Assembly: GCA_028875875.1 (NCBI GenBank)
Contig: JAGWUV010000022.1
Coordinates: forward strand, 1 to 64,000
DNA: 64,000 nt
Reading direction: 5' to 3'
DNA from: Bacteroidota bacterium
GTDB taxonomy: Bacteria > Bacteroidota > Bacteroidia > Chitinophagales > Chitinophagaceae
Positions within the stretch are counted from its first letter, which is position 1. Each line of letters begins with the position of its first letter. Below are positions 1-64,000 of the stretch, one piece after another. The notes beneath the pieces were generated by a model. It saw nothing but the letters and a program-made list of their open reading frames with translations, made no database searches and was not told the origin of the DNA. A program made the position numbers and the translations under genes.

Positions 1-96
1 AAATACATCATCAACGAACAAGGCATACTTACGCATTTTTTCAGCAATACCGTTTCTCCTCTGGATAAGAAAGTGTTGAAAGCATTGGCAGAATAA
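1..96 (+). CDS. Glutathione-peroxidase-like protein, C-terminal fragment
   Basis: This is the last 31 codons of a gene that begins before the window; the frame is open from base 1 to a TAA at 94-96. The tail reads KYIINEQG, then a short strand and a VSPLDKKVLKAL helix. That resembles the end of thioredoxin-fold glutathione peroxidases, where a KYL(I/V)D..G strand is followed by a P-D/S helix. The catalytic Cys region is outside the window, so the family is inferred from the tail only. Another peroxiredoxin-like thioredoxin-fold protein remains possible. Confidence 0.5.
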   Translation, partial: KYIINEQGILTHFFSNTVSPLDKKVLKALAE

Positions 97-622
97 TTGG
101 CAAACCGGCGCAGGCCTCCCGACACCTGTACCGGGCATGCAATTGCACCTTACCATTTTGTGATTCCTATCTCCTCAGGTAAGGGAGACTGTCCTATCCC
201 AAACATGCGCCGCACCGGCCCTCAATAGGGTTACCAGTGTAATGAATAAAAGCGAGCCACTGGCACAGCCATCAGTGATCAAAGAAATTACGGTACAGGC
301 TGCATGTCCCCTACATTTCATTGATCGGCCCTGTAGAAGAAAAACAGGCATCCCCTCAAGAAAAATTCCGGATGCATGCTAAAGTTTTAGCCACATTGTT
401 CGGATCAGGATTTTGAAAAGCTTAACCGGCTTTACTTTCAGCATTTTGGTTCGATACTGATCCGAACATCGTTCATATCCGCTTCTGATCGATCCGATCA
501 CGATCCAAAGAAGTATCGAAGCAATATCGAAAAAAAGGCAGGAGGATTTACGATTTGCGAGGTGGGATTTACGATTTGGCTCGGGGAGAACACTACCTTT
601 TAAATACCCATTTCTTCGGGAT

Positions 623-688
623 TTGTTCGGGTCTTGTAGGTATTTGATAGGGGACATGTTCGGGAGCTGCCGAACGTGACCCGAACAA
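623..688. repeat. Nested inverted repeat (hairpin)
   Basis: The outer arms TTGTTCGGGTC (623-633) and GACCCGAACAA (678-688) are perfect 11-bp inverted repeats. Inside them GTTCGG (658-663) and CCGAAC (670-675) form a second hairpin around a 6-base loop. The variants CGAACAT and CCGAAC recur nearby. There is no T-run directly after it, so it is not an obvious intrinsic terminator. The role is unknown. Confidence 0.55.
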
Positions 689-1025
689 GATACCTCTATG
701 GTACGAACATGGTAATAAGAAAACCCGAATAAGACTAGCGAATTAGAAGATCAATACAGCAAACCCTAAACTAGAAAAAACGAATTGATTATTAAATAGT
801 TATCACTATTCTATTGATTTACTAGGATAATTAAGTATTGATTATCAGCATTTTGTTGTTTTCATGAACTCCATACGGCTTATGTAGGACGTATGTAGGG
901 AATAACAAGGAAGGGAGGACAGAGGATTAACGAATTACGGATTTATAAATTACGGATTGCGGATGACGCATTCAAAACCCACCACCCCAAACGCAAAACT
1001 CGCTATACTCTTTAAGATTTCCGCG

Positions 1026-1094
1026 AACAGATTTATATAAAAAATAATTACTTTATTATTTGGAAAACGGGTATTTAAAATCTTATATTCGTTG
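1026..1094 (+). repeat. Leader repeat, segment 1, copy A
   Basis: This matches 2702-2769 almost base for base (roughly four in five by eye, with one gap). Shared words include AACAGATTTATATAA, TTATTATTT, GAAAACGGGT and AAAATCTTA. It lies about 240 bp upstream of the HEPN-like gene at 1337. Copy B lies about 280 bp upstream of the second HEPN-like gene. Confidence 0.7.
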
Positions 1095-1230
1095 TGATGC
1101 CAAAAGTTCTTTGTTTGGCTATATGTAAAGCCAGGTTCTCTCTTTATACAATATTGTATTATGATTGAGAAGGGGAGGACCGTAGAAATAATAAAACAAA
1201 CATCTTTACCGGCATAACTAAAATTAACGA

Positions 1231-1297
1231 TCTTTTGAGACAATAGTCAATGCAAAAGCACAATAAAAGTATGTAATGAACCTATGTATGCTATTGT
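1231..1297 (+). repeat. Leader repeat, segment 2, copy A
   Basis: This is related to 2914-2983. Both share TTGA-ACACAATAG-like, CA-ACAAAA, CAATA-AAG and ATGTAT..TATT words in the same order. It ends about 40 bp before the start codon at 1337, so it probably holds the promoter and 5' leader. The order and spacing of segments 1 and 2 are the same in both copies (about 205 and 212 bp apart), so the whole upstream region appears to have been duplicated. Confidence 0.55.
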
Positions 1298-1336
1298 TTA
1301 TTCATATTTTTAATCCCAAAACAACAAATATGAGTT

Positions 1337-1867
1337 ATGCTAAAACTTTCTGACACTGCGTTTAATTTGACAAAGGAATACGACATAACCATAAGAGGAA
1401 GTTACTTGCGTTTTTCAGCTCATCTGGAAGGCGTAATGACGAAATATATAATTTATCTCAATGAAATAAAAATAAAGAGATTTAAAAAAGATGATCCGAT
1501 TGATTTTTCGAATTTCATGTTTGGGACAAAAACAAAAAAGTTTACTGAACTTCTCCAATTAATTTATATTGACCTGTATGAGATGAATCAAAAATTACTT
1601 GATAAAATTTGGGAGTTCAAGGAAATTAGAAATAAAATTGCTCATTGCTATTTTGAATGGGACGAAGCAGACCTATCGTACGTGACAATTTGGGACTTAG
1701 AAAATAAAAAAGCTACACCACAAAGAATAATTCCTAGTAAATATTCGATTGTAGAAATTCAAAATAAATTAAACAATTTTAAAATTGCCATAATACATGA
1801 CTTCAACATCCTTGCATCTGAATTATTAAAGAGGGCACAACTTGAAATACCATACCTCTTTGAGTAA
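1337..1867 (+). CDS. HEPN-signature protein, function unknown
   Basis: A 176-residue, mostly helical protein. In the middle, KEIRNKIAHC (R98-N-K-I-A-H103) fits the RX4-6H signature of HEPN domains, often the catalytic RNase motif in toxins and defence proteins and sometimes only structural. No signal peptide or membrane segment is seen. The gene is A+T-rich like the rest of the island and unlike the core genes. A related upstream region precedes the other HEPN-like gene at 3049. HEPN membership is inferred from the motif and the helical context; a toxin, Abi-like or RNA-binding role is only a possibility. The ATG at 1337 is used because an ATG at 1330 in another frame stops at once. Confidence 0.6.
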   Translation: MLKLSDTAFNLTKEYDITIRGSYLRFSAHLEGVMTKYIIYLNEIKIKRFKKDDPIDFSNFMFGTKTKKFTELLQLIYIDLYEMNQKLLDKIWEFKEIRNKIAHCYFEWDEADLSYVTIWDLENKKATPQRIIPSKYSIVEIQNKLNNFKIAIIHDFNILASELLKRAQLEIPYLFE

Positions 1868-2060
1868 TGTTAGAATCTGTTTTGATAATTCAGCATGCAA
1901 TAGCGAATTTTCGTGAATTCGATTTGACAATTGCTTAAGCGACGAACATTTTGTCTTCACCAAATAAAATACTTTATTCAACAATATATTCTCAAATAAA
2001 ACCTAAACGCAAATGCGATAACGTTGTAAACTATTATATAAACTTAGTAACTCTTAAACG

Positions 2061-2591
2061 ATGGATGAACGATATTCTTTTGATGAAGAAAAGAAAAGAT
2101 TTAAACCAATCTCAAAAATTTGCATTTATTGTAATGGCGTTAAGACTGACAACGATGATACAAATTTTTATATTAAGCTATATAAAGAGAAAAAACGGCT
2201 TAATTTATTCATATACCGCAATGTTAAGTATTCCTCAATTGAAATTGGTATACCAAGATGTTCACCTTGCAAAAAAATTCATGAAAAAGTGGAATTAGAC
2301 TCAAAAATTATATTTTTAGGGTTCTTAATTTTAATGACAACAATTAGTTTTATCTACCCCAGCGGCATTCCACAATATTTTTCAATCACTGTTCTTTTAA
2401 TTGACTTTATTTTCTTTTTACTTTTTTTTGCTGGTGATTTTTCATTTAAATATTTTCTACCCATAAAATATCTCCAAAAGAGACTCATAAAAAAACACAA
2501 AATACTCGCTGCCATTGATAGCGCAAAAAAAGACAAAACAATTGAGGATTGCTTGAGTAATGGATGGACGATTAATGAACCTAATCCCTAA
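2061..2591 (+). CDS. Membrane protein with N-terminal CxxC pairs, unknown
   Basis: A 176-residue protein. The N-terminal part has two Cys pairs, CIYC (21-24) and CSPC (67-70), spaced as in a zinc-ribbon-like fold. Two hydrophobic stretches follow (about 80-100 and 105-128), then a charged tail ending in SNGWTINEPNP. The likely layout is a cytoplasmic metal-binding head on two membrane helices. It sits between the two HEPN-signature genes. A competing frame (1951-2298) overlaps its first half but has no domain logic. I do not recognise the family. Any functional link with the HEPN genes is inferred only from position. Confidence 0.55.
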   Translation: MDERYSFDEEKKRFKPISKICIYCNGVKTDNDDTNFYIKLYKEKKRLNLFIYRNVKYSSIEIGIPRCSPCKKIHEKVELDSKIIFLGFLILMTTISFIYPSGIPQYFSITVLLIDFIFFLLFFAGDFSFKYFLPIKYLQKRLIKKHKILAAIDSAKKDKTIEDCLSNGWTINEPNP

Positions 2592-2701
2592 TAATCCATG
2601 CGATTTAGTCGACACTACTGACATAATTAAATTACGAAGTACAATGATTCTGTCTCCGCACGGTCTGCCTGCAGAAACTGTGAGAACTGCAATAAGCAAT
2701 A

Positions 2702-2769
2702 AACAGATTTATATAACAAACAATTGCCTTATTATTTAGAAAACGGGTGTTGAAAATCTTAGATTCGTT
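2702..2769 (+). repeat. Leader repeat, segment 1, copy B
   Basis: Counterpart of 1026-1094, in the same orientation relative to the gene that follows. The divergence is mostly substitutions, so the duplication is not recent. Confidence 0.7.
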
Positions 2770-2913
2770 CCTTGTGTCCGGTCATCGTTGATGAAGTGCG
2801 TTGTTACCCCGGATACACCCTTTGTGCAATGCAGAACTGTAACTGAGTTGGCGAAGCCGAAGTAAAGACCCACCAGCTATAATGAGGAGAGAAAAAACGA
2901 ATTACAATTCAAA

Positions 2914-2983
2914 ATCTACTTGACACAATAGACCATACAAAAAAGCAATAGAAGGATATTGAAAATAAATGTATAGTATTTTG
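2914..2983 (+). repeat. Leader repeat, segment 2, copy B
   Basis: Counterpart of 1231-1297. It ends 65 bp before the ATG at 3049 and probably includes the promoter; TAGTATTTTG at its end is close to the Bacteroidota -7 consensus. Confidence 0.55.
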
Positions 2984-3048
2984 TGTATATTCGTATAATA
3001 CGTAAATACTTGCGTTAGCGGTAATGCATAAAGAACAGTCATCATCAA

Positions 3049-3993
3049 ATGGGAATATCTAGTGCTAACTATCTTCCAAAAGAAATAAAAGAAAGCCAAG
3101 TAGCGGAATTCTTGAAGTTGTTGGGGTATAAACGAGTAACAAAAAGCCATTTCTATTTTTACGACGATAACAACTTAGAACAAGTAACACCGATAGTCGC
3201 TGACATCGTTAGAAATAAAGACAAGGAACTAAAAGTCGAAATTACTACAACTATTTGGAGAAGTATTTTCGACCATAATGTTCATAATTCAACTATTAAG
3301 CAATTACGATTAAGATTTGGGGGACACTTTGTCTCTGCTCATGGACTGAATAGATATATAGTTTTCGAGGACATTATAAGGTACAAAAGTGAAGCAGCTT
3401 GCTACTTAGCTTATTTCCATTTTAAAAACAATTTAACTACTATCAGCTTTTATCTTGATAACCAGAAAGAAGCACTTAGCAAATACAAGCCACTTCCGAG
3501 GGGCTCATCTAGCCCCTTTTCTACAAGCGTAACGATTGGACTTCCATTTCTTGTTTCCATTTTGGAAGAATATTTAAGGAGCACCTACATAGGACTGTTA
3601 ACTTATTCAGACAAGAAGAAAGAAATATTTAAATCGTCGAGGATATCGAACGAACTACTTTATGATGTTACGTTGAAACAATCGACAATGGAAAAGGTAA
3701 TTGCTCAATCGAAATCTTTCCAAAACATAGTTCAATTGAACTCAAACTTTAAAGAAATTGATAGTAATATTAATTTCATTGATCTATTGAAACGCACTCA
3801 ACCACGTAGAAAGCTTTTGGAGAAGCTTTCAAACCTAATTGAAAACCGGCACATAATAATACATCAAGCGAAAACTATAGAAGGCTATACAGTTGATCAC
3901 TTCAAAAAAGACATTAATCTTATTGAAACAGTCGTGTCGACCTTTTATACAAGGATTAGAACAATTTACAAATGGCAAAAGCCTTACCTGTAA
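3049..3993 (+). CDS. Large protein with C-terminal HEPN signature
   Basis: A 314-residue protein with no signal peptide. The N-terminal 90 residues form a mixed alpha/beta region that I do not recognise. The C-terminal third is helical and contains IENRHIIIHQ (R267 to H272), the RX4H signature of HEPN domains with the common form RH-x-x-x-H. The gene is A+T-rich, has its own upstream leader that is a diverged copy of the one before 1337, and is followed by 275 bp with no gene. A role in RNA cleavage or binding, perhaps in defence, is a reasonable guess but is not shown by the sequence. The ATG at 3049 is the first one in frame. Confidence 0.6.
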   Translation: MGISSANYLPKEIKESQVAEFLKLLGYKRVTKSHFYFYDDNNLEQVTPIVADIVRNKDKELKVEITTTIWRSIFDHNVHNSTIKQLRLRFGGHFVSAHGLNRYIVFEDIIRYKSEAACYLAYFHFKNNLTTISFYLDNQKEALSKYKPLPRGSSSPFSTSVTIGLPFLVSILEEYLRSTYIGLLTYSDKKKEIFKSSRISNELLYDVTLKQSTMEKVIAQSKSFQNIVQLNSNFKEIDSNINFIDLLKRTQPRRKLLEKLSNLIENRHIIIHQAKTIEGYTVDHFKKDINLIETVVSTFYTRIRTIYKWQKPYL

Positions 3994-4268
3994 AACTTGC
4001 ACTGCCACAAACATTGCATTGATAATATGTTGGGGCGACGAACAAGCCATCGGCAATAAGTTGCTTATTAGCTTTTGTTCTAGTATGATTGAATTCTATT
4101 GAGCGCCAAAACAAACAATGAACATTCGTATTTTTATTCAACAAATGGTTCGAGGCTGAACATTCATTGAATACCGCCACATCGCCAATGCTTTAACGTT
4201 CGTAGCAATAAAACAACGCTATCACGAGAATTTTTAAACATCTGACTGAATGATCTAAACTAAATATT

Positions 4269-4454
4269 ATGAAACGCAAATTTGGTAAACAATTTATTCT
4301 AATTCCCATCGGACTTGCTTTGATAACTTGTGTATTCTTGATTTCTCAACGAACTCAAATTTCAGACTCATTAAAAGGACTGCTTTTCGGTATTCCAATT
4401 GGAATGATGTTACTACCCTTTATTTTAACTCGTTTTAGGCGAACAGATTATTAA
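4269..4454 (+). CDS. Small two-helix membrane protein, unknown
   Basis: A 61-residue protein with a basic start (MKRKFGK), a hydrophobic helix at about 9-25, a short polar loop, a second helix at about 37-53 and a basic end (RFRRTDY). This positive-in layout is sensible for a real small inner-membrane protein. It stands alone, 275 bp after the HEPN-like gene and with no gene for about 400 bp after it. It could be part of the accessory island. No family is recognised. Confidence 0.45.
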   Translation: MKRKFGKQFILIPIGLALITCVFLISQRTQISDSLKGLLFGIPIGMMLLPFILTRFRRTDY

Positions 4455-4870
4455 CCTGAAAATTATATTTTGACAACTGTTGGACTGTTTTAGGTTTTGT
4501 TCTGTAAACCAGACTTTTGAAATCTTATTGTTGACACTTATTTTAGTAAGCGAAAGTGTTCAGATTGGAAATAAGTCATTGGACATTAAGCAAGCAATGG
4601 CTCATTCAGCGTGTTAATTTGAGCTAACTACTGGAATGCCATATTGCTGCAGCCGGCAAAAGGTCACTATTGCACAACTAAGCGATACATATGGTATAAA
4701 AGTAAGAGTAGTTAGAATGCTTTATGCGTCGTCATAATTCTGCAAGGCAAAGCAATGCACTCCCAAGTTGTTTCAACGTATTCAATTACGGGATTGGGTT
4801 CCTGACAATCATTTCTATCGTTGGCTAACTCTACTTAAAAATATTTCAAGCCATCGCAGCCCGCAAGTAA
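4455..4870. other. Non-coding stretch at right edge of the island
   Basis: About 415 bp between the small membrane protein and the end of dusB. A 33-codon frame at about 4636-4737 (MPYCCSRQKVTIAQLSDTYG and on) resembles a helix-turn-helix piece such as occurs in transposase or regulator ends. It is too short to call. Nothing else is recognisable. Confidence 0.4.
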
Positions 4871-5908
4871 TTACACCGGGCATTTCTCATGGTAATCGAT
4901 CAGTTCTATAGGAGAACGCTCTATTACAAAGCCCTTGTAGTATTGCAGTATTTCATCGAGTACGGCATCTATCTCATCAGTTGTTTTTAATACCACCAAC
5001 CGGTTCCTGAATTCTTTAATGTTGGGTAATCCTTTCAGGTAATTGGCATAGTGTCGGCGCATTTCGTTGATACCGGCGATAGGGCCTTTCCAGTCAACCG
5101 ATTTATGCAAATGCTTTTTGATAACACTTACCCTTTCCTCCAGTGTTGGCGCATGCATCATCTCGCCGGTAGCCATAAAATGTTTGATCTCCCGGAATAT
5201 CCAGGGATAACCAATGGCAGCCCTCCCGATCATAATACCATCCACACCATAGCGGTTCTTGTATTCCAGCGCTTTTTGAGGAGAATCAATATCACCATTT
5301 CCAAAAATGGGTATTTGTATACGTGGATTGTTCTTCACTTTGGCAATGAGCGACCAGTCGGCCACTCCTTTATACATCTGGCTGCGGGTACGGCCATGAA
5401 TGCTTAAAGCTTTAATGCCCACATCCTGCAAACGCTCGGCTACCTCTTCAATATTCTTGCTGTTATCATCCCAACCCAGTCTTGTTTTTACGGTAACGGG
5501 TAATGCAGTTGATTTTACTACCGCCTCTGTTAAACGCACCATCAGGTCTACATCTTTCAACACCCCGGCACCGGCTCCTTTGCTCACTACTTTTTTCACG
5601 GGGCATCCGAAATTGATATCTACCAGATCGGGGTTTACCGTTGATACAATTTTAGAGCTCAGTGCCATCGCTTCCTCATCTCCCCCGAAAATCTGTATCC
5701 CCACCGGCCGTTCTTCTTCGAAAATATCCAGTTTCTGGCGGCTCTTGATCGCATCGCGGATCAGTCCTTCACTGGAAATGAATTCAGTATACATCAGGTC
5801 TGCACCATTGTCTTTACATACGGCACGAAAAGGCGGATCGCTTACATCCTCCATCGGAGCCAGCAATAAAGGGAATTCAGGTAAAACGATGTTGCCTATT
5901 TTTGCCAT
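4871..5908 (-). CDS. dusB: tRNA-dihydrouridine synthase, DusB type
   Basis: A 345-residue flavoenzyme that reduces uridine to dihydrouridine in the D-loop of tRNA using FMN and NADPH. The N-terminal TIM barrel begins with LLLAPMEDVSDPPFR. The catalytic Cys is C102 in NFGCPVKK. Barrel FMN-binding segments follow: TVKTRLGWDD, SIHGRTRSQMYKG and GNGDI with IMIGRAAIGYPWIF. A helical tRNA-binding domain closes the protein. The length is normal for the family. It is the first core gene after the accessory island and points towards it. The ATG at 5908 is directly followed by the conserved start of the barrel. Confidence 0.93.
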   Translation of the reverse strand: MAKIGNIVLPEFPLLLAPMEDVSDPPFRAVCKDNGADLMYTEFISSEGLIRDAIKSRQKLDIFEEERPVGIQIFGGDEEAMALSSKIVSTVNPDLVDINFGCPVKKVVSKGAGAGVLKDVDLMVRLTEAVVKSTALPVTVKTRLGWDDNSKNIEEVAERLQDVGIKALSIHGRTRSQMYKGVADWSLIAKVKNNPRIQIPIFGNGDIDSPQKALEYKNRYGVDGIMIGRAAIGYPWIFREIKHFMATGEMMHAPTLEERVSVIKKHLHKSVDWKGPIAGINEMRRHYANYLKGLPNIKEFRNRLVVLKTTDEIDAVLDEILQYYKGFVIERSPIELIDYHEKCPV

Positions 5909-5979
5909 TCAACTAAACATTTATCTTTCCGTATTGTAAAGAATTGCAAATTTACAGTCTTATTTCTCAAAACCGAAGT

Positions 5980-6981
5980 ATGATAGAAGACCAGGCCCCT
6001 ATTATCCCTGCAGAACCTGCCATTCTTGGCCCCACTACTACCCATGCTGCCAAACCCAGACTGAATTACCCCAGCCAGTTAGGTATTTTACTGGGCTTTA
6101 CAGGAGCAGGTGTGATTATCGGCTCTATTTTGGTGATGATCTTATGGCTCGTATTCACTGGCGGCAGCATGTACACCATTGAACGCGATATGCTGAGCGG
6201 GAAGAACACCAATGCGGTTAGATGGATACAGCTCATTGCCTCCGGTATTATGTTCTTTGTGCCTGCCATAGCTTTTGCACTGGTGGTAAGCCGCAGGCCC
6301 TTTCAATATTTGGGGTATAGCAAACAACTAACGCAGAAACAGCTTCTTTACGTAATAGCGATGGCGGTGGTAGCCATGGCACTGAGCGGTGCTTTATCAG
6401 AACTGAACCAACTGGTACCGGTTTCTAAAACCATGGCCGTTAAGTTTAAGAAAATGGAAGATGATTATAATAGCCAGGTGGTTTCGATTGCTGTGATGAA
6501 AAGTTTTAAAGATTACTTACTGGTACTATCCATTATTGCCATTGCCCCTGCCATATTTGAGGAAACACTCTTTCGCGGTGGCTTACAACAGCTTTTAACA
6601 AGATGGACCAAAAACGTTTGGGTAAGTGTGCTCATCACCAGCATTTTGTTCAGTGCCGTACATATTAGTTTTTATGGTTTTTTGCCAAGAATGGGATTGG
6701 GTATTGTGCTGGGACTGATTTTTTATTACGGGAAGAATATCTGGCTGAATATACTGCTGCACTTTATTAATAACGGAATTAGCGTTACCGTTTTATATCT
6801 CTCTACAAAGGATGGTAAAATTGCCAAAGATGCTATGGATGATTCTTTCCCCTTGTACATTGGCGTTGTTGCCATTGCACTGCTGTATGTATTGTTTAAG
6901 AAGTTTAAGGAAGAAAGTGCCCTGCTTCCCGAACCTTCAGATGCACATTTATACACTGCTAACTATAACCCTTTGTATTGA
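5980..6981 (+). CDS. CPBP-family intramembrane metalloprotease
   Basis: A 333-residue membrane protein of the CAAX protease / bacteriocin-processing (CPBP, Abi) family. Multiple membrane helices surround the three conserved motifs: EETLFR (E194, E195, R199), FSAVH (F224, H228) and HFINN (H261, N264/N265), all intact, so an active metalloprotease is expected. The substrate is unknown. The frame extends upstream to a TTG at 5944, but the ATG at 5980 is preferred. Its TGA overlaps the ATG of the next gene by one base, so the two are translationally coupled. Confidence 0.88.
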   Translation: MIEDQAPIIPAEPAILGPTTTHAAKPRLNYPSQLGILLGFTGAGVIIGSILVMILWLVFTGGSMYTIERDMLSGKNTNAVRWIQLIASGIMFFVPAIAFALVVSRRPFQYLGYSKQLTQKQLLYVIAMAVVAMALSGALSELNQLVPVSKTMAVKFKKMEDDYNSQVVSIAVMKSFKDYLLVLSIIAIAPAIFEETLFRGGLQQLLTRWTKNVWVSVLITSILFSAVHISFYGFLPRMGLGIVLGLIFYYGKNIWLNILLHFINNGISVTVLYLSTKDGKIAKDAMDDSFPLYIGVVAIALLYVLFKKFKEESALLPEPSDAHLYTANYNPLY

Positions 6982-7187
6982 TGGAAAACTGGCAACGTAT
7001 TTTTTCTACCCGTAACCAGGCTGAAGCCAGTATTATCAAGGGAATGCTGGAAGAGAACCATGTGCCCACGCAGCTACTCAATAAAATGGACAGCAGTTAC
7101 CTGTTGTTTGGAGAAATTGAGATCTATGTTCCTTTTCACCTGAAAGAAATTGCTACCAATTTGGTGAACAAGGCGTTGATGAACTGA
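6981..7187 (+). CDS. DUF2007-like small protein
   Basis: A 68-residue protein. MENWQRIFSTRNQAEASI, then KGMLEENHVP and a GEIEIYVP strand, fits the DUF2007 'putative signal transducing protein' fold, a small ferredoxin-like alpha/beta unit found widely in Bacteroidota. The ATG overlaps the stop of the CPBP protease (TGATG), so it is made from the same message. The role is unknown. Coupling suggests a partner or regulator of the protease, which is inference. Confidence 0.75.
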   Translation: MENWQRIFSTRNQAEASIIKGMLEENHVPTQLLNKMDSSYLLFGEIEIYVPFHLKEIATNLVNKALMN

Positions 7188-7189
7188 CT

Positions 7190-7499
7190 GATAAGTTATA
7201 AGTTATAAGTAATACGTTGTACGTTAGAAAACGATTGATCACAGGAATTTAACCACTCATTTTATACTTCGCCACTTACCACGTAAAACCGATGAGTTAT
7301 GAGTTATAAGTAATACGTTGTACGTTAGAAAACGATTGACCACCGGAGTATAACCACTTATTTTATACTTCGATACTTACCACGTAAAACCGATGAGTTA
7401 TGAGTTATAAGTAATACGTTGTACGTTGTACGTTAGAAAACGATTGATCACCGGAGTATAACCACTTATTTTATACTTCGCCACTTACAACGTAAAACT
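7190..7499 (+). repeat. Three-copy 101-bp tandem repeat
   Basis: Three head-to-tail units start at 7190, 7291 and 7392. Each runs GATRAGTTATRAGTTATAAG, TAATACGTTGTACGTTAG, AAAACGATTGA, TATAACCACT, TTTATACTTCG and CACGTAAAACC. The third unit carries an extra 7-bp GTACGTT duplication. The units are nearly identical, so the array is young or kept uniform. A partial inverted echo (ACGTACAAC, about 7504-7512) follows. It fills the DUF2007-cdsA gap. There are no unique spacers, so it is not CRISPR. Confidence 0.9.
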
Positions 7500-7555
7500 T
7501 ACCACGTACAACATTACCGTATCTTTCCACCCTAAATCACTCATTCCAATTAATA

Positions 7556-8437
7556 ATGGCTTTCAACGTTCAGACTTTTAAAACCCGTGCTGTAACAGCA
7601 ATTGTATTTGTAGCGGTAATGCTGGCCGGGCTATTGATCAATCAATGGTCGTTCTTCCTCTTGTTTTCCATCATTCATTTTGGCTGCTGGATGGAATACC
7701 AAAAACTCGTAGGTAGGATTGATGAAGCCTATAACAATACTAGCTTTATCCATAAATACGGTGTGATGGTGCTTGGCTGGTTCCTGATGATCTTCCTCTT
7801 CCGAAATAATTATCGCATTGGCAACAATACCCTTTCCGGCCTGGGCTGGTATTTGATGCTGCTCCTGTCTGTTGTGCTGCTGGCCACGGAAGTAGTGTTC
7901 AAGAAACAACTGAACATGAAAGCACTGGGTTATTCAGTTGTAGGTTTACTATACATTTCCCTGAGCTGGGCGCTGATGCTCAATATTAAAGCACTGCCCG
8001 AACTGCCTTTAAAAGAACCCGGGTTGTATTTTGACTATGGCTTTTACACACCACTGATACTGATCGCCGCTATTTGGATCAATGATACCATGGCTTATAT
8101 TGTAGGCTCCTTCATTGGTAAAACGCCTTTTTCTTCCATCTCTCCCAAAAAAACATGGGAGGGCACGATTGGCGGGGCTTTACTGGCCATAGCCGTAGTT
8201 ACAACAGGCAGTTATTACTGGCTGCATTTACCCGTAGCCACAGGTATTGGCATCTCTGCTATTGCAGCCGTAGTAGGCACGGCAGGTGATCTGCTGGAAA
8301 GCAAGATCAAACGAATGGCCAATGTAAAAGACAGTGGCAGTATTATGCCCGGGCATGGTGGCTTTCTCGATCGCTTTGATTCATTGCTGCTGGCTACCCC
8401 TTTTGTATGGCTGCTCTTGTGGTTTCTTCTCCGGTAA
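7556..8437 (+). CDS. cdsA: Phosphatidate cytidylyltransferase
   Basis: A 293-residue inner-membrane enzyme that makes CDP-diacylglycerol from phosphatidic acid and CTP, the branch point for phospholipids. It has about eight hydrophobic segments and the family signature near the end: SPKKTWEGTIGG, then GDLLESKIKR and the D-S-G-S-I-MPGHGGFLDRFDS block with its Mg-binding Asp residues. The length is typical. It follows the tandem repeat and precedes the TetR gene. TATCTTTC at 7520-7527 is one base off the TAnnTTTG -7 element and may be its promoter. Confidence 0.95.
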   Translation: MAFNVQTFKTRAVTAIVFVAVMLAGLLINQWSFFLLFSIIHFGCWMEYQKLVGRIDEAYNNTSFIHKYGVMVLGWFLMIFLFRNNYRIGNNTLSGLGWYLMLLLSVVLLATEVVFKKQLNMKALGYSVVGLLYISLSWALMLNIKALPELPLKEPGLYFDYGFYTPLILIAAIWINDTMAYIVGSFIGKTPFSSISPKKTWEGTIGGALLAIAVVTTGSYYWLHLPVATGIGISAIAAVVGTAGDLLESKIKRMANVKDSGSIMPGHGGFLDRFDSLLLATPFVWLLLWFLLR

Positions 8438-8474
8438 TTTTTTTCAAACTAACACCTGAATATTTTTAGCAGGG

Positions 8475-8488
8475 CTAACGTTAGTTAG
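8475..8488. promoter_or_regulatory. CTAAC-N4-GTTAG operator before the TetR gene
   Basis: CTAAC (8475-8479), GTTA, GTTAG (8484-8488): a 14-bp palindrome with perfect 5-bp arms. It lies just upstream of the TATTTTTG -7 element at 8491-8498, so a protein bound there would block the promoter. The same arms and spacing occur at 10921-10934 before paaA. TetR-family regulators typically bind such short palindromes. Autoregulation is inferred. Confidence 0.65.
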
Positions 8489-8490
8489 TG

Positions 8491-8498
8491 TATTTTTG
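8491..8498 (+). promoter_or_regulatory. TAnnTTTG -7 promoter element of the TetR gene
   Basis: TATTTTTG matches the Bacteroidota -7 consensus TAnnTTTG exactly and lies four bases before the ATG at 8503. The message would therefore be nearly leaderless. Confidence 0.6.
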
Positions 8499-8502
8499 AA
8501 TT

Positions 8503-9093
8503 ATGGGAAGAATAAAAACCGACAGTAACCTCACCCGCAAAGATGTGATCATCAGCAAAGCGGCTACCCTATTCAGAGAAAAGGGATACAAAGCAGCCAG
8601 TATGCGTGAACTGGCCGATATTGTTGGCGTAGAAGCAGCCAGCCTCTACAACCACATTAAAAGCAAAAGCGAACTACTGCATGAAATATGTTTTAATGTA
8701 GCCAACCGCTTCTCTCATATCATGGATGAAGTGGAAGCGGAAAAAATTTCCTCCCTGGAAAAAATTGAGAAACTGCTTCGTTTTCATATCAACGGGATGG
8801 TGCATCACTTTGAAGAAGTATATGTATCGGACCGTGAGTGGAAATACTTATCCGACCCCTATCTATCCAATTTTCAAAACCAGCGCCGTACCTACCGCAA
8901 ACGTTTTGCAGCCATTATTGAAGATGGTATCCGCAAAAAGGAGATTAAGAAAATTGATCCAACAACAGCCGTGTTAATTATGCTGCATGCGATCAGCGGC
9001 ATTGAAAGCTGGCACCGCAGTAAACAAAAGATTAATGGCGATGAGCTGGAAGAAAATATGATCACCATCCTGGTGGGTGGTTTGAAGAAATAA
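8503..9093 (+). CDS. TetR/AcrR-family regulator of phenylacetate genes
   Basis: A 196-residue one-component repressor. The N-terminal helix-turn-helix (about residues 12-60) reads RKDVIISKAATLFREKGY, then SMRELADIVGVEAASLYNHIKSK, a standard TetR DNA-binding unit. The helical C-terminal part would bind ligand and dimerise. It lies 30 bp upstream of paaE and shares its operator sequence with the paaA promoter. By analogy with TetR-type PaaR regulators the ligand may be phenylacetyl-CoA or a related CoA ester, but this is inference. The family call itself is firm. Confidence 0.9.
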   Translation: MGRIKTDSNLTRKDVIISKAATLFREKGYKAASMRELADIVGVEAASLYNHIKSKSELLHEICFNVANRFSHIMDEVEAEKISSLEKIEKLLRFHINGMVHHFEEVYVSDREWKYLSDPYLSNFQNQRRTYRKRFAAIIEDGIRKKEIKKIDPTTAVLIMLHAISGIESWHRSKQKINGDELEENMITILVGGLKK

Positions 9094-9123
9094 TACCGGA
9101 AAGGATCTAACGATAGCCTGTTT

Positions 9124-10200
9124 ATGTCATTACACTTTACAAAAGTTACGGTGGCGGAAGTAAGAAAGGAAACACATGATTGTGTTTCTGTTCTGCTCAA
9201 TATACCTGCTACTTTACAGAAGGATTTCCAGTTTCAGCAAGGGCAATATCTTACTGTTCGGGCAATCATCAACGGACAGGAAATAAGGCGTTCCTATTCA
9301 CTCTGCTCTTCACCTTTGGATAACGAATGGCGGATTGCCATTAAAGCTGTAAAAGGGGGTATCTTTTCTACCTATGCCAACACCCAACTGAAAGCAGGTG
9401 ATAGTCTTGAGATCATGCAGCCATTGGGCAGGTTCTTCACACCGATAGACGCAGCAGCCAAAAAAAATTATGTGTGTTTTGCTGCAGGCAGCGGCATCAC
9501 TCCTGTTCTTTCCATTCTCACCACCGTGCTTCGTGCAGAACCGGAGAGTACCTGCACACTGATCTATGGTAACAGGAACAGCCAGTCCATCATTTTTAAA
9601 GAACAGTTGGAAGCATTGAAAAACCGCTACCTGCAACGGTTTCAACTGATCCATATTTTAAGTAGGGAAAGAACGGAAACACCGTTGCAGCATGGAAGGA
9701 TCGATACAGAAAAACTGGCTGCATTGGGGAAGTTGGTTGACTGGCACAGTGCAGATACATTTTTCATCTGCGGGCCACAGGCAATGACACAAAACATCCG
9801 CTCATTTTTAGTAGAACAACATATAGATACTGCAGCCATTCATACAGAACTGTTTACTTCTTCTTCAGGTGAAAAGGCAAACGTTAAAAGTCAGAATACA
9901 GCAGCTACAGATAAAACACCACAATGCCAACTCACTATTAAAACCGATGGTAGGAGTTTTGAGCTGTCCTTACCCATGAACAGCAGTATTTTAGAAGCCG
10001 CTCTGCAGGAAGGGCTTGATCTGCCCTATGCCTGTAAAGGTGGTGTATGCTGTACCTGCAAAGCCAAACTGCTGGAAGGTAAGGTACAGATGGATGTACA
10101 TTACGGGCTGGAAGAAGATGAGATTGCACAGGGCTTTATCCTCACCTGTCAATCACATCCGCTTACAGAGAAAGTAGTGGTGGATTATGATGTGAAATAA
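9124..10200 (+). CDS. paaE: Phenylacetyl-CoA epoxidase reductase subunit PaaE
   Basis: A 358-residue reductase that feeds electrons from NADPH to the PaaA di-iron site. The N-terminal FAD domain carries RRSYS (about 55-59). An NAD(P) domain follows with FAAGSGITPVLSI and FICGPQAM. The C-terminal plant-type ferredoxin has the 2Fe-2S ligands C304, C309, C312 and C342 (C-x4-C-x2-C...C). Length and domain order match PaaE. It is probably co-transcribed with the TetR gene but is separated from paaABCD by a gene on the other strand, unlike the usual paaABCDE order. A degenerate half-site CTAAC (about 9107) lies just before it. Confidence 0.93.
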   Translation: MSLHFTKVTVAEVRKETHDCVSVLLNIPATLQKDFQFQQGQYLTVRAIINGQEIRRSYSLCSSPLDNEWRIAIKAVKGGIFSTYANTQLKAGDSLEIMQPLGRFFTPIDAAAKKNYVCFAAGSGITPVLSILTTVLRAEPESTCTLIYGNRNSQSIIFKEQLEALKNRYLQRFQLIHILSRERTETPLQHGRIDTEKLAALGKLVDWHSADTFFICGPQAMTQNIRSFLVEQHIDTAAIHTELFTSSSGEKANVKSQNTAATDKTPQCQLTIKTDGRSFELSLPMNSSILEAALQEGLDLPYACKGGVCCTCKAKLLEGKVQMDVHYGLEEDEIAQGFILTCQSHPLTEKVVVDYDVK

Positions 10201-10201
10201 A

Positions 10202-10855
10202 TTATTTCAGCAAATAAGGTTGAATGATCTTTTGCCAGATAGCATAGCCTTTATCATTCATGTGCAGCCTGTCTTCAGTGAACAAATCCTCTCTTACTTT
10301 TCCATTGGCATCCAGCATGGGATGATATACATCGATGAAGCGTGCATGTTGCTGTTTTTTCAAATAGGCTTTTACTAAATCATTCGCCTGTACCATGGCC
10401 GGTGCCAAATTCCAACGGCTGGGGCTTGGCTTGATCGATAAGAAATCAATCTCCGCATAGGGCAATGCTTTTCTGATCATACCGAACAAAGTTGTAAAAC
10501 GTTGCAGTACAATGGCAGCCGTAACCGTATCGGAAGAAGCCAAATCATTATCTCCACAATAAACGATCACCTGCCTGGGCTGGTAAGCGATCACAATATC
10601 CTTCACATACCTGATCACATCAGGTAATGTAGAGCCTCCGAAACCGCGATTGATCACAGGGTAATTGGGAAATGCTTCTTTCATTTTCACCCATTTCCTG
10701 AACGATGAGCTGCCTACAAATACGATGGAATGTTTGGCAGGATAATGCATACTATCCTGTTTTTTAAAAGCATTAATCTCATCTGCAAAAGGCTGTGCCT
10801 GCACTTGTGTATACAATGCCACCAGTAATAATACCAGGCTGTGACGAAAGATCAT
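10202..10855 (-). CDS. SGNH/GDSL-family hydrolase, exported
   Basis: A 217-residue protein with a signal peptide (about 1-20, ending VQAQ). It carries the SGNH blocks: GSSSF (block I, nucleophile Ser), NRGFGGST (block II Gly), GDNDL (block III Asn) and DRLHMND (block V Asp and His). It is therefore an esterase or lipase-like hydrolase acting outside the cytoplasm. Its stop lies one base from that of paaE (convergent), and it diverges from paaA. It splits the paa genes into two units. The substrate is unknown and no link to phenylacetate is evident. Confidence 0.88.
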   Translation of the reverse strand: MIFRHSLVLLLVALYTQVQAQPFADEINAFKKQDSMHYPAKHSIVFVGSSSFRKWVKMKEAFPNYPVINRGFGGSTLPDVIRYVKDIVIAYQPRQVIVYCGDNDLASSDTVTAAIVLQRFTTLFGMIRKALPYAEIDFLSIKPSPSRWNLAPAMVQANDLVKAYLKKQQHARFIDVYHPMLDANGKVREDLFTEDRLHMNDKGYAIWQKIIQPYLLK

Positions 10856-10920
10856 GTTAATATCGCTTATTTTTCTTCCACAAAATACAAAGCCTCAAAG
10901 ATTCTTTACACAGTTTTAAA

Positions 10921-10934
10921 CTAACAATCGTTAG
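10921..10934. promoter_or_regulatory. CTAAC-N4-GTTAG operator before paaA
   Basis: CTAAC (10921-10925), AATC, GTTAG (10930-10934), with the same arms and spacing as the site before the TetR gene. AAACTTTG at 10944-10951, one base off TAnnTTTG, lies just downstream and could be the -7 element. The paaA ATG is at 10984. A repressor bound here would control paaA-B-C-D-G-I. The divergent SGNH gene starts 66 bp away and could also be affected. Confidence 0.65.
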
Positions 10935-10983
10935 CGATGCATAAAACTTTGCTATTTTTATGTTCCAACGAAATTGAATTGCC

Positions 10984-11922
10984 ATGACCATTGAAGAACA
11001 ATTTCAACACAAGATCGAAGAAGAGATCAAGATTGAGCCGAAAGACTGGATGCCAGATAAATACAGGCAAACGCTGATACGCCAGATATCGCAGCATGCA
11101 CACAGTGAAATTGTGGGCATGTTACCTGAAGGGAACTGGATCACAAGGGCCCCTTCTTTAAAAAGGAAAGCGATCCTGCTGGCCAAAGTGCAGGATGAAG
11201 CAGGGCATGGATTGTATTTATACAGCGCCGCTGAAACACTGGGTATTTCCAGGGATGAAATGTACCATCAATTACATACAGGCAAGGCTAAGTATTCGTC
11301 CATTTTTAATTATCCAACGCTTAGCTGGGCTGATATAGGTGCTATCGGGTGGTTGGTAGATGGCGCTGCCATTATGAACCAGGTGCCGCTGTGCAGAACA
11401 AGCTACGGACCATACGCAAGGGCCATGGTGCGTATTTGCAAAGAAGAAAGTTTTCACCAGCGGCAAGGGTTTGAAATTTTATTGGTGCTATCGAAAGGAA
11501 CGGAAGCTCAAAAAAAGATATGCCAGGATGCGATCAATCGTTGGTGGTGGCCTTGTTTAATGATGTTTGGTCCGGCAGATGAACAATCGCCACATACCGC
11601 ACAAAGCATGCAATGGAAGATCAAACGGTTTAGTAATGATGAGTTAAGACAAAAGTTTGTGAACATGATTGCCGAGCAGGTGAAAGTATTAAACATGACC
11701 TTACCCGACCCGGATTTACGATGGAATGAAGAACGTAAACAATACGATTTTGGAAAGATTAACTGGGAAGAGTTCTGGAATGTATTAAGTGGTAACGGAC
11801 CTTGTAATAAACAAAGGTTGGATGCCCGGAAAAAAGCATGGGAAGAAGGTGCATGGGTACGTGAAGCGGCGGCGGCCTATGCAGAGAAGAAAGCAATGAA
11901 AGCGCATACACAGGTAGCTTAA
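10984..11922 (+). CDS. paaA: Phenylacetyl-CoA epoxidase catalytic subunit PaaA
   Basis: A 312-residue ferritin-like di-iron oxygenase subunit that epoxidises the ring of phenylacetyl-CoA at the 1,2 position. Ligand motifs are intact: E42 in the first helix, DEAGH (E72, H75) and KEESFH (E155, H158). [14 protein letters not shown] and the C-terminal [17 protein letters not shown] are family blocks. It is the first gene of the main paa unit and is preceded by the palindromic operator. The length is normal. Confidence 0.97.
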
Positions 11923-11949
11923 TTACCAATCAAACAAAAGTGATTGTAT

Positions 11950-12330
11950 ATGATAGGCGAATATGGTACTAAATACTATTACGGAGATTATGGAGAAGGA
12001 AAGGGCGGTACACCTGCTACATCTTCCCAACAGCAAACACAGGAAGAAATGAATAGCTGGCCTTTATGGGAAGTGTTCATCAGAAGCAAGCAGGGATTGG
12101 ATCATAAGCATGTGGGCAGCCTGCATGCTGCAGATGCACAAATGGCTATGGAGAATGCAAGAGATGTGTACACAAGAAGAAATGAAGGAATCAGCATATG
12201 GGTAGTGGAAAGCAAATACATACATGCTTCCAATCCCGATGATGCGGGTAGTTTATACGATCCGGCTAATGATAAAGCGTACCGCCATCCTACATTTTAC
12301 AACCTGCCTGATGAGGTAAAACATATGTAG
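11950..12330 (+). CDS. paaB: Phenylacetyl-CoA epoxidase subunit PaaB
   Basis: A 126-residue small structural subunit of the PaaABCE complex. The core WPLWEVFIRSKQGLDHKHVG, then SLHAADAQMA and ARDVYTRRNEG, is diagnostic. Upstream is an unusual Gly/Tyr- and Gln-rich extension of about 33 residues. The ATG at 11950 is used because the extension reads like coding sequence. A second ATG at 12049, preceded by CAGGAAGAA, would give the usual PaaB start just before WPLWEV and is a serious alternative. A TTG at 11944 is also in frame. Confidence 0.92.
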   Translation: MIGEYGTKYYYGDYGEGKGGTPATSSQQQTQEEMNSWPLWEVFIRSKQGLDHKHVGSLHAADAQMAMENARDVYTRRNEGISIWVVESKYIHASNPDDAGSLYDPANDKAYRHPTFYNLPDEVKHM

Positions 12331-12362
12331 CGCTCAAATTCAAAAGTCAAAATGTAAAAGCC

Positions 12363-12380
12363 AAAAAGTCTTCACTTTTT
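12363..12380 (+). other. Weak hairpin between paaB and paaC
   Basis: AAAAAGT (12363-12369), loop CTTC, ACTTTTT (12374-12380). The stem has few G:C pairs but ends in five T, so it could attenuate or process the paa message between paaB and paaC. The 79-bp gap is the widest inside the unit. The effect is uncertain. Confidence 0.3.
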
Positions 12381-12409
12381 GATGCAGATTGCTCACTTAA
12401 GCCTTTTAT

Positions 12410-13162
12410 ATGAATCAACTTATCCAATATACGCTTCACCTCGCAGACAATGCATTGATCATGGGGCACCGTAACAGTGAATGGTGTGGCCATGGTCCGG
12501 CACTGGAACAAGACATAGCCTTATCCAACATTTCACTAGACTTACTCGGACAAGCAAGAAATTTTTATCAATACGCAGCTTCATTGATCAATCAATCCTC
12601 TCCTTCACAGGAAGCAACAGAAGATACGCTGGCATATCTACGCGATGCACATGAATTTTATAATTGTCTGCTAACAGAATTACCTAATGGCGACTGGGCG
12701 CAAACGATCTTAAAACAGTTTTTCTTTTCCACCTACCAATACCATCTCTACCAACAATTGCAACAGCATAGTGATGAACAGTTAAAAGCCATTGCTGCCA
12801 AAGCATTGAAAGAAGTAACCTACCATGTAAGATGGAGCAGTGAATGGGTGATTCGTTTGGGAGATGGAACGGAAGAAAGCAAAAGAAGGATGCTGCAGGC
12901 GATAGATCAGGTATGGATGTTTACAGGCGAATTAACGGATGCAAGTGATTATGAGAAAAAGATGCGAATTGATTTTGATTTATTACAGCAACAATGGAAC
13001 ACAACCGTTACGAAAATATTTGAAGAAGCTAGCTTGCCCCTTCCTGTGAAGAGTAACTGGCACCAGGCAGGCGGTAAGAAAGGCATACATACAGAACATC
13101 TTGGTTTTATATTGGCCGAGATGCAATTTTTACAAAGAGCATATCCCAACAGCCAATGGTAA
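12410..13162 (+). CDS. paaC: Phenylacetyl-CoA epoxidase subunit PaaC
   Basis: A 250-residue ferritin-like subunit that pairs with PaaA but lacks a working di-iron site. Family blocks: LADNALIMGHRNSEWCGHGP, ALEQDIALSNISLDLLGQAR and EVTYHVRWSSEWVIRLGDGT, ending with HTEHLGFILAEMQFLQRAYP. Its stop overlaps the paaD start by seven bases, so the two are translationally coupled. Confidence 0.96.
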   Translation: MNQLIQYTLHLADNALIMGHRNSEWCGHGPALEQDIALSNISLDLLGQARNFYQYAASLINQSSPSQEATEDTLAYLRDAHEFYNCLLTELPNGDWAQTILKQFFFSTYQYHLYQQLQQHSDEQLKAIAAKALKEVTYHVRWSSEWVIRLGDGTEESKRRMLQAIDQVWMFTGELTDASDYEKKMRIDFDLLQQQWNTTVTKIFEEASLPLPVKSNWHQAGGKKGIHTEHLGFILAEMQFLQRAYPNSQW

Positions 13163-13674
13163 CACAAGCAGTAGCTAATATAAAAGATAAGATCATCGCC
13201 ATCCTTAGCACGGTAACTGATCCTGAAATACCTGTTTTATCGGTTATGGACCTGGGTGTGATCAGGGATGTACAGGTTGGTATAAACAATGATGCAGTGA
13301 GTATTCACATCACCATTACCCCCACTTATACGGGATGCCCGGCTTTGGATGTAATGAAGATGAGCATCCGAATGGCTTTATTGCAGGAGGGTTATAACAA
13401 TATAGTACTCACAGAAACATTATCCCCGGCATGGACAACAGACTGGATCAGCGAGGCGGGCAAAGAAAAACTCAAGGCTTATGGCATCGCCCCGCCTAAC
13501 ATTAAACAACTGGTATGTACACCGGATGCTTTCCAGGCAGAAGAAGCCGTACAATGCCCGCACTGTAACTCCTACCACACCAGGTTAATTTCTCAATTTG
13601 GCAGTACAGCATGTAAAGCCCTGTACCAATGTGAAGATTGTAAAGAACCTTTTGATTATTTTAAATGCCACTAA
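13156..13674 (+). CDS. paaD: Phenylacetate pathway Fe-S maturation protein PaaD
   Basis: A 172-residue protein. The N-terminal half is a MIP18/DUF59 domain (TDPEIPVLSVMDLGVIRDV) with the family's reactive Cys in the TPTYTGCPALD segment. The C-terminal half is a zinc-ribbon-like tail with CPHC and CEDC pairs. PaaD is thought to help assemble the cluster of the epoxidase reductase. It starts inside the end of paaC. Confidence 0.94.
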   Translation: MVTQAVANIKDKIIAILSTVTDPEIPVLSVMDLGVIRDVQVGINNDAVSIHITITPTYTGCPALDVMKMSIRMALLQEGYNNIVLTETLSPAWTTDWISEAGKEKLKAYGIAPPNIKQLVCTPDAFQAEEAVQCPHCNSYHTRLISQFGSTACKALYQCEDCKEPFDYFKCH

Positions 13675-13681
13675 TACAACC

Positions 13682-14464
13682 ATGCATACACATAGCATTT
13701 TATTGGAGGTGAATGATAACATTGCATTCATCACACTCAACAGGCCGGAAAAACTCAATGCTTTTAACAGGGAGATGGCATTACTGTTGCAAAACAAGTT
13801 GGATGAATGTGCTTCGTCTCATGCCATACGTTGTGTATTGATCAAAGGAGCCGGAAAAGCCTTCTGCGCCGGGCAAGACCTTGCAGAGGTAACAGATCCC
13901 AACGGGCCGGGCATGGAGAAAATATTGAGTGAACATTATAATCCGATCATTACCCGTATCAGGAATATGCCCAAACCAGTAATAGCGGCTGTTAATGGTG
14001 TTGCCGCCGGAGCAGGGGCTAATATTGCATTGGCCTGCGATATTGTTGTAGCCATAGAAACAGCTTCTTTTATACAGGCATTTTCCAAGATCGGGTTGAT
14101 ACCTGATAGTGGTGGCACTTTCTTTCTTCCCCGCCTGATCGGGTTTCAAAGAGCCAGTGCACTGATGATGCTGGGAGAAAGCATCACTGCAAAAGAAGCA
14201 GCACAAATGGGTATGCTATACAAAGTATTTTCAACAGATCTCTTTGAAGAGGAAAGTGAGAACATTGCTAAAACAGTAGCACAAATGCCTACAACGGCTT
14301 TGGCATATATTAAGCATGCCTTGAATTACAGTGCATCCAACAATTTGGAACAACAATTACAACTGGAGGATGAATACCAGCAAAAAGCAGCGCTGACACA
14401 TGACTTCAAAGAAGGCGTAGAAGCCTTTATACAAAAAAGAAAGCCCTTATTCACCGGTAAATAA
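13682..14464 (+). CDS. paaG: 1,2-Epoxyphenylacetyl-CoA isomerase PaaG
   Basis: A 260-residue crotonase-fold enzyme that opens the epoxide to the oxepin-CoA form. The oxyanion-hole segments are KAFCAGQDLAEVTDPNGPG and NGVAAGAGANIALACD. The catalytic Asp is D142 in IPDSGGTFFLPRLIG, as in PaaG rather than the Glu of classical hydratases. The frame is open further upstream (to 13598, inside paaD), but the ATG at 13682, seven bases after the paaD stop, gives a normal N-terminus. Confidence 0.92.
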   Translation: MHTHSILLEVNDNIAFITLNRPEKLNAFNREMALLLQNKLDECASSHAIRCVLIKGAGKAFCAGQDLAEVTDPNGPGMEKILSEHYNPIITRIRNMPKPVIAAVNGVAAGAGANIALACDIVVAIETASFIQAFSKIGLIPDSGGTFFLPRLIGFQRASALMMLGESITAKEAAQMGMLYKVFSTDLFEEESENIAKTVAQMPTTALAYIKHALNYSASNNLEQQLQLEDEYQQKAALTHDFKEGVEAFIQKRKPLFTGK

Positions 14465-14469
14465 AATAC

Positions 14470-14883
14470 ATGAACCCATACAGGCAGGTAGTAGAAAAGA
14501 TGATGCAAGATGACCGCTTCTCACAATGGTTGGGCATCAGCATTGTGGACATTCAAGAAGGTTACGCTAAAATAAACATGACAGTAAGAACGGAGATGCT
14601 CAACGGCCTGGGTATTGTACACGGTGGCATTGCTTTTTCACTGGCAGACAGCGCTTTCGCATTTGCCTGTAATAACCGCAATAATTTATCTGTTGCGTTA
14701 GATACGAATATCAACTTCATAAAGGCGGTACACGTTGGTGATACATTGATCGCAGAAGCGAAAGAAATACACAATGGGAAACAAACCGGCGTTTATTTAA
14801 TTACTATTTTTAATGAACGTGAAGAACAGGTTGCCTTATTCAAGGGTACTTGCTTCAGAACCGGTAAAAAATTAGTTTCATAG
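14470..14883 (+). CDS. paaI: Hydroxyphenylacetyl-CoA thioesterase PaaI
   Basis: A 137-residue hotdog-fold thioesterase that rescues CoA from dead-end hydroxylated phenylacetyl-CoA. The active-site block NGLGIVHGGIAFSLADSAFA contains N45, H51 and D60. It starts five bases after the paaG stop and is the last clear paa gene of the unit. paaF, paaH, paaJ, paaZ and paaK are not in this window. Confidence 0.93.
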   Translation: MNPYRQVVEKMMQDDRFSQWLGISIVDIQEGYAKINMTVRTEMLNGLGIVHGGIAFSLADSAFAFACNNRNNLSVALDTNINFIKAVHVGDTLIAEAKEIHNGKQTGVYLITIFNEREEQVALFKGTCFRTGKKLVS

Positions 14884-15016
14884 CAATACAATTCTATATG
14901 ACTAATTATAGTAGCAGCTTATAATAGTCGCCTGTTTTGTTTGCAAAGAAAATTAGGATAAAGTAAGTTTATTATGATTGAGAGATCATTTTTCCAATCT
15001 TACTAAAGCTTTGTAT

Positions 15017-15754
15017 ATGAGAAAAATTTCTTTATGGGCCCATCACCATCTGTGGGCGGCCCGCCTTGCCATCACATTCATCAAATTATCATTAGCATTA
15101 CTTGGAATTTTTGTCGGCTTTACTTTAAGTGGTATTCATTATTATCTTTCACCAGCAGTTTTTTATAGTTCCGCCCTTGCATTACTAATAATCACTTTCT
15201 TATACCCAAACAAAAAAACCAGCACTACCTATTTTTCGAAGAAACAGTTTTATCTCCGTCAGAAAATTTCAGATATAGTTGCAGGCACCTGTTCATTCAT
15301 ACTGGTGATGGCAGTTGTTAATCATGAATATCTCGTAATTACCGGTGAACCGGCCTATGCATCACTACCTTCCAAACGTATTCACCAAAAGCCTACAGCC
15401 GAAGAAATACTTTCCTCACTGCAATACCGCGACAGAAGCGATTTGAAAAGATTTGAGAAAAGAATATTAAAAAGAGAATTTGAAAAACAACTTGGTATTT
15501 ATCTTACTAGTAAACTGAAAAACGATAATAATAAAGCTGAAAAAGCTACATTGATAATTCTTGCGATCATAGCAGCCGTTGGACTCACATTTTTGCTGGC
15601 AGCACTGGCATGCGATATCTCCTGCTCCGGCAATGATGGGCTTGCCATATTAGTGGGCATAGTGGGTTTTGCCGCTATCGTTTGGTTATTAATAATTGCG
15701 ATAAGATCAATTAACAAAAGCCACAAAGAAAAAGTTAAGGAAGCAGGCCCGTAA
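15017..15754 (+). CDS. Membrane protein with Cys-rich helical hairpin end, unknown
   Basis: A 245-residue protein. Hydrophobic segments lie at about 15-37, 42-58 and 83-104. A polar, basic middle part (about 105-170) includes TAEEILSSLQYRDRSDLKRF. Two further C-terminal helices read LIILAIIAAVGLTFLLAA and GLAILVGIVGFAAIVWLLII around LACDISCSG. I recall similar helical-hairpin tails in other Bacteroidota proteins, but no function is known to me. The frame extends to a TTG at 14978; the ATG at 15017 is preferred. It sits between paaI and the paaY-like gene; membership of the pathway is unproven. Confidence 0.65.
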   Translation: MRKISLWAHHHLWAARLAITFIKLSLALLGIFVGFTLSGIHYYLSPAVFYSSALALLIITFLYPNKKTSTTYFSKKQFYLRQKISDIVAGTCSFILVMAVVNHEYLVITGEPAYASLPSKRIHQKPTAEEILSSLQYRDRSDLKRFEKRILKREFEKQLGIYLTSKLKNDNNKAEKATLIILAIIAAVGLTFLLAALACDISCSGNDGLAILVGIVGFAAIVWLLIIAIRSINKSHKEKVKEAGP

Positions 15755-15813
15755 AATTTTCAGCATCTCATATCCAAAGCAGCAATACAGCTTAACTTTA
15801 AGAAAAGAATGCC

Positions 15814-16407
15814 ATGATCTATCGCTTCAAAGAATATATACCTGTAGTGCATGAAACTGCTTTTGTACATCCGCAGGCTGCTGTTACCGGTAATGTTGTT
15901 ATTGGTAAACACGTATATATTGGTCCTGGTGCTGCCCTACGGGGTGATTGGGGAAAGATCATAATAGAAGATGGCTGTAATGTGCAGGAGAACTGCACCA
16001 TACACATGTTTCCAGGCGTAACGGTTTTATTGAAAGAAGCTGCTCATATTGGTCATGGCGCCGTGATACACGGCGCTACGATAGGCCGGAATTGCCTGAT
16101 AGGTATGAATAGTGTGGTGATGGATGATGTTGTTTTAGAAGATGAATGTATTGTGGGTGCACTAAGCTTTATAAAAGCCAAAGAGTATTTTGAAAGAAGA
16201 AGTGTAATAGCCGGTAACCCCGCCAAAAAAATTAAGGACGTAAGTGATGAGATGATCGCCTGGAAAACAGAAGGAACCAAATTGTATCAACAGCTTCCGC
16301 ACGAAATGATGCAGTACTGGCAAGTTTCAGAACCGCTGAGAGAAGCTCCAGGTAAGGAAACTCAACAAGAAGCCATATATAAAACATGGCAAGAACGAAA
16401 GCAATAA
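15814..16407 (+). CDS. paaY: PaaY-like gamma-carbonic-anhydrase-fold protein
   Basis: A 197-residue left-handed beta-helix protein built of hexapeptide repeats (VTGNVVIGKHVYIGPGA and similar), closed by a C-terminal helix. The putative metal-binding histidines H64, H81 and H86 (IHMF and GHGAVIHG) are present. PaaY is a thioesterase associated with phenylacetate degradation. The C-terminal words AWKTEGTKLYQQL and EPLRE fit PaaY/CaiE better than plain gamma-carbonic anhydrases. Its place after the paa unit supports the call. Confidence 0.78.
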   Translation: MIYRFKEYIPVVHETAFVHPQAAVTGNVVIGKHVYIGPGAALRGDWGKIIIEDGCNVQENCTIHMFPGVTVLLKEAAHIGHGAVIHGATIGRNCLIGMNSVVMDDVVLEDECIVGALSFIKAKEYFERRSVIAGNPAKKIKDVSDEMIAWKTEGTKLYQQLPHEMMQYWQVSEPLREAPGKETQQEAIYKTWQERKQ

Positions 16408-16425
16408 TTACTCCGCATTAATAAA

Positions 16426-16514
16426 GCCGCATAAAGAACCGGGCGTAAAAGAGTGCGATGCCCGTCTGACTGAACAGTGAGGCAACGACTGTTGCTATAT
16501 AAATCAAAAGCCGG
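16426..16514 (+). repeat. Dispersed intergenic element, copy 1 (plus orientation)
   Basis: It lies just after the paaY-like gene. The words GCCGCATAAAGAACCGGGCGTA, AAAAGAGTGCGATG, CTGAACAGTGAGGCA and AAGCCGG follow in the same order as on the minus strand at 56037-56101. GGGC...GCCC and GCAAC-GACT-GTTGC can form small hairpins. This is the most diverged of the four copies and has an extra segment before the final CCGG. Confidence 0.55.
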
Positions 16515-16590
16515 TTTCATAACAATTTGTTCATCCCTACATCATATTTCCTTCATATAGCTATTTGAATTTTGGTAAACGAATAGTTAC

Positions 16591-17478
16591 ATGAACAGAC
16601 GACCCCTTGATGTGGCGATAATGAGCGACCTGCACTTAGGAACTTATGGATGTCGTGCTAAAGAGATTGTACATTACCTCAAAAGTATTTCTCCACGCAT
16701 TTTGATCCTTAACGGAGATGTAATTGATGTGTGGCAGTTCAGAAAAAATTTCTTTCCCTTAACACATATGCAGGTGATCAAAGAGATCATGAGCCTTGCC
16801 AGTAAAGGCACTCGTGTGATCTATATTACCGGCAATCACGATGAAGCCTTACGCAGGTATAGTGACCTGGAACTGGGCAATATTCAGCTATTGGATAAAC
16901 TGGTAATGGAAATAGACGGTAAAGTGTGCTGGATATTTCATGGTGATGTATTTGATAGTACCACGAAAGGCAGCGCCAAATTCTTTGCCAAGCTGGGAAG
17001 CAAAGGATACAACCTACTCATCCGGCTGAATAAACTGATCAACTGGTTTCTGCAACTGATGGGTAAGGAAAAAATGAGTTTATCCAAATCGGTGATGGAT
17101 AAGGTGAACAAAGCGGTTAGCAAGATCAACGACTTTGAACAAACCGCAGCAGAGATAGCAATTGAAAAGAAGTATGATTATGTGATCTGCGGACATATTC
17201 ACGAACCACAGATGCGTTGTGTAATGACTGATAAAGGAAGAGTTACATACCTGAACAGCGGTGATTGGGTAGAACACATGACAGCGCTGGAGTTTTACAA
17301 TAACGACTGGCACATGTATAAATATGATGAAAAAGAATTTGCATCAACAGTGGTGAATATGGAAAAGAAATTGCCCAACCTTGATGTGATGGCTGATGAA
17401 GTATCCATGTTCGTTAACTCTATGATGCCTGCAGTTGATATGATTAAAAGCAATGTTGCATTTTCAAAACCATTCTGA
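16591..17478 (+). CDS. LpxH-like metallophosphoesterase
   Basis: A 295-residue calcineurin-like phosphoesterase. Metal-binding motifs are complete: SDLHLG (D13, H15), LNGDVID, TGNHDE, FHGDVFD and CGHIHEP. The fold and size resemble UDP-2,3-diacylglucosamine hydrolase (LpxH) relatives in Bacteroidota, but the true substrate is not proved. Its stop overlaps the start of the next gene (TGATG). The pairing with a glycosyltransferase suggests a joint role in an envelope glycolipid. Confidence 0.85.
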   Translation: MNRRPLDVAIMSDLHLGTYGCRAKEIVHYLKSISPRILILNGDVIDVWQFRKNFFPLTHMQVIKEIMSLASKGTRVIYITGNHDEALRRYSDLELGNIQLLDKLVMEIDGKVCWIFHGDVFDSTTKGSAKFFAKLGSKGYNLLIRLNKLINWFLQLMGKEKMSLSKSVMDKVNKAVSKINDFEQTAAEIAIEKKYDYVICGHIHEPQMRCVMTDKGRVTYLNSGDWVEHMTALEFYNNDWHMYKYDEKEFASTVVNMEKKLPNLDVMADEVSMFVNSMMPAVDMIKSNVAFSKPF

Positions 17479-18527
17479 TGAAAATATTTTACGCAGTTCA
17501 GGCTACAGGTAACGGTCACATTGCAAGAGCAATGGAACTGATGCCGTATTTACAGCAATACGGCACTGTGGATGTTTTTTTAAGCGGCAGCAACAGCAAT
17601 CTGCAGGCGGCTTTACCTGTAAAATATCGCAGTAACGGAGTGAGTTTATTTTATGGCAATAAGGGTGGATTAGATTACCTGAAAATGCTAAAAGCATTTT
17701 CTCCTTTACAGGTGTGGAAAGAAGCCAGGGAATTACCTGTTGAACAATACGATGTAGTGATCAATGATTTTGAAAGTATCACTGCCATGGCTTGTAAACT
17801 TAAAAATGTTCCATCCATTAACTTCGGTCACCAGGCCAGCTTTATCAGCGCTGCTACTCCCAGGCCTGCTAAAAAGGATATCGCAGGAGAATGGATACTG
17901 AAGAACTACGCTCAGGCTACAAGCTATGTGGGACTTCACTTTGAGCGATATGATGATTTCATATTTTCCCCGGTGATTAAGGATGATATATTACAAGCGG
18001 ATGTAAAAGACAAAGGGCATATCACAGTTTATCTTTCGCATTACAGTGATGAAGTTGTAAGCAATAGTTTACAAGCAATACAAGATATACGTTTTGAGGT
18101 CTTCTCTAAAAAGGTGAAGCAACCTGTTACGCAAGGCAATATCACTTTCATCCCTGTAAACGGAAAGGCATTCAATGAAAGTATGATCTATGCACATGGT
18201 GTAATTACCGGCGCAGGATTTGAAACACCTGCAGAAGCATTATACATGGGCAAGAAACTGATGTGCCTGCCTATCAAAGGACAATACGAACAATTGTGCA
18301 ATGCAGCTTCCCTGCAAAGATTACAGGTACCTGTTATTGATTCGATCACTCATTCGTTTGGCACAGAAGTAAAAAACTGGTTACAGCAGGATGCTCCTTC
18401 AGCTTTGCAACTATCACACAGCACTTATGAGATAGTACAGCAGGTGATGGAAAAAGCAAGAGCGATGAAGCAGTCAGCTATCACTCAGCCTTTGCTCACA
18501 GATGAGGATTTTTTAGTGATGGGGTAA
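17478..18527 (+). CDS. Glycosyltransferase, MJ1255/VC2487-like
   Basis: A 349-residue GT-B-type transferase. It starts with a Gly-rich nucleotide-binding segment (FYAVQATGNGHIARAMELMP). The C-terminal donor-binding block is AHGVITGAGFETPAEALYMG, then KKLMCLPIKGQYEQLCNA, as in MurG-like enzymes and the MJ1255 group. Acceptor and sugar are unknown. It overlaps the phosphoesterase by one base, so the two form a translationally coupled pair, probably acting on one lipid or glycan. Confidence 0.8.
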   Translation: MKIFYAVQATGNGHIARAMELMPYLQQYGTVDVFLSGSNSNLQAALPVKYRSNGVSLFYGNKGGLDYLKMLKAFSPLQVWKEARELPVEQYDVVINDFESITAMACKLKNVPSINFGHQASFISAATPRPAKKDIAGEWILKNYAQATSYVGLHFERYDDFIFSPVIKDDILQADVKDKGHITVYLSHYSDEVVSNSLQAIQDIRFEVFSKKVKQPVTQGNITFIPVNGKAFNESMIYAHGVITGAGFETPAEALYMGKKLMCLPIKGQYEQLCNAASLQRLQVPVIDSITHSFGTEVKNWLQQDAPSALQLSHSTYEIVQQVMEKARAMKQSAITQPLLTDEDFLVMG

Positions 18528-18567
18528 ATTCCGCACAACTATTTTCTCTTTCCTTTAAGCGATGTAT

Positions 18568-19458
18568 TTACACAGATTCTGCAGCCAATAAAACCTGCCA
18601 GGCCTCATATACTTTATTCGCATTAAGTAGTTGTTTGGCATAACGATGCAGTTCCAGCTCCATTTCTGTTGGGCTTACTGAGAAATATTGAATGATGTTT
18701 TTCAATTGCTCATCTTCAAACTGCACATCCACTTCAGGTATTTGTTGCACATTGGCTAATTGTCCTAAATTATTTCCCGTTAGGATCAAACTATTGCGAA
18801 TACCCGCAGGCAGGGCATCTATGCCTATTCCTAATTCTTTATTAGGTTTTGCCACGGTAAATAAGTTTTGCTCGTTAATCACTGCATAATAATCACCGCC
18901 CAGCCTTGCTATATGCTGTATTTTCTTCTGATCGATCATCGTTCCTTCTGTATTTAAAATACTTTCTTCCACATGCATGCATAACACTTCTGCAATTACC
19001 AGTTGTCCCGCCCCTGCCTGGTCACCTAAACTTTTCACTTCATTTACTCTGCACTCCATTTTAATTTTCGCTTCTCTAACGAGAGGTGGTTTTATGATGC
19101 TTGCCTTTTCCTTAGTAAATCCGGCTTTAATAAATTCATCTACTCCTTTCGGGTACTCACAGCTACTCAGGCTCACCTGCTGCACCATTGTTTCATCGCA
19201 AATGCAAATAGCCACTTCCGGCACTTCCAGCACATTTTGTAACGTGTGTTTTAAATGATTATCTCTTCCGCTTCGCGAAGGTGAAAAAATAACGATCGCC
19301 GGGTTGGTTGAAAACATATTAAAGAAGCTGAACGGACTTAAGTTCACATTTCCTTCTTTATCTATTGTACTTGCAAAAGCAATGGGACGCGGGGCTATGG
19401 CATGTTGCAGCCATGCCTGTCGTTGCTGGATCGGGAGTTGAGGTATATTGATCAACAT
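18568..19458 (-). CDS. Flavin-reductase-family protein
   Basis: A 296-residue protein with an FMN-binding split-barrel domain of the flavin reductase-like group. IAPRPIAFASTIDKEGNVNL and SPFSFFNMFSTNPAI match the FMN-binding start, with CEYPKGVDEF further on. Beyond about residue 210 is a family-specific helical extension. It lies near an FAH-family hydrolase on the same strand. In many Bacteroidota such a pair sits with aromatic amino acid catabolism genes, but the other members are not in this window. Confidence 0.82.
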   Translation of the reverse strand: MLINIPQLPIQQRQAWLQHAIAPRPIAFASTIDKEGNVNLSPFSFFNMFSTNPAIVIFSPSRSGRDNHLKHTLQNVLEVPEVAICICDETMVQQVSLSSCEYPKGVDEFIKAGFTKEKASIIKPPLVREAKIKMECRVNEVKSLGDQAGAGQLVIAEVLCMHVEESILNTEGTMIDQKKIQHIARLGGDYYAVINEQNLFTVAKPNKELGIGIDALPAGIRNSLILTGNNLGQLANVQQIPEVDVQFEDEQLKNIIQYFSVSPTEMELELHRYAKQLLNANKVYEAWQVLLAAESV

Positions 19459-19465
19459 AACTTAT

Positions 19466-19494
19466 AAACCGCTAAGGCGGAGAGACACTGAGTT
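19466..19494 (+). repeat. CGC/AAG-type repeat left of the GxxExxY gene
   Basis: AAACCGCTAAGGCGGAGAGA and onward to CACTGAG. It pairs as an imperfect inverted repeat with 19915-19944 (about two thirds identical by eye). Together they bracket the broken GxxExxY gene. Confidence 0.45.
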
Positions 19495-19879
19495 AAAAAT
19501 TGTTTACAAATTTTTTAAAACCATCCTTCATCAATGGCACATGAAAATTAATAAGAAAACCAAGCTTTTTGTTCGTAAGTTTTAAATAGCTGATCAATTG
19601 TGCTTCAAATACAGGAAGAATCGTATCTACAGCTTTCAATTCTAGAATAATTTCAGATTCCACCAAAATATCAATCTCATACAACTTTCCCGTATCAAAA
19701 CCTTTATAAAAAAGGGGCACCTGAACTTTAGCTTCTGCTTTAATATTTCTTAATTAAAGTTCAACTATCAAGGCAAATTGATAAGCAGACTCTAGCAATC
19801 CTGGGCCCAATTGTTTGTGTACTTCAATGCAGGCATCCAATAGCTCACCAGATAGAATATTATAAGCTTCTTTCGTCAT
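19493..19879 (-). pseudogene. GxxExxY (PDDEXK_3-like) protein, interrupted by an in-frame stop
   Basis: Reading the minus strand from an ATG at 19877-19879 gives MTKEAYNILSGELLDACIEV, then HKQLGPGLLESAYQFALIVEL, a TAA stop at 19754-19756, and LRNIKAEAKVQVPLFYKGFD in the same frame, continuing to the normal end (KKFVNNF). GLLESAY is the family's GxxExxY motif, and EIDILVESEIILELKA is the conserved D...E-x-K core. Without the stop the protein would be about 128 residues, the usual length. So this is a full-length gene with one nonsense codon at about position 42. Restart downstream to give a 75-residue protein is possible but would lose GxxExxY. A sequencing error is also possible. Confidence 0.8.
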
Positions 19880-19914
19880 AAAATGATTTCGTAACGTACA
19901 GGTGCAAAACACAA

Positions 19915-19944
19915 AAATTCTGCGACTCAGCGACTTTACGGTTA
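19915..19944 (-). repeat. CGC/AAG-type repeat right of the GxxExxY gene
   Basis: On the minus strand it reads TTAACCGTAAAGTCGCTGAG, then TCGCAG, an inverted, diverged counterpart of 19466-19494. It overlaps the stop codon of the FAH-family gene (19942-19944). Confidence 0.45.
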
Positions 19945-20952
19945 AGACGTTTTTTTCTTATTAAGAATGCTGAATTCACTCTCCTCTTTTACAATTGTAT
20001 TCACCAACTTACCCAGGCCTGTTATTTCCATTTCAACTACATCACTTTCCTGCAACCATTGTTCCGTATAGTTTTCGTCATTCAGTTTGCCTGTTCCATT
20101 TAGTTCAAGAAAACAACCGGTGCCTACTGTACCGCTACCAATGATGTCGCCGGGATAAAGGTTCACACCATAACTGCATCTTTCGATGATCTCTGCAAAT
20201 GTCCAGTCCATATCCTTCATATTACCTTCACTCACTTGCTGCCCATTTACCCAACACTTCATTACCAGGTCCCAGCTCTTTCCGGTATGGTTTTCTTTAG
20301 CGGGTACTTCATACTGTTCCAATTCATCCAATGTAACTAAGTAAGGGCCTATCACTGTAGCAAAATCTTTTCCTTTTGCAGGCCCCAGGTTTAATAACAT
20401 CTCTTCCATTTGCAAAGTTCTTGCACTCATATCGTTCATGATCATCAATCCACCGATATAATTATCCGCTTCTTCAGCAGGAATATTTCTTCCCTGCTTG
20501 CAAATGACAATAGCAGCTTCCAGTTCAAAATCGAGTTTTTGAAAATGATCGGGCATACACAGAATATTTCCCGGCCCCTGTATGCTATGATGATTGGTAA
20601 AATAAAAAATAGGATATTGATCAAACTCAGGAATCATCGGCACTTTACGGTTACGCCTTGCTGCTGCCACGTGCTGACGAAAGGCATAACCATCCCTGCA
20701 GGATGATGGAAAAGGAACAGGTGATAACAGATGAATGTTTTCAAGAGCAATGCCTTTATCTTTTGAGAATCGCCCCTGTACCAAAGCAGCATCCACTTGT
20801 TGTGCGATAGGATACATATCATCCCAATACTGCAAAAACATATTCATGTTACCGGGCAATTCAGGATGCACCAGATCACAATCGTATAAATAGCCATCTA
20901 CTAAAAATGCCAGCTGATCCTGTCCATCGTGTAAATAAGAAACAAGTTTCAT
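19942..20952 (-). CDS. Fumarylacetoacetate-hydrolase-family protein
   Basis: A 336-residue FAH-fold enzyme that cleaves C-C bonds in beta-diketo acids. Metal-binding residues appear in LDFELEAAIVI (the E-x-E pair), then NDMSARTLQ and GPAKGKDFATVIGPYLV, with the C-terminal YPGDIIGSGTVGTG block. Length and form suit the two-domain Bacteroidota enzymes annotated as fumarylacetoacetases or FAA hydrolases in tyrosine/homogentisate breakdown. The exact substrate is not certain. It is 26 bp downstream of porZ. Confidence 0.85.
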   Translation of the reverse strand: MKLVSYLHDGQDQLAFLVDGYLYDCDLVHPELPGNMNMFLQYWDDMYPIAQQVDAALVQGRFSKDKGIALENIHLLSPVPFPSSCRDGYAFRQHVAAARRNRKVPMIPEFDQYPIFYFTNHHSIQGPGNILCMPDHFQKLDFELEAAIVICKQGRNIPAEEADNYIGGLMIMNDMSARTLQMEEMLLNLGPAKGKDFATVIGPYLVTLDELEQYEVPAKENHTGKSWDLVMKCWVNGQQVSEGNMKDMDWTFAEIIERCSYGVNLYPGDIIGSGTVGTGCFLELNGTGKLNDENYTEQWLQESDVVEMEITGLGKLVNTIVKEESEFSILNKKKTS

Positions 20953-20978
20953 ACTATGTAAGTTTATATCGTTTATAA

Positions 20979-23318
20979 TTATCGGCCACTAATGATTACA
21001 ATTTTAGTTACCAGTTTTTCTGTACCATCATTATCCCTTATCAAAACAAGGTATACACCACTGGCCACTCTTTCACCTTTATAGTTGGAGCCATCCCAAA
21101 CCATTTGTCCGCCTAATGCTCTTGCCTGGTACACCAACCTCCCATTCAGCTCTGCGATCTTAACCAAAGCATTCTCTGCAACACCACGAATAGCAATGGT
21201 TCCATGATAACCCGGGGGAACAGGGTTGGGAAATACGAGTACGGAATTCGTTGCAGTACCCGCATCAGTAGCAGTACCCCGGAAACTACAGATACCTGAA
21301 AAAGTAGCAAAGAATACTTCGCCTGTTTGCGGATCGATAGTAATTTTTTTTACATCATTGTTCAACAGTGGTGAATTGCTTTCTGTGAAATGTGTAATGA
21401 TCTGATCGCCTTCTGGCGAAACCAGCCAGGCCCCGTTGTTGGTGCCCACCCATTTACGGTTAGCCCCGTCTACAGTAATACATTGCACCTGCTGATCGTG
21501 AAATAAATATCCGGCATACTGGTCTTGTTGCACTACAGGCCATACAGCATCACATTTCTGGGTGAAAAAATTAGGAGCACATTGCACTATTGCTATGCCT
21601 TGGTCTGTTCCGATCCAGATAAATCCATATTTATCTTTTGCCAGGCAATACACATTATTGCTGGGAAGATTACCATAGCCGATACCAGATTGCAGGAAAG
21701 CCCAGTGATCATCGTTCAGTGCATCAATACTGGCTCCGTAATTATAACAGAATACACCGTTACCTCGCGGACTCACGATCCATAACTGGTTGGCATCATC
21801 CACCACTACCTGGCTCACAGCATTTTCGGTATGTGTGAAAGGGATGGAGAATGATTTCCATGTGCCATCTTTTTTTCGTACCTGCAAATCTTGCGGAGCA
21901 CCATAATTACTCATCCACAGGTTTTGATACTGATCGAAAGCCAAACCGCTTACCCTGTAGCTCGAAGGATCGCCGATGGCAGGTTGCAGCGTACTATTTC
22001 TTTGTTTGAATATATCTATCTGCTGATCATGAAAGTGGACCAACCCGCCACCATAACTTCCTGCCCAAATACTTTGATCGGAAGGATCCGCAGCGAGTGT
22101 AATAAAATCAAGTACAGTATCCAATACAGGTTTATTAAAGGCACTTTCATAATCCCATCTACCGTTAGAAAAACTATAAATACCGTTCCTGTTGTATTGA
22201 TAGTTCCATGCATCGTTTACACTCCCCGCTGCAGCATAAACCGTATTGTTTGCCACCAGCATATCGCCATCGGCAGTTCCCGGAGGACCATTAGGAATGA
22301 ATTGCTGCACAGTATTTCCAAAGTTGGAGAGGGCTCCATAATAATCAGCTATCCAATAACTATTATTATCGGCACAAACAAATTGCGGAAGCGAGATCAC
22401 TCCCGGCTGTGATAATATTTTTTCAACAGTACCATTGTTTAGGATCATCACCCGACTGTTACCGCCTGCATTGCGTTGTGTTATCCAAATTTTATTTCCT
22501 GTTGTATTACATTTTAGTATCGACCAGGAAGTATCTGCATACAACAATTGCCAGTTATTATTGGTGAAGGAAAAAAGAGAATCATTTTTCTGTACAACGG
22601 GAACCCCATTTACGATGAATACATTATTTACCTTCCCGGAAGACAGGCCATTAGCGCCGCTGATGTTGGCCCAGTTTGCATAATCGGCAAGAGAGGATGA
22701 AGTTACCGGCGCTGTTTTCAATCCTTCATCAGTAGCAGCCAAAAAATTGGCACTGCAGGAAGTGAAAGCATTTACCTTCACCTGGTTGCCGTTATTACCA
22801 ATGATCCAAGTATCCTTAATTTCATAACGATTCAGATCTATCACAATAATACCAAGTCCTGTGGAAGCATACGCATAGCCGGCTTTACAGTACAAGCTAT
22901 AGATCGTTTTATTGCCATTGATCTGACTTCGTTTTATATCGCCAATATTTCTAACAATACTTCCCTGTATAACATCTATATTACTGTTCTTGTATGCTAC
23001 CACCAGTTGTTGCGACTGGTCATCCCAGCCAATACAACTCACCCCCATATCATTCAGTCCATTTACTTTACTGAATCGCTGAATATCGAACGAAGCATCT
23101 ATACTGAATAAATTATTAATTGTGGCGCAATATATCTTATCTCCTTTCACCACCTGGATAGTATTCTGATAATTTAAGTGTTCTCTCCAGTAACCAATAG
23201 GCGGGATCGTATTTTGTGCGGTTGAATCATTTACGAATACGAAAAAGCAAAAAGTAAAAAATAAAAAGAACAATAATCGCTTATCCTTTTTCTTCTTTAT
23301 GCTGCCTTTTACATTCAT
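20979..23318 (-). CDS. porZ: PorZ-like beta-propeller protein, type IX secretion
   Basis: A 779-residue exported protein. The basic, hydrophobic start (about 1-34) is a signal peptide. The mature part begins IGYWREHLNYQNTIQVV, as in PorZ. Many propeller-type blades follow (IYCATINNLFSID, LWMSNYGAP, IWIGTDQGIAIV, KWVGTNNGAWLV). The C-terminal 80 residues form a type A sorting domain: VFPNPVPPGYHGTIAI, GRLVYQA, WDGSNYKGERVASGVYLV and a basic end. PorZ works with the PorU sortase at the cell surface. This implies a working type IX secretion system in the organism. Confidence 0.86.
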   Translation of the reverse strand: MNVKGSIKKKKDKRLLFFLFFTFCFFVFVNDSTAQNTIPPIGYWREHLNYQNTIQVVKGDKIYCATINNLFSIDASFDIQRFSKVNGLNDMGVSCIGWDDQSQQLVVAYKNSNIDVIQGSIVRNIGDIKRSQINGNKTIYSLYCKAGYAYASTGLGIIVIDLNRYEIKDTWIIGNNGNQVKVNAFTSCSANFLAATDEGLKTAPVTSSSLADYANWANISGANGLSSGKVNNVFIVNGVPVVQKNDSLFSFTNNNWQLLYADTSWSILKCNTTGNKIWITQRNAGGNSRVMILNNGTVEKILSQPGVISLPQFVCADNNSYWIADYYGALSNFGNTVQQFIPNGPPGTADGDMLVANNTVYAAAGSVNDAWNYQYNRNGIYSFSNGRWDYESAFNKPVLDTVLDFITLAADPSDQSIWAGSYGGGLVHFHDQQIDIFKQRNSTLQPAIGDPSSYRVSGLAFDQYQNLWMSNYGAPQDLQVRKKDGTWKSFSIPFTHTENAVSQVVVDDANQLWIVSPRGNGVFCYNYGASIDALNDDHWAFLQSGIGYGNLPSNNVYCLAKDKYGFIWIGTDQGIAIVQCAPNFFTQKCDAVWPVVQQDQYAGYLFHDQQVQCITVDGANRKWVGTNNGAWLVSPEGDQIITHFTESNSPLLNNDVKKITIDPQTGEVFFATFSGICSFRGTATDAGTATNSVLVFPNPVPPGYHGTIAIRGVAENALVKIAELNGRLVYQARALGGQMVWDGSNYKGERVASGVYLVLIRDNDGTEKLVTKIVIISGR

Positions 23319-23337
23319 GTGCTAAAATTACAGGAAT

Positions 23338-24525
23338 CTATTTTTGTTGCTGCACTACATACTTCCTGATCGTAGTTCTGTTGGTGATCCACAATACCAG
23401 TAAAATGAGCAAGGCTGTGAGTAAAGTATAATAAGAAGTAAAAGCACTTACAAACATATTTTGTTGTGAGAGTATGCTATACACCCAATATTGCAAGCCG
23501 GTTACAATAAGCAAAGTGATTAGCACGATGAACACGTTGGCAGGAAAGAACTGCTTCATTAAAAACCGCTGTAATTGTTTAGGCGAAGCCCCCAGTGTTA
23601 CCAGCAACTCAATTTCATCTTTGCAGGATGAAACTGTCAATTGAATAAACAGTGTGAAAATGAGCAAAGCAAACAAGAGCATCACTGCGCCGGTTATCCA
23701 GCTGATGTTTACTACGGTGTTAACGATCTGGCGGTATTTACTGAATCTTGTTTTATCTGCATCCGTAACCAGGTTATGACCCTTTAGATATTCCACCAAC
23801 TGCGGGTTGCCGGGATCTTTGGTTCGCATCACCACCCTGGAAGGTTTCGTATCCTGGTTAATGCTGTACCGCTGATTGGCCCAGTCCATAAACTCCTGTG
23901 GTACCAATAAAGAAGTGATACGGTCGCTGAAACCCACTACCCTTCCATTCATGCTCACCACACCATTGGGCGTATTGATGTTCACTTTGAAAACGATCAT
24001 TTTCACCACATCCTGTGTTAACTGTGGAAGGTTTTGTGAGAAGGAGAACTGAAAATTGTAAAAATCTAAAAACATATTGGGAGCGATCATGGGAATGAAA
24101 GCACTTTGTTCATCCCATTTCCAATCCTTACTGTTCACATCAATGAACTGTGCAGGCACACTTTCGAAGGAGATGTCGGTATAAAAAGGAAAGCGATCAC
24201 TATAACTCTGTACCGAAGCCTTGAAGCGGCTGGGTGTTAAGATACCTACATCTTCCGTAAAAGATTGTTTCTTTAAATCATCAATCTCAGCAGCACTTAA
24301 CGTAGCATTTCCATAGGTTTGATTGTTCAGCAATTTATTGATCACTAAAAAATTAGCCACACTATCCTGGTTGGTTTTACCATGCAGCAGATCGTTATAG
24401 TTCACCTGTACCTGTACAGCGGCGAAGATCAGCAATAATGCGATACTCAATCCTACCACAGCCAGCAGCCATTGGGTTCTGCCCGAAGCAGAACGGATGA
24501 GTTTACGCAACAATTGGTTTAGCAT
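23338..24525 (-). CDS. FtsX/MacB-like ABC transporter permease
   Basis: A 395-residue membrane protein with one N-terminal helix (about 19-40), a large extracytoplasmic domain (about 45-265) and three C-terminal helices, of which LLFALLIFTLFIQLTV and VFIVLITLLIVTGLQYWVY are clearest. This is the FtsX/MacB permease layout. TLGASPKQL in the last cytoplasmic loop is typical of FtsX-like permeases. It starts directly after the stop of the ATPase gene with no gap, so the two are one transporter. The cargo is unknown. Confidence 0.82.
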   Translation of the reverse strand: MLNQLLRKLIRSASGRTQWLLAVVGLSIALLLIFAAVQVQVNYNDLLHGKTNQDSVANFLVINKLLNNQTYGNATLSAAEIDDLKKQSFTEDVGILTPSRFKASVQSYSDRFPFYTDISFESVPAQFIDVNSKDWKWDEQSAFIPMIAPNMFLDFYNFQFSFSQNLPQLTQDVVKMIVFKVNINTPNGVVSMNGRVVGFSDRITSLLVPQEFMDWANQRYSINQDTKPSRVVMRTKDPGNPQLVEYLKGHNLVTDADKTRFSKYRQIVNTVVNISWITGAVMLLFALLIFTLFIQLTVSSCKDEIELLVTLGASPKQLQRFLMKQFFPANVFIVLITLLIVTGLQYWVYSILSQQNMFVSAFTSYYTLLTALLILLVLWITNRTTIRKYVVQQQK

Positions 24526-25173
24526 TTATAATTCTACTCTTTTGAAATAATTAAAATGATCATCCTCGTCCAGATCCATTAAAATAAAACCGGCCTTTCG
24601 CTTACTGCACTCATCTGCGATCAGTGCGGCGGCCTTTCGGGTGTTCTCCTGGTCTAAGTGACTGAACGGTTCATCCATCAGCAGCCAGTCGAACGGCTGC
24701 ATGAGCGAACGGATAATGGCAATGCGTTGCTGTTCACCATAACTGCACAAGCCCGCTCTTTGCCGGAGAATATGCGTAACACCCAACTGCTCAGCCATCT
24801 CATCGATCATGGCACCTTCATAAAATGGTTCCTGCAATACCCTGTTCAATTCAATATTCTCTCTTGCGGTAAGCTCACCGAACAAACGAAGATCCTGGAA
24901 AATGATACTCAGTTTTTGCTGCCGTATTTGCGCCAATGCATCCCCCGTTACTTCCCTACTGTTTTGATTACCCCACCAAACATCACCGCTATAATCATTC
25001 CGTATTTTGTATAGGGTATGAATGAAAGTGGTTTTACCCGTTCCGCTGGGAGCTTTTATTTTGATCCAATGGCCCTGATCAAAAACAATATTGGTATTCC
25101 ATACCTCGCTTTTCCGTTGAAGTATTTTTTCTCGTAACGGAACCGGAACCACATTTTGTAAGCGTATCTGCAT
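24526..25173 (-). CDS. ABC transporter ATPase with degenerate signature motif
   Basis: A 215-residue nucleotide-binding subunit. Walker A is APSGTGKTT (K47). The Q-loop is IFQDLRLFGELT. Walker B is WLLMDEPFSHLD (D167, E168). The signature, normally LSGGQ, is CSYGEQQR (143-150), and the H-loop region reads ILMDLDEDDHF with no His in the usual place. The gene may start at a TTG five codons upstream (25188); the ATG is preferred. The partner is the FtsX-like permease next to it. Slow or regulatory ATP hydrolysis is a possible consequence. Confidence 0.85.
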   Translation of the reverse strand: MQIRLQNVVPVPLREKILQRKSEVWNTNIVFDQGHWIKIKAPSGTGKTTFIHTLYKIRNDYSGDVWWGNQNSREVTGDALAQIRQQKLSIIFQDLRLFGELTARENIELNRVLQEPFYEGAMIDEMAEQLGVTHILRQRAGLCSYGEQQRIAIIRSLMQPFDWLLMDEPFSHLDQENTRKAAALIADECSKRKAGFILMDLDEDDHFNYFKRVEL

Positions 25174-25198
25174 AAGTCGAAAATACAACTACTACAAC

Positions 25199-25226
25199 AA
25201 AAAAAGAGCTGCCAAAAGCAGCTCTT
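25199..25226 (-). terminator. Intrinsic terminator of the DUF4836 gene
   Basis: The perfect 9-bp stem AAGAGCTGC / GCAGCTCTT has a 5-base loop. On the minus strand it is followed by a run of seven T (A-run at 25199-25205). It lies just after the minus-strand stop at 25231. Confidence 0.85.
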
Positions 25227-25230
25227 GTAT

Positions 25231-26952
25231 TTAGAGATTATTTATTCTTGGAAAGATGGGCAAAGATAAAATACCATCACCTGCCGATGTAGAATCACCA
25301 GCCGGCATGGAGTTACGCACCTGCTCCGATACTTCCGGAATTAGTTTCAACAATGTAACAAGACTGTTTTGTTTTTCATCTTTCAAACGAAGTGTACCCG
25401 AAGCACTTGTTGTTGTTCCGTTATAATTTTCAGAAGTGAAGATCACATCTTTAAAAGTAGCTTTTGCCGTATTCATCGCTGCATTATCATTCATATTACT
25501 AAAGCCGTTGAATATATTTCCAAGATCAACAAACATAGCAGCGTTTTTCCCTTTCATCTCATCCATCACACCATTAGCTAAATGCAGTTTGGCTGTGTTG
25601 GCAGCATACGCTACATAAGTTAAAGAATCGCTTGCCAGTATAATATTTTTACTATCAGTATGAAGATACAAACCCAATGAACGCATGAGGTATCCAGACT
25701 GGTAGCCGTGATCTCCTTTATACAAGAACCCGTTTTCAACTGCCTTGTCCATCAACTTCGCAAAACTAGCTGTATCACCAATCGCAGCATTAAAGATCAT
25801 CTTAACCACTTGTGGTTTTGCTCCGGGCTGTGCAGCTGTGGCCGGCCATTGCAAATCTGAAACCACTACAGCAATATCACCTTTCAGGCATTTATAAATA
25901 TCTTTTGTAGATAAACCCATCTTATCGAGAAAGCCATCTGCCAGCGCTTCTACTTCCAGTTGTTTCAAAATTCCGCCGATGATCTCAGGATTGAAAGAAG
26001 TTGTCATCAACAGATCTACTTTATCAGAAGGATAGCTTTCAAACATCGCAGTCTTGATCGCCGAACCAGGATACTTTTTCAATATACCATCCAATATTTT
26101 GTTGGGATAGAAACTGTAATTAAATTCTACTTTACCATCAGCAAAATTAAACGTACCAACAGTATAATTATCTTTCAACAGTTCTTCCAGTTTAGGCAAT
26201 TGCAACGGCATAGACTTGTTAAGATTATTCAGCGTGCTGTTGGTGGTAGATAAGAAGTATCCATCTGATTTTTGCTTAAACATGTCTGTAAATGCCTTCA
26301 CAGAAGCCATTGATTCATCTTCTTTTTGTGTGAAGAAACGGGCTACTTCTTTCCTGATCTCCTCCGATTTATTAATGGAAGGTGCCTGGTAGGTTCTCAT
26401 CACTGTATCAGGCATATTCATAACAGATATAGCCGGTGAGTAATGATATCCTGTAACCAGTATCATCTTATCTGTCCATGCAACCATTCCGTTATAATCC
26501 AGTTGGATATAAGTGTAATTCTTCTCATTTTTAATTTCCCTACCCCTAAATTCATCAATCGTAAGCAGGTAAGACAATAACTTAGATGAATCTTTTAAAT
26601 TTCCAATAAGGTTGACGAATGTTCCTTGTCCTTTACTCGCATCTGTTTTTTGGGTAACGAAACAATAGAACTTACTGTTCCAGTCCACACCGCAGTTCTT
26701 GAAATCTTCGAACATCTTCTTCACCTTGACATTACCGGAATCCTTACCCAGCATCTGTTTAAACAAGGTATCAATATCAATATTTCCCTTCTTCATTTTT
26801 TCCTGTAACAACCCAGGATCAACAGCCAATACTACACTTGCATCTTTAGGAATATAGCGGGCTTCCTTAGGGCCTTTGGAAGAACAGGATGTAATGAAAA
26901 GTACAATGGCGAATAAACCACCTAGACGGAGAAAGTTGTTTCTCATGTTCAT
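25231..26952 (-). CDS. DUF4836-like lipoprotein
   Basis: A 573-residue protein with a lipoprotein signal (LFAIVLFITSCSS, lipobox Cys at about 23), so it is anchored in an envelope membrane. After it come ARYIPKDASVVLAVDPGLL, the typical start of DUF4836 proteins of Bacteroidota, and repeated alpha/beta segments in which a loss-of-function or cargo-like role has been hard to assign. I know of no proven function. The gene has its own terminator and stands apart from the ABC transporter genes downstream. Confidence 0.75.
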   Translation of the reverse strand: MNMRNNFLRLGGLFAIVLFITSCSSKGPKEARYIPKDASVVLAVDPGLLQEKMKKGNIDIDTLFKQMLGKDSGNVKVKKMFEDFKNCGVDWNSKFYCFVTQKTDASKGQGTFVNLIGNLKDSSKLLSYLLTIDEFRGREIKNEKNYTYIQLDYNGMVAWTDKMILVTGYHYSPAISVMNMPDTVMRTYQAPSINKSEEIRKEVARFFTQKEDESMASVKAFTDMFKQKSDGYFLSTTNSTLNNLNKSMPLQLPKLEELLKDNYTVGTFNFADGKVEFNYSFYPNKILDGILKKYPGSAIKTAMFESYPSDKVDLLMTTSFNPEIIGGILKQLEVEALADGFLDKMGLSTKDIYKCLKGDIAVVVSDLQWPATAAQPGAKPQVVKMIFNAAIGDTASFAKLMDKAVENGFLYKGDHGYQSGYLMRSLGLYLHTDSKNIILASDSLTYVAYAANTAKLHLANGVMDEMKGKNAAMFVDLGNIFNGFSNMNDNAAMNTAKATFKDVIFTSENYNGTTTSASGTLRLKDEKQNSLVTLLKLIPEVSEQVRNSMPAGDSTSAGDGILSLPIFPRINNL

Positions 26953-27006
26953 TGATTTGTTAGGTAACGAAAATAAAGTTTTTCAATGGCAAATAATAAT
27001 CATTTG

Positions 27007-29979
27007 TTAGTATTGCCGGATAGCATTATAAATGGCTTCCTGGATTTTTGGGCGGACATTCAATTGGCCTAATTTATTGTTTTCCCTTGTAGGATTTACG
27101 CGATTAGAAAGAAAAATGTACACCAGGTTATACTTAGGATCAACCCAAACACAAGTACCCGTAAAACCTGTATGACCAAAAGTTTGCGGAGAAGCAGATA
27201 GCGATGGGTAAGGTTCCTTTCTGCTTGCATTATCTTTTTCCGGTTTGTCAAAACCCAGTCCTCGCCTGCTCACATCACTATTGTAGGCCGTGAACATCTC
27301 TACCGTTTCTTTCTTCAGGAATCTTTTGCCATTCAATTCACCCCCGTTTAAAAGCATCTGGTACAGTTGTGATAAATCATACGCATTACTGAACAAACCA
27401 GCATGACCGGCCACTTCGCTAAACATAGCAGCCCCTTCATCATGCACATCACCCCAAAGCAATTGACGGCGAAAACGCTTTTCATCTTCAGTAGGTGCGA
27501 TCATTTCGAGGGGCATTCTTTCCCTTGGCCTGAACGTAGTGCTCACCATATGTAAAGGCCCGTAAAAATTCTCCCGGGCATATTCATCCAAAGGCTTACC
27601 CGACAAGGCTTCCACGATCTTACCCAGAAAAATAAAATCATTATCACTATACACATAATGCCCCTGCTGCGATAATTTGCTTTGCAGTATTCTTTCCTTC
27701 AAAGTATCCTGCCAGTCGTTACGAACATACAACCCTTCTGCAACCCTAAACAGGTGTTGCGCATCCCTTTGCGCAGAGAACACATTCCAGTTAGGTACTC
27801 CTGTTGTAGCATCGATCACTTCTTTATAAAAAGGAATGAAAGGTGTTAATCCTGCCTGGTGCAGCAACACATCCTTGATTTTCAATGCTGCCTTATCTGA
27901 ACCTTTCGTCCAAGGCAGGTAATCACCCAATGTTTTATCCAGTTCAATCTTTCCTTCTTCATACAACTTCATCACGCTTACTGTGGTAGCCGATATCTTA
28001 GTAACAGAAGCAAGATCGTAAACAGTAGCTGTGGTTACTTTTTGCTTTTTATCTGTTGATGTATAGCCAAATGCCTTATTGTACACCACTTTTCCATCCT
28101 TGGCAGCCAGTACCACACATCCTGGAAAAGCTCCTTTTTCAATAGCATCATTTGCAATGGAATCAATGGCAGCCAGGCTGTTCTCATTAACACCAACGGT
28201 AGCCGGTTGTACGAAAGGAAAATATCGATTGTAAACCAGTCCCTCACCAAAACGATACCGGTCATTGACCGTTACAGGCAACTTTCCCTTGGCCTGCACC
28301 TTGCCCAACAACCACGCAACAGCAGTACTTTGCGTGATATCATCATCTTCATAAAAAGCCAACAGGTTTTGAGGTGCCGTTACATTTTTAATGGCATAGG
28401 GATTGCCGAAAAATAAAGTAATTACATTTTCTTTTCCTGCCAACGCATCTAACAGATACACAGATGGATTACTAAGACCGAAATTATTAGCAGGCCTGCG
28501 GCTGTAATTATGTAAGCCTACAATAATCACATCATACTTTTTCTGCTCAAGTGTTTGAAGTAATTGAGCGGCAGCATTACTATCCGTTTTATCAATAGGA
28601 ATCACTTTATTCAGATCATCCATCACCTGGTTACCAATGGCCGCTTTAGCAGCAAAAAGATATACATCTGCCCGGTAATTTTTACGAAGGGCAGCAGCAA
28701 TGGCATTTTCTTTAGGGGCACCAATGGCCACATAAGCAATACGTTGTTCCTTTTGCAAGGGTACCAATGAGGTATTGTTTTGCTGCAACAGGGTAATCGC
28801 ATTTTCAGCAATAGACGTATTGATCTGTTGTGTATGTTGATTCAGGTCGGCCACAAGATGCGCCGTATCTATCGGTTCAAAATGATTGAGACCAAGGTTA
28901 TATTTTGCCAGCAACACTTTTTTAACTCTTGCATAGAGGTCTTTCTTTTTCAGGATACCCTTACGCATAGCTTTGATTACTTTCTCAATACTTCCGGGCA
29001 CATCTCCCGGTAAACACAACATATCATTGCCTGCGATCAAGGATTGCAATGAAGCTTCTCCTTTCGGGTAAAACTTAGCCACACCCTGCATTTCCAGGGC
29101 GTCAGTAAACGTAAGGCCTTTGAAGCCCAACTCTTCATGCAATAAACCCGTAACCGTTTTTTTAGACAAAGAAGTGGCCTGGTTTACCGTACTATCTATG
29201 GCTGGTATATACAGGTGTGCATTCATGATACTGCCCACACCTGCTTTGATCAATTCTCTGAAAGGATACAATTCAAGTGAATCCAGTTGTGCCCTTGTTT
29301 TAGTTATAACGGGGAGGTCTTTATGAGAATCAACCGATACATCGCCATGCCCGGGGAAATGCTTGGCGCAGGCCATCACATTCATATCCTGTAATCCCTT
29401 CATGTAGGCCGTTCCGTACAAAGCCACTTTATATTTATCTTCTCCAAAACTCCTATCGTTGATAACAGGATTATTGGGATTGTTATTGATATCTACCACA
29501 GGCGCATAATTTACCTGTATGCCCATTCGCCTGCATTGCTCACCCACTGCTTTCCCAAAACGATATACAAGTTGTGCATCCTGCATGGCACCCAATGTGA
29601 GTTGCCGCGGAAAACTGATTACACTATCCAAACGCATACCCAATCCCCATTCGCCATCGATGCAGATCATCAATGGTGTTTTGGCCATTTGCTGGTAGTC
29701 ATTAGTTAATAAAGCCTGGCGAACAGGGCCTCCCTGGAAAAAACACAATCCGCCTATATTGTATTTACTGATCAGCTCTTTTACCTGTTGTACATGTTCG
29801 GGGCCAAGATTGCTATGTGCCCTGATGATCATCAATTGGGCGATCTTTTCCCGTTTGGATAATTTTCTAAAAACACTATCCACCCAATGTTGAGCGGCTC
29901 TTGTTTGATCAAAGAATTGTTGTGCCCGGGCGGCAAAGAAGGATAAGCATACTGTTACAGTGATAATGATTTTTTTCAT
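27007..29979 (-). CDS. Fused GH3 beta-N-acetylglucosaminidase (NagZ-like) and serine hydrolase
   Basis: A 990-residue exported protein (signal peptide about 1-19). Residues about 35-370 form a GH3 domain with the NagZ-type KHFPGHGD...DSH catalytic loop and the TFTDALEM nucleophile region. About 390-590 is a GH3 C-terminal alpha/beta domain. About 610-990 is a beta-lactamase/serine hydrolase domain with SVTK (nucleophile Ser and Lys), YSDND and HTGFTG. The two catalytic parts suggest sugar and peptide trimming of peptidoglycan fragments outside the cytoplasm. Such fusions are known in Bacteroidota. The substrates are inferred. Confidence 0.9.
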   Translation of the reverse strand: MKKIIITVTVCLSFFAARAQQFFDQTRAAQHWVDSVFRKLSKREKIAQLMIIRAHSNLGPEHVQQVKELISKYNIGGLCFFQGGPVRQALLTNDYQQMAKTPLMICIDGEWGLGMRLDSVISFPRQLTLGAMQDAQLVYRFGKAVGEQCRRMGIQVNYAPVVDINNNPNNPVINDRSFGEDKYKVALYGTAYMKGLQDMNVMACAKHFPGHGDVSVDSHKDLPVITKTRAQLDSLELYPFRELIKAGVGSIMNAHLYIPAIDSTVNQATSLSKKTVTGLLHEELGFKGLTFTDALEMQGVAKFYPKGEASLQSLIAGNDMLCLPGDVPGSIEKVIKAMRKGILKKKDLYARVKKVLLAKYNLGLNHFEPIDTAHLVADLNQHTQQINTSIAENAITLLQQNNTSLVPLQKEQRIAYVAIGAPKENAIAAALRKNYRADVYLFAAKAAIGNQVMDDLNKVIPIDKTDSNAAAQLLQTLEQKKYDVIIVGLHNYSRRPANNFGLSNPSVYLLDALAGKENVITLFFGNPYAIKNVTAPQNLLAFYEDDDITQSTAVAWLLGKVQAKGKLPVTVNDRYRFGEGLVYNRYFPFVQPATVGVNENSLAAIDSIANDAIEKGAFPGCVVLAAKDGKVVYNKAFGYTSTDKKQKVTTATVYDLASVTKISATTVSVMKLYEEGKIELDKTLGDYLPWTKGSDKAALKIKDVLLHQAGLTPFIPFYKEVIDATTGVPNWNVFSAQRDAQHLFRVAEGLYVRNDWQDTLKERILQSKLSQQGHYVYSDNDFIFLGKIVEALSGKPLDEYARENFYGPLHMVSTTFRPRERMPLEMIAPTEDEKRFRRQLLWGDVHDEGAAMFSEVAGHAGLFSNAYDLSQLYQMLLNGGELNGKRFLKKETVEMFTAYNSDVSRRGLGFDKPEKDNASRKEPYPSLSASPQTFGHTGFTGTCVWVDPKYNLVYIFLSNRVNPTRENNKLGQLNVRPKIQEAIYNAIRQY

Positions 29980-30060
29980 GACCGTTCCTTATGAGTGTCA
30001 CAAGATACTTATTAATGCAGGATCATGCATGTAAGTGCGGCTTTTTACACGAACGGTGAG

Positions 30061-30101
30061 TAGTAAAATAAAAGCCGACGATCCTTTCGAATCGCCGGCT
30101 T
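30061..30101 (-). terminator. Intrinsic terminator of the M20 peptidase gene
   Basis: AAGCCGACGAT (30072-30082) and ATCGCCGGCTT (30091-30101) form an 11-bp stem with one G-T pair. On the minus strand the stem is followed by TTTTATTTTA. It lies after the stop at 30128 and before the GH3 gene. Confidence 0.8.
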
Positions 30102-30127
30102 GCTATCGTGTTTGCAAAGAAGAAAAC

Positions 30128-31495
30128 TTATTTCATTTCTGCATAAAATTTATGGAAATAAGGGATCGTTTCTATGCCTTTATAAAAATTGAAGAGATCA
30201 TATTTTTCATTTGGGCTGTGCAGGTTATCGCTATCCAAGCCGAAGCCCATGAATACGATCTTAATGCCCAGCTCTTTTTCAAACAAAGCACAGATAGGAA
30301 TACTGCCACCACCACGAACGGGGATAGGATCTTTTCCAAACGTAGCAGCGATTGCCTTTGCAGCCGCCTGGTATTCCACGGAATCAATGGGTGTCATATA
30401 AGGCTCCCCGCCATGATGTTCTTCGGCTTTCACGCTAACCCCTTCCGGCGCAATGCTCGTAAAATATTGAATTAATTTCTCTGTGATTTTTTTAGAAGAC
30501 TGGTTAGGCACTAACCGTGCAGATATTTTTGCGTAAGCTTTAGAAGGCAATACCGTTTTAGATCCTTCGCCGGTATAACCACCCCAAATACCATTTAACT
30601 CAAGTGTAGGACGTATACCCGTTCTCTCATTGGTGGTAAAGCCCTTCTCACCCCATAACTCCTTCACACCAAGGTCATTCTTATATTCCTCTTCATCGAA
30701 AGGTGCCTGCGCCATTTTCGTTCTTTCTGCTGCTGTGGCTTCTACCACATCATCATAAAAGCCGGGGATGGTGATGTGATTATTCTCATCATGACAAGCA
30801 GCGATCATCTTAGCCAGTATCGTAATCGGGTTGGCAACGGCTCCACCGTATACGCCGCTGTGTAAATCCCTATTCGGGCCCGTTACTTCTACCTGTATAT
30901 AACTTAACCCTCTAACACCTACATCTATGGATGGATTTTCCATGCTTAACATAGAAGTATCACTGATCAGGATAACATCGGCTTTCAGCAACTCCTTATG
31001 CCCGGTTACAAAAGTGGCGAGGTTAGGACTACCAATCTCCTCTTCTCCTTCAATGATGAACTTTACATTGACAGGCAATGTATTGGTCTTTACCAATGTT
31101 TCCACTGCTTTTACATGCATAAAGAACTGGCCTTTATCATCAGCAGAACCTCTTGCATAAATCTTACCGTCCTTTATTACAGGATCAAACGGACCGCTAT
31201 GCCACAACTCCAAAGGATCGGCAGGTTGCACATCGTAATGGCCATACACCAAAACAGTAGGCAACTCAGCACTTACCATCTTTTCCCCATAAACAATCGG
31301 ATGACCCTCCGTAGGATACACTTTAACAATATCGGCTCCTGCCTGTAAAAGATGCTGTTGTACCGATTCTGCACAGCACATCATATCTTCTTTATGTTCG
31401 CTTCTTGCGCTGATACTCGGAATACGCAACAGATCGAGCAGCTCATTTAAAAAACGTTCTTTGTTTTGTTCCTGGTAATCTTTCCACGCTTGCAT
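30128..31495 (-). CDS. M20-family dipeptidase
   Basis: A 455-residue di-zinc peptidase. Metal-site motifs: YGHYDVQPAD (H and D), RGSADDKGQ (bridging Asp), EGEEEIGSPN (catalytic and ligand Glu), SDTSML and the late SDNLHSPNE His. The dimerisation domain sits in the middle (about 190-330). No signal peptide is present, so it is cytoplasmic. It resembles carnosinase/dipeptidase-like M20 members of about 455 residues. The natural dipeptide is unknown. Confidence 0.9.
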   Translation of the reverse strand: MQAWKDYQEQNKERFLNELLDLLRIPSISARSEHKEDMMCCAESVQQHLLQAGADIVKVYPTEGHPIVYGEKMVSAELPTVLVYGHYDVQPADPLELWHSGPFDPVIKDGKIYARGSADDKGQFFMHVKAVETLVKTNTLPVNVKFIIEGEEEIGSPNLATFVTGHKELLKADVILISDTSMLSMENPSIDVGVRGLSYIQVEVTGPNRDLHSGVYGGAVANPITILAKMIAACHDENNHITIPGFYDDVVEATAAERTKMAQAPFDEEEYKNDLGVKELWGEKGFTTNERTGIRPTLELNGIWGGYTGEGSKTVLPSKAYAKISARLVPNQSSKKITEKLIQYFTSIAPEGVSVKAEEHHGGEPYMTPIDSVEYQAAAKAIAATFGKDPIPVRGGGSIPICALFEKELGIKIVFMGFGLDSDNLHSPNEKYDLFNFYKGIETIPYFHKFYAEMK

Positions 31496-31527
31496 AAACC
31501 TGAATTTTATGATTTATAAAAATTGAA

Positions 31528-32370
31528 TTAATCAAATACAATTGTCTTGTTGCCATTCACAAACACCTTATCATCGAACACAATTCTCAATGCGTTAGAC
31601 AGCACATATTTCTCAATATCCTTTCCGGCCAAAGCCATTTCAGCCGCATCCTGCCTGTGATCTACGGGTATCACGCTTTGTGCAATGATCGGCCCTTCAT
31701 CTAACTGGTTATTTACAAAGTGAGCCGTAGCGCCAACGATTTTAACGCCTCTTTCAAAAGCCTGCCTGTAAGGATTAGCACCAATGAAAGCCGGCAGGAA
31801 GGAATGATGAATATTAATGATCTTGTTCTCAAATTCCTGTACAAAAGCCGGCGTTAGTATTCTCATATATTTAGCCAGCACCACATAATCCGGTGCATAC
31901 TGTTTGATGGCCGCAACGATCTTTTCTTCATGTGCTTCCCTGGATAGATCCTGATGTGAAACGTATTGATAAGGAATATTGAACTTCTCTGTAAAGTTTT
32001 GTAACGTATCATAGTTACTGATCACGGCCAGGATATTAGCATTCAGTTCATTGAAATGTGCCCTGGTTAAGAGTTCGCTCAAACAATGATGTTCCTTTGT
32101 AACAAGGATAACAATATTCCTTTTTTCTTTCCTGGAAAGTCGAATATGAGCATCCGGCGGTAATACTTTTTTCAGCTCTGCAATTACAGTATGAACCATA
32201 GCAGACTGTCCGGAGAATTCGCTACGCATAAAAAAATGAACATCCTCCTGCGAAACATATTCATCATTCCTGATAATGTTACATCCGCTCTGGTATAACA
32301 CAGAAGTTACTTTATAAATAAGTCCCTTCTCATCACTGCAATCAATCAATAAAGTAAATATCTCTTCCAT
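31528..32370 (-). CDS. purU: Formyltetrahydrofolate deformylase
   Basis: A 280-residue enzyme that hydrolyses 10-formyl-THF to formate and THF, balancing one-carbon units. It has an N-terminal ACT domain (about 1-80: LLIDCSDEKGLIYKVTSVL), then a formyltransferase-like domain with INIHHSFLPAFIGANPYRQA, the catalytic HHSFLP and the later D in QLDEGPIIAQ. Length and order match PurU. It starts 15 bp after the CDF transporter stop on the same strand. Confidence 0.93.
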   Translation of the reverse strand: MEEIFTLLIDCSDEKGLIYKVTSVLYQSGCNIIRNDEYVSQEDVHFFMRSEFSGQSAMVHTVIAELKKVLPPDAHIRLSRKEKRNIVILVTKEHHCLSELLTRAHFNELNANILAVISNYDTLQNFTEKFNIPYQYVSHQDLSREAHEEKIVAAIKQYAPDYVVLAKYMRILTPAFVQEFENKIINIHHSFLPAFIGANPYRQAFERGVKIVGATAHFVNNQLDEGPIIAQSVIPVDHRQDAAEMALAGKDIEKYVLSNALRIVFDDKVFVNGNKTIVFD

Positions 32371-32384
32371 ACATTTTATCCGCC

Positions 32385-33395
32385 TTATGATTCAACATAA
32401 TCATTCGCATGTGCAGCCTGGTGTTTTTGATTAGACAGCACATTTTCCATATTCCATTCCAATCGCCGTACCATGGGGTGTTGACGAACAGCACAATCTG
32501 CTTTACAGCAAACACTGCAACTAAACGGCAAACAACCATCGGTATGCACAAAGAGCTCTATGGAATGGCCGAACGTTTTTATGATGAGTTGCTCCAGCGC
32601 ATCTACCTCATCATGTGCTTCATGCAAATTCAGGTACCACGGCAATGTTAAATGACAATCGATATGAAGTGTACTGCCGTACTTGATCACACGAAGATTG
32701 TGCAGGTCTATCCAGTTATCCTGTTTATGCCTGTTCATTTCTTCAATAAAGCGTTTCAGCAATTCCATATCAGCTTCATCCATAATACCTGCCAGCGAGG
32801 CACGGATGATTTTATAACCGTTGTATAAAATAATTCCGCTGATCACAATAGCAATAGCCTTATCAAGCCAGTACTGATGGGTATAAACAATTACTACCAA
32901 GCCGATAATAATACCCAACGTTGAATACGTATCTATCTGCAAATGTTTGCCACTTGCCTGTAGTGCCAGGGATTTATTTTTTTTACCCACCGATAAACAC
33001 ACGAACCCTGCTATGTAATTGATCACTGCGGTAATGGCAACCAACACGATCCCTGTATCTAAAGACTCAAGCGGTTTATTACTGATGGCACTTTCAATAG
33101 TTTGATAAATGATCAGGATCCCCGACCCGAAGATCAATGTGCCTTCTACGGCAGCAGAAACAAATTCAGCCTTGCCATGCCCATAGGGATGTTCGAGATC
33201 CCTTGGTTTTGCCGCCACATACAAAGAATATAAACCAATGAAACCAGCCACAACATTTACAATACTTTCCAGTGCATCGGTAAGAATGGCTACGGAATGT
33301 GTAAAATAGTAAGCAGTTATTTTAATCATGAACAACACTACGCTTAACGTAGTGATCCATGCCTGCAAGCGATAATTTTGTTGAGCTTGTTGCAA
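32385..33395 (-). CDS. Cation diffusion facilitator with Cys-rich tail
   Basis: A 336-residue metal efflux antiporter with six membrane helices. The transport site differs from FieF: helix 2 has D40-A-L-E43-S44 in place of D-x-x-x-D, while helix 5 keeps H151-x3-D155. A C-terminal ferredoxin-like metal-sensing domain (about 210-285) is followed by an unusual extension with C288, C293, C296, C297, C301 and nearby His. That tail could bind extra Zn, Cu or another soft metal. The metal is not predictable. It is probably co-transcribed with purU. Confidence 0.87.
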   Translation of the reverse strand: MQQAQQNYRLQAWITTLSVVLFMIKITAYYFTHSVAILTDALESIVNVVAGFIGLYSLYVAAKPRDLEHPYGHGKAEFVSAAVEGTLIFGSGILIIYQTIESAISNKPLESLDTGIVLVAITAVINYIAGFVCLSVGKKNKSLALQASGKHLQIDTYSTLGIIIGLVVIVYTHQYWLDKAIAIVISGIILYNGYKIIRASLAGIMDEADMELLKRFIEEMNRHKQDNWIDLHNLRVIKYGSTLHIDCHLTLPWYLNLHEAHDEVDALEQLIIKTFGHSIELFVHTDGCLPFSCSVCCKADCAVRQHPMVRRLEWNMENVLSNQKHQAAHANDYVES

Positions 33396-33443
33396 GAGAA
33401 AAAGTTGAGCGTCAAATGTAGAGAATTTACCTGCTGAATTACA

Positions 33444-33854
33444 CTACAATAGTTCAACGGCAAAAGAAATATCGCAATGCTTTTTCAGCATGATAGAGAC
33501 GCCGCAATATTTTTCGTGTGATAACTGTGCAGCTCGTTGCAGCTTATCAAGATCATCGGGTTGTACATCGCATTTGTACACCATTTTGATCCACTTAAAA
33601 ACTTTAGGATGCGTATCCGTTTGTTCTGCTTCCGCCTCTATCGATAATTTTGAAAAAGGCACCCGCATCTTATTCAATATATCCACTACATCTATTCCGC
33701 TGCAACCACATAAACCAGCCAGCACTGCTTGTTTAGGGCTCATTCCACTATCTAACCCTCCGTTGGCCTGCGAGGTATCTAAGCGAATGGTATGATGACT
33801 ATCACTGGTTACATCAAAAGCCAGCGCAGTTGACCATTTTGCAGTTGTTTTCAT
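33444..33854 (-). CDS. OsmC-family protein
   Basis: A 136-residue OsmC/Ohr-fold protein. Two redox Cys are expected in this family: one is in GLCGCSGIDVVDIL (mid-protein helix) and another in HEKYCGVSIML. MSPKQAVLAGLCGCSG matches the YhfA-type group more than Ohr, so a peroxide role is possible but not certain. It lies between the CDF transporter and the secreted superoxide dismutase. Confidence 0.85.
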   Translation of the reverse strand: MKTTAKWSTALAFDVTSDSHHTIRLDTSQANGGLDSGMSPKQAVLAGLCGCSGIDVVDILNKMRVPFSKLSIEAEAEQTDTHPKVFKWIKMVYKCDVQPDDLDKLQRAAQLSHEKYCGVSIMLKKHCDISFAVELL

Positions 33855-33871
33855 ATACTGTTCCGTTTAAA

Positions 33872-33911
33872 AGATAACAGCACAAAACCCTTATGCTTTG
33901 CGCTGTTATCT
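33872..33911 (-). terminator. Long hairpin terminator after the superoxide dismutase gene
   Basis: AGATAACAGCACAAA (33872-33886) and TTTGCGCTGTTATCT (33897-33911) form a 15-bp stem with one G-T pair and a 10-base loop. On the minus strand it is followed by TTTTAAAC. It separates the sod gene from the osmC-like gene downstream. Confidence 0.7.
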
Positions 33912-33941
33912 GTATGATTCAATATGCTATTAGCCGGTAAG

Positions 33942-33988
33942 CCGGCTTCGTAACATCTGTCAGCCCCTGTTGTGTCACTCACTTGTAC
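33942..33988 (-). repeat. Dispersed intergenic element, copy 2 (minus orientation)
   Basis: The 47-bp core runs from CCGGCT to TGTTGTGTCACTCACTTGTAC on the plus strand. The last 20 bases are identical to copy 4 (56063-56082) apart from the flanking base. It ends about 20 bp from the sod stop codon, with GGCAGC and CATAGCTGC words in the flank. Confidence 0.75.
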
Positions 33989-34008
33989 TGTTGGTACATT
34001 GGGCAGCA

Positions 34009-34752
34009 TTACATAGCTGCATCAAACCGTTTTTGTACAAAATCCCAGTTTACCACTTTCCACCAGTTGTTAATGTAGTCGGGCCTTCTATTTTGGTAAC
34101 GCAGGTAATACGCATGTTCCCATACATCCAAACCCAGCAGTGGAACGCCTTTCAGCTCGCTCACATCCATCAATGGGTTATCCTGGTTAGGTGTTGAACC
34201 AATACTTAATCGTTTATCATTATTTACAACCAACCAGGCCCATCCGCTTCCAAAACGGTTTTTACCGGCATCGGTAAATTGTGTTTTAAATGTTTCGAAA
34301 GAACCAAAGCTGCTTTCTATATGGTGCAATAATTTCCCTGAAGGTTTTTCTGATGAAGAAGGGCTCATACATTGCCAGAATAATTCATGGTTATAATGCC
34401 CGCCACCATTGTTCCTCATCTTGGCAGAATATTTAGAAATCTTTGCCAGCACATCTTCTAAATGCATTTTACCGGTATCCACTTTTTCAGCAGTACAAGC
34501 TTCTGCGAGGTTTTTTGTATAGGCTGCCGCATGTTTGGTATAATGAATTTCCATGGTTTGCGCATCAATGGCAGCCTCCAGTGCGTTATACGCATAAGGT
34601 AACGGTTGCTGGGAAAAAGAAGTAGAAGGAAGTCCAGTATTTTTTACCATTGCCGCAATAGAGGGCAATACCGTTGCTGACAAGCCCAAAGCAAGACCTG
34701 CCTTACCGGTTGCAGAAATAAATTCTCTCCGGCTAGTGTTCTTTTTTTGCAT
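34009..34752 (-). CDS. Tat-exported Fe/Mn superoxide dismutase
   Basis: A 247-residue protein. The start SRREFISATGKAGLALGLSA is a twin-arginine signal, so it is exported folded. The mature enzyme has the four metal ligands: His in MEIHYTKH, His in NGGGHYNHELFW, and Asp plus His in LDVWEHAYY. FGSGWAWLVV is the usual core. The GGGHYNH form leans to Mn or cambialistic types, but the metal cannot be fixed from sequence alone. It detoxifies superoxide in the periplasm. The stop lies just before a dispersed repeat and a long terminator hairpin. Confidence 0.92.
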   Translation of the reverse strand: MQKKNTSRREFISATGKAGLALGLSATVLPSIAAMVKNTGLPSTSFSQQPLPYAYNALEAAIDAQTMEIHYTKHAAAYTKNLAEACTAEKVDTGKMHLEDVLAKISKYSAKMRNNGGGHYNHELFWQCMSPSSSEKPSGKLLHHIESSFGSFETFKTQFTDAGKNRFGSGWAWLVVNNDKRLSIGSTPNQDNPLMDVSELKGVPLLGLDVWEHAYYLRYQNRRPDYINNWWKVVNWDFVQKRFDAAM

Positions 34753-34765
34753 ATGTATAGTGTTT

Positions 34766-36214
34766 TTAAATGGAAGAATCGGATGGGTTTCTAAAGGTAC
34801 TTAAAAAGGTTTTCACCTGTTTGAACGTACGGAAGTAAAACTCGCGGTTAAACAATTGAGAATCCCGCATGGCCTTGAAAGTAAGAAATGCCCCGATAGG
34901 AATTAATACCAGGGTAGAAAGCCACATTCCCTCTATGGGAGGAACTACACCTTCTTTAGAAAATTTTTCTCCAAAAGTGTTAAGTAAATGAAATACAACG
35001 AAGAAAACAATGGCAAATACCAGCGGTGTACCCAAGCCTCCTTTACGAATGATGGAACCTAGCGGAGCACCGATCAAAAACAACACAATGCAGGCAACAC
35101 TTAACGTAAACTTTCGGTGCCATTCTATCTCATGTAACCGAAGTGATTCTTCTTTCTGGTTCAGATCATCATTCAGCAAATTAATATTCCCCCCTGCCGT
35201 ACCCAACTGGCTTAATGATCGCTCATAAACATAATGCCGCTGCGAATCGGGCAGGAACTGATGAATGCTGGCATATTTTTTCAGCGTATCCTTATCCAAC
35301 GGTTTCCATAAAGAATCTGCATATTTGGCAAAAGGAAGGTAGGGTGCTACCTCTATCCTGGCCCTGTTCTCGTAATATTTTTCTTTATTCTCCAGTGAAT
35401 CTATGGTTGTATTCAACTGGCGGATAGATAACATTTTAGGATCGTAAATAAAAGCACTGTCATTCGTTTTGTTGATCTCAAAACTACTCAGGTCGAATAC
35501 TTTTTTATATTCTTTAAAACTCGTTTGGGTAAAATCTGTTGCCAGTGTTTGCCTTGGCCCTTTTTCTTCATACCGAATACCATTGTGCAGGGTAAACTCC
35601 ATGAACTTTTTATCCGGCGTTACACGCATGGTTCCGTTCTCGGCCAGCAAAAGGTTATCCTGCAAAGCATAATTCTTCTCATAAATGATCACATTCCTGA
35701 TGGTACTGTCGTCTTTTTCTTTCTTACCGATCTTAATTACATAGCCATTGATCTTGTTGTAAAAAACACCTTCTTTGATATCGAAAGCCGGCTTGGCAAT
35801 AATGATGTCGTATTTAATGGCGGCCAGCTTTAACTGTGCCACAGGAATAATATTATTGGCAAACAAAAAAGCAATGGCACTGATAAAAACAGTAACTATT
35901 AGCAATGGACGCATAAACCTTAACAAAGGAATACCGGCAGCTTTGATGGCAACTATTTCAAAAGTTTCCCCGAGATTACCGAAGGTCATGATAGAAGACA
36001 ACAACAAAGCCAAAGGCAATGCCAGCGGAACCCATGTAATGGCTACTAAGCCGGTGAGATAAGATAAAGTACCAAAGTCTAACCCCTTCCCTACCAGATC
36101 GTCTATATATAGCCAAAAGAACTGCATCACCAATACAAACAGAGAAATTAAGAAAGTGGCCAGGAATGGACCAGCAAATGCCCTGATGATGAGTATATCC
36201 AATTTTTTTATCAC
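34766..36214 (-). CDS. LptF/LptG-family permease
   Basis: A 482-residue inner-membrane permease of the YjgP/YjgQ family that lifts lipopolysaccharide out of the inner membrane with LptB. Three helices near the N-terminus lie at about 15-115 and three more at about 360-460, with a periplasmic beta-jellyroll region between. LDILIIRAFAGPFLATFLIS is the family start. The periplasmic insert is large, as usual in Bacteroidota. Whether it is LptF or LptG cannot be decided from one copy. It lies 14 bp upstream of the sod gene on the same strand. Confidence 0.88.
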   Translation of the reverse strand: MIKKLDILIIRAFAGPFLATFLISLFVLVMQFFWLYIDDLVGKGLDFGTLSYLTGLVAITWVPLALPLALLLSSIMTFGNLGETFEIVAIKAAGIPLLRFMRPLLIVTVFISAIAFLFANNIIPVAQLKLAAIKYDIIIAKPAFDIKEGVFYNKINGYVIKIGKKEKDDSTIRNVIIYEKNYALQDNLLLAENGTMRVTPDKKFMEFTLHNGIRYEEKGPRQTLATDFTQTSFKEYKKVFDLSSFEINKTNDSAFIYDPKMLSIRQLNTTIDSLENKEKYYENRARIEVAPYLPFAKYADSLWKPLDKDTLKKYASIHQFLPDSQRHYVYERSLSQLGTAGGNINLLNDDLNQKEESLRLHEIEWHRKFTLSVACIVLFLIGAPLGSIIRKGGLGTPLVFAIVFFVVFHLLNTFGEKFSKEGVVPPIEGMWLSTLVLIPIGAFLTFKAMRDSQLFNREFYFRTFKQVKTFLSTFRNPSDSSI

Positions 36215-36238
36215 GATCGCCTTTCTTACTATTGTTGA

Positions 36239-36811
36239 ATGGCAAATGTAAAACTTTCAAAGGCTGATTTGGAACTGATGATGAATGCGGAGGTGATTTT
36301 AACAAAGAACAGGATAATTGAGGCCGTATACGCTTTATTTGGCCAGCTGGCGGCCAATTATCAACAGCAGGCAGCTACCTGGCATTTGCCTGAAGAAGTT
36401 GAAAAAATCAGTCCAAAAATTTCACGTGGAGAGCACTATGAAGCATTGCCCTGGGTAATGCTCGATTATCCCAGGTATTTTTCAGGTGATGATTTCTTTT
36501 CTGTAAGAACTTTTTTCTGGTGGGGTAATTTTTTCAGCATCACTATACTACTGAAGGGCAAATATCTCCTCCCCATTACTGATGAATTGCTGCAAAAATT
36601 AAATGATCAATGGTATATAGGTGTAGGCCAGGATGAATGGCAGCATCATTTCAGGGAAGATAATTACCTGCCTTTACAGGCTGTTCCTGCCAATAAATTA
36701 CAGGAACTTGCTTTTCTGAAGCTGGCAAAAAAAATCCCACTCAGTGAGTGGGACAGTATGTATGATCTTTTACAACATTCCTTTTCAGAACTTGCCCGGC
36801 TGTGGCAATAA
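36239..36811 (+). CDS. Conserved hypothetical protein
   Basis: A 190-residue soluble protein with a clear coding pattern and no signal. Features include LSKADLELMMNAEVILTKNR, an aromatic middle (LPWVMLDYPRYFS, FFWWGNFFS) and a C-terminal amphipathic helix. I do not recognise a named family, although the protein has the look of a conserved Bacteroidota gene. It diverges from the LptF/G gene (24 bp between starts) and its stop touches that of the START-like gene. Confidence 0.7.
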   Translation: MANVKLSKADLELMMNAEVILTKNRIIEAVYALFGQLAANYQQQAATWHLPEEVEKISPKISRGEHYEALPWVMLDYPRYFSGDDFFSVRTFFWWGNFFSITILLKGKYLLPITDELLQKLNDQWYIGVGQDEWQHHFREDNYLPLQAVPANKLQELAFLKLAKKIPLSEWDSMYDLLQHSFSELARLWQ

Positions 36812-37198
36812 TTATTTGCTTCCCAACCTGTGGAACAACTCTTTTACCTGGTATTCCCACAACTGGCTTTGGTCTTTGATCTCTCCTTTTTCAGCAAAAT
36901 CTTTGATCACCAGTATAGTTTGATTAGAGATTTCCGTTTTCTCGATCCTGAATTCAAAATATTCATTTTTCTCGCTGTGTAACCAGTGAAAACGAATGAA
37001 CTTATCTTCTTCCTGGTCAATAATCTTTGCCTTATCGGGCACACCACCATTCCAGCTGAAGCTATAAACACCTTCCCATTCATCTACTTTATCGGCAAAC
37101 CACTCCTGCAAACCCGCAGGTGTGCTTAAGAACTCGTATAGGATAGTTGGAGAACATCTAACGGGGAACTCCAACGTAAATAATTGTTTTTTACTCAT
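36812..37198 (-). CDS. START/AHSA1-like domain protein
   Basis: A 128-residue single-domain protein. The start FTLEFPVRCSPTILYEFLST, PAGLQEWFADKV and FIRFHWLHSEKNEYFEFRI with a long C-terminal helix (WEYQVKELFHRLG) fits the SRPBCC helix-grip fold, AHSA1/START-like type. No ligand is known. It is convergent with the 36239 gene and upstream of the sigma factor on the opposite strand. Confidence 0.8.
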   Translation of the reverse strand: MSKKQLFTLEFPVRCSPTILYEFLSTPAGLQEWFADKVDEWEGVYSFSWNGGVPDKAKIIDQEEDKFIRFHWLHSEKNEYFEFRIEKTEISNQTILVIKDFAEKGEIKDQSQLWEYQVKELFHRLGSK

Positions 37199-37473
37199 TT
37201 CAGTTTCTTTGATCTGTCATCCAGAGGGCTGCAATAATATTAAATAATCCATACCATCCAAATGTTTTTTTTGAGAACAGCTTTTGTTCAGCCATGGCCG
37301 CCGGATTATTAAACAGCTGCTATCGCCTGAAAGTCGCTGTATATAAGGGTTTTAAAAGTTTTTTTTGGAGCGAATACTTTAACTTTCTTAAATTGCTATG
37401 TGCACCTGACGCTGAGGTTTTTCCTAACCAAAACAAATTAACTGCTAAATCAACAACCAAAACCAATACTGCC

Positions 37474-38346
37474 ATGAGTATGCGTCAACTCAAAATTTCT
37501 AAATCAATCACCAACCGCGAAAGCCAGAGTTTGGAAAAGTATTTACAGGAAATCGGGAAGGTAGACCTGATCTCCCCTGAAGAAGAAGTGTCTTTGGCAT
37601 TACGCATTAAACAAGGCGATCAAAAAGCATTAGACAGGCTTGTTAAAGCCAATCTTCGCTTTGTTGTTTCTGTTGCCAAACAGTATCAAAACCAGGGTTT
37701 AACATTACCCGACCTGATCAATGAAGGTAACCTGGGCCTTATAAAAGCAGCATTGCGATTTGATGAAACCAGGGGATTTAAATTCATTTCCTATGCCGTA
37801 TGGTGGATCAGGCAAAGCATCCTGCAGGCTTTGGCCGAACAAAGCCGGATTGTTCGTTTACCACTGAATAAAGTAGGGTTAACTAACCGTATCAGCAAAG
37901 CTTTTCAGCAATTGGAACAGGAATTTGAAAGAGAACCCACCCCGGAAGAACTGGCCAATATGCTGGACCTCGACCTCGATGAAGTTACAGCGTCTATGAA
38001 CGTAGGCATCCGACATGTAAGCATGGATACACCATTGGCAGATGGTGAAGATGCTACGCTGATGGACGTTATGGAAAACCCTAACGCCGAAAAAACCGAT
38101 GAGAAATTAGATCATATTGAATCTTTACGAACAGAGATCGAACGCAGTATGCTTGCTTTAACCGAACGACAAAAAGCAGTGCTCTGCTATTTCTTCGGCA
38201 TTGGCATAGACAACGCCCTGAGCCTGGAAGATATAGGCGAACGTTTCAACCTTACCCGTGAAAGAGTAAGGCAAATAAAAGACAAAGCCATCAACAAACT
38301 CAGGAGCACCAGTCGTTGCAAGCACTTAAAAGTTTATCTCGGATAA
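37474..38346 (+). CDS. rpoD: Primary sigma factor (RpoD/SigA, Bacteroidota type)
   Basis: A 290-residue housekeeping sigma factor without region 1.1, as normal in this phylum. Region 1.2 is [20 protein letters not shown]. Region 2 is [20 protein letters not shown] with the -7 melting/recognition helix [20 protein letters not shown]. Region 3 follows, and region 4 has [18 protein letters not shown]. The frame is open to 37294, but [18 protein letters not shown] is the conserved start, reached from ATG 37474 or 37480. It would recognise the TAnnTTTG promoters seen in this window. Confidence 0.92.
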
Positions 38347-38380
38347 CAGAATCAGCAACTATATTTGCAACTCATTTTGT

Positions 38381-38408
38381 AAAGTGAACTTTAGGGTTCA
38401 CTTTTTTA
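38381..38408 (+). terminator. Intrinsic terminator of the sigma factor gene
   Basis: AAAGTGAAC (38381-38389) and GTTCACTTT (38396-38404) form a perfect stem with a 6-base loop, followed by TTTT. It ends 26 bp before ffh. Confidence 0.85.
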
Positions 38409-38434
38409 TTGTGTTCTCTTGAAAACAGCATTGT

Positions 38435-39769
38435 ATGTTTCAGAATTTATCAGAAAGATTAGAGTCGGCCTTTAAAAACCTGAAAGGTGAAGCCAGGATC
38501 ACCGACCTCAACATTGCCAATACCATAAAGGATATTCGCCGTGCATTGATCGATGCCGACGTAAACTTTAAAATAGCCAAAGAATTTACGGATAAGGTAA
38601 AAGATAAAGCCGTTGGCGAAAAGGTACTGAACGCTATCAGCCCCGGCCAGCTGATGGTTAAAATTGTGCAGGATGAACTGACTGAATTAATGGGCGGCCA
38701 GGAAGCCGATTTCAACATCACTGGCAATCCCGCCGTTATTTTAATTGCAGGTTTACAGGGTAGTGGTAAAACCACCTTCACGGGTAAACTGGCCACTTAT
38801 CTCAAAACCAAAAAAGGAAAATCGCCATTAGTGGTTGCGGCAGATATTTACCGCCCTGCGGCCATAGACCAGTTAACGGTTTTGGCCGAACAAATAGGCG
38901 TAGATATTTACAAAGAGCCTGACACGAAAGATGCCGTACTGATCGCACAAAATGCCATCAAAGAAGCAAAACTCAGGAATAAAAATGTGGTAATCATTGA
39001 TACTGCCGGTCGTTTGGCAGTAGATGAAGCCATGATGACCGAAGTAGCGAACATCAAAGCCGCAGTGAATCCTGCCGAAATATTGTTCGTTGTGGATTCA
39101 ATGACCGGACAGGATGCTGTGAACACGGCCAAAGCCTTCAACGACAGGCTCGATTTTACAGGCGTTGTATTAACCAAGTTAGATGGTGATACCCGCGGCG
39201 GTGCTGCACTTTCTATCAAATACACAGTTAACAAGCCCATCAAATTCATGAGCAGCGGCGAAAAGATGGATACACTCGATGTGTTCTATCCCGACCGTAT
39301 GGCGCAGCGTATTTTGGGTATGGGTGATATTGCTTCACTGGTAGAAAAGGCACAGGCCCAATATGATGAAGAGCAAGCTAAAAAGCTGGAAAAAAAGATC
39401 AGGAAAAACCAGTTCGACTTCCAGGATTTTCTGGAACAACTGCAGCAGATCAAGAAAATGGGCAACCTGAAAGACCTGATGGGAATGATTCCAGGCGTAG
39501 GCAAAGCCGTTAAAGATATTGATATTAAAGATGATGCTTTCAAAGGCATTGAAGCCATTATTCAAAGCATGACTCCAGAGGAAAGGGCTAACCCCGATTT
39601 GATCGACCAGAAAAGAAAACTGCGTATTGCAAAAGGCTGCGGAAAAGATATGAACGAGGTAAATGCCTTTATGAAGCAATTTGAACAAATGAAGAAGATG
39701 ATGAGCATGATGAACAAAATGCCGATGGGTGGATTTCCTGGCATGAGGGGAATGATGGGCAAACGATAA
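38435..39769 (+). CDS. ffh: Signal recognition particle protein Ffh
   Basis: A 444-residue SRP GTPase that delivers signal-sequence proteins to the membrane with 4.5S RNA and FtsY. It has an N domain (1-90). The G domain has GLQGSGKTTFTGKLA (G1), DIYRPAAIDQL, DTAGRLAVDE (G3) and TKLDGDTRGGAAL (G4). A Met-rich M domain (about 300-444) ends in repeated Met/Gly (MKKMMSMMNKM, GMRGMMGKR). The length is normal. Confidence 0.97.
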   Translation: MFQNLSERLESAFKNLKGEARITDLNIANTIKDIRRALIDADVNFKIAKEFTDKVKDKAVGEKVLNAISPGQLMVKIVQDELTELMGGQEADFNITGNPAVILIAGLQGSGKTTFTGKLATYLKTKKGKSPLVVAADIYRPAAIDQLTVLAEQIGVDIYKEPDTKDAVLIAQNAIKEAKLRNKNVVIIDTAGRLAVDEAMMTEVANIKAAVNPAEILFVVDSMTGQDAVNTAKAFNDRLDFTGVVLTKLDGDTRGGAALSIKYTVNKPIKFMSSGEKMDTLDVFYPDRMAQRILGMGDIASLVEKAQAQYDEEQAKKLEKKIRKNQFDFQDFLEQLQQIKKMGNLKDLMGMIPGVGKAVKDIDIKDDAFKGIEAIIQSMTPEERANPDLIDQKRKLRIAKGCGKDMNEVNAFMKQFEQMKKMMSMMNKMPMGGFPGMRGMMGKR

Positions 39770-39890
39770 CTTAACCTGCTGGATTTTAGGTGGTGAACAG
39801 CCCTTTTTTATCAACCTGGCACAAGCCGCATGCATCATTGAAAGAATTGCAAAAATTCGTTTTGTATCAAAAAAACTTAAAGCCGGAAAG

Positions 39891-39921
39891 TTGGATTATA
39901 CCACTCACTTTACTATTTTCG
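39891..39921 (+). promoter_or_regulatory. Probable promoter of rpsP
   Basis: TTG (39891-39893), 20 bases, then TATTTTCG (39914-39921), one base off TAnnTTTG. Spacing fits the Bacteroidota -33/-7 layout. The rpsP ATG follows at 39975, leaving a leader of about 45 bases. Confidence 0.5.
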
Positions 39922-39974
39922 CACTCCAATTATTGTAAACCCTATTTATTAACGCCTTTAAATTTCTATTTAAC

Positions 39975-40421
39975 ATGGCAGTAAAAATGCGATTGCAAAG
40001 ACACGGTAGCAAGAAACGTCCTTTCTACTTTATCGTAGTGGCCGATGCCCGTGCACCCAGAGATGGTAAGTTCATTCAGAAAATTGGAACTTACAACCCG
40101 CTAACTGTACCAGCCACCATTCAACTGGACCGTCAAAAGGCCTTAGATTGGTTGCATAAAGGTGCACAACCTACCGATACAGTTCGCAGAATTCTCTCTT
40201 TCAAGGGAGTGTTGTACCTGAAGCACCTGTTACGCGGTGTGAAATTAGGTTTGTTCGATGATGCAACTGCAATGGTAAAATTCCAGCAGTGGCACGATGA
40301 GCATGAAGCTAATATCAAACGCCGTGCAGAAGCACACCGTCAGCAACAACGTCAGCGCCGCCAGCAAGCTCCGGCAGTGAGGAAAGTTGAAAACAATGCT
40401 GAAGGTTCAAGCGAGGCTTAA
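39975..40421 (+). CDS. rpsP: Ribosomal protein S16
   Basis: A 148-residue small-subunit protein. The conserved 80-residue core [42 protein letters not shown] and [12 protein letters not shown] is followed by a longer tail than in Proteobacteria: a helical segment and a Gln/Arg-rich stretch ([11 protein letters not shown]) ending in an acidic/Ser tip. Such extended S16 proteins are usual in Bacteroidota. It is followed by a strong terminator and rimM. Confidence 0.97.
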
Positions 40422-40449
40422 TCAGTTTGTTCAACGTTAATCCCAATAG

Positions 40450-40483
40450 AAGCTCTGAGCATTAACTGTTCAGAGCTTTTTTG
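40450..40483 (+). terminator. Intrinsic terminator of rpsP
   Basis: AGCTCTGA (40451-40458) and TCAGAGCT (40470-40477) form the stem (extendable by G-T pairs), followed by TTTTTT. It lies 30 bp after the rpsP stop, so rimM likely depends on another promoter or on read-through. Confidence 0.85.
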
Positions 40484-40487
40484 TTAC

Positions 40488-40534
40488 CCGGCTGTATCGC
40501 CCTGCTCATCTTTTGTTGCGTCGCACACTTGTAC
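40488..40534 (-). repeat. Dispersed intergenic element, copy 3 (minus orientation)
   Basis: CCGGCT, a 20-base variable middle, then TGTTGCGTCGCACACTTGTAC; the core length equals copy 2. It sits between the rpsP terminator and rimM. Substitutions are spread across the element. Confidence 0.7.
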
Positions 40535-40592
40535 CGCATAGCTTTGTGCAACAGAAAGCATCTTTTCCAAACCATCCAGGTTCATCTATCGC

Positions 40593-41114
40593 ATGCAAAA
40601 CTATATTCACATAGGTCGTATCGTTGCTACTTTTGGCATCAAAGGAGAAATCATCATACACCATGGGCTAGGCAAAAAAACAGCCCTTAAAGGCATTGAA
40701 GCCCTTTTTATAGAAGAATTAAAAGGTTCTTACCTGCCCTACTTTATCCAGCAAAGCAAGGCCAAGGATCATGAAGATATGTATGTGCAGCTCGAAGGCA
40801 TCAACTCCAAAGAAGCCGCCCATCGCTTCATTCATAAAAATGTTTATCTGTTGGAAGAAGATTTCAGGAAAGTAGCCGGCAAATCATCCCCCATTGCCCT
40901 TATTGGTTTTACCGTAGTAAATGATAACGAAGCATTAGGAAAAGTAGAGGAAGTGATAGAACAGCCCCACCAGGTGCTGTTACGCATAGAATTTCAAACC
41001 AAGGAAATTCTCATTCCGTTAAACGAATCCACACTGCAAAAAGTAGATCAAAAACTAAAGCAGGTGCATGTTTCATTGCCTGATGGGTTACTGGAAATTT
41101 ACCTCGAATCCTGA
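40593..41114 (+). CDS. rimM: Ribosome maturation factor RimM
   Basis: A 173-residue protein needed for 30S head assembly around S19. The start IHIGRIVATFGIKGEIIIHH is the family's GRI...G(I/L)+G motif. The C-terminal PRC-barrel (about 95-165) has LIGFTVVNDNEALGKVEEV and a late EILIPLNES block. It follows rpsP as usual, but trmD is not next to it; here trmD lies near 60 kb. Confidence 0.93.
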   Translation: MQNYIHIGRIVATFGIKGEIIIHHGLGKKTALKGIEALFIEELKGSYLPYFIQQSKAKDHEDMYVQLEGINSKEAAHRFIHKNVYLLEEDFRKVAGKSSPIALIGFTVVNDNEALGKVEEVIEQPHQVLLRIEFQTKEILIPLNESTLQKVDQKLKQVHVSLPDGLLEIYLES

Positions 41115-41119
41115 TATCG

Positions 41120-41521
41120 ATGAGTATCCACGCCAATGCATACCAGCTTGAAATAACGGTGCAACCCGGGCATCTCGATCATTTACAGCATGTAAACAAC
41201 GTGGTGTATGTACAGTTTTTGCAGGAGGCAGCTTTCAGGCACTGGACTTCCCGTGTTTCCCCGCAAATGCATGAAGAGGTATTATGGATCGTAAGAAGGC
41301 ATGAGATCGATTATCTCGCCTCCGCTTATCTCCATGATGAACTCGTTATTACCACCTGGACGGGCGAACATACAGCGGTAACATGGGACAGGTTTTATGA
41401 AATTACCCGTAAAAAAGACGGTAAAACAATCGTTACTGCTAAAAGTGTTTGGGTACTGCTCGACCGTAAAACTTTCAAACCCAGGCGAATTGATGCTGCT
41501 ATTCTCAGTGTGCTGCAATAA
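41120..41521 (+). CDS. Hotdog-fold acyl-CoA thioesterase
   Basis: A 133-residue single hotdog domain. QPGHLDHLQHVNNVVYVQFL carries the Asp of the FadM/YbgC-type active site (D-x-x-x-H-VNN). A long helix and ITTWTGEHTAVTWDRFYEI strand follow. It starts five bases after rimM and is probably co-transcribed. The substrate is likely an acyl-CoA or acyl-ACP but is not defined. Confidence 0.88.
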   Translation: MSIHANAYQLEITVQPGHLDHLQHVNNVVYVQFLQEAAFRHWTSRVSPQMHEEVLWIVRRHEIDYLASAYLHDELVITTWTGEHTAVTWDRFYEITRKKDGKTIVTAKSVWVLLDRKTFKPRRIDAAILSVLQ

Positions 41522-41813
41522 AGAAAGTATTGATTATCAATAATAAATATTATTTCAATTCATCAATTTCAGCCCTATTAACCTACTCATTTCCAAGCCA
41601 TTACCGAATCAAACCCACATCAAATCCACATTACACCCACATCATACCACAGAAAAAGTGCTAAGCTGTGAGTTTGATATGTTATTGAAGTGCTTTTAAT
41701 AGCTTCTTTCTTGAAGAAACCCTGGAAAAATTACACCAGCGTGCAGCAGGAAAGATAACATGTAGATTACTGCACATAAAACGCCCATCTCTCCCTAACT
41801 GGTGCTACCTTAG

Positions 41814-42983
41814 ATGAGTATGTCATCACCGCAACGGTATATCGCTCATTTCGATCTCGACTCCTTTTTTGTGAGCGTAGAGGTATTGAATGATCCTTCT
41901 CTCAAAGGCAAAGCCATTATTGTTGGCGGCAGCCGTGAAAGAGGGGTTGTAAGCACTTGCAGTTATGAGGCAAGAAAGTTCGGGGTGAAAAGCGCCATGC
42001 CGATGAAGCAGGCATTGCAGCTTTGTCCACATGCAATTGTGGTAAGGGGAACAAGAGGGATGTACAGCAAGTATTCCCGCTGGGTAACGGACATCATTGC
42101 CGCTAAGGCACCTTTATTTGAAAAGGCTAGTATTGATGAGTTTTATATTGACCTCACGGGGATGGATAAATTTTTTGATCCTTACCGCTGGACGATAGAC
42201 CTAAGAAATGAGATCATACAAGAAACACAATTACCTATTTCATTTGGACTCGCTACCAACAAAATGGTAGCTAAGATTGCTACTGATGAAGCCAAACCCA
42301 ATGGCTATCTCTTCATCAGACCCGGCATGGAAAAAGATTTCCTGGCTCCATTACCAGTAAATAAATTTTCGGGAGTTGGCGAGCAAACGTTTAAAGTACT
42401 GCAATCGATGGGTATTCATTTGATCGGTGATATTTTACAGCATACCGAACAGGAGCTGGAAGAGCGTTTGGGTAAGTGGGGGGCCGATCTTTATCGCAAA
42501 GCACAGGGTGTACATGAGGGAGAAGTAAAATCCTTTCGCGAAGCTAAATCTATTTCTACGGAAAATACTTTTGAGGAGAATACTTCAAATATGGATTTCC
42601 TGCTCAGCGAATTGGTTAGAATGACTGAAAAAGTGGCCTATGAGCTGCGGCAGGATGAGAAATTGGCCGGCTGCATTGCAGTAAAGATCCGCTATCCCAA
42701 TTTCGATACTACTTCCAAACAAACGACCATTGATTATACGTTCAGAGATGATGAACTAATTCCCACAGCCATTGAGCTTTTTCACCAATTATACGATACC
42801 CGTAAGCCCATACGCTTATTAGGCGTACGTTTGAGTGATCTTACCAATCATGCTGTACAAGCCAGCCTTTTCGATGATCATGAAAAAAGCAATAATTTGT
42901 ATAAGGCCATCGACAGTGTAAAAAATAAATTTGGCAAAAGCGCACTGAAAAAAGCCAGGGTCATCAGGAAAGAGAAAGATTAA
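41814..42983 (+). CDS. dinB: DNA polymerase IV
   Basis: A 389-residue Y-family polymerase for bypass of damaged bases. The palm begins IAHFDLDSFFVSVEVL with metal-binding Asp; the second site is SIDEFYIDLTG; the thumb has a helix-hairpin-helix; a little-finger domain follows. Near the end QASLFDD is a clamp-binding motif of the QxxLF type. Two in-frame ATGs (41814 and 41820) are equally possible. The 290 bp before it contain only repeated CCACAT-like words (about 41608-41651). Confidence 0.95.
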   Translation: MSMSSPQRYIAHFDLDSFFVSVEVLNDPSLKGKAIIVGGSRERGVVSTCSYEARKFGVKSAMPMKQALQLCPHAIVVRGTRGMYSKYSRWVTDIIAAKAPLFEKASIDEFYIDLTGMDKFFDPYRWTIDLRNEIIQETQLPISFGLATNKMVAKIATDEAKPNGYLFIRPGMEKDFLAPLPVNKFSGVGEQTFKVLQSMGIHLIGDILQHTEQELEERLGKWGADLYRKAQGVHEGEVKSFREAKSISTENTFEENTSNMDFLLSELVRMTEKVAYELRQDEKLAGCIAVKIRYPNFDTTSKQTTIDYTFRDDELIPTAIELFHQLYDTRKPIRLLGVRLSDLTNHAVQASLFDDHEKSNNLYKAIDSVKNKFGKSALKKARVIRKEKD

Positions 42984-42994
42984 ATTTCATTTTT

Positions 42995-43015
42995 ATCCTA
43001 CTCATTCAGTAGGAT
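42995..43015. promoter_or_regulatory. 8-bp palindrome in the peroxiredoxin promoter
   Basis: ATCCTACT (42995-43002), CATTC, AGTAGGAT (43008-43015): perfect arms. The -7 element TATCTTTG follows at 43021-43028, so the palindrome lies in the spacer where a repressor or redox sensor would act. It could instead be a dinB terminator, but no T-run follows directly. A binding protein is not identified. Confidence 0.5.
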
Positions 43016-43020
43016 AATAC

Positions 43021-43028
43021 TATCTTTG
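43021..43028 (+). promoter_or_regulatory. TAnnTTTG -7 element of the peroxiredoxin gene
   Basis: TATCTTTG is an exact match to the Bacteroidota -7 consensus, 40 bases before the ATG at 43069. Confidence 0.6.
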
Positions 43029-43068
43029 CCACTCAAAATAACTTTAATCATTCATAAAATCGTATTGT

Positions 43069-43704
43069 ATGAGTTTACGTCTCGGGGATTTTGCTCCCAA
43101 TTTCAAAGCAAAGACATCTATCGGCGAAATTGATTTCTATGAATTTTTAGGTGATGGCTGGGGTGTTTTGTTTTCACATCCTGCAGACTACACACCCGTT
43201 TGTACCACTGAATTAGGAAAAACAGCTTTATTAAAAAGTGAATTTGAAAAGCGCAATGTAAAAGTGCTGGCTTTGAGTGTAGACAGCGTTGAAAGCCATA
43301 AAAGCTGGATCAACGATATCAACGAAACACAGCATACCAATGTTCAGTTTCCCATCATTGCTGATGAGGACAGAACTGTAGCCAACCTGTACGATATGAT
43401 CCATCCGAACGCATCTGAAACTTTCACCGTGCGTTCTTTGTTCATCATCGGTCCTGATAAAAAAATCAAACTGATCATTACTTACCCAGCTTCCACCGGA
43501 AGAAATTTCAATGAAGTGTTACGTGTGATCGATTCTTTACAATTATCATCCAGCTACAGCGTAGCTACTCCTGCCGACTGGAATCCGGGTGAAGATGTAA
43601 TTGTAGGCTTAAACGTAAAAACAGAAGATGCCGCTGAAAAATTCCCTAAAGGAGTAAAAGTGGTAAAACCTTACCTGCGCTATACTCCACAGCCTAACAA
43701 ATAA
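43069..43704 (+). CDS. Peroxiredoxin, Prx6/1-Cys type
   Basis: A 211-residue thiol peroxidase. The peroxidatic site is HPADYTPVCTTE with T42 and C45. FTVRSLFIIGPDKKIKLIITYPAS and a long C-terminal domain (about 150-211, VKVVKPYLRYTPQP) mark the Prx6 group, which usually uses one catalytic Cys. It removes peroxides and alkyl hydroperoxides in the cytoplasm. It has its own promoter with a palindrome and its own strong terminator. Confidence 0.93.
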   Translation: MSLRLGDFAPNFKAKTSIGEIDFYEFLGDGWGVLFSHPADYTPVCTTELGKTALLKSEFEKRNVKVLALSVDSVESHKSWINDINETQHTNVQFPIIADEDRTVANLYDMIHPNASETFTVRSLFIIGPDKKIKLIITYPASTGRNFNEVLRVIDSLQLSSSYSVATPADWNPGEDVIVGLNVKTEDAAEKFPKGVKVVKPYLRYTPQPNK

Positions 43705-43734
43705 TTTTTTCCAATTATTGTACTTGTACTATAG

Positions 43735-43759
43735 GCCCCGGTTTTTACCGGGGCTTTTT
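43735..43759 (+). terminator. Intrinsic terminator of the peroxiredoxin gene
   Basis: GCCCCGG (43735-43741) and CCGGGGC (43748-43754) form a G:C-rich stem, followed by TTTTT. Confidence 0.9.
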
Positions 43760-43813
43760 GCTGTATGGAAGAATTGTTCTGAATGCTTAACTTACTGCAA
43801 AATATTTCACACC

Positions 43814-45082
43814 ATGAGAAAATTACTACTCCTTACTTTACTGTTTGCGCAAACGGCCATTGCGCAAAAAACCATTCTGCACTGCGGCCACCTGGTAGAT
43901 GTAAAAGCCTTGAAAGTGGAAAATGAAATGTCGGTTATTATTGAAGGAAATAAAATAACCGGTATTGAGAAAGGGTATGTCGCTGCTTCGGCAAATGATA
44001 AAGTGATCGACCTGACATCGAAAACAGTAATGCCCGGTTTGATCGATTGCCATGTGCATATGGATCATCAAACCAGCTCCAACAGAATGAAGCCTTTTAC
44101 GGAAAATGATGCAGATATTGCTTTTGAAAGTTTACAATATGCTAAAATCACTTTGCTTTCCGGCTTTACAACAGTAAGAGATGTAGGCGGTCAGATCACT
44201 ATCTCGCTTCGCAATGCAATCAATAAGGGCCTGGTAGTAGGCCCCAGGATATTCACGGCAGGAAAGATATTATCCAGCACAGGCGGCCATGGCGATGCTA
44301 CCAATGGCCTTCGTAACGACCTCATGCATATTCCTGAATTAAATTCAGATGTGGTGAATGGTGTGGATGAATGCAGGAAAGCAGTCCGCCAGCGATATAA
44401 AGAAGGAGCAGACCTGATTAAAATAACAGCTACGGGTGGTGTACTGAGTTTGGAAAAAGATGGCAGTGGTGCACAGTTTTCGGAAGAAGAAATCAGAACC
44501 ATTGTTGAAACTGCTAAAGACTATGGTATGAAAGTGGCTGCACATGCACATGGAGCAGAAGGCATTAAACGTGCTGTTCGTGCCGGTGTTGCCTCTATTG
44601 AACACGGCACTTATGTTGATGATGAAGCCATTGAACTGATGAAGAAAATGGGTACTTACCACGTACCAACCATTATTGCAGGTAAATCTGTTGCCGACTC
44701 AGCAAGGAATAAGCCCGGATACTTTCCCGAGATCATTGCACAGAAAGCCATTGCAGTTGGGTCTGCCATTCAAAATGCATTTGCCAAAACGTATAAGGCC
44801 GGTGTAAAGATTGCCTTTGGAACAGATGCCGGTGTATATGCACATGGTAAAAACTGGTTAGAATTTGTGTATATGAATGAAGCCGGAATGCCGCCTCTGG
44901 AATGTATTAAAGCCGCTACGGTAAGTGCTGCCGATCTATTAGGCAATGATATGATCGGTAGTATTGAAAGAGGTAAGCTGGCCGATGTTGTTGCGGTTGA
45001 TGGAGATCCTGTAAAAGATATTAAAGCGATGGGCAACGTTTCGTTTGTGATGAAAGAAGGTGTAGTGTACAAAGGACTCTAA
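43814..45082 (+). CDS. Exported amidohydrolase (imidazolonepropionase-like)
   Basis: A 422-residue protein with a signal peptide (about 1-17, ending AIAQ). It is a TIM-barrel amidohydrolase: metal-site H-x-H in DCHVHMDH, the bridging Lys in LIKITATGGVLS, the His in AHAHG, the His in SIEHGTYVDDE and the Asp in FGTDAGVYAHG. This pattern fits prolidase/Xaa-Pro-like and imidazolonepropionase-like members. The frame is open to 43718, but that region is the previous terminator; the ATG at 43814 with its signal is chosen. The substrate is unknown. Confidence 0.88.
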   Translation: MRKLLLLTLLFAQTAIAQKTILHCGHLVDVKALKVENEMSVIIEGNKITGIEKGYVAASANDKVIDLTSKTVMPGLIDCHVHMDHQTSSNRMKPFTENDADIAFESLQYAKITLLSGFTTVRDVGGQITISLRNAINKGLVVGPRIFTAGKILSSTGGHGDATNGLRNDLMHIPELNSDVVNGVDECRKAVRQRYKEGADLIKITATGGVLSLEKDGSGAQFSEEEIRTIVETAKDYGMKVAAHAHGAEGIKRAVRAGVASIEHGTYVDDEAIELMKKMGTYHVPTIIAGKSVADSARNKPGYFPEIIAQKAIAVGSAIQNAFAKTYKAGVKIAFGTDAGVYAHGKNWLEFVYMNEAGMPPLECIKAATVSAADLLGNDMIGSIERGKLADVVAVDGDPVKDIKAMGNVSFVMKEGVVYKGL

Positions 45083-45102
45083 AAAGTGCATCTGAAATTA
45101 TA

Positions 45103-45138
45103 ACATAGCCACGCAATAGATGCGTGGCTATGTTTTTT
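45103..45138. terminator. Bidirectional terminator, amidohydrolase / 45137 gene
   Basis: ACATAGCCACGCA (45103-45115) and TGCGTGGCTATGT (45121-45133) form a perfect 13-bp stem with a 5-base loop. A T-run follows on the plus side. It lies between convergent genes and could serve both. Confidence 0.85.
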
Positions 45139-45421
45139 ACCATTTATCTTCATCTGGAATATCATTCCTGTTTTTCCTGAACTGCTCCCGTAGCAAAGCC
45201 TTTTGCTGTTGTCGTTGAATGATCAGGTCGGCGATCAGTTCACCGGCATTGGTATCTGCGTTATCATGAAGTGTTTGCTTAAGTACATTCTCATTGATAT
45301 CAATCCTGTATAGCAACTGAACCAATGCATGAAAGTCTTGCTCAATCAAATAATTCATTGCATCAGCCAGTTGGCTCCTGTTCATCTTTTCAAGGGATTC
45401 TATATCAAACCGGTCGCTCAT
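45137..45421 (-). CDS. Small conserved hypothetical protein
   Basis: A 94-residue, strongly charged, all-helical protein (FDIESLEKMNRSQLADAMNY at the start, QQQKALLREQFRKNRNDIP at the end). No signal, membrane segment or known motif is seen. It lies 38 bp downstream of the TIGR02757 gene on the same strand and ends at a terminator. The role is unknown. Confidence 0.65.
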   Translation of the reverse strand: MSDRFDIESLEKMNRSQLADAMNYLIEQDFHALVQLLYRIDINENVLKQTLHDNADTNAGELIADLIIQRQQQKALLREQFRKNRNDIPDEDKW

Positions 45422-45459
45422 ATGCTTTTTGTAAAGACCAGTAACAATACATCAACAGC

Positions 45460-46233
45460 TTAATATTTTTCCATTACGCCCAATCCAAATAAAGCAAAAT
45501 CGTATTTCACCGGATCTTCCGGATTCAAAGTTCGCAAGTAATCTGTTAACTCCAATGCGGCCAGCCAGTCTATTTGTTTTCTTGATAACAAATTCAATCT
45601 CCCTGCTACCCTGGCCACATGTACATCAACAGGGCAAACCAGCTGTGCAGGACTGATCTTCTTCCAAATGCCAAAATCAACCCCACATGTATCTTTCCGA
45701 ACCATCCATCGCAGAAACATATTCAACCGTTTACAGTTTGATTTTTTTTCAGGTGTGGCAATATGTTTTTTGGTACGCAGCGGCACCTCTTCCAATGAAA
45801 AAAAATAACGGTGAAACCCGATCAATGATGCTTCTATTGTTTCTTCTTTTTTACTAAAGCCTGTTGTGAAGGCCGATTCAAGGCTATCTGAAGCACTATA
45901 ATGTTGTTTGAGAAAACTGATAAAATACAAAAGATCGGTGGTATTAAAAGTACGGTGCTTAAACAGCAACATCCGCTTTAGATCAGTTTCTGCATGTTGC
46001 GTAATGAACTGATGCGGGGCCATGTCCATCAACTGCATCAATTCCTTTGATTTATTGATGATGATGGTTCTGTTGCCCCATGCAAAGATGGAAGCAAAGA
46101 AACCCGCTATTTCTATATCCTGCTTTTTAGTAAAAAGATGGGGAATAGAAACAGGATCATCTTTAATAAAATCCTCCCGATTATATTGAACAACTTTCTT
46201 ATCTAAAAATTCTTTTAAGGTATTTTTCTTCAT
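45460..46233 (-). CDS. TIGR02757 family protein
   Basis: A 257-residue helical protein. IPHLFTKKQDIEIAGFFASIFAWGNRTII and MFLRWMVRKDTCGVDFGIWK with PAQLVCPVDVHVARVAGRL match the TIGR02757 (DUF2400) family of Bacteroidota, which resembles helix-hairpin-helix DNA glycosylases in layout. Its function is unproven. It overlaps the end of the small membrane-protein gene upstream by four bases (ATGA), so it is coupled. Confidence 0.85.
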   Translation of the reverse strand: MKKNTLKEFLDKKVVQYNREDFIKDDPVSIPHLFTKKQDIEIAGFFASIFAWGNRTIIINKSKELMQLMDMAPHQFITQHAETDLKRMLLFKHRTFNTTDLLYFISFLKQHYSASDSLESAFTTGFSKKEETIEASLIGFHRYFFSLEEVPLRTKKHIATPEKKSNCKRLNMFLRWMVRKDTCGVDFGIWKKISPAQLVCPVDVHVARVAGRLNLLSRKQIDWLAALELTDYLRTLNPEDPVKYDFALFGLGVMEKY

Positions 46234-46472
46234 GCAGAGGGTTTCTTTTTAAGCAATGATCCAATGGCGATCAATACCCAAATAATATTCACTGCCATAG
46301 AAGGAAAAGCATGATGATAAAAAGTATTCACCACAAAAAACAATCCGCCCAGCAGATTACTCCAGATATACAAAGGAGAAGTAGCCAGTATCTTACCCCG
46401 CATGTTCAGGAAATACGAACCCACGATCAATACAGAAGCGATCCAGCCTATTATTTCAACAAATATTTCCAT
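46230..46472 (-). CDS. CBU_0592-like small membrane protein
   Basis: An 80-residue protein with three hydrophobic segments (IIGWIASVLIVGSYFLN, LYIWSNLLGGLFFVVNTFY, MAVNIIWVLIAIGSLL) and a basic end. WIASVLIVGSYF and NLLGGLFF match the CBU_0592 family of small integral membrane proteins, whose role is unknown. It starts three bases after the stop of the PLP enzyme gene and overlaps TIGR02757, so the three form one operon. Confidence 0.75.
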   Translation of the reverse strand: MEIFVEIIGWIASVLIVGSYFLNMRGKILATSPLYIWSNLLGGLFFVVNTFYHHAFPSMAVNIIWVLIAIGSLLKKKPSA

Positions 46473-46475
46473 AGC

Positions 46476-47615
46476 TTACCCTATTGCTTGTTCGAGGTCG
46501 GCCATCAGGTCGTCTGCATCTTCAATACCTACACTTAACCTGATCAGCGCATCACTTAAGCCATGTTTGATTCTTTCTTCACGGGGAATAGAAGCATGCG
46601 TCATTGATGCCGGGTGGTTTATTAGACTTTCCACTCCCCCCAAGCTTTCTGCAAGGGAAAACAATTTTGTTGATGATAATACTTTGGTAGCCGTGGCCAC
46701 GCTATCATCTTTCAATTCAAAACTCATCATCCCACCAAACCCCCGCATTTGTTGCCGGGCCACTGTATAGCCAGGATGATCTTCAAAACCGCACCAGTAT
46801 ACCTTTTTAACTTTGGGATGGTTTCGCAGGTAATGAGCGATCTTCTCACCATTCTCACAATGCCTTTGCATACGAACATGCAACGTTTTAATACCACGTA
46901 ATACCAGGAAACAATCCATAGGACCCGGAACAGCACCACAGCTTTTTTGAATGAAGTATAACTGGTCTTTAAGTGCCGAATCATTCATCATCAAACACCC
47001 CTGTATCACATCGCTATGTCCGCCTAAATATTTGGTAGCACTATGCATAACAATATCTGCTCCAAGATCTAAAGGGTTTTGCAAATAGGGAGAAGCAAAT
47101 GTATTATCCACGCACAACAATATACCTGCTGCTTTAGTAATAGCAGCCACCGCAGCGATATCGGTGATATTCATAAGCGGGTTAGTAGGTGTTTCAATCC
47201 ATACCAGTTTTGTTTTAGCTGTGATCAGCTGTTTTACATTGCTGACATTGGTTGTATCCGTGTATTTAAAAACAATACCAAAACGTTCATACACTTTTGT
47301 GAACAGCCTGTATGTTCCGCCATACATATCATTGGCAGCAATCACTTCATCTCCGGGTTGTAATAATTTCATCACACTGTCTGTTGCCGCAACACCGCTG
47401 CTAAATGCCAGTGCGTATTTTGCGTTCTCGATGGTGGCATATGCATCTTCGAGTGCTTTTCTTGTTGGATTTTGACTGCGGGCATATTCGTAGCCTTTAT
47501 TCACTCCCGGGGCTTCCTGCACATAAGTTGAAGTTTGATAAATGGGTGTCATGATAGCACCTGTAGAAGGATCGGGTTCTGCACCCGCATGTATAAACTT
47601 TGTAGCGATTTTCAT
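46476..47615 (-). CDS. Cys/Met-metabolism PLP enzyme (cystathionine synthase/lyase type)
   Basis: A 379-residue PLP enzyme of the trans-sulphuration family. The PLP Lys is K195 in SATKYLGGHSD. YEYARSQNPTRKALE and VDNTFASPYLQNPL are family blocks, and RLSVGIEDADDLMADLEQAI is the standard end. Gamma-synthase, gamma-lyase and methionine-gamma-lyase cannot be told apart safely here. The frame is open upstream to 47666, but MKIATKFIHAG at 47615 is the usual start. Confidence 0.9.
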   Translation of the reverse strand: MKIATKFIHAGAEPDPSTGAIMTPIYQTSTYVQEAPGVNKGYEYARSQNPTRKALEDAYATIENAKYALAFSSGVAATDSVMKLLQPGDEVIAANDMYGGTYRLFTKVYERFGIVFKYTDTTNVSNVKQLITAKTKLVWIETPTNPLMNITDIAAVAAITKAAGILLCVDNTFASPYLQNPLDLGADIVMHSATKYLGGHSDVIQGCLMMNDSALKDQLYFIQKSCGAVPGPMDCFLVLRGIKTLHVRMQRHCENGEKIAHYLRNHPKVKKVYWCGFEDHPGYTVARQQMRGFGGMMSFELKDDSVATATKVLSSTKLFSLAESLGGVESLINHPASMTHASIPREERIKHGLSDALIRLSVGIEDADDLMADLEQAIG

Positions 47616-47663
47616 ACAGTGTAATTTGAATAAAGATATAATGATAACAAACTTACGGATAAA

Positions 47664-47690
47664 CAAAAACCTCTGTAAAAGAGGTTTTTG
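47664..47690 (-). terminator. Intrinsic terminator of the DUF2911 gene
   Basis: CAAAAACCTC (47664-47673) and GAGGTTTTTG (47681-47690) form a perfect 10-bp stem. On the minus strand the stem ends in a T-run and lies 28 bp after the stop at 47719. Confidence 0.85.
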
Positions 47691-47718
47691 TCGAGATGAT
47701 TTATATGAGCAATAATAC

Positions 47719-48279
47719 TTACAGTGATATCGGCAATACAGCTTTAACGGTATCCCAAAGCATTACCATATTAGCGCCTGTTTTGGCATCTTCAAAATAA
47801 ATAGTAAAATTTTCAACGGAATCAGTGTTTACTTCCGTTTTAATATCAGTCCTCAATAGGTCTTTCTTCATATCATAAGAATAGTTACCCCAGCTATAAT
47901 TATCCTTACTTACAACGATCGTCCATTTATCCGCCTGGGGAATACAATACAAGGTATAGCGGCCTTTAGGAACCGGTTTACCTGCAATTTTCACGTTCTT
48001 GAAAAATTCGATCTCCGTAGCTTCATTAGCACCCAAACGCCACATTTCGCCATACTTAACAATACCATTAAAAATGGTACGGTTATTTTTTTGCGGCCTG
48101 CTGTAAATGATCCTTGCTACCGGCATATCTTTTACTTTACCATTCAATTTCAAAATAGGGTAATTGGCCGGCCAGTAGCTCATGTCCATAGGACTTTTAT
48201 CCAGGTCTGTAGGTTTTTGCTGGGCATTCAATTGTAATGCAACAACCATCATCAGGCAAATACTAATTATTTTTTTCAT
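47719..48279 (-). CDS. DUF2911 exported protein
   Basis: A 186-residue exported protein (signal about 1-19, ending LNAQQ). The DUF2911 body is easy to see: RIIYSRPQKNNRTIFNGIVK, YGEMWRLGANEATEIEFFKN, KPVPKGRYTLYCIPQADKW and YSWGNYSYD. These beta-rich proteins are common in Bacteroidota; the function is unknown. It is followed by a terminator and lies 30 bp downstream of the AcpH-like gene. Confidence 0.88.
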   Translation of the reverse strand: MKKIISICLMMVVALQLNAQQKPTDLDKSPMDMSYWPANYPILKLNGKVKDMPVARIIYSRPQKNNRTIFNGIVKYGEMWRLGANEATEIEFFKNVKIAGKPVPKGRYTLYCIPQADKWTIVVSKDNYSWGNYSYDMKKDLLRTDIKTEVNTDSVENFTIYFEDAKTGANMVMLWDTVKAVLPISL

Positions 48280-48309
48280 GGTAGTTTGGTTTTTGACAAA
48301 GATAAAATG

Positions 48310-48906
48310 CTATTCATCCATTAAACGTTGGAATTGATCAGCGGCAAAGATTTTAACATCTTCAATAAAGATAGCATAGCATGCCTGTAATGCATCATAA
48401 TTTTCTTCGAAAGCCTTAAATACAGCATCAGTTTCCACAAGATAAGCAGCACGGCGCATAACACCCCCTATACTCTTCTCTGTACCCCATTTCGTTTTAT
48501 AATTAAATAACCAATTCTGCGATTGCATGTATGGCAGCATATGCTGAAAACGTTCGGGTAGTAACCATTTATTTTCTTCCAGGGTATTGTATACTACGTT
48601 AGCAAACTGTTGTAATAAAGCATCGTTACTAAAAATACTAAGATCACTAGCCAGGAAATGATCGTAGATAACATCTACAAACGCACCAGCATAACGACCT
48701 ACTGCGGGCTTGATATATTGCTCCGCATTTTTTGTGGCAGCATGCGTATCGGTAAACGTATCAATAGCCCTGTGCAGGGTAATGCCCTTTTGAACATGCA
48801 ATGGATAATCTAATTTCTTTTTCCCTTTCACAAAATCACTAATCATATTCCCCACCAATACCGATGGATGATTAAAAGAAAGGTAAGCATGTGCCAGATA
48901 ATTCAT
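48310..48906 (-). CDS. Acyl carrier protein phosphodiesterase-like (AcpH/DUF479)
   Basis: A 198-residue helical protein of the HD-like AcpH family. The start MNYLAHAYLSF, GNMISDFVKGKK, HRAIDTFTDTH and DVIYDHFLA carry the conserved His and Asp residues expected for metal binding. E. coli AcpH removes phosphopantetheine from acyl carrier protein. Bacteroidota members are close in motif, but the activity is not tested here. Confidence 0.85.
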   Translation of the reverse strand: MNYLAHAYLSFNHPSVLVGNMISDFVKGKKKLDYPLHVQKGITLHRAIDTFTDTHAATKNAEQYIKPAVGRYAGAFVDVIYDHFLASDLSIFSNDALLQQFANVVYNTLEENKWLLPERFQHMLPYMQSQNWLFNYKTKWGTEKSIGGVMRRAAYLVETDAVFKAFEENYDALQACYAIFIEDVKIFAADQFQRLMDE

Positions 48907-49242
48907 TCCGTTTTTGTATTAAAGCCAAAGAAGCATGTTGATTTAACTGTTTAAGCGCCGCTCATCACAATGTAAATTACCATTTCTACCAATTAACCTC
49001 ACAATTACTTCTTTTAGATTTTTATTAATAATTTTTATCCAGCGCTTACTTGCATTGCATTTCAAAGTATTTATCCGAAGGAAAAAAATTAGCCGGAATA
49101 CCGCTCATCAAATCGGCTTTATATCAGCTGTAACTAATCACAATGTTCTTCGTTACGCTTATGTGACTGGATACTTTTGACATGTCAATTCAAAAAAACA
49201 ATCAAACAAACCAATGTTTTAAACTTTTAAAATTAATTCATC
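48907..49242. other. 336-bp intergenic region with promoter of the 49243 gene
   Basis: Divergent region between the AcpH-like gene and the small secreted protein. TACTTTTG at 49172-49179 matches TAnnTTTG and lies 64 bp before the ATG at 49243. The rest is A+T-rich and shows no gene or strong hairpin. Confidence 0.5.
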
Positions 49243-49695
49243 ATGAAAAAGTTAATAGCAGCTTTTGTATGTGTGGTAGCGATCTCAGCTAGTGCTTTTG
49301 CCAATCCTTTGGCTGAAAATGTAAACTACAAAACACTCAACAACTTCAAACAACAATTTACTGAAGCCGAAAATGTAAACTGGAAAATCAGCACTGATTT
49401 TGTAAAAGCATCCTTTATAATGGATGGCAAATCGTATGAGGCATTTTATAATACCGACGGCGACATGATTGGGTTGAGTAAGGTAATGGACTTTAATAAA
49501 TTGCCCAAGGCAGCATTGAAAACAATTGCTAAAAAATATCCTTATCCACCCTACAAACTGGAAGAGTGTGTGTCTTTCACAACCGGTGAAGGCGATACGA
49601 ACTACTATGTATCATTCGTTACACCCGGTGAAAAACTGGTATTACAGGTATCACCTTCCGGTGTTGTAAATGAATTTAAAAAGATCAAAAAATAG
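49243..49695 (+). CDS. Small secreted protein, PepSY/BLIP-like
   Basis: A 150-residue exported protein (signal about 1-20, ending AFAN). The mature part has two related alpha/beta units: FTEAENVNWKISTDFVKASF, and later KKYPYPPYKLEE with TNYYVSFVTPGEKLVLQV. This matches the small periplasmic PepSY-like or beta-lactamase-inhibitor-like proteins of Bacteroidota. The ligand is unknown. It has its own promoter and terminator. Confidence 0.75.
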   Translation: MKKLIAAFVCVVAISASAFANPLAENVNYKTLNNFKQQFTEAENVNWKISTDFVKASFIMDGKSYEAFYNTDGDMIGLSKVMDFNKLPKAALKTIAKKYPYPPYKLEECVSFTTGEGDTNYYVSFVTPGEKLVLQVSPSGVVNEFKKIKK

Positions 49696-49720
49696 TGTGT
49701 TTATTTTTCTGGTTAATGTG

Positions 49721-49748
49721 CCTGCTACTTTCGTAGCAGGTATTTTTT
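49721..49748 (+). terminator. Intrinsic terminator of the 49243 gene
   Basis: CCTGCTAC (49721-49728) and GTAGCAGG (49733-49740) with a tight loop, followed by TATTTTTT. It overlaps the end of the convergent deacetylase gene by two bases. Confidence 0.85.
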
Positions 49749-50517
49749 ATGCCAGGAAAGACTGAATGGTTACAAAGTCGCCGTACTGCTTTAACTCTGT
49801 AATGAGCTTATCAAGTTTATGTAATAAAGTTGAACCGGCATTTCTTACAACATAAGATGGTAATGAGAATTGACGGATATCTTCTACAAATTCCCAGGGA
49901 TGAAAGTACAAACACAAGTATCCATCTTTTTGTAAGGTTTGCAGGGCAAGGGCCTTAAAAACGCCATACGGTAAATTTTTAAAAGCCAGCCAGAACAGGG
50001 GAATACGGATCAAAGGCGATACAGATGCAGGTAACCTCATAACACCTTCTTCTTTATACGCACACCTGGGCAAATGCAGGTTATTATACCTTCCGGGCAA
50101 CCATGTTGGATTAATAGAAGAATCATAAAGATAGCCGGCCTTCTTCACTTCCTCCATCTCTACTTTCCTCATTCTTGGCATTCGCAACCCCGTTACCATT
50201 GTTCCTGAGATATCCTCTAACTTTAAACGGGACTCCAGCAAATGTTTATTCTCAAAAGAAGAATGATAATAAGTATGCGAAGCTATTTCGTGTTTACCGG
50301 CTAAAGTTCTTATTTGTTCAGGAAAATGGATCGCATATTGTGCCGTAGTAAATAAAGTGGTAGCTATGTTGTGTTTATTCAGTAAAGGGATTATGGCTTC
50401 TGTACCTTTATTACCGATAGATAACTGCGTTGCCAAATCAATTGCTTGACCATTCTCTAAAGGCAGATCAAATTCCTCTACATCAAAACTGAGTAATATT
50501 TTTTTTGAATTTGCCAT
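49747..50517 (-). CDS. Polysaccharide deacetylase family protein
   Basis: A 256-residue NodB-fold deacetylase. SFDVEEFD gives the metal-linked Asp (D12), and EIASHTYYHSS gives the H-x3-H zinc pair. GLRMPRMRKVE and LYFHPWEF complete the active site. No signal peptide is seen, so it likely works on a lipid-linked sugar inside the cell. It is the last of three genes (GT2, multi-helix glycosyltransferase, deacetylase) spaced 0-12 bp apart, an operon for modifying a surface glycan. Confidence 0.88.
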   Translation of the reverse strand: MANSKKILLSFDVEEFDLPLENGQAIDLATQLSIGNKGTEAIIPLLNKHNIATTLFTTAQYAIHFPEQIRTLAGKHEIASHTYYHSSFENKHLLESRLKLEDISGTMVTGLRMPRMRKVEMEEVKKAGYLYDSSINPTWLPGRYNNLHLPRCAYKEEGVMRLPASVSPLIRIPLFWLAFKNLPYGVFKALALQTLQKDGYLCLYFHPWEFVEDIRQFSLPSYVVRNAGSTLLHKLDKLITELKQYGDFVTIQSFLA

Positions 50518-51729
50518 TTATGCAGTTTGCATCTTCAGTTTATCTTTCTTCAACTGAAGGAATTGCTTTGTATACACCTGGTAAATTAATACACACCATA
50601 GAACTAATCCAGGTAAAGCTTTTAAGGAATAAGGCCTTACTACATGCTCCCTTAACCAAGGTGTAAAGATATCGGAATAAGAAAAGCTAGTTAAGAGTAA
50701 AGCAAAGATGAACAATGCATTATTTTTCTTCGTAGGTACCTGTAATACGTACCATAAACACATGGCAGGAAAGGCAATGATATAAGTGGGAGATTCTGCG
50801 CTTGTAGTAAAAATAACCGTCATAATAAGCACTGTACAAAGCAGGTATAATCTAAATCGCAGATCGGAAAAAAACCTGAACTGGAGATACTGGAGCGCAA
50901 ATAAAATAACAGCAGGAATAGTAATATATATATTTTTAAAATCGGGGATATTGAATACCCGCCTTATCATTCCCATTACACAGATATCCTGAAAATCGTT
51001 TGTATCAAAGGCATTTACATTTTTTGCTTCTTTATGTACCAATGCGTTGAACCAATCGTGATAACATTGCACAACAAAAGAAAGAGAAGATAACACAGCA
51101 GGTGCCACCAGTAGAACAGCAAACCATATGATGGCCCATTTTACGAAAGCTATTTTATCCTTGCTGAAAAAGAAAAATGCCAATCCTACAATGCCATATA
51201 ATTTTATAAAAGTGGCCAGCATGATAAAGAATAAACCCCATATATCTTTCCCTTTATTGATGAAGCTAAAAGAGAAGATAATACAGGCGGCTATCAAAGG
51301 ATTGCTTTGTAACCACGATGCTGCATTCATCATTTCATGAGAACACAGTAAGATTATAGCGGTTTGATATTTTTCTTTAATGGGCAAACTGCGAATGGCC
51401 AGGAACAACATAGCCGTATTGAACATTACCCATAATATCACCCCTAACCAATCGGGCAATAAAGCAAATGGGGCAATAATAAGACCAAACACAGGTCCGT
51501 AGAGGTTTACATCTTCATACAAATGCGGATATTCGAGATATAGGTTTACATGCTGTATGCTATGGATATACACATGTTTGAAGATGATATAATTATTAAG
51601 TTTATGATTTAAAATATCCTGCACTACGGCTATGAAAGCCAATCCAAACCAAAGCAGGGCTGCCAATTTTTTATTGTACAGGAACTTGCCTGAGGTAAAC
51701 CAATTCTTTGTGCTGGAGGTAAAGCTCAT
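50518..51729 (-). CDS. Multi-helix membrane glycosyltransferase (GT87/DUF2029-like)
   Basis: A 403-residue protein with about ten membrane helices (for example WFGLAFIAVVQDIL, WGLFFIMLATFIKLYGIVGLAFF and LLVAPAVLSSL). An early extracytoplasmic loop and the FIKLYG word fit polyprenyl-phosphate-sugar-dependent transferases of the GT-C type, DUF2029-like. It sits between a GT2 enzyme and a deacetylase and directly abuts the latter. It probably adds a sugar on the outer face of the inner membrane; the sugar is unknown. Confidence 0.75.
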   Translation of the reverse strand: MSFTSSTKNWFTSGKFLYNKKLAALLWFGLAFIAVVQDILNHKLNNYIIFKHVYIHSIQHVNLYLEYPHLYEDVNLYGPVFGLIIAPFALLPDWLGVILWVMFNTAMLFLAIRSLPIKEKYQTAIILLCSHEMMNAASWLQSNPLIAACIIFSFSFINKGKDIWGLFFIMLATFIKLYGIVGLAFFFFSKDKIAFVKWAIIWFAVLLVAPAVLSSLSFVVQCYHDWFNALVHKEAKNVNAFDTNDFQDICVMGMIRRVFNIPDFKNIYITIPAVILFALQYLQFRFFSDLRFRLYLLCTVLIMTVIFTTSAESPTYIIAFPAMCLWYVLQVPTKKNNALFIFALLLTSFSYSDIFTPWLREHVVRPYSLKALPGLVLWCVLIYQVYTKQFLQLKKDKLKMQTA

Positions 51730-51741
51730 AACAACAAATCG

Positions 51742-52671
51742 TTATCGAACATTTGATTCTTTAATGATATAATGCGGCCTCTGCTTGCTTTGCATGAAGA
51801 GTTTGCCTAAATAGAGTCCTATCAACCCGAGTATCATCAACTGTAACCCTCCAAAAAAAGCAATAGTAACAATGGTAGAAGTCCACCCCGAGATCGCTTT
51901 ACCATAATACAGGCTTATCAGTACATAAGGGATATACAATATGGATAGCAAAGAAAAGGTTAATCCCAGGTAAATTGCAATGGTCAATGGTTTTACGCTG
52001 AAAGAAGTGATTCCCTGTAAAGCAAGCCTTATCAGGGCTTTGGTGCTGTACTTGGTTTCTCCTACAGCTCTTGGCTTAGGTGTATATGGAATACCTTTTT
52101 GCTGAAAGCCGACCCATTTTACAAGTCCCCTGAAAAATGGCCTGTCTTCATGCAAATTATTCAACACATCCACCACTTTTCTATCGAGCAACCTATAATC
52201 CGCAATCCCATCTTCCAGTTCTACATCCGATAAATTATTAATTACCTTATAAAACATGGCGGAGGTTACCCGGTTAAACCCGGTTGCGTGCTGGTTCTTA
52301 TCTTCCCTGTAGGTGTATACCACATCATTACCCTGTTGCCATAATTCAAGCATTAAAGGGATCATTTCCGGCGGATGCTGCATATCGGCATCAATGGTAA
52401 TCACGGCATCCCCGCTTGCATATTGCAGGCCTGCGAGTAACGCATTGTCTTTCCCGAAGTTTCTTGAAAAAGAGAGATATATGATCCGATCATTTTTAGC
52501 AGCTTCTTTTTTAATTACAGCAAGACTATTATCACTACTTCCATCATTTACAAAAACTATTTCATACGAGTACGGAAGTGCAGAGAACACATTCGCAATC
52601 GCTTCGGTAATAACAGGAATATTACCTTCTTCCTCGTAAACAGGAATCAATATACTAATCTTGGGGATCAT
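51742..52671 (-). CDS. GT2 glycosyltransferase (DPM1/GtrB-like)
   Basis: A 309-residue enzyme. The GT-A domain begins ISILIPVYEEEGNIP, with EIVFVNDGSSDNSL and the metal site TIDADMQHPPEMIP. GIADYRLLDRKVVDVLN is typical of dolichol/undecaprenyl-phosphate sugar synthases. Two C-terminal helices (about 230-290) anchor it. It likely makes a polyprenyl-phosphate sugar for the membrane glycosyltransferase 12 bp downstream. Confidence 0.9.
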   Translation of the reverse strand: MIPKISILIPVYEEEGNIPVITEAIANVFSALPYSYEIVFVNDGSSDNSLAVIKKEAAKNDRIIYLSFSRNFGKDNALLAGLQYASGDAVITIDADMQHPPEMIPLMLELWQQGNDVVYTYREDKNQHATGFNRVTSAMFYKVINNLSDVELEDGIADYRLLDRKVVDVLNNLHEDRPFFRGLVKWVGFQQKGIPYTPKPRAVGETKYSTKALIRLALQGITSFSVKPLTIAIYLGLTFSLLSILYIPYVLISLYYGKAISGWTSTIVTIAFFGGLQLMILGLIGLYLGKLFMQSKQRPHYIIKESNVR

Positions 52672-52792
52672 ACAGGGCTTGCAAAATAAAACTTTAATTC
52701 TGTAACTATCAAAGCTTAATAGGATTTGAAAAATCAGCCTCCTGAAAAACCATCTAAAAAAACTACTTTTGCCGCCATTAAAATGATTTGAA

Positions 52793-53767
52793 ATGAGTAA
52801 AGGACCCGTATCTCAGTTTATAGAACATCATTACAGGCACTTCAACGCCGCAGCTTTAATGGATGCAGCCAAAGCTTATGAAACCCATTTGCTGGAAGGC
52901 GGGAAAATGATGATCACCTTAGCAGGTGCTATGAGTACTGCAGAATTAGGTATTTCATTAGCTGAAATGATCAGGCAGGGCAAAGTGGATATTATCAGTT
53001 GTACAGGCGCCAACCTGGAAGAAGATGTAATGAACCTCGTAGCCCACTCTCATTATAAAAGAGTTCCTAACTACCGCGACCTTACGCCGCAGGAAGAATG
53101 GGATTTGCTGGAAAACCATTATAACCGTGTAACCGATACCTGTATTCCTGAAGAAGAGGCTTTTCGTCGCTTACAAAAGCATCTCGTAAAACAATGGAAA
53201 GAAGCAGAAGCCAAAGGTGAAAGATATTTTCCGCATGAGTTCTTGTATAAAGTTGTTTTAAGCGGAGAACTGGAGCAATATTATGAGATCGATCCGAAAG
53301 ACAGCTGGATCGTAGCAGCAGCTGAAAAAAACATTCCTATCATCGTTCCGGGATGGGAAGACAGTACCACCGGTAATATTTTTGCCAGTTATGTAATTAA
53401 GAATGAACTGAAGGCCCACACTGTTAAAACCGGTATTGAATATATGGTATTCTTAACTGAATGGTACCGTGCCAACAGTGGTGGCAAAGGCGTTGGCTTC
53501 TTCCAGATTGGCGGTGGCATTGCCGGTGATTTCCCAATCTGCGTAGTGCCTATGATGTACCAAGACTTGGAATGGCATGATGTTCCTTTCTGGAGTTATT
53601 TCTGCCAGATCAGTGATAGCACTACTTCTTACGGTTCTTACAGCGGAGCCGTTCCTAATGAAAAGATCACCTGGGGTAAATTAGATATCAACACACCGAA
53701 GTTCATTGTAGAAAGTGATGCTACCATCGTAGCTCCCCTAATGTTCGCCTGGATATTAGGCTGGTAA
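52793..53767 (+). CDS. Deoxyhypusine-synthase-family protein
   Basis: A 324-residue protein of the deoxyhypusine synthase fold. NAD-binding segments are ITLAGAMSTAELGISLAEMI and DIISCTGANLEEDVMNL; FQIGGGIAGDFPICVVPMM and the end block NEKITWGKLD with K296 keep the Lys that binds butylamine in eukaryotic and archaeal enzymes. Bacteria lack eIF5A, so the acceptor here is not eIF5A. Homospermidine or a related polyamine is a known alternative for bacterial relatives. It is monocistronic and ends in a strong terminator. Confidence 0.9.
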   Translation: MSKGPVSQFIEHHYRHFNAAALMDAAKAYETHLLEGGKMMITLAGAMSTAELGISLAEMIRQGKVDIISCTGANLEEDVMNLVAHSHYKRVPNYRDLTPQEEWDLLENHYNRVTDTCIPEEEAFRRLQKHLVKQWKEAEAKGERYFPHEFLYKVVLSGELEQYYEIDPKDSWIVAAAEKNIPIIVPGWEDSTTGNIFASYVIKNELKAHTVKTGIEYMVFLTEWYRANSGGKGVGFFQIGGGIAGDFPICVVPMMYQDLEWHDVPFWSYFCQISDSTTSYGSYSGAVPNEKITWGKLDINTPKFIVESDATIVAPLMFAWILGW

Positions 53768-53788
53768 TTGTTAAGATATCATCAAAAT

Positions 53789-53824
53789 AAAAGGGGCTCA
53801 CTTTTAAAAAAGTGAGCCCCTTTG
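53789..53824. terminator. Bidirectional terminator between the DHS-like and PAP2 genes
   Basis: AAGGGGCTCACTTTT (53791-53805) pairs with AAAAGTGAGCCCCTT (53808-53822) in a long perfect stem. A and T runs on either side fit both convergent genes. Confidence 0.9.
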
Positions 53825-53844
53825 TTTATGCTCATTTATCCTTT

Positions 53845-54498
53845 TTAAAAAACAAACCAATAGCCCACCAACTGGCAAAGCACTCCTACCAGTAAGCCCA
53901 TGTACACTTCTTTTTGCGAGTGATTGCTTACCAGTAACCTGCTGGTACAAACCAACCCGGTGAGCAATGTGGCTACACTGATCGCAACACCTAAGGTAGT
54001 TTGGTAATACAAAGCAAATAAAACAACTGCCGCCCATGCGCCTCCCACGCCAATGCCATGCATACTGATCTTCATGTAATTATTCAGGATCACACCAATG
54101 GAAGTAGAAATGAAAATTCCGAAATAAAAGAACTTCAGCACTTCGGGCTGGTCTTTCATATTCCTGCTCAAATAATACATCCACCAGTAAAAAAACATAG
54201 TGATGATGTAAGGTATGATCCTGTCTTTTTGTGTTTTTAAGTGAATGCCTGATACCAATTTCAAACGCCACAATAAGAATACTGCAAAAGCAGGAAAGAA
54301 GGCCGTCATCCAGAAAGTACCGAATAACTTCAACTTCATTTGCCATTCGGTAATACCTGTAAATTCAATAGGGAACTGGTATACCAAAAAAAGAAAAACA
54401 TAGGTTGGAATAAATAATGGATGGAACACATACGAAATCACATTCGCCGGGAACCTCAGTAAAACCGATGGTTGATATGTAGCCGATTGATCCTGCAT
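53845..54498 (-). CDS. PAP2-like membrane phosphatase
   Basis: A 217-residue protein with five or six membrane helices. Traces of the PAP2 motifs are in order: KTQKDRIIPY (K-x6-R-x-P type), ISMHGIG (S-x-H type) and TSRLLVSNHSQKEVYMG (S-R-x5-H). The second motif has Met in place of Gly, so activity is not certain. It sits 6 bp downstream of rpoN on the same strand. Confidence 0.7.
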   Translation of the reverse strand: MQDQSATYQPSVLLRFPANVISYVFHPLFIPTYVFLFLVYQFPIEFTGITEWQMKLKLFGTFWMTAFFPAFAVFLLWRLKLVSGIHLKTQKDRIIPYIITMFFYWWMYYLSRNMKDQPEVLKFFYFGIFISTSIGVILNNYMKISMHGIGVGGAWAAVVLFALYYQTTLGVAISVATLLTGLVCTSRLLVSNHSQKEVYMGLLVGVLCQLVGYWFVF

Positions 54499-54504
54499 TT
54501 GTTT

Positions 54505-55998
54505 TTATTTGAGTTCTTTCCTAAGCCTCGCCACAGGAATATTCAGTTGCTCCCTGTATTTGGCCACGGTTCTCCGTGCAATATTATAGCCTTTTTGGTT
54601 GAGCATATCGGTTAAATATTCATCACTCAACGGCTTTCGTTTATCTTCTGCTTCAATTAAATCGCTCAATATTTTCTTCACTTCACGGGTACTTACTTCT
54701 TCACCGCTATCGGTACTTAAACTCTCACTGAAAAAGAATTTCAACCGGTAAGTACCAAACTCGGTTTGCACAAATTTACTGTTGGCCACACGACTCACCG
54801 TTGAAATATCAAGGTCTGTTTTCTCTGCAATATCTTTCAATATCATCGGTTTCAACTCTGTTTCATCACCCGTGAGAAAGAAGTCTTTCTGATGGTTCAT
54901 TATCGCCTGCATGGTAATGATCAACGTATGTTGCCGTTGCTTGATCATATCAATGAACCATTTGGCTGAATCTATTTTCTGTTTAATGAACAGTACCGCC
55001 TCTTTCTGCCGCTTATCTTTCTTACTGCCTTTTTCGTACTCCTTCATCATATCCTTATATCCTTCACTGATGCGGAGGTCGGGTGCATTGCGGGAGTTTA
55101 GTGTTAGCTCCAGTTTGCCGTTATTATTGATGATAAAGAAATCAGGAACAATATAACTTTCCGCTTTATTAATATCCCCCACGTTGCCACCGGGTTTAGG
55201 ATTCAGTTTAATGATCTGGTTGATCACTTCTCTCAACTGCTCATCGCTAAGATTCAAACCCCGCTGAATTTTTTCGTAATGCTTCTTCGTAAACTCATCA
55301 AAATATTTTTTCAGTACCTGCAAAGCAAGGTCTACATGTATACCTTCTTTCAGTTTACGTTCCAGTTGCAGCAACAAACATTCCTGCAAGTCCCTTGCGC
55401 CAATACCCGGCGGATCAAATTGTTGTATGCGTTTGATCAACAGCTCTACTTCTTTTTCATCCGTGCTGATATTTTGCCTGAAAGCCAAGTCATCAACAAT
55501 CGATTCTAATTCTCTTCTCAAATAACCATCATCATCCAGGCTGCCTACAATTTGTTCAGCAATTTTATATTCACGTTCATCAAGATTCAGTAACCCTAAT
55601 TGATCTATCAGCAGTTCATAAAAACTTACTTCATTTTTAATGGGGATCACTTTTTTATCATCCATTTCAGGATAATTATCATCCTTCATTTTATACTCTG
55701 CAATCTCCCCGTCATCATCCGCCACATATTCACTCAAATCAAGGTTTTCATATTCATCTTCGCTGCCATCCAAATCATAATCATCTTCTTCACTCGTATC
55801 AAATTCATCCCTTAACTCGTCGGAGAATTCTTCTTCGCCGGCTTCATCACTCATTTCCAGTGCAGGATTTTCTTCCAGTTCTTCTTTAATCCGTTCTTCC
55901 AGGTTGGCAGTAGGCACCTGTAACAGCTTCATTAACTGAATCTGCTGTGGAGACAGTTTTTGTAAGAGTTTTTGTTGTAATGATTGTCCTAATGCCAT
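54505..55998 (-). CDS. rpoN: RNA polymerase sigma-54 factor
   Basis: A 497-residue alternative sigma factor. Region I (1-50) is Gln/Leu-rich with SLQQKLLQKLSPQQIQLMKL. Region II is strongly acidic (about 50-110). The core-binding region follows, and the C-terminal RpoN box reads ARRTVAKYREQL. It needs AAA+ enhancer-binding activators, none of which is in this window. I saw no convincing -24/-12 promoter here. The ATG at 55998 is directly followed by the conserved start. Confidence 0.95.
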   Translation of the reverse strand: MALGQSLQQKLLQKLSPQQIQLMKLLQVPTANLEERIKEELEENPALEMSDEAGEEEFSDELRDEFDTSEEDDYDLDGSEDEYENLDLSEYVADDDGEIAEYKMKDDNYPEMDDKKVIPIKNEVSFYELLIDQLGLLNLDEREYKIAEQIVGSLDDDGYLRRELESIVDDLAFRQNISTDEKEVELLIKRIQQFDPPGIGARDLQECLLLQLERKLKEGIHVDLALQVLKKYFDEFTKKHYEKIQRGLNLSDEQLREVINQIIKLNPKPGGNVGDINKAESYIVPDFFIINNNGKLELTLNSRNAPDLRISEGYKDMMKEYEKGSKKDKRQKEAVLFIKQKIDSAKWFIDMIKQRQHTLIITMQAIMNHQKDFFLTGDETELKPMILKDIAEKTDLDISTVSRVANSKFVQTEFGTYRLKFFFSESLSTDSGEEVSTREVKKILSDLIEAEDKRKPLSDEYLTDMLNQKGYNIARRTVAKYREQLNIPVARLRKELK

Positions 55999-56036
55999 TG
56001 TTATCTGATCTCTAACCCCTTTTTACAATTATGTTA

Positions 56037-56082
56037 CCGGCTGCATCACTTTGTTCAGCTTCGTTGTGTCACTCACTTGTAC
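56037..56082 (-). repeat. Dispersed intergenic element, copy 4 (minus orientation)
   Basis: CCGGCTGCATCACTTTGTTC, then to GTTGTGTCACTCACTTGTAC. The flank GTCCGGTTGTCTATGCAGC (56083-56101) also matches copy 1. It lies upstream of rpoN, between divergent genes. Confidence 0.75.
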
Positions 56083-56168
56083 GTCCGGTTGTCTATGCAG
56101 CTTTTTTAAAACAGATCTGCATCAGCAAATCCGCCGTAAATTTACATACAAATGAAAGCAACAATCTT

Positions 56169-56438
56169 GTGAAACGAATTTGTTTATTTGTAAAAATATT
56201 CTTAATCACTTCGCTTGCAGCACAGGCACAGCAAGGAAAAGACAGTACCGCACACCCGGCTGCCACACCCTACGCAAAGTATTTTACGTTACCGGTATTA
56301 CGCCCCGATTATTACAATACCAAACTGGGATTTATTTGTAAAAAGGAGTGGCAGTTTGAAAAAGCAACCAAAATACCCATGCGTATCCGACTGGGTAATC
56401 TTGATTACGTGAATAAAATGGAAGGCAAAAAATATTGA
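56169..56438 (+). CDS. Small exported protein, unknown
   Basis: An 89-residue protein from a GTG start. A signal peptide (KRICLFVKIFLITSLAAQAQ) is followed by a short body with YYNTKLGFICKKEWQFEKAT and PMRIRLGNLDYVNKMEGKKY. I recall short Bacteroidota proteins with the same LGFxCKxE...K.T.IP.R.RLG pattern, function unknown. No ATG in this frame lies close by: the frame runs upstream to 56031 through the dispersed repeat, which is unlikely to be coding. Hence the GTG. Confidence 0.6.
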   Translation: MKRICLFVKIFLITSLAAQAQQGKDSTAHPAATPYAKYFTLPVLRPDYYNTKLGFICKKEWQFEKATKIPMRIRLGNLDYVNKMEGKKY

Positions 56439-56445
56439 CGACACT

Positions 56446-56895
56446 TTATCGCAGTACTTCAATTTGCTTTCCTTCGGCGAGCCTTACAACTTCTGCAACA
56501 ATAGCATGATGATCTTCTGACCGAAAAAAGTTTTTTAATTCAATACGTTTATAAAAGTTACTTTCTCTAAAAAAAGTGATACCTGCACTATCTATTTTCA
56601 GCTTTTTTATTTCCTGCCATAATAAGCTTTCCTCCTTAGTAAAAAGGGCCATACTCCATTTCACATATGTATCATGCAGTTCTACAAAAAACTTCTTACT
56701 TTTTCTATTTAGCAGCTGGTACATTAAGATACTTATCCAAAAAAGTGGAGAGATTACTTCGCTCCATTTATTAGAAGATTTCTCTACCCACAATACGTAA
56801 ATCCCATGAACTAAAAGCACTATGTAGATCAACAATAATATCCAAAGCAGTAGTTTTATCCAGGGATTTAGTATATAGTTTCCGTAGTATATCAT
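56446..56895 (-). CDS. Membrane-anchored PH-like domain protein
   Basis: A 149-residue protein with two N-terminal helices (KLLLWILLLIYIVLLVHGIYV and VISPLFWISILMYQLL) and a soluble C-terminal part (about 68-149). LHDTYVKWSMALFTKEESLL and IDSAGITFFRES resemble the bacterial PH-like domains that follow a membrane hairpin. The family is tentative. It lies 6 bp downstream of the aminotransferase gene on the same strand. Confidence 0.55.
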   Translation of the reverse strand: MIYYGNYILNPWIKLLLWILLLIYIVLLVHGIYVLWVEKSSNKWSEVISPLFWISILMYQLLNRKSKKFFVELHDTYVKWSMALFTKEESLLWQEIKKLKIDSAGITFFRESNFYKRIELKNFFRSEDHHAIVAEVVRLAEGKQIEVLR

Positions 56896-56901
56896 ATAAG
56901 G

Positions 56902-58104
56902 TCATGATTGCAACGCCTTCTCAATAGCAGCCACCATTTTCTCTCCTTTTTCCTTGATCTGTGCTTCTGTCCACAATAAACTAATGGAGGTTGAGATGCA
57001 ACGGCTCATCACAGCATCGCTGGCTGAAAAATCCTGTGTTTGCAGTTGTAGCAAGGCCGCTTTCTGTTCATCGTTCAGGTTATTTAAAGTAGTAACATCT
57101 TTCAAATGCTGCCATTGCCTGATATAATGCCAGTTATTCGCATACCAATAAAAATTACCCGGTAAAATACCTTGTGCTTTCATCTCAGCCACAACCGCTT
57201 TGGTTGCTTCCTCTGTTGGCAAAAACCAGCTGATGAATGTGCAACTATCGCCACTTTCATCAGGCACTACACGAAACGAAACTTCAGGCACCTGTGCCAA
57301 TATATTTTTTAACTGTGCATGATTTTTTCTTTGAATCGCCAGGAAGGTATCCAGCTTTCTTATCTGTGCCAAGCCTACCGCAGCGTGCAATTCACTGATA
57401 CGAAAATTATAACCTACGAAAGGATGTAAGTCTGCACCACGGTCTACGCCTTTATGATCATGACCATGATCAGTATATCCATCACATTTTACATATACAT
57501 CTTCGCTGTTCGTCATTACCACACCGCCTTCAGCACAAGTAATGGTTTTTACAAAATCAAAACTGAATGTGCCTGCATGTCCGATTGTACCTAACTTTTT
57601 CCCATTATATGTACCCCCAATACTCTGGCAGGCATCTTCTAACAAAATAAGATTATGTTCATCGCAAATATGTTTCAGCGCATCCAGATCGGCCATACTG
57701 CCACACATATGTACCGGCATTACACATTTTGTTTTACGTGTAATAGCGTTGAGTACCGCATGCGGTGCCAGTGTTAATGTTTCATCCACATCTACCAGTA
57801 CAGGTATGGCACCAACGCTTAAAACTGCTTCGAAGCTTGCTACGAAGGTGAATGAAGGCATAATTACCTCATCGCCTACACCAATCCCCAAAGCAGCCAT
57901 AGCTGTAGTTAATGCGGCTGTACCACTCGAAGTTAACTGTGCATATTTACTGCCAAACGTGTTGCAGATCTCTTTTTCCAGTTCAATGGATTTCCAAATG
58001 CCTTTACGCGGACCATCAAAGCCATAACGCATCAATATTCCGGTTTCCAGCACATCATTCACTTCTTTTCTCTCTTCATCACCAAATAATTCAAAGCCCG
58101 GCAT
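56902..58104 (-). CDS. DegT/DnrJ/EryC1-family aminotransferase
   Basis: A 400-residue PLP aminotransferase for sugars. The PLP Lys is K186 in FSFDFVKTITCAEGG. TSSGTAALTTAMAALGIGVG and MPSFTFVASFEAVLSVGAIP bind the cofactor. NFRISELHAAVGLAQ is typical. The N-terminus MPGFELFGDEERKEVNDVLE with a Lys/Arg-rich early segment recalls KdnA (Kdo8N synthesis), but no kdnB-like dehydrogenase is adjacent, so this is only a possibility. The product is likely an amino sugar for an envelope glycan. Confidence 0.87.
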   Translation of the reverse strand: MPGFELFGDEERKEVNDVLETGILMRYGFDGPRKGIWKSIELEKEICNTFGSKYAQLTSSGTAALTTAMAALGIGVGDEVIMPSFTFVASFEAVLSVGAIPVLVDVDETLTLAPHAVLNAITRKTKCVMPVHMCGSMADLDALKHICDEHNLILLEDACQSIGGTYNGKKLGTIGHAGTFSFDFVKTITCAEGGVVMTNSEDVYVKCDGYTDHGHDHKGVDRGADLHPFVGYNFRISELHAAVGLAQIRKLDTFLAIQRKNHAQLKNILAQVPEVSFRVVPDESGDSCTFISWFLPTEEATKAVVAEMKAQGILPGNFYWYANNWHYIRQWQHLKDVTTLNNLNDEQKAALLQLQTQDFSASDAVMSRCISTSISLLWTEAQIKEKGEKMVAAIEKALQS

Positions 58105-58243
58105 ATGTTTATTTTTTAAATGAACAATCGATTTTAAGACTGCAAAAGTAGAGAAATATCGATTGAAGGAAATTTTTGTTAAGGCTTTTCACTTATCGCT
58201 AACGGAACGGCATGTTTAAAAGCCTTTACCGTTTCTTTGCAAT

Positions 58244-58894
58244 ATGAAACCTGTTTTGTTTTATTGTTATGATGCCTATTGCGGCTGGTGCTATGGTTTT
58301 AGCCCTGTAATTAAAAAAATTGCAGCAGAATACAAAGAGCAGTTTGATGCAGAAGTATTATCCGGAGGAATGATCATCCATGAAGTAAAACAACCAATCA
58401 GTGTAATGGCCGGCTATATTCAAAAAGCGTATACAACGGTGGAAGAACGCACAGGCATTGCATTTGGCCAGGATTTCCTTTGGCACATTTTTAATCCCGA
58501 ACTAAGTGATTGGTTTCCTGATTCTGAAAAACCGGCTATTGCTTTATGTATTTTCAAAGAATATTATCCTGAGCGGCAGGTTGAATTTGCAAGCGACCTG
58601 CAGTATGCATTGAATTACGAGGGCCGCGATCTTTGTGATGATGAAGCTTACAGGCATTTGCTGGAAAAGTATAGCATTAATCCCGAGGCCTTTTACAGCA
58701 AACTGCATAGTGATGAATATAAGGAAAAAGCCTACTACGAATTTCAGTTGTGTAAGCAGTTACAGGTTACAGGCTTCCCCTGTGTGTTACTGCAAACCAC
58801 CGATTCCAAATTTTATTTGCTGGCCAGAGGGTATACCGATTATGATACCTTAAAAACAAGGATTGATAATGTTTTGAAAGAGATAGGCCAATAA
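58244..58894 (+). CDS. DsbA-family (FrnE-like) thiol oxidoreductase
   Basis: A 216-residue thioredoxin-fold protein with a helical insert. The active site is CGWC (C13, C16) near the start, after FYCYDAY. No signal peptide is seen, so it is cytoplasmic, as FrnE-type members are. The cis-Pro loop is near VTGFPCVLLQ. The partner is unknown. Confidence 0.85.
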   Translation: MKPVLFYCYDAYCGWCYGFSPVIKKIAAEYKEQFDAEVLSGGMIIHEVKQPISVMAGYIQKAYTTVEERTGIAFGQDFLWHIFNPELSDWFPDSEKPAIALCIFKEYYPERQVEFASDLQYALNYEGRDLCDDEAYRHLLEKYSINPEAFYSKLHSDEYKEKAYYEFQLCKQLQVTGFPCVLLQTTDSKFYLLARGYTDYDTLKTRIDNVLKEIGQ

Positions 58895-58972
58895 AAGATT
58901 GGTTTAGAGTGAAATAAAAAATCATTTCATGAAAAGCATTTCTGCCTTTATCTTGCACGCCTTAAATTGAAA

Positions 58973-59386
58973 ATGATGGAATACAGCAAATTGATTTCTA
59001 TTACAGGTATGGGTGGTTTGTTTGAAGTAGTGGGAAGCAAAACAGATGGTGCTATCGTTCGTTCACTGGAAGATATGGTTACCAAATTTGTAAGCAGCAG
59101 GGTGCATAACTTCTCTCATCTTGAAAGTATTGAAGTATATACTATTCGTGAGAATGTAAACCTGGTAGAAGTTTTCCAGGCAATGGAAAAAAGCAGCGAG
59201 GCTTTACCTTCTGAGAAAGATGCCAAAGCCATTAAAGCCTATTTTCAGAAAGTATATCCTGATATGGATTTTGAAAGGGTATATGCCAGCGATATGAAGA
59301 AGATGGTAAAATGGTTCCAGGTATTAAAGGCCAACAATATTGAGATGAAATTAACCGAGTACAATACTTCTGAAGAAGAAGCTTAA
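58973..59386 (+). CDS. DUF5606 protein
   Basis: A 137-residue protein. YSKLISITGMGGLFEVVGSK, DGAIVRSLEDMVTKFVSSRV and SIEVYTIRENVNLVEVFQAM are the DUF5606 signature, a conserved Bacteroidota family of unknown function. Two start codons (58973 and 58976) are adjacent. It has a terminator just downstream. Confidence 0.85.
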   Translation: MMEYSKLISITGMGGLFEVVGSKTDGAIVRSLEDMVTKFVSSRVHNFSHLESIEVYTIRENVNLVEVFQAMEKSSEALPSEKDAKAIKAYFQKVYPDMDFERVYASDMKKMVKWFQVLKANNIEMKLTEYNTSEEEA

Positions 59387-59405
59387 TATTTAATTTTCTT
59401 GTAAA

Positions 59406-59434
59406 AAAATCCCGCTCCCAGCGGGATTTTTTTT
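59406..59434 (+). terminator. Intrinsic terminator of the DUF5606 gene
   Basis: AATCCCGC (59408-59415), loop TCCCA, GCGGGATT (59421-59428), then a run of T. It is G:C-rich with a perfect stem. Confidence 0.9.
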
Positions 59435-59476
59435 GCCTGTACCGTACAGTACATTTTTACTTTTTACTTTTGAACT

Positions 59477-59866
59477 ATGGCTGAAGCAAAAGAAAAATTA
59501 AGGATCGATAAATACCTCTGGTCTATACGCATCTTTAAAACCCGCAGCATTGCCGCTGATGCATGTGATAAAGGAAAGGTAAAACTGCATGGGGATAGCG
59601 TGAAAGCTTCTAAAACCGTGAATATTGGCGATGAATATGAAATAAAGACCGAAGCCCGGAAATGGGTGATTAAAGTAACGGGATTACTTGATCATCGTGT
59701 ACAATACAGCGAAGCCATTCAGTTTTATATTGATATCACTCCTTCAGAAGAAATAGAAAAAATGAAAATGCAGGCTGCTGCTTTCCATACCGGTAAACGC
59801 TTAAGCAAGATCGGCAGGCCTACGAAAAAAGAAAGAAGGGACCTTGATGAATTTATGGGTGATTAA
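59477..59866 (+). CDS. hslR: S4-domain RNA-binding protein (Hsp15/HslR-like)
   Basis: A 129-residue protein. The S4 fold begins LRIDKYLWSIRIFKTRSIAA with DACDKGKVKLHGDSVKASK, as in Hsp15, which rescues stalled 50S subunits with nascent chains. A basic C-terminal tail (GKRLSKIGRPTKKERRDL) adds RNA contacts. It is followed 58 bp later by trmD. Confidence 0.87.
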   Translation: MAEAKEKLRIDKYLWSIRIFKTRSIAADACDKGKVKLHGDSVKASKTVNIGDEYEIKTEARKWVIKVTGLLDHRVQYSEAIQFYIDITPSEEIEKMKMQAAAFHTGKRLSKIGRPTKKERRDLDEFMGD

Positions 59867-59924
59867 GTTGCCTCACAAACAACACGCTTCTATCTCAAAC
59901 CACTTTATTTCACATCTTTGCAGC

Positions 59925-60608
59925 ATGATGACCATTGATATTCTCACTGTTGCACCTGAATTATTGGAAAGCCCTTTCCAGCACAGCATTATGAAACGTG
60001 CCCAGCAAAAGGGTTTGCTCACAGTCCGTTTATTCAATTTGAGAGATTGGGCCATTAATAAGCATGGACAGGTTGACGATTATCAATATGGTGGCGGTGC
60101 AGGTATGGTAATGATGTGTGAGCCTTTAGCCAATGCGATAGAACAGTTACAAAAGGAAAGAAAATACGATGAGATCATTTATATGACCCCCGACGGTACA
60201 ACTTTCAACCAGAGAACTGCCAACAGGCTTTCATTGAAAGAAAATATTCTCATTATTTGTGGGCATTATAAAGGCATTGATCAACGCATTCGTGATACGT
60301 ATGTGACCATGGAAATTTCTATTGGAGATTACGTATTAAGCGGCGGAGAACTGGCCGCTGCAGTGGTGGTAGATGCTATTGGCAGATTGATACCGGGTGT
60401 ACTGAATGATGAAACATCGGCACTTACGGATTCTTTCCAGGATGATTTGTTAGCCCCTCCGGTGTATACCCGCCCTGCAGATTTCAGAGGAATGAAAGTG
60501 CCTGATATTTTATTGCAGGGTGATCCTAAGAAAGTAGAAGACTGGCGCCATGAACAAGCTATTCTTCGCACCCAGCAACGCAGACCCGATTTACTTGGGG
60601 AGGAATAA
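59925..60608 (+). CDS. trmD: tRNA (guanine-N1)-methyltransferase
   Basis: A 227-residue SPOUT methyltransferase that makes m1G37 in tRNA. Motifs: DILTVAPELLESPFQHSIM, the substrate loop VDDYQYGGGAGMVM, and the knot with ICGHYKGIDQRIRDTY and SIGDYVLSGGELAA. The frame is open to 59844 inside the S4 gene, but the ATG at 59925 gives the normal start. It is usually found with rpsP-rimM, but here stands about 19 kb away. Confidence 0.94.
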   Translation: MMTIDILTVAPELLESPFQHSIMKRAQQKGLLTVRLFNLRDWAINKHGQVDDYQYGGGAGMVMMCEPLANAIEQLQKERKYDEIIYMTPDGTTFNQRTANRLSLKENILIICGHYKGIDQRIRDTYVTMEISIGDYVLSGGELAAAVVVDAIGRLIPGVLNDETSALTDSFQDDLLAPPVYTRPADFRGMKVPDILLQGDPKKVEDWRHEQAILRTQQRRPDLLGEE

Positions 60609-60700
60609 AATAATTAGAAGCCCTGCTAACAAGTGTTTGCAGTAGTATAATTTTAGCAAACCACTTACGCTGTTTTCATTATTTTTCCAAAAAAACACAC

Positions 60701-62926
60701 TTGAGAAAATTAGTTTTTACGGTTTCGGCATTTTGCCTGTTTACGATTGCAATTGCACAATCCAAAGATCCGTTTGAAGCATTCCAGCAAAACTTTCAAC
60801 TTCATATCAGCAAAACAAACAGCCCGATAAAAATAGACGGAAGGCTTACGGAAGATGCATGGAAAGATGCTCAAACCACTACTCCGTTTTGGAAAAAATT
60901 CCCAAATGATGATGGAAGGCCTACCCGTCAAACTGAAGTAAAAGTTACTTACGATAACAAGTTTTTATATATTGGAATTACCGCATACGATTCGGGGAAA
61001 GTCTTCGCACAAACATTAAAAAGAGATTTTGGCCATGATGGCAATGATGGCATTGGTATTGTGCTAGACCCGAATAATCAGCATATCAATGGTTTCTTCT
61101 TTGTGGTAAGTGCCCTGAACGGGCAAAGTGAAGATCAACTGCCTCTTTCCAATGATGGCCCGTGGAGTTGGGACAATAAATGGTATTCAGCCACTAAAAT
61201 TTACAAAGACAAGTGGACGGTTGAGGTTGCCATTCCATTTAAGTCGATCCGCTACACATCCGATAAATTGGTTTGGGGAATTAACTTTATACGTGTAGAT
61301 CCTAAAACAAACGAGTACTCTACATGGACGCATGTTCCGCTCAATTTCCAATCGCATGATCTGGGTTTTACAGGATCATTAATTTGGAATCAGCCTCCAC
61401 CCTCACCTGGCAAAAACATCGTTACTATTCCTTATATCACTTCTAATACCAGCCAGAACAAAGAAGAAAATATTCCTACCCAAACGAAGATTAATGCAGG
61501 GATGGATGGAAAGTTTGCCTTGTCATCTTCACTAAATCTCGATCTGACTATTAACCCTGATTTTTCGCAGGTAGATGTTGATAAGCAAGTAACCAATCTT
61601 AGCCGGTTCAGTGTTTACTATCCTGAAAAAAGAGGTTTCTTTTTAGAGAATTCGGATTTGTTTTCCCGTCTTGGGCAAGGAGATATTCGTCCTTTCTATT
61701 CAAGAACAATCGGGTTGGATTCCAATAATAATCCCATTCCTATTTTATTAGGAGCAAGGCTCACAGGTAACATCAATAAATCTACCAGGATCGGCTTAAT
61801 GAACATTCAAACTGCCAGCCAGGGAAGCTATAATGCAGAAAATTATTCTGCTGCCACCATACAGCATAATTTGTTTCAACGATCCACTTTCAAAGCATAC
61901 TTCCTTGACAGGGAAAACTTCATATCCCCCATTGAAAAAAGATTAAACCCATTGAGCAGTTTTGGAAGAAATGCAGGAACCGAATTTGATTATTCCAATT
62001 TATCCGGCTCATTGAAGGGGTATGCCAGCTTTAATCATTCGTACAAAGAAGGCATTCATACTGACGATAATTTCATCAACGGAGGATTTGGGTATAAAAG
62101 CAGGCATTGGAGCGTTAGAAGCGGATTTACTTCTGTAGGAACCAATTATTATACCGATATGGGTTATGCCGTTCGAATCAATAACTATGATGCATTGCGG
62201 GATACCACAGTAAGAGTTGGCTATAAAGAAGCATACAATAGCGTTACTTATTCTTTTTATTCTAAAACCTCTTCCATCCACACGCAAAAGATCAATGTAT
62301 TTAATGATTTTTATTTTAACCCTGACAATTCTCTGAACGAGCATGATACACGGCTGCAATACAACCTGCTTTTTACCAATACAGGAAGCATGGGCTTCTT
62401 TGTAACCAATACCTTACTGAATCTTTTGTACCCTGTTTCATTTACCAATTCATCGTATCAACCTTTACCGGCAGCCCATTATAATTTTACGCAGGCTTTT
62501 GCTTACTATCAGTCAGATTTCAGAAAACCTTTTAGCTATTATACACAAATTGCAGGTGGTGGTTTTTATAATGGCACAAAGGAAACGCTGGTACTTGCAG
62601 GTACTTACCGTAATTCAGCCCACATGAATGTTTCAGTAAATTTTGAATATGATAACTTAAACTTTCCCACTCCTTACGGTAGTGCCGAACTTTTTTTAAT
62701 TGCCCCAAAAGTGGAATATGATTTTAGCACAAAAATGTTCTGGACAACCTTTCTTCAATACAATACTCAAAATAATAATTTCAATATTAACAGTCGCTTT
62801 CAATATCGATTTAAACCTATGAGCGACTTGTTTTTAGTATACACCGATAACTATTATACAACGCCGTTATTACAAAATAAGAACAGGGCTCTTGTATTTA
62901 AAATGGATTACTGGTTTAATATGTAA
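60701..62926 (+). CDS. DUF5916 outer-membrane protein with CBM9-like domain
   Basis: A 741-residue exported protein (signal about 1-19) from a TTG start; no ATG is near. Residues about 30-230 form a CBM9-like carbohydrate-binding domain (IKIDGRLTEDAWKDA...KFLYIGITAYDSG). The rest is a DUF5916 body of long beta-strands typical of an outer-membrane barrel: NPDFSQVDVDKQVTNLSRFS, YYPEKRGFFLENSD and a C-terminal strand ending DYWFNM. The ligand is unknown. It is convergent with a GH31 glucosidase. Confidence 0.82.
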   Translation: MRKLVFTVSAFCLFTIAIAQSKDPFEAFQQNFQLHISKTNSPIKIDGRLTEDAWKDAQTTTPFWKKFPNDDGRPTRQTEVKVTYDNKFLYIGITAYDSGKVFAQTLKRDFGHDGNDGIGIVLDPNNQHINGFFFVVSALNGQSEDQLPLSNDGPWSWDNKWYSATKIYKDKWTVEVAIPFKSIRYTSDKLVWGINFIRVDPKTNEYSTWTHVPLNFQSHDLGFTGSLIWNQPPPSPGKNIVTIPYITSNTSQNKEENIPTQTKINAGMDGKFALSSSLNLDLTINPDFSQVDVDKQVTNLSRFSVYYPEKRGFFLENSDLFSRLGQGDIRPFYSRTIGLDSNNNPIPILLGARLTGNINKSTRIGLMNIQTASQGSYNAENYSAATIQHNLFQRSTFKAYFLDRENFISPIEKRLNPLSSFGRNAGTEFDYSNLSGSLKGYASFNHSYKEGIHTDDNFINGGFGYKSRHWSVRSGFTSVGTNYYTDMGYAVRINNYDALRDTTVRVGYKEAYNSVTYSFYSKTSSIHTQKINVFNDFYFNPDNSLNEHDTRLQYNLLFTNTGSMGFFVTNTLLNLLYPVSFTNSSYQPLPAAHYNFTQAFAYYQSDFRKPFSYYTQIAGGGFYNGTKETLVLAGTYRNSAHMNVSVNFEYDNLNFPTPYGSAELFLIAPKVEYDFSTKMFWTTFLQYNTQNNNFNINSRFQYRFKPMSDLFLVYTDNYYTTPLLQNKNRALVFKMDYWFNM

Positions 62927-62961
62927 TACAGTTTGAAATATTTTTACATCAATCCGTGTGA

Positions 62962-64000
62962 TTATTCAAAAGCAACCTTTACATCCAAAGCATTTTTATC
63001 GAAGGTCAAAGGAATAATCAGCTCATTAAAATGCTTGCTTCTTTGTAAAAGATAAATACCGGATTGCATCTCCTTTCCGTTAATTACAATACTTCGAGGA
63101 GCAGTTTTCGTAGCCTTTATTACTAAATTCCAGTGATAAGGCCTCTGTTCCCCATAGGTTGTATCACCGGAAACACGGAAAGAAAAATGATAACTTTTTC
63201 CACTGGGTGTAACATGAAGTTTGTACAACTGAAACTTGTTTTCCTGCAAGGATTTTTTGGATTTCCCATCATCGTTAAAAAGCACATATTCTGAGGCCTG
63301 GTCTGATGGATAATAATTCCATGAAAGATTACGCAGCCCTTCATGCAACGAATCCTCAAAATCAAACATAGGAATTATAGCCCCTGCTTTTATCCAAAAA
63401 GGAATGGTTTTTAAAGATACCGGCAATGTGGTTCTACCATTGCCTGCATATACAGTATCTCGTGTAAACCTGTACCATCTCCCTTTCGGAAAATACACTG
63501 TTCTTTGCTTTGCATTTTTTTCCACCACCGGCGCCACCAGTATATCATCACCCCACATAAACTCATCCTTTACAGTAGGTGCTATTGTATCATGTGGAAA
63601 GTTGTAATACAAAGGCCTGATCAAAGGTTCGCCATACCTGGCCTGCCTGAATGCCAATGTATAGTTGTAAGGTAGCATAGCATAACGCAGTTCAACGATT
63701 GATTTGGCAATAGAACGATATGGCGTATCGATCAAAGCGGGCTCACTCGGAAAACTGAACGCATTTTTATCTACTTCATACAAAGCTGTTCCATGCGGAC
63801 GGAAGATGGGCGTAAAGGCTGCGAACTGCAACCAGCGAACATACAATTCATTATCACCATCTCCTCCGGCAAAACCACCTGCATCGCTGTGAATGTATGG
63901 AATACCGCTCATGCTCATGCCCAACAAGTTTTCCAGTTGGGATCTTAGTCCGCTCCAACTTCGACTTACATCGCCTGTCCATGGAAAAATACTGTAGCGC
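62962..64000 (-). CDS. GH31 alpha-glucosidase-like, C-terminal part
   Basis: The gene runs off the right edge; at least 345 residues are present. The visible part starts RYSIFPWTGDVSRSWSGL, where the Asp of TGD is the likely acid/base, and continues LLGMSMSGIPYIHSDAGGF, a standard GH31 block. RPLYYNFPHD, DDILVAPVVEKNAKQRTVYF and GRWYRF follow, then beta-sandwich domains. The nucleophile Asp lies outside the window. Secretion cannot be judged. It probably cleaves alpha-linked glucans. Confidence 0.9.
   Translation of the reverse strand, partial: RYSIFPWTGDVSRSWSGLRSQLENLLGMSMSGIPYIHSDAGGFAGGDGDNELYVRWLQFAAFTPIFRPHGTALYEVDKNAFSFPSEPALIDTPYRSIAKSIVELRYAMLPYNYTLAFRQARYGEPLIRPLYYNFPHDTIAPTVKDEFMWGDDILVAPVVEKNAKQRTVYFPKGRWYRFTRDTVYAGNGRTTLPVSLKTIPFWIKAGAIIPMFDFEDSLHEGLRNLSWNYYPSDQASEYVLFNDDGKSKKSLQENKFQLYKLHVTPSGKSYHFSFRVSGDTTYGEQRPYHWNLVIKATKTAPRSIVINGKEMQSGIYLLQRSKHFNELIIPLTFDKNALDVKVAFE

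Follow-up and report, generated by a model that had tools for sequence, protein, structure and literature searches.

A TetR-type regulator of Chitinophagaceae, its predicted operator, and a probable regulon extending from phenylacetate genes to amino-acid catabolism

In Chitinophagaceae, a TetR-type regulator encoded among the phenylacetate (paa) genes is probably a wide, acyl-CoA-responsive repressor of amino-acid catabolism, with the palindrome CTAAC-N4-GTTAG as its putative operator. The motif, its position, the gene set and its dependence on the presence of tetR emerge from sequence comparison, and we infer the binding, repression and ligand of the TetR protein. The predicted regulon extends beyond paa to phenylalanine, branched-chain, threonine and methionine/cysteine genes, and the Chitinophagaceae switch seems to control phenylacetate degradation together with several amino-acid breakdowns, a scope wider than that of the described relatives. 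In the open-licence literature no description of a dedicated amino-acid-catabolism regulon in Bacteroidota was found, and the motif strings appear there only in a Thermus PaaR paper and a review.

The paa locus and its two palindromes

The window, that is, the whole 64-kb stretch of DNA analysed, carries a gene for a TetR-type regulator of 196 aa (8503..9093, + strand; Pfam PF00440, TetR_N, and PF17932, TetR_C_24), followed after 30 bp by paaE (9124..10200, +; TIGR02160, 447.8 bits, above cut-off), which probably shares one operon with it. A GDSL-family hydrolase gene (10202..10855, - strand; PF13472) is divergent from paaA (10984..11922, +; TIGR02156, 530 bits), which is followed on the same strand by paaB (11944..12330; TIGR02157), paaC (12410..13162; TIGR02158), paaD (13156..13674; TIGR02159) and the paaI thioesterase gene (14470..14883; TIGR02286), all five scoring above the respective cut-offs. 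As the TIGR02157 match begins only with residue 39, paaB may in truth start internally. For a paaG-like enoyl-CoA isomerase gene (13673..14464 as scanned, with the ORF start at 13598, +) and a paaY-like hexapeptide protein gene (15814..16407, +), the top matches, TIGR02280 with 308 bits and TIGR02287 with 214 bits, lie under the cut-offs of 345 and 320.

Both paa units carry an exact palindrome at the positions given by the first-pass annotation. Predicted operator 1, CTAACGTTAGTTAG (8475..8488, +), would be the autoregulation site upstream of tetR-paaE, the tetR ATG lying 15 bases past its end; predicted operator 2, CTAACAATCGTTAG (10921..10934, +), lies upstream of paaA in the intergenic region shared with the hydrolase gene. 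These are the only two exact copies in the window (mean of 0.02 in shuffles, with 0/100 reaching two), and when two mismatches are allowed the pattern shows no excess in the window, with 15 found against 22 expected. The palindrome has a fuller form, CTAAC-R-N2-Y-GTTAG, position 6 being A in 55, G in 20 and T in 5 of 80 sites, and the adjoining TetR-type repressor very probably binds to it.

Each palindrome had also been described as standing just upstream of a -7-like element. Judged against TAnnTTTG, the Bacteroidetes -7 element, the term is fair for both, while the position suits tetR, with the exact element TATTTTTG (8491..8498, +) two bases after operator 1, better than paaA, where TATTTTTA (10953..10960, +), a 7/8 match, follows operator 2 by 18 bases. 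Among the nine relatives examined that have an exact paaA site, four show TAnnTTTG at an offset of 18-20 bases. Over 88 site-gene pairs in TetR genomes the element occurs no more than 34 bases downstream of the site in 30, where shuffling gave 2.2 on average (at most 6 in 200 rounds) and the upstream side 6/88. A TetR dimer seated on the palindrome, in or beside the -33/-7 region, would block RNA polymerase, and the protein would repress its own operon, tetR-paaE, as well as paaABCDGI and paaZ.

Sites across the source genome

Eight exact sites are present in the 3.5-Mb genome, none of them inside a called gene and each close by a start. The genes behind them are tetR, paaA, paaZ, two acyl-CoA dehydrogenases, a thiolase, cystathionine beta-synthase and L-threonine dehydrogenase. 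A paa-only regulon, as first proposed, is hence too narrow: tetR, paaA and paaZ account for three of the eight sites, and the remaining five go with other genes of amino-acid or acyl-CoA metabolism. As for the sites expected at further paa genes, the scan returned an exact one before paaZ and one with a single mismatch at a paaH-like gene; neither paaF nor paaJ was identified separately, and PaaK was found in none of the 22 TetR genomes of the family, this one included. The proposed regulon also suggests that the Chitinophagaceae paa pathway serves mostly for phenylalanine and begins with no PaaK step. The PaaK ligase anchors a recent survey of the pathway, the accessible text of which does not mention 'Chitinophag' (PMC13186573).

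The total of eight is not large against a reversed-pattern control, which occurs five times in the genome. With one mismatch allowed (exact sites included), the motif is rarer than the control, 62 against 138, so that single one-mismatch sites are weak, and those at aspartokinase, Fba, an outer-membrane-type protein and the paaH-like dehydrogenase are for this reason weak candidates only. The one-mismatch places looked at were 21 of at least 42 listed, eight within long reading frames and 13 outside. That the palindromes are a product of chance, for which the five control copies may be cited, has a negligible probability in view of their location before starts, their recurrence at orthologous genes and their association with tetR. 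The repressor would act, beyond the paa units, on the acyl-CoA dehydrogenases, the thiolase, threonine dehydrogenase and cystathionine beta-synthase, on the way from amino acids through acyl-CoAs to central carbon. The branched-chain aminotransferase, IcmF mutase and proline dehydrogenase genes have weaker sites in this genome and may also be targets, as may PEP carboxykinase in relatives.

Sites in related genomes

A footprint was scored when a site with no more than one mismatch lay within 260 bp upstream of a gene. At paaA it is present in 16/16 family genomes with TetR (the source genome included) and in 0/10 without it, the latter being ten of the 12 TetR-free genomes with paaA (all but G006 and G030), with one copy scored in G005; this bears out the earlier proposal that the TetR protein and the palindrome of both paa units belong together. 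Similar contrasts were obtained for acyl-CoA dehydrogenase (8/8 with TetR, 0/8 without) and ilvE (10/17 with, 0/13 without), and at paaZ only 4/16 TetR genomes have a footprint. The TetR contrast comes down to a single split between clades and a single nested loss, and Fisher values therefore overstate its independence; one TetR-free genome, G012, has a completeness of only 72 percent. The nested loss is G004, which falls within the TetR clade of the ilvE tree, has no tetR, and has no site at paaA or acyl-CoA dehydrogenase, while its nearest relative, G003 (82/65 support), has the paaA site. G003 itself lacks a good ilvE or paaZ site, so that the loss is informative for paaA and the dehydrogenase and for little else.

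Exact sites number 94 against 122 control copies in 22 TetR genomes, and 13 against 72 in 14 TetR-free genomes. The counts of adjoining genes cover 83 of the 94 (all but 11 in G003, G007, G021 and G027) and 12 of the 13 (all but one in G011), and the adjoining genes come from a simple longest-ORF script rather than from a gene finder. A target set fixed from the source genome adjoins 37/75 sites examined in the other TetR genomes and 0/12 in TetR-free genomes, a fairer count than one based on the 'core target' list, which was made after the sites had been seen. The most recurrent targets in TetR genomes are acyl-CoA dehydrogenases, and single relatives also have sites at proline, glutamate and arginine genes and at PEP carboxykinase. 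A single exact site occurs in each of G018, G022, G027 and G028. No recognised target adjoins 22 of the 83 exact sites examined in TetR genomes; one of the 22, in G035, stands before a tetR that the gene caller had missed.

These distributions bear on a narrower explanation, in which a dedicated PaaR with phenylacetyl-CoA as ligand controls tetR-paaE, paaABCDGI and paaZ only, the other sites being due to chance or to another factor. The place of tetR inside the paa cluster and the constant paaA site (16/16) agree with it, as do five order-level genomes where paaA comes straight after tetR and an exact site lies in front of tetR, and the repeat of Burkholderia PaaR has been called paa-cluster-specific (PMC2770484). 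We consider it improbable, since the acyl-CoA dehydrogenase and ilvE sites track tetR just as the paaA site does, and since paaA is missing in 6/22 TetR genomes, three of which (G009, G013 and G024) retain sites at non-paa targets.

A site with one mismatch or none precedes tetR itself in 9/22 family genomes, in 5/8 order-level genomes examined (15 have TetR) and, among the matches listed, in 45/79 named loci, 9-18 bases from the start; the 80 named loci are the closest among those matches and hence not independent samples. The best reading of this sequence pattern is that the repressor is often autoregulated. TetR-type factors are numerous in bacteria, and a good site before tetR is missing in 13/22 family genomes, as might be expected if some other transcription factor bound the palindrome and tetR were merely one of its targets. 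This is quite unlikely, because the sites are absent without tetR, including those of paaA and the dehydrogenase in the nested loss, because a site still precedes tetR at protein identities as low as 36-39 percent, and because the palindrome matches the Thermus PaaR operator.

The order-level genomes with paaA straight after tetR and one site before tetR point to a local paa repressor as the likely origin of the wide regulon. Two order-level TetR genomes, G041 and G052, have no good site before paaA. On a Saprospira plasmid a 2-oxoacid dehydrogenase E1-type gene lies within the tetR-paa gene run, and the Saprospira homologue has no such site. We lean towards a history in which, in Chitinophagaceae, a local phenylacetate repressor became a wide controller of amino-acid catabolism (phenylalanine, branched-chain amino acids, threonine, methionine/cysteine, proline, glutamate and arginine) with a link to gluconeogenesis through PEP carboxykinase, its little-changed operator having spread to scattered promoters and the regulator having outlived paa in some lineages. 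The regulon would then be a case of expansion with a nearly constant operator, and the clear motif, the natural loss in G004 and the paa-less carriers make the wide regulon directly testable.

The regulator and its ligand

The AF2 model of the TetR protein has a pLDDT of 92.5, and its nearest folds are KstR2, AibR (Z 21.3 with isovaleryl-CoA) and BkaR (Z 21.1), Z differences under 1 being ties. None of the NCBIfam models matched the protein at its cut-off. With regard to PaaR membership, the TetR fold with a TetR_N helix-turn-helix is present, the gene lies inside a paa cluster, and predicted operators precede the paa operons. Release from DNA would most likely be brought about by an amino-acid-derived acyl-CoA, the options being phenylacetyl-CoA, made from phenylalanine, and a branched short acyl-CoA. 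The second option, with isovaleryl-, 2-methylbutyryl- or isobutyryl-CoA as the main ligand and paa as a follower, much as for AibR or BkaR, is a sub-case of the wide regulon and not exclusive of it. It draws on the near folds, on the recurrence of acyl-CoA dehydrogenases among the targets and on a regulator that outlives paa; however, fold likeness does not give the ligand, the target enzymes may have other substrates, and in order-level relatives that share the site paaA comes right after tetR. We hold it as a tentative reading, somewhat short of even chances.

Comparison with known systems

PaaX, the GntR-type paa repressor (PMC9493321), was rejected as a candidate, as the regulator described here shows TetR domains only and no GntR-type domain. 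AibR of Myxococcus has isovaleryl-CoA in its structures; it and KstR2 of Mycobacterium are nearest folds, but they share only about 21 percent identity with the TetR protein and act in other pathways. BkaR (Rv2506, MSMEG_4718) of mycobacteria, also TetR-type and near in fold, is an autoregulated repressor that acts on branched-chain keto-acid catabolism and also on a distant thiolase gene, fadA4, and the regulon table in the accessible part of that report has no paa genes (PMC3920632). Of genes that could belong to a BkaR-type branched-chain regulon, ilvE carries sites here, as do acyl-CoA dehydrogenases, which may or may not act on branched-chain substrates. The BkaR operator core, GTTANTN4ANTAAC, has no match with one mismatch or fewer at either palindrome, and four elsewhere in the window against three expected.

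PaaR of Burkholderia cenocepacia (BCAL0210) is a TetR repressor of paaA, paaH and paaZ, and its repeat, placed between -10 and -35, was judged by its authors, in the text available, to be specific to the paa cluster (PMC2770484). That repeat, ACCGACCGGTCGGTT (PMC9493321), differs from the palindrome described here, and the sites described here are not confined to paa genes.

PaaR of Thermus thermophilus HB8 (TTHA0973) is likewise a TetR-family protein; its gene is in one operon with paaABCD-type genes, and its 14-bp pseudopalindromic operator, CNAACGNNCGTTNG, compares with CTAACRNNYGTTAG here (PMC6651687). When the window was scanned with CNAACGNNCGTTNG, one-mismatch matches were found at the two palindromes only. 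A selection study of Thermus PaaR gave another consensus, AACnAACGTTnGTT (PMC6651687), which both window palindromes fit at two mismatches, among four such matches, no more than chance. Position 6 is G in the Thermus operator and mostly A here (55/80), and whereas the two target operons named for Thermus PaaR in the accessible text both consist of paa-type genes (PMC6651687), the sites described here reach non-paa genes.

Palindrome and promoter context

The palindrome CTAAC-N4-GTTAG, which the first-pass annotation had reported before the TetR-type regulator gene and before paaA, was recovered at 8475-8488 and 10921-10934; these are its sole exact copies in the window, and shuffled window sequence held a mean of 0.02 copies, reaching two in none of 100 rounds. 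The first precedes tetR (8503-9093), with paaE 30 bp downstream, and the second precedes one run (10984-16407) of paaABCD, a paaG-like gene, paaI, a 258-aa gene of unknown function and a paaY-like gene, a GDSL hydrolase gene pointing away from paaA across the site. The 258-aa protein (14978-15754, between paaI and the paaY-like gene) has no Pfam match; relatives at 34 percent adjoin paaI near tetR in genome G024 (locus L107) and lie about 7 kb from tetR in genome G016 (L212). Directly before cdsA, a 101-bp unit is repeated three times in tandem with 90 percent matches (7190-7498).

The Bacteroidetes -7 promoter element is TAnnTTTG. An exact copy lies 2 bases downstream of the tetR-side palindrome and a 7-of-8 match lies 18 bases downstream of the paaA-side one; among site-gene pairs of the TetR-bearing family genomes, the element occurs at most 34 bases downstream in 30/88 (shuffled mean 2.2). 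This geometry fits a predicted repression through promoter occlusion.

Sites across the genome and predicted regulon scope

The 3.53-Mb draft genome (97.5 percent complete) contains eight exact sites, all outside called genes and near a start. They precede tetR, paaA, paaZ (TIGR02278, 850 bits), two acyl-CoA dehydrogenases with many short-chain enzymes among their solved relatives, an acetyl-CoA acetyltransferase-type thiolase, cystathionine beta-synthase (484 bits, short of the 510 cut-off) and, divergent from kdsA, a gene with matches to solved L-threonine 3-dehydrogenases. Since the reversed pattern occurs five times, the total of eight is unimpressive by itself, and it is the locations that impress. 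The scan near other paa genes proposed by the first-pass annotation thus yielded an exact paaZ site; PaaK was not found in this genome. One-mismatch sites with the right centre precede 3-hydroxybutyryl-CoA dehydrogenase, fused IcmF mutase (1788 bits), branched-chain aminotransferase and proline dehydrogenase; taken as a whole, sites with one mismatch show no enrichment in this genome.

In TetR genomes, 83 exact sites were examined: 61 adjoin genes of amino-acid/acyl-CoA catabolism, central carbon, paa or tetR and 22 do not, on a target list drawn up after the sites had been inspected, against 0/12 in TetR-free genomes; when the target list was taken solely from the own genome, the counts were 37/75 and 0/12, respectively. 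Counted as genomes with an exact site, the predicted targets are acyl-CoA dehydrogenase 1 (13), paaA (10), acyl-CoA dehydrogenase 2 (7), thiolase, tetR and PEP carboxykinase (5 each), ilvE (4), and cystathionine beta-synthase, threonine dehydrogenase and IcmF (2 each), with single cases at paaZ, proline dehydrogenase, glutamate dehydrogenase, an arginase family gene, fructose-bisphosphate aldolase and isocitrate dehydrogenase. The site centre is non-random, with R at position 6 in 75/80 and Y at position 9 in 74/80 intergenic sites. A gene whose product is, by its look, presumably a sugar kinase (L107 3107-4027, L188 1-816, others) adjoins tetR in 8/13 family loci viewed and has an exact site before it in four genomes.

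Co-occurrence of sites and tetR

The sample of the family, presumably Chitinophagaceae, comprised 36 genomes, the own included, 22 with TetR and 14 without. Exact sites and reversed-control matches numbered 94 versus 122 in the former and 13 versus 72 in the latter. Upstream footprints (sites matching in 9 or 10 of the 10 bases) followed tetR: paaA, 16/16 with TetR versus 0/10 without (drawn from 12 TetR-free genomes having paaA); acyl-CoA dehydrogenase, 8/8 versus 0/8 (16 of 36 genomes queried); ilvE, 10/17, one not evaluable, versus 0/13 (30 of 36 queried); and paaZ, 4/16 versus 0/7 (30 queried, 23 with paaZ).

In the ilvE tree, 12 TetR-free genomes form one clade, and TetR-free G004 is nested in the TetR-genome group (support 100/99) beside G003 (82/65), a clean split of the two groups appearing in 0 percent of 200 bootstrap trees. 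The evidence therefore amounts to a single deep contrast and a single nested loss rather than to dozens of independent events. The paaA gene of G004 lacks the site that its neighbour G003 carries, and its acyl-CoA dehydrogenase lacks the site present in all 8 tested TetR genomes; absence at ilvE and paaZ says little, because G003 also has no sites there.

History and predicted autoregulation

In five order-level genomes, whose TetR shares only 36-39 percent identity, tetR stands immediately upstream of paaA and has a single exact site in front of it; four of them have further paa genes downstream, as called. Within the family, 6/22 TetR genomes have no paaA; two of these keep remnants near tetR (paaI, GDSL and the 258-aa relative in G024, a 94-aa paaE-like fragment in G013), which looks like a putative loss of paa with the regulator retained. 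The site lies 9-18 bases before tetR in 45/79 evaluable loci among 80 named ones (Sediminibacterium, Hydrotalea, Parafilimonas, Limnovirga, others), the closest among the matches listed, versus 6/1,580 shuffles. Since only 9/22 family TetR genomes have it, predicted autoregulation is common, not universal. On the 55-kb Saprospira grandis plasmid NC_016936.1 (L359), tetR, a 2-oxoacid dehydrogenase E1-type gene, paaEABCD, enoyl-CoA hydratase and 3-hydroxyacyl-CoA dehydrogenase form a single run, with no CTAAC site before tetR.

Ligand and relation to known regulators

At E up to 1e-60, PaaK was found in 0/22 TetR genomes. Across the family, PaaK occurs in 3/36 genomes at that threshold versus paaA in 28/36, and this phenylacetate-CoA ligase seems not to be the usual entry into the paa pathway. 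The absence from TetR genomes, with the E1-type gene between tetR and paaE on the Saprospira plasmid, suggests phenylpyruvate as the source of phenylacetyl-CoA.

The predicted TetR structure (pLDDT 92.5) has KstR2, AibR with isovaleryl-CoA and BkaR as nearest folds (Z about 21-22, differences below 1 being ties). The ligand is likely an acyl-CoA, of whatever kind. Thermus PaaR is reported to be phenylacetyl-CoA-responsive, with operator consensus CNAACGNNCGTTNG (PMC6651687, PMC9493321); one-mismatch matches to this consensus fall in the window solely at the two palindromes.

The palindrome is very probably the operator of the neighbouring TetR, as first proposed, with a predicted regulon larger than the paa units supposed. 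Because the sites were tested for confinement to paa genes and extend past them, the protein is not classed as a plain PaaR; its predicted mode of action would be that of a TetR repressor responsive to an acyl-CoA, in the manner of PaaR and BkaR.
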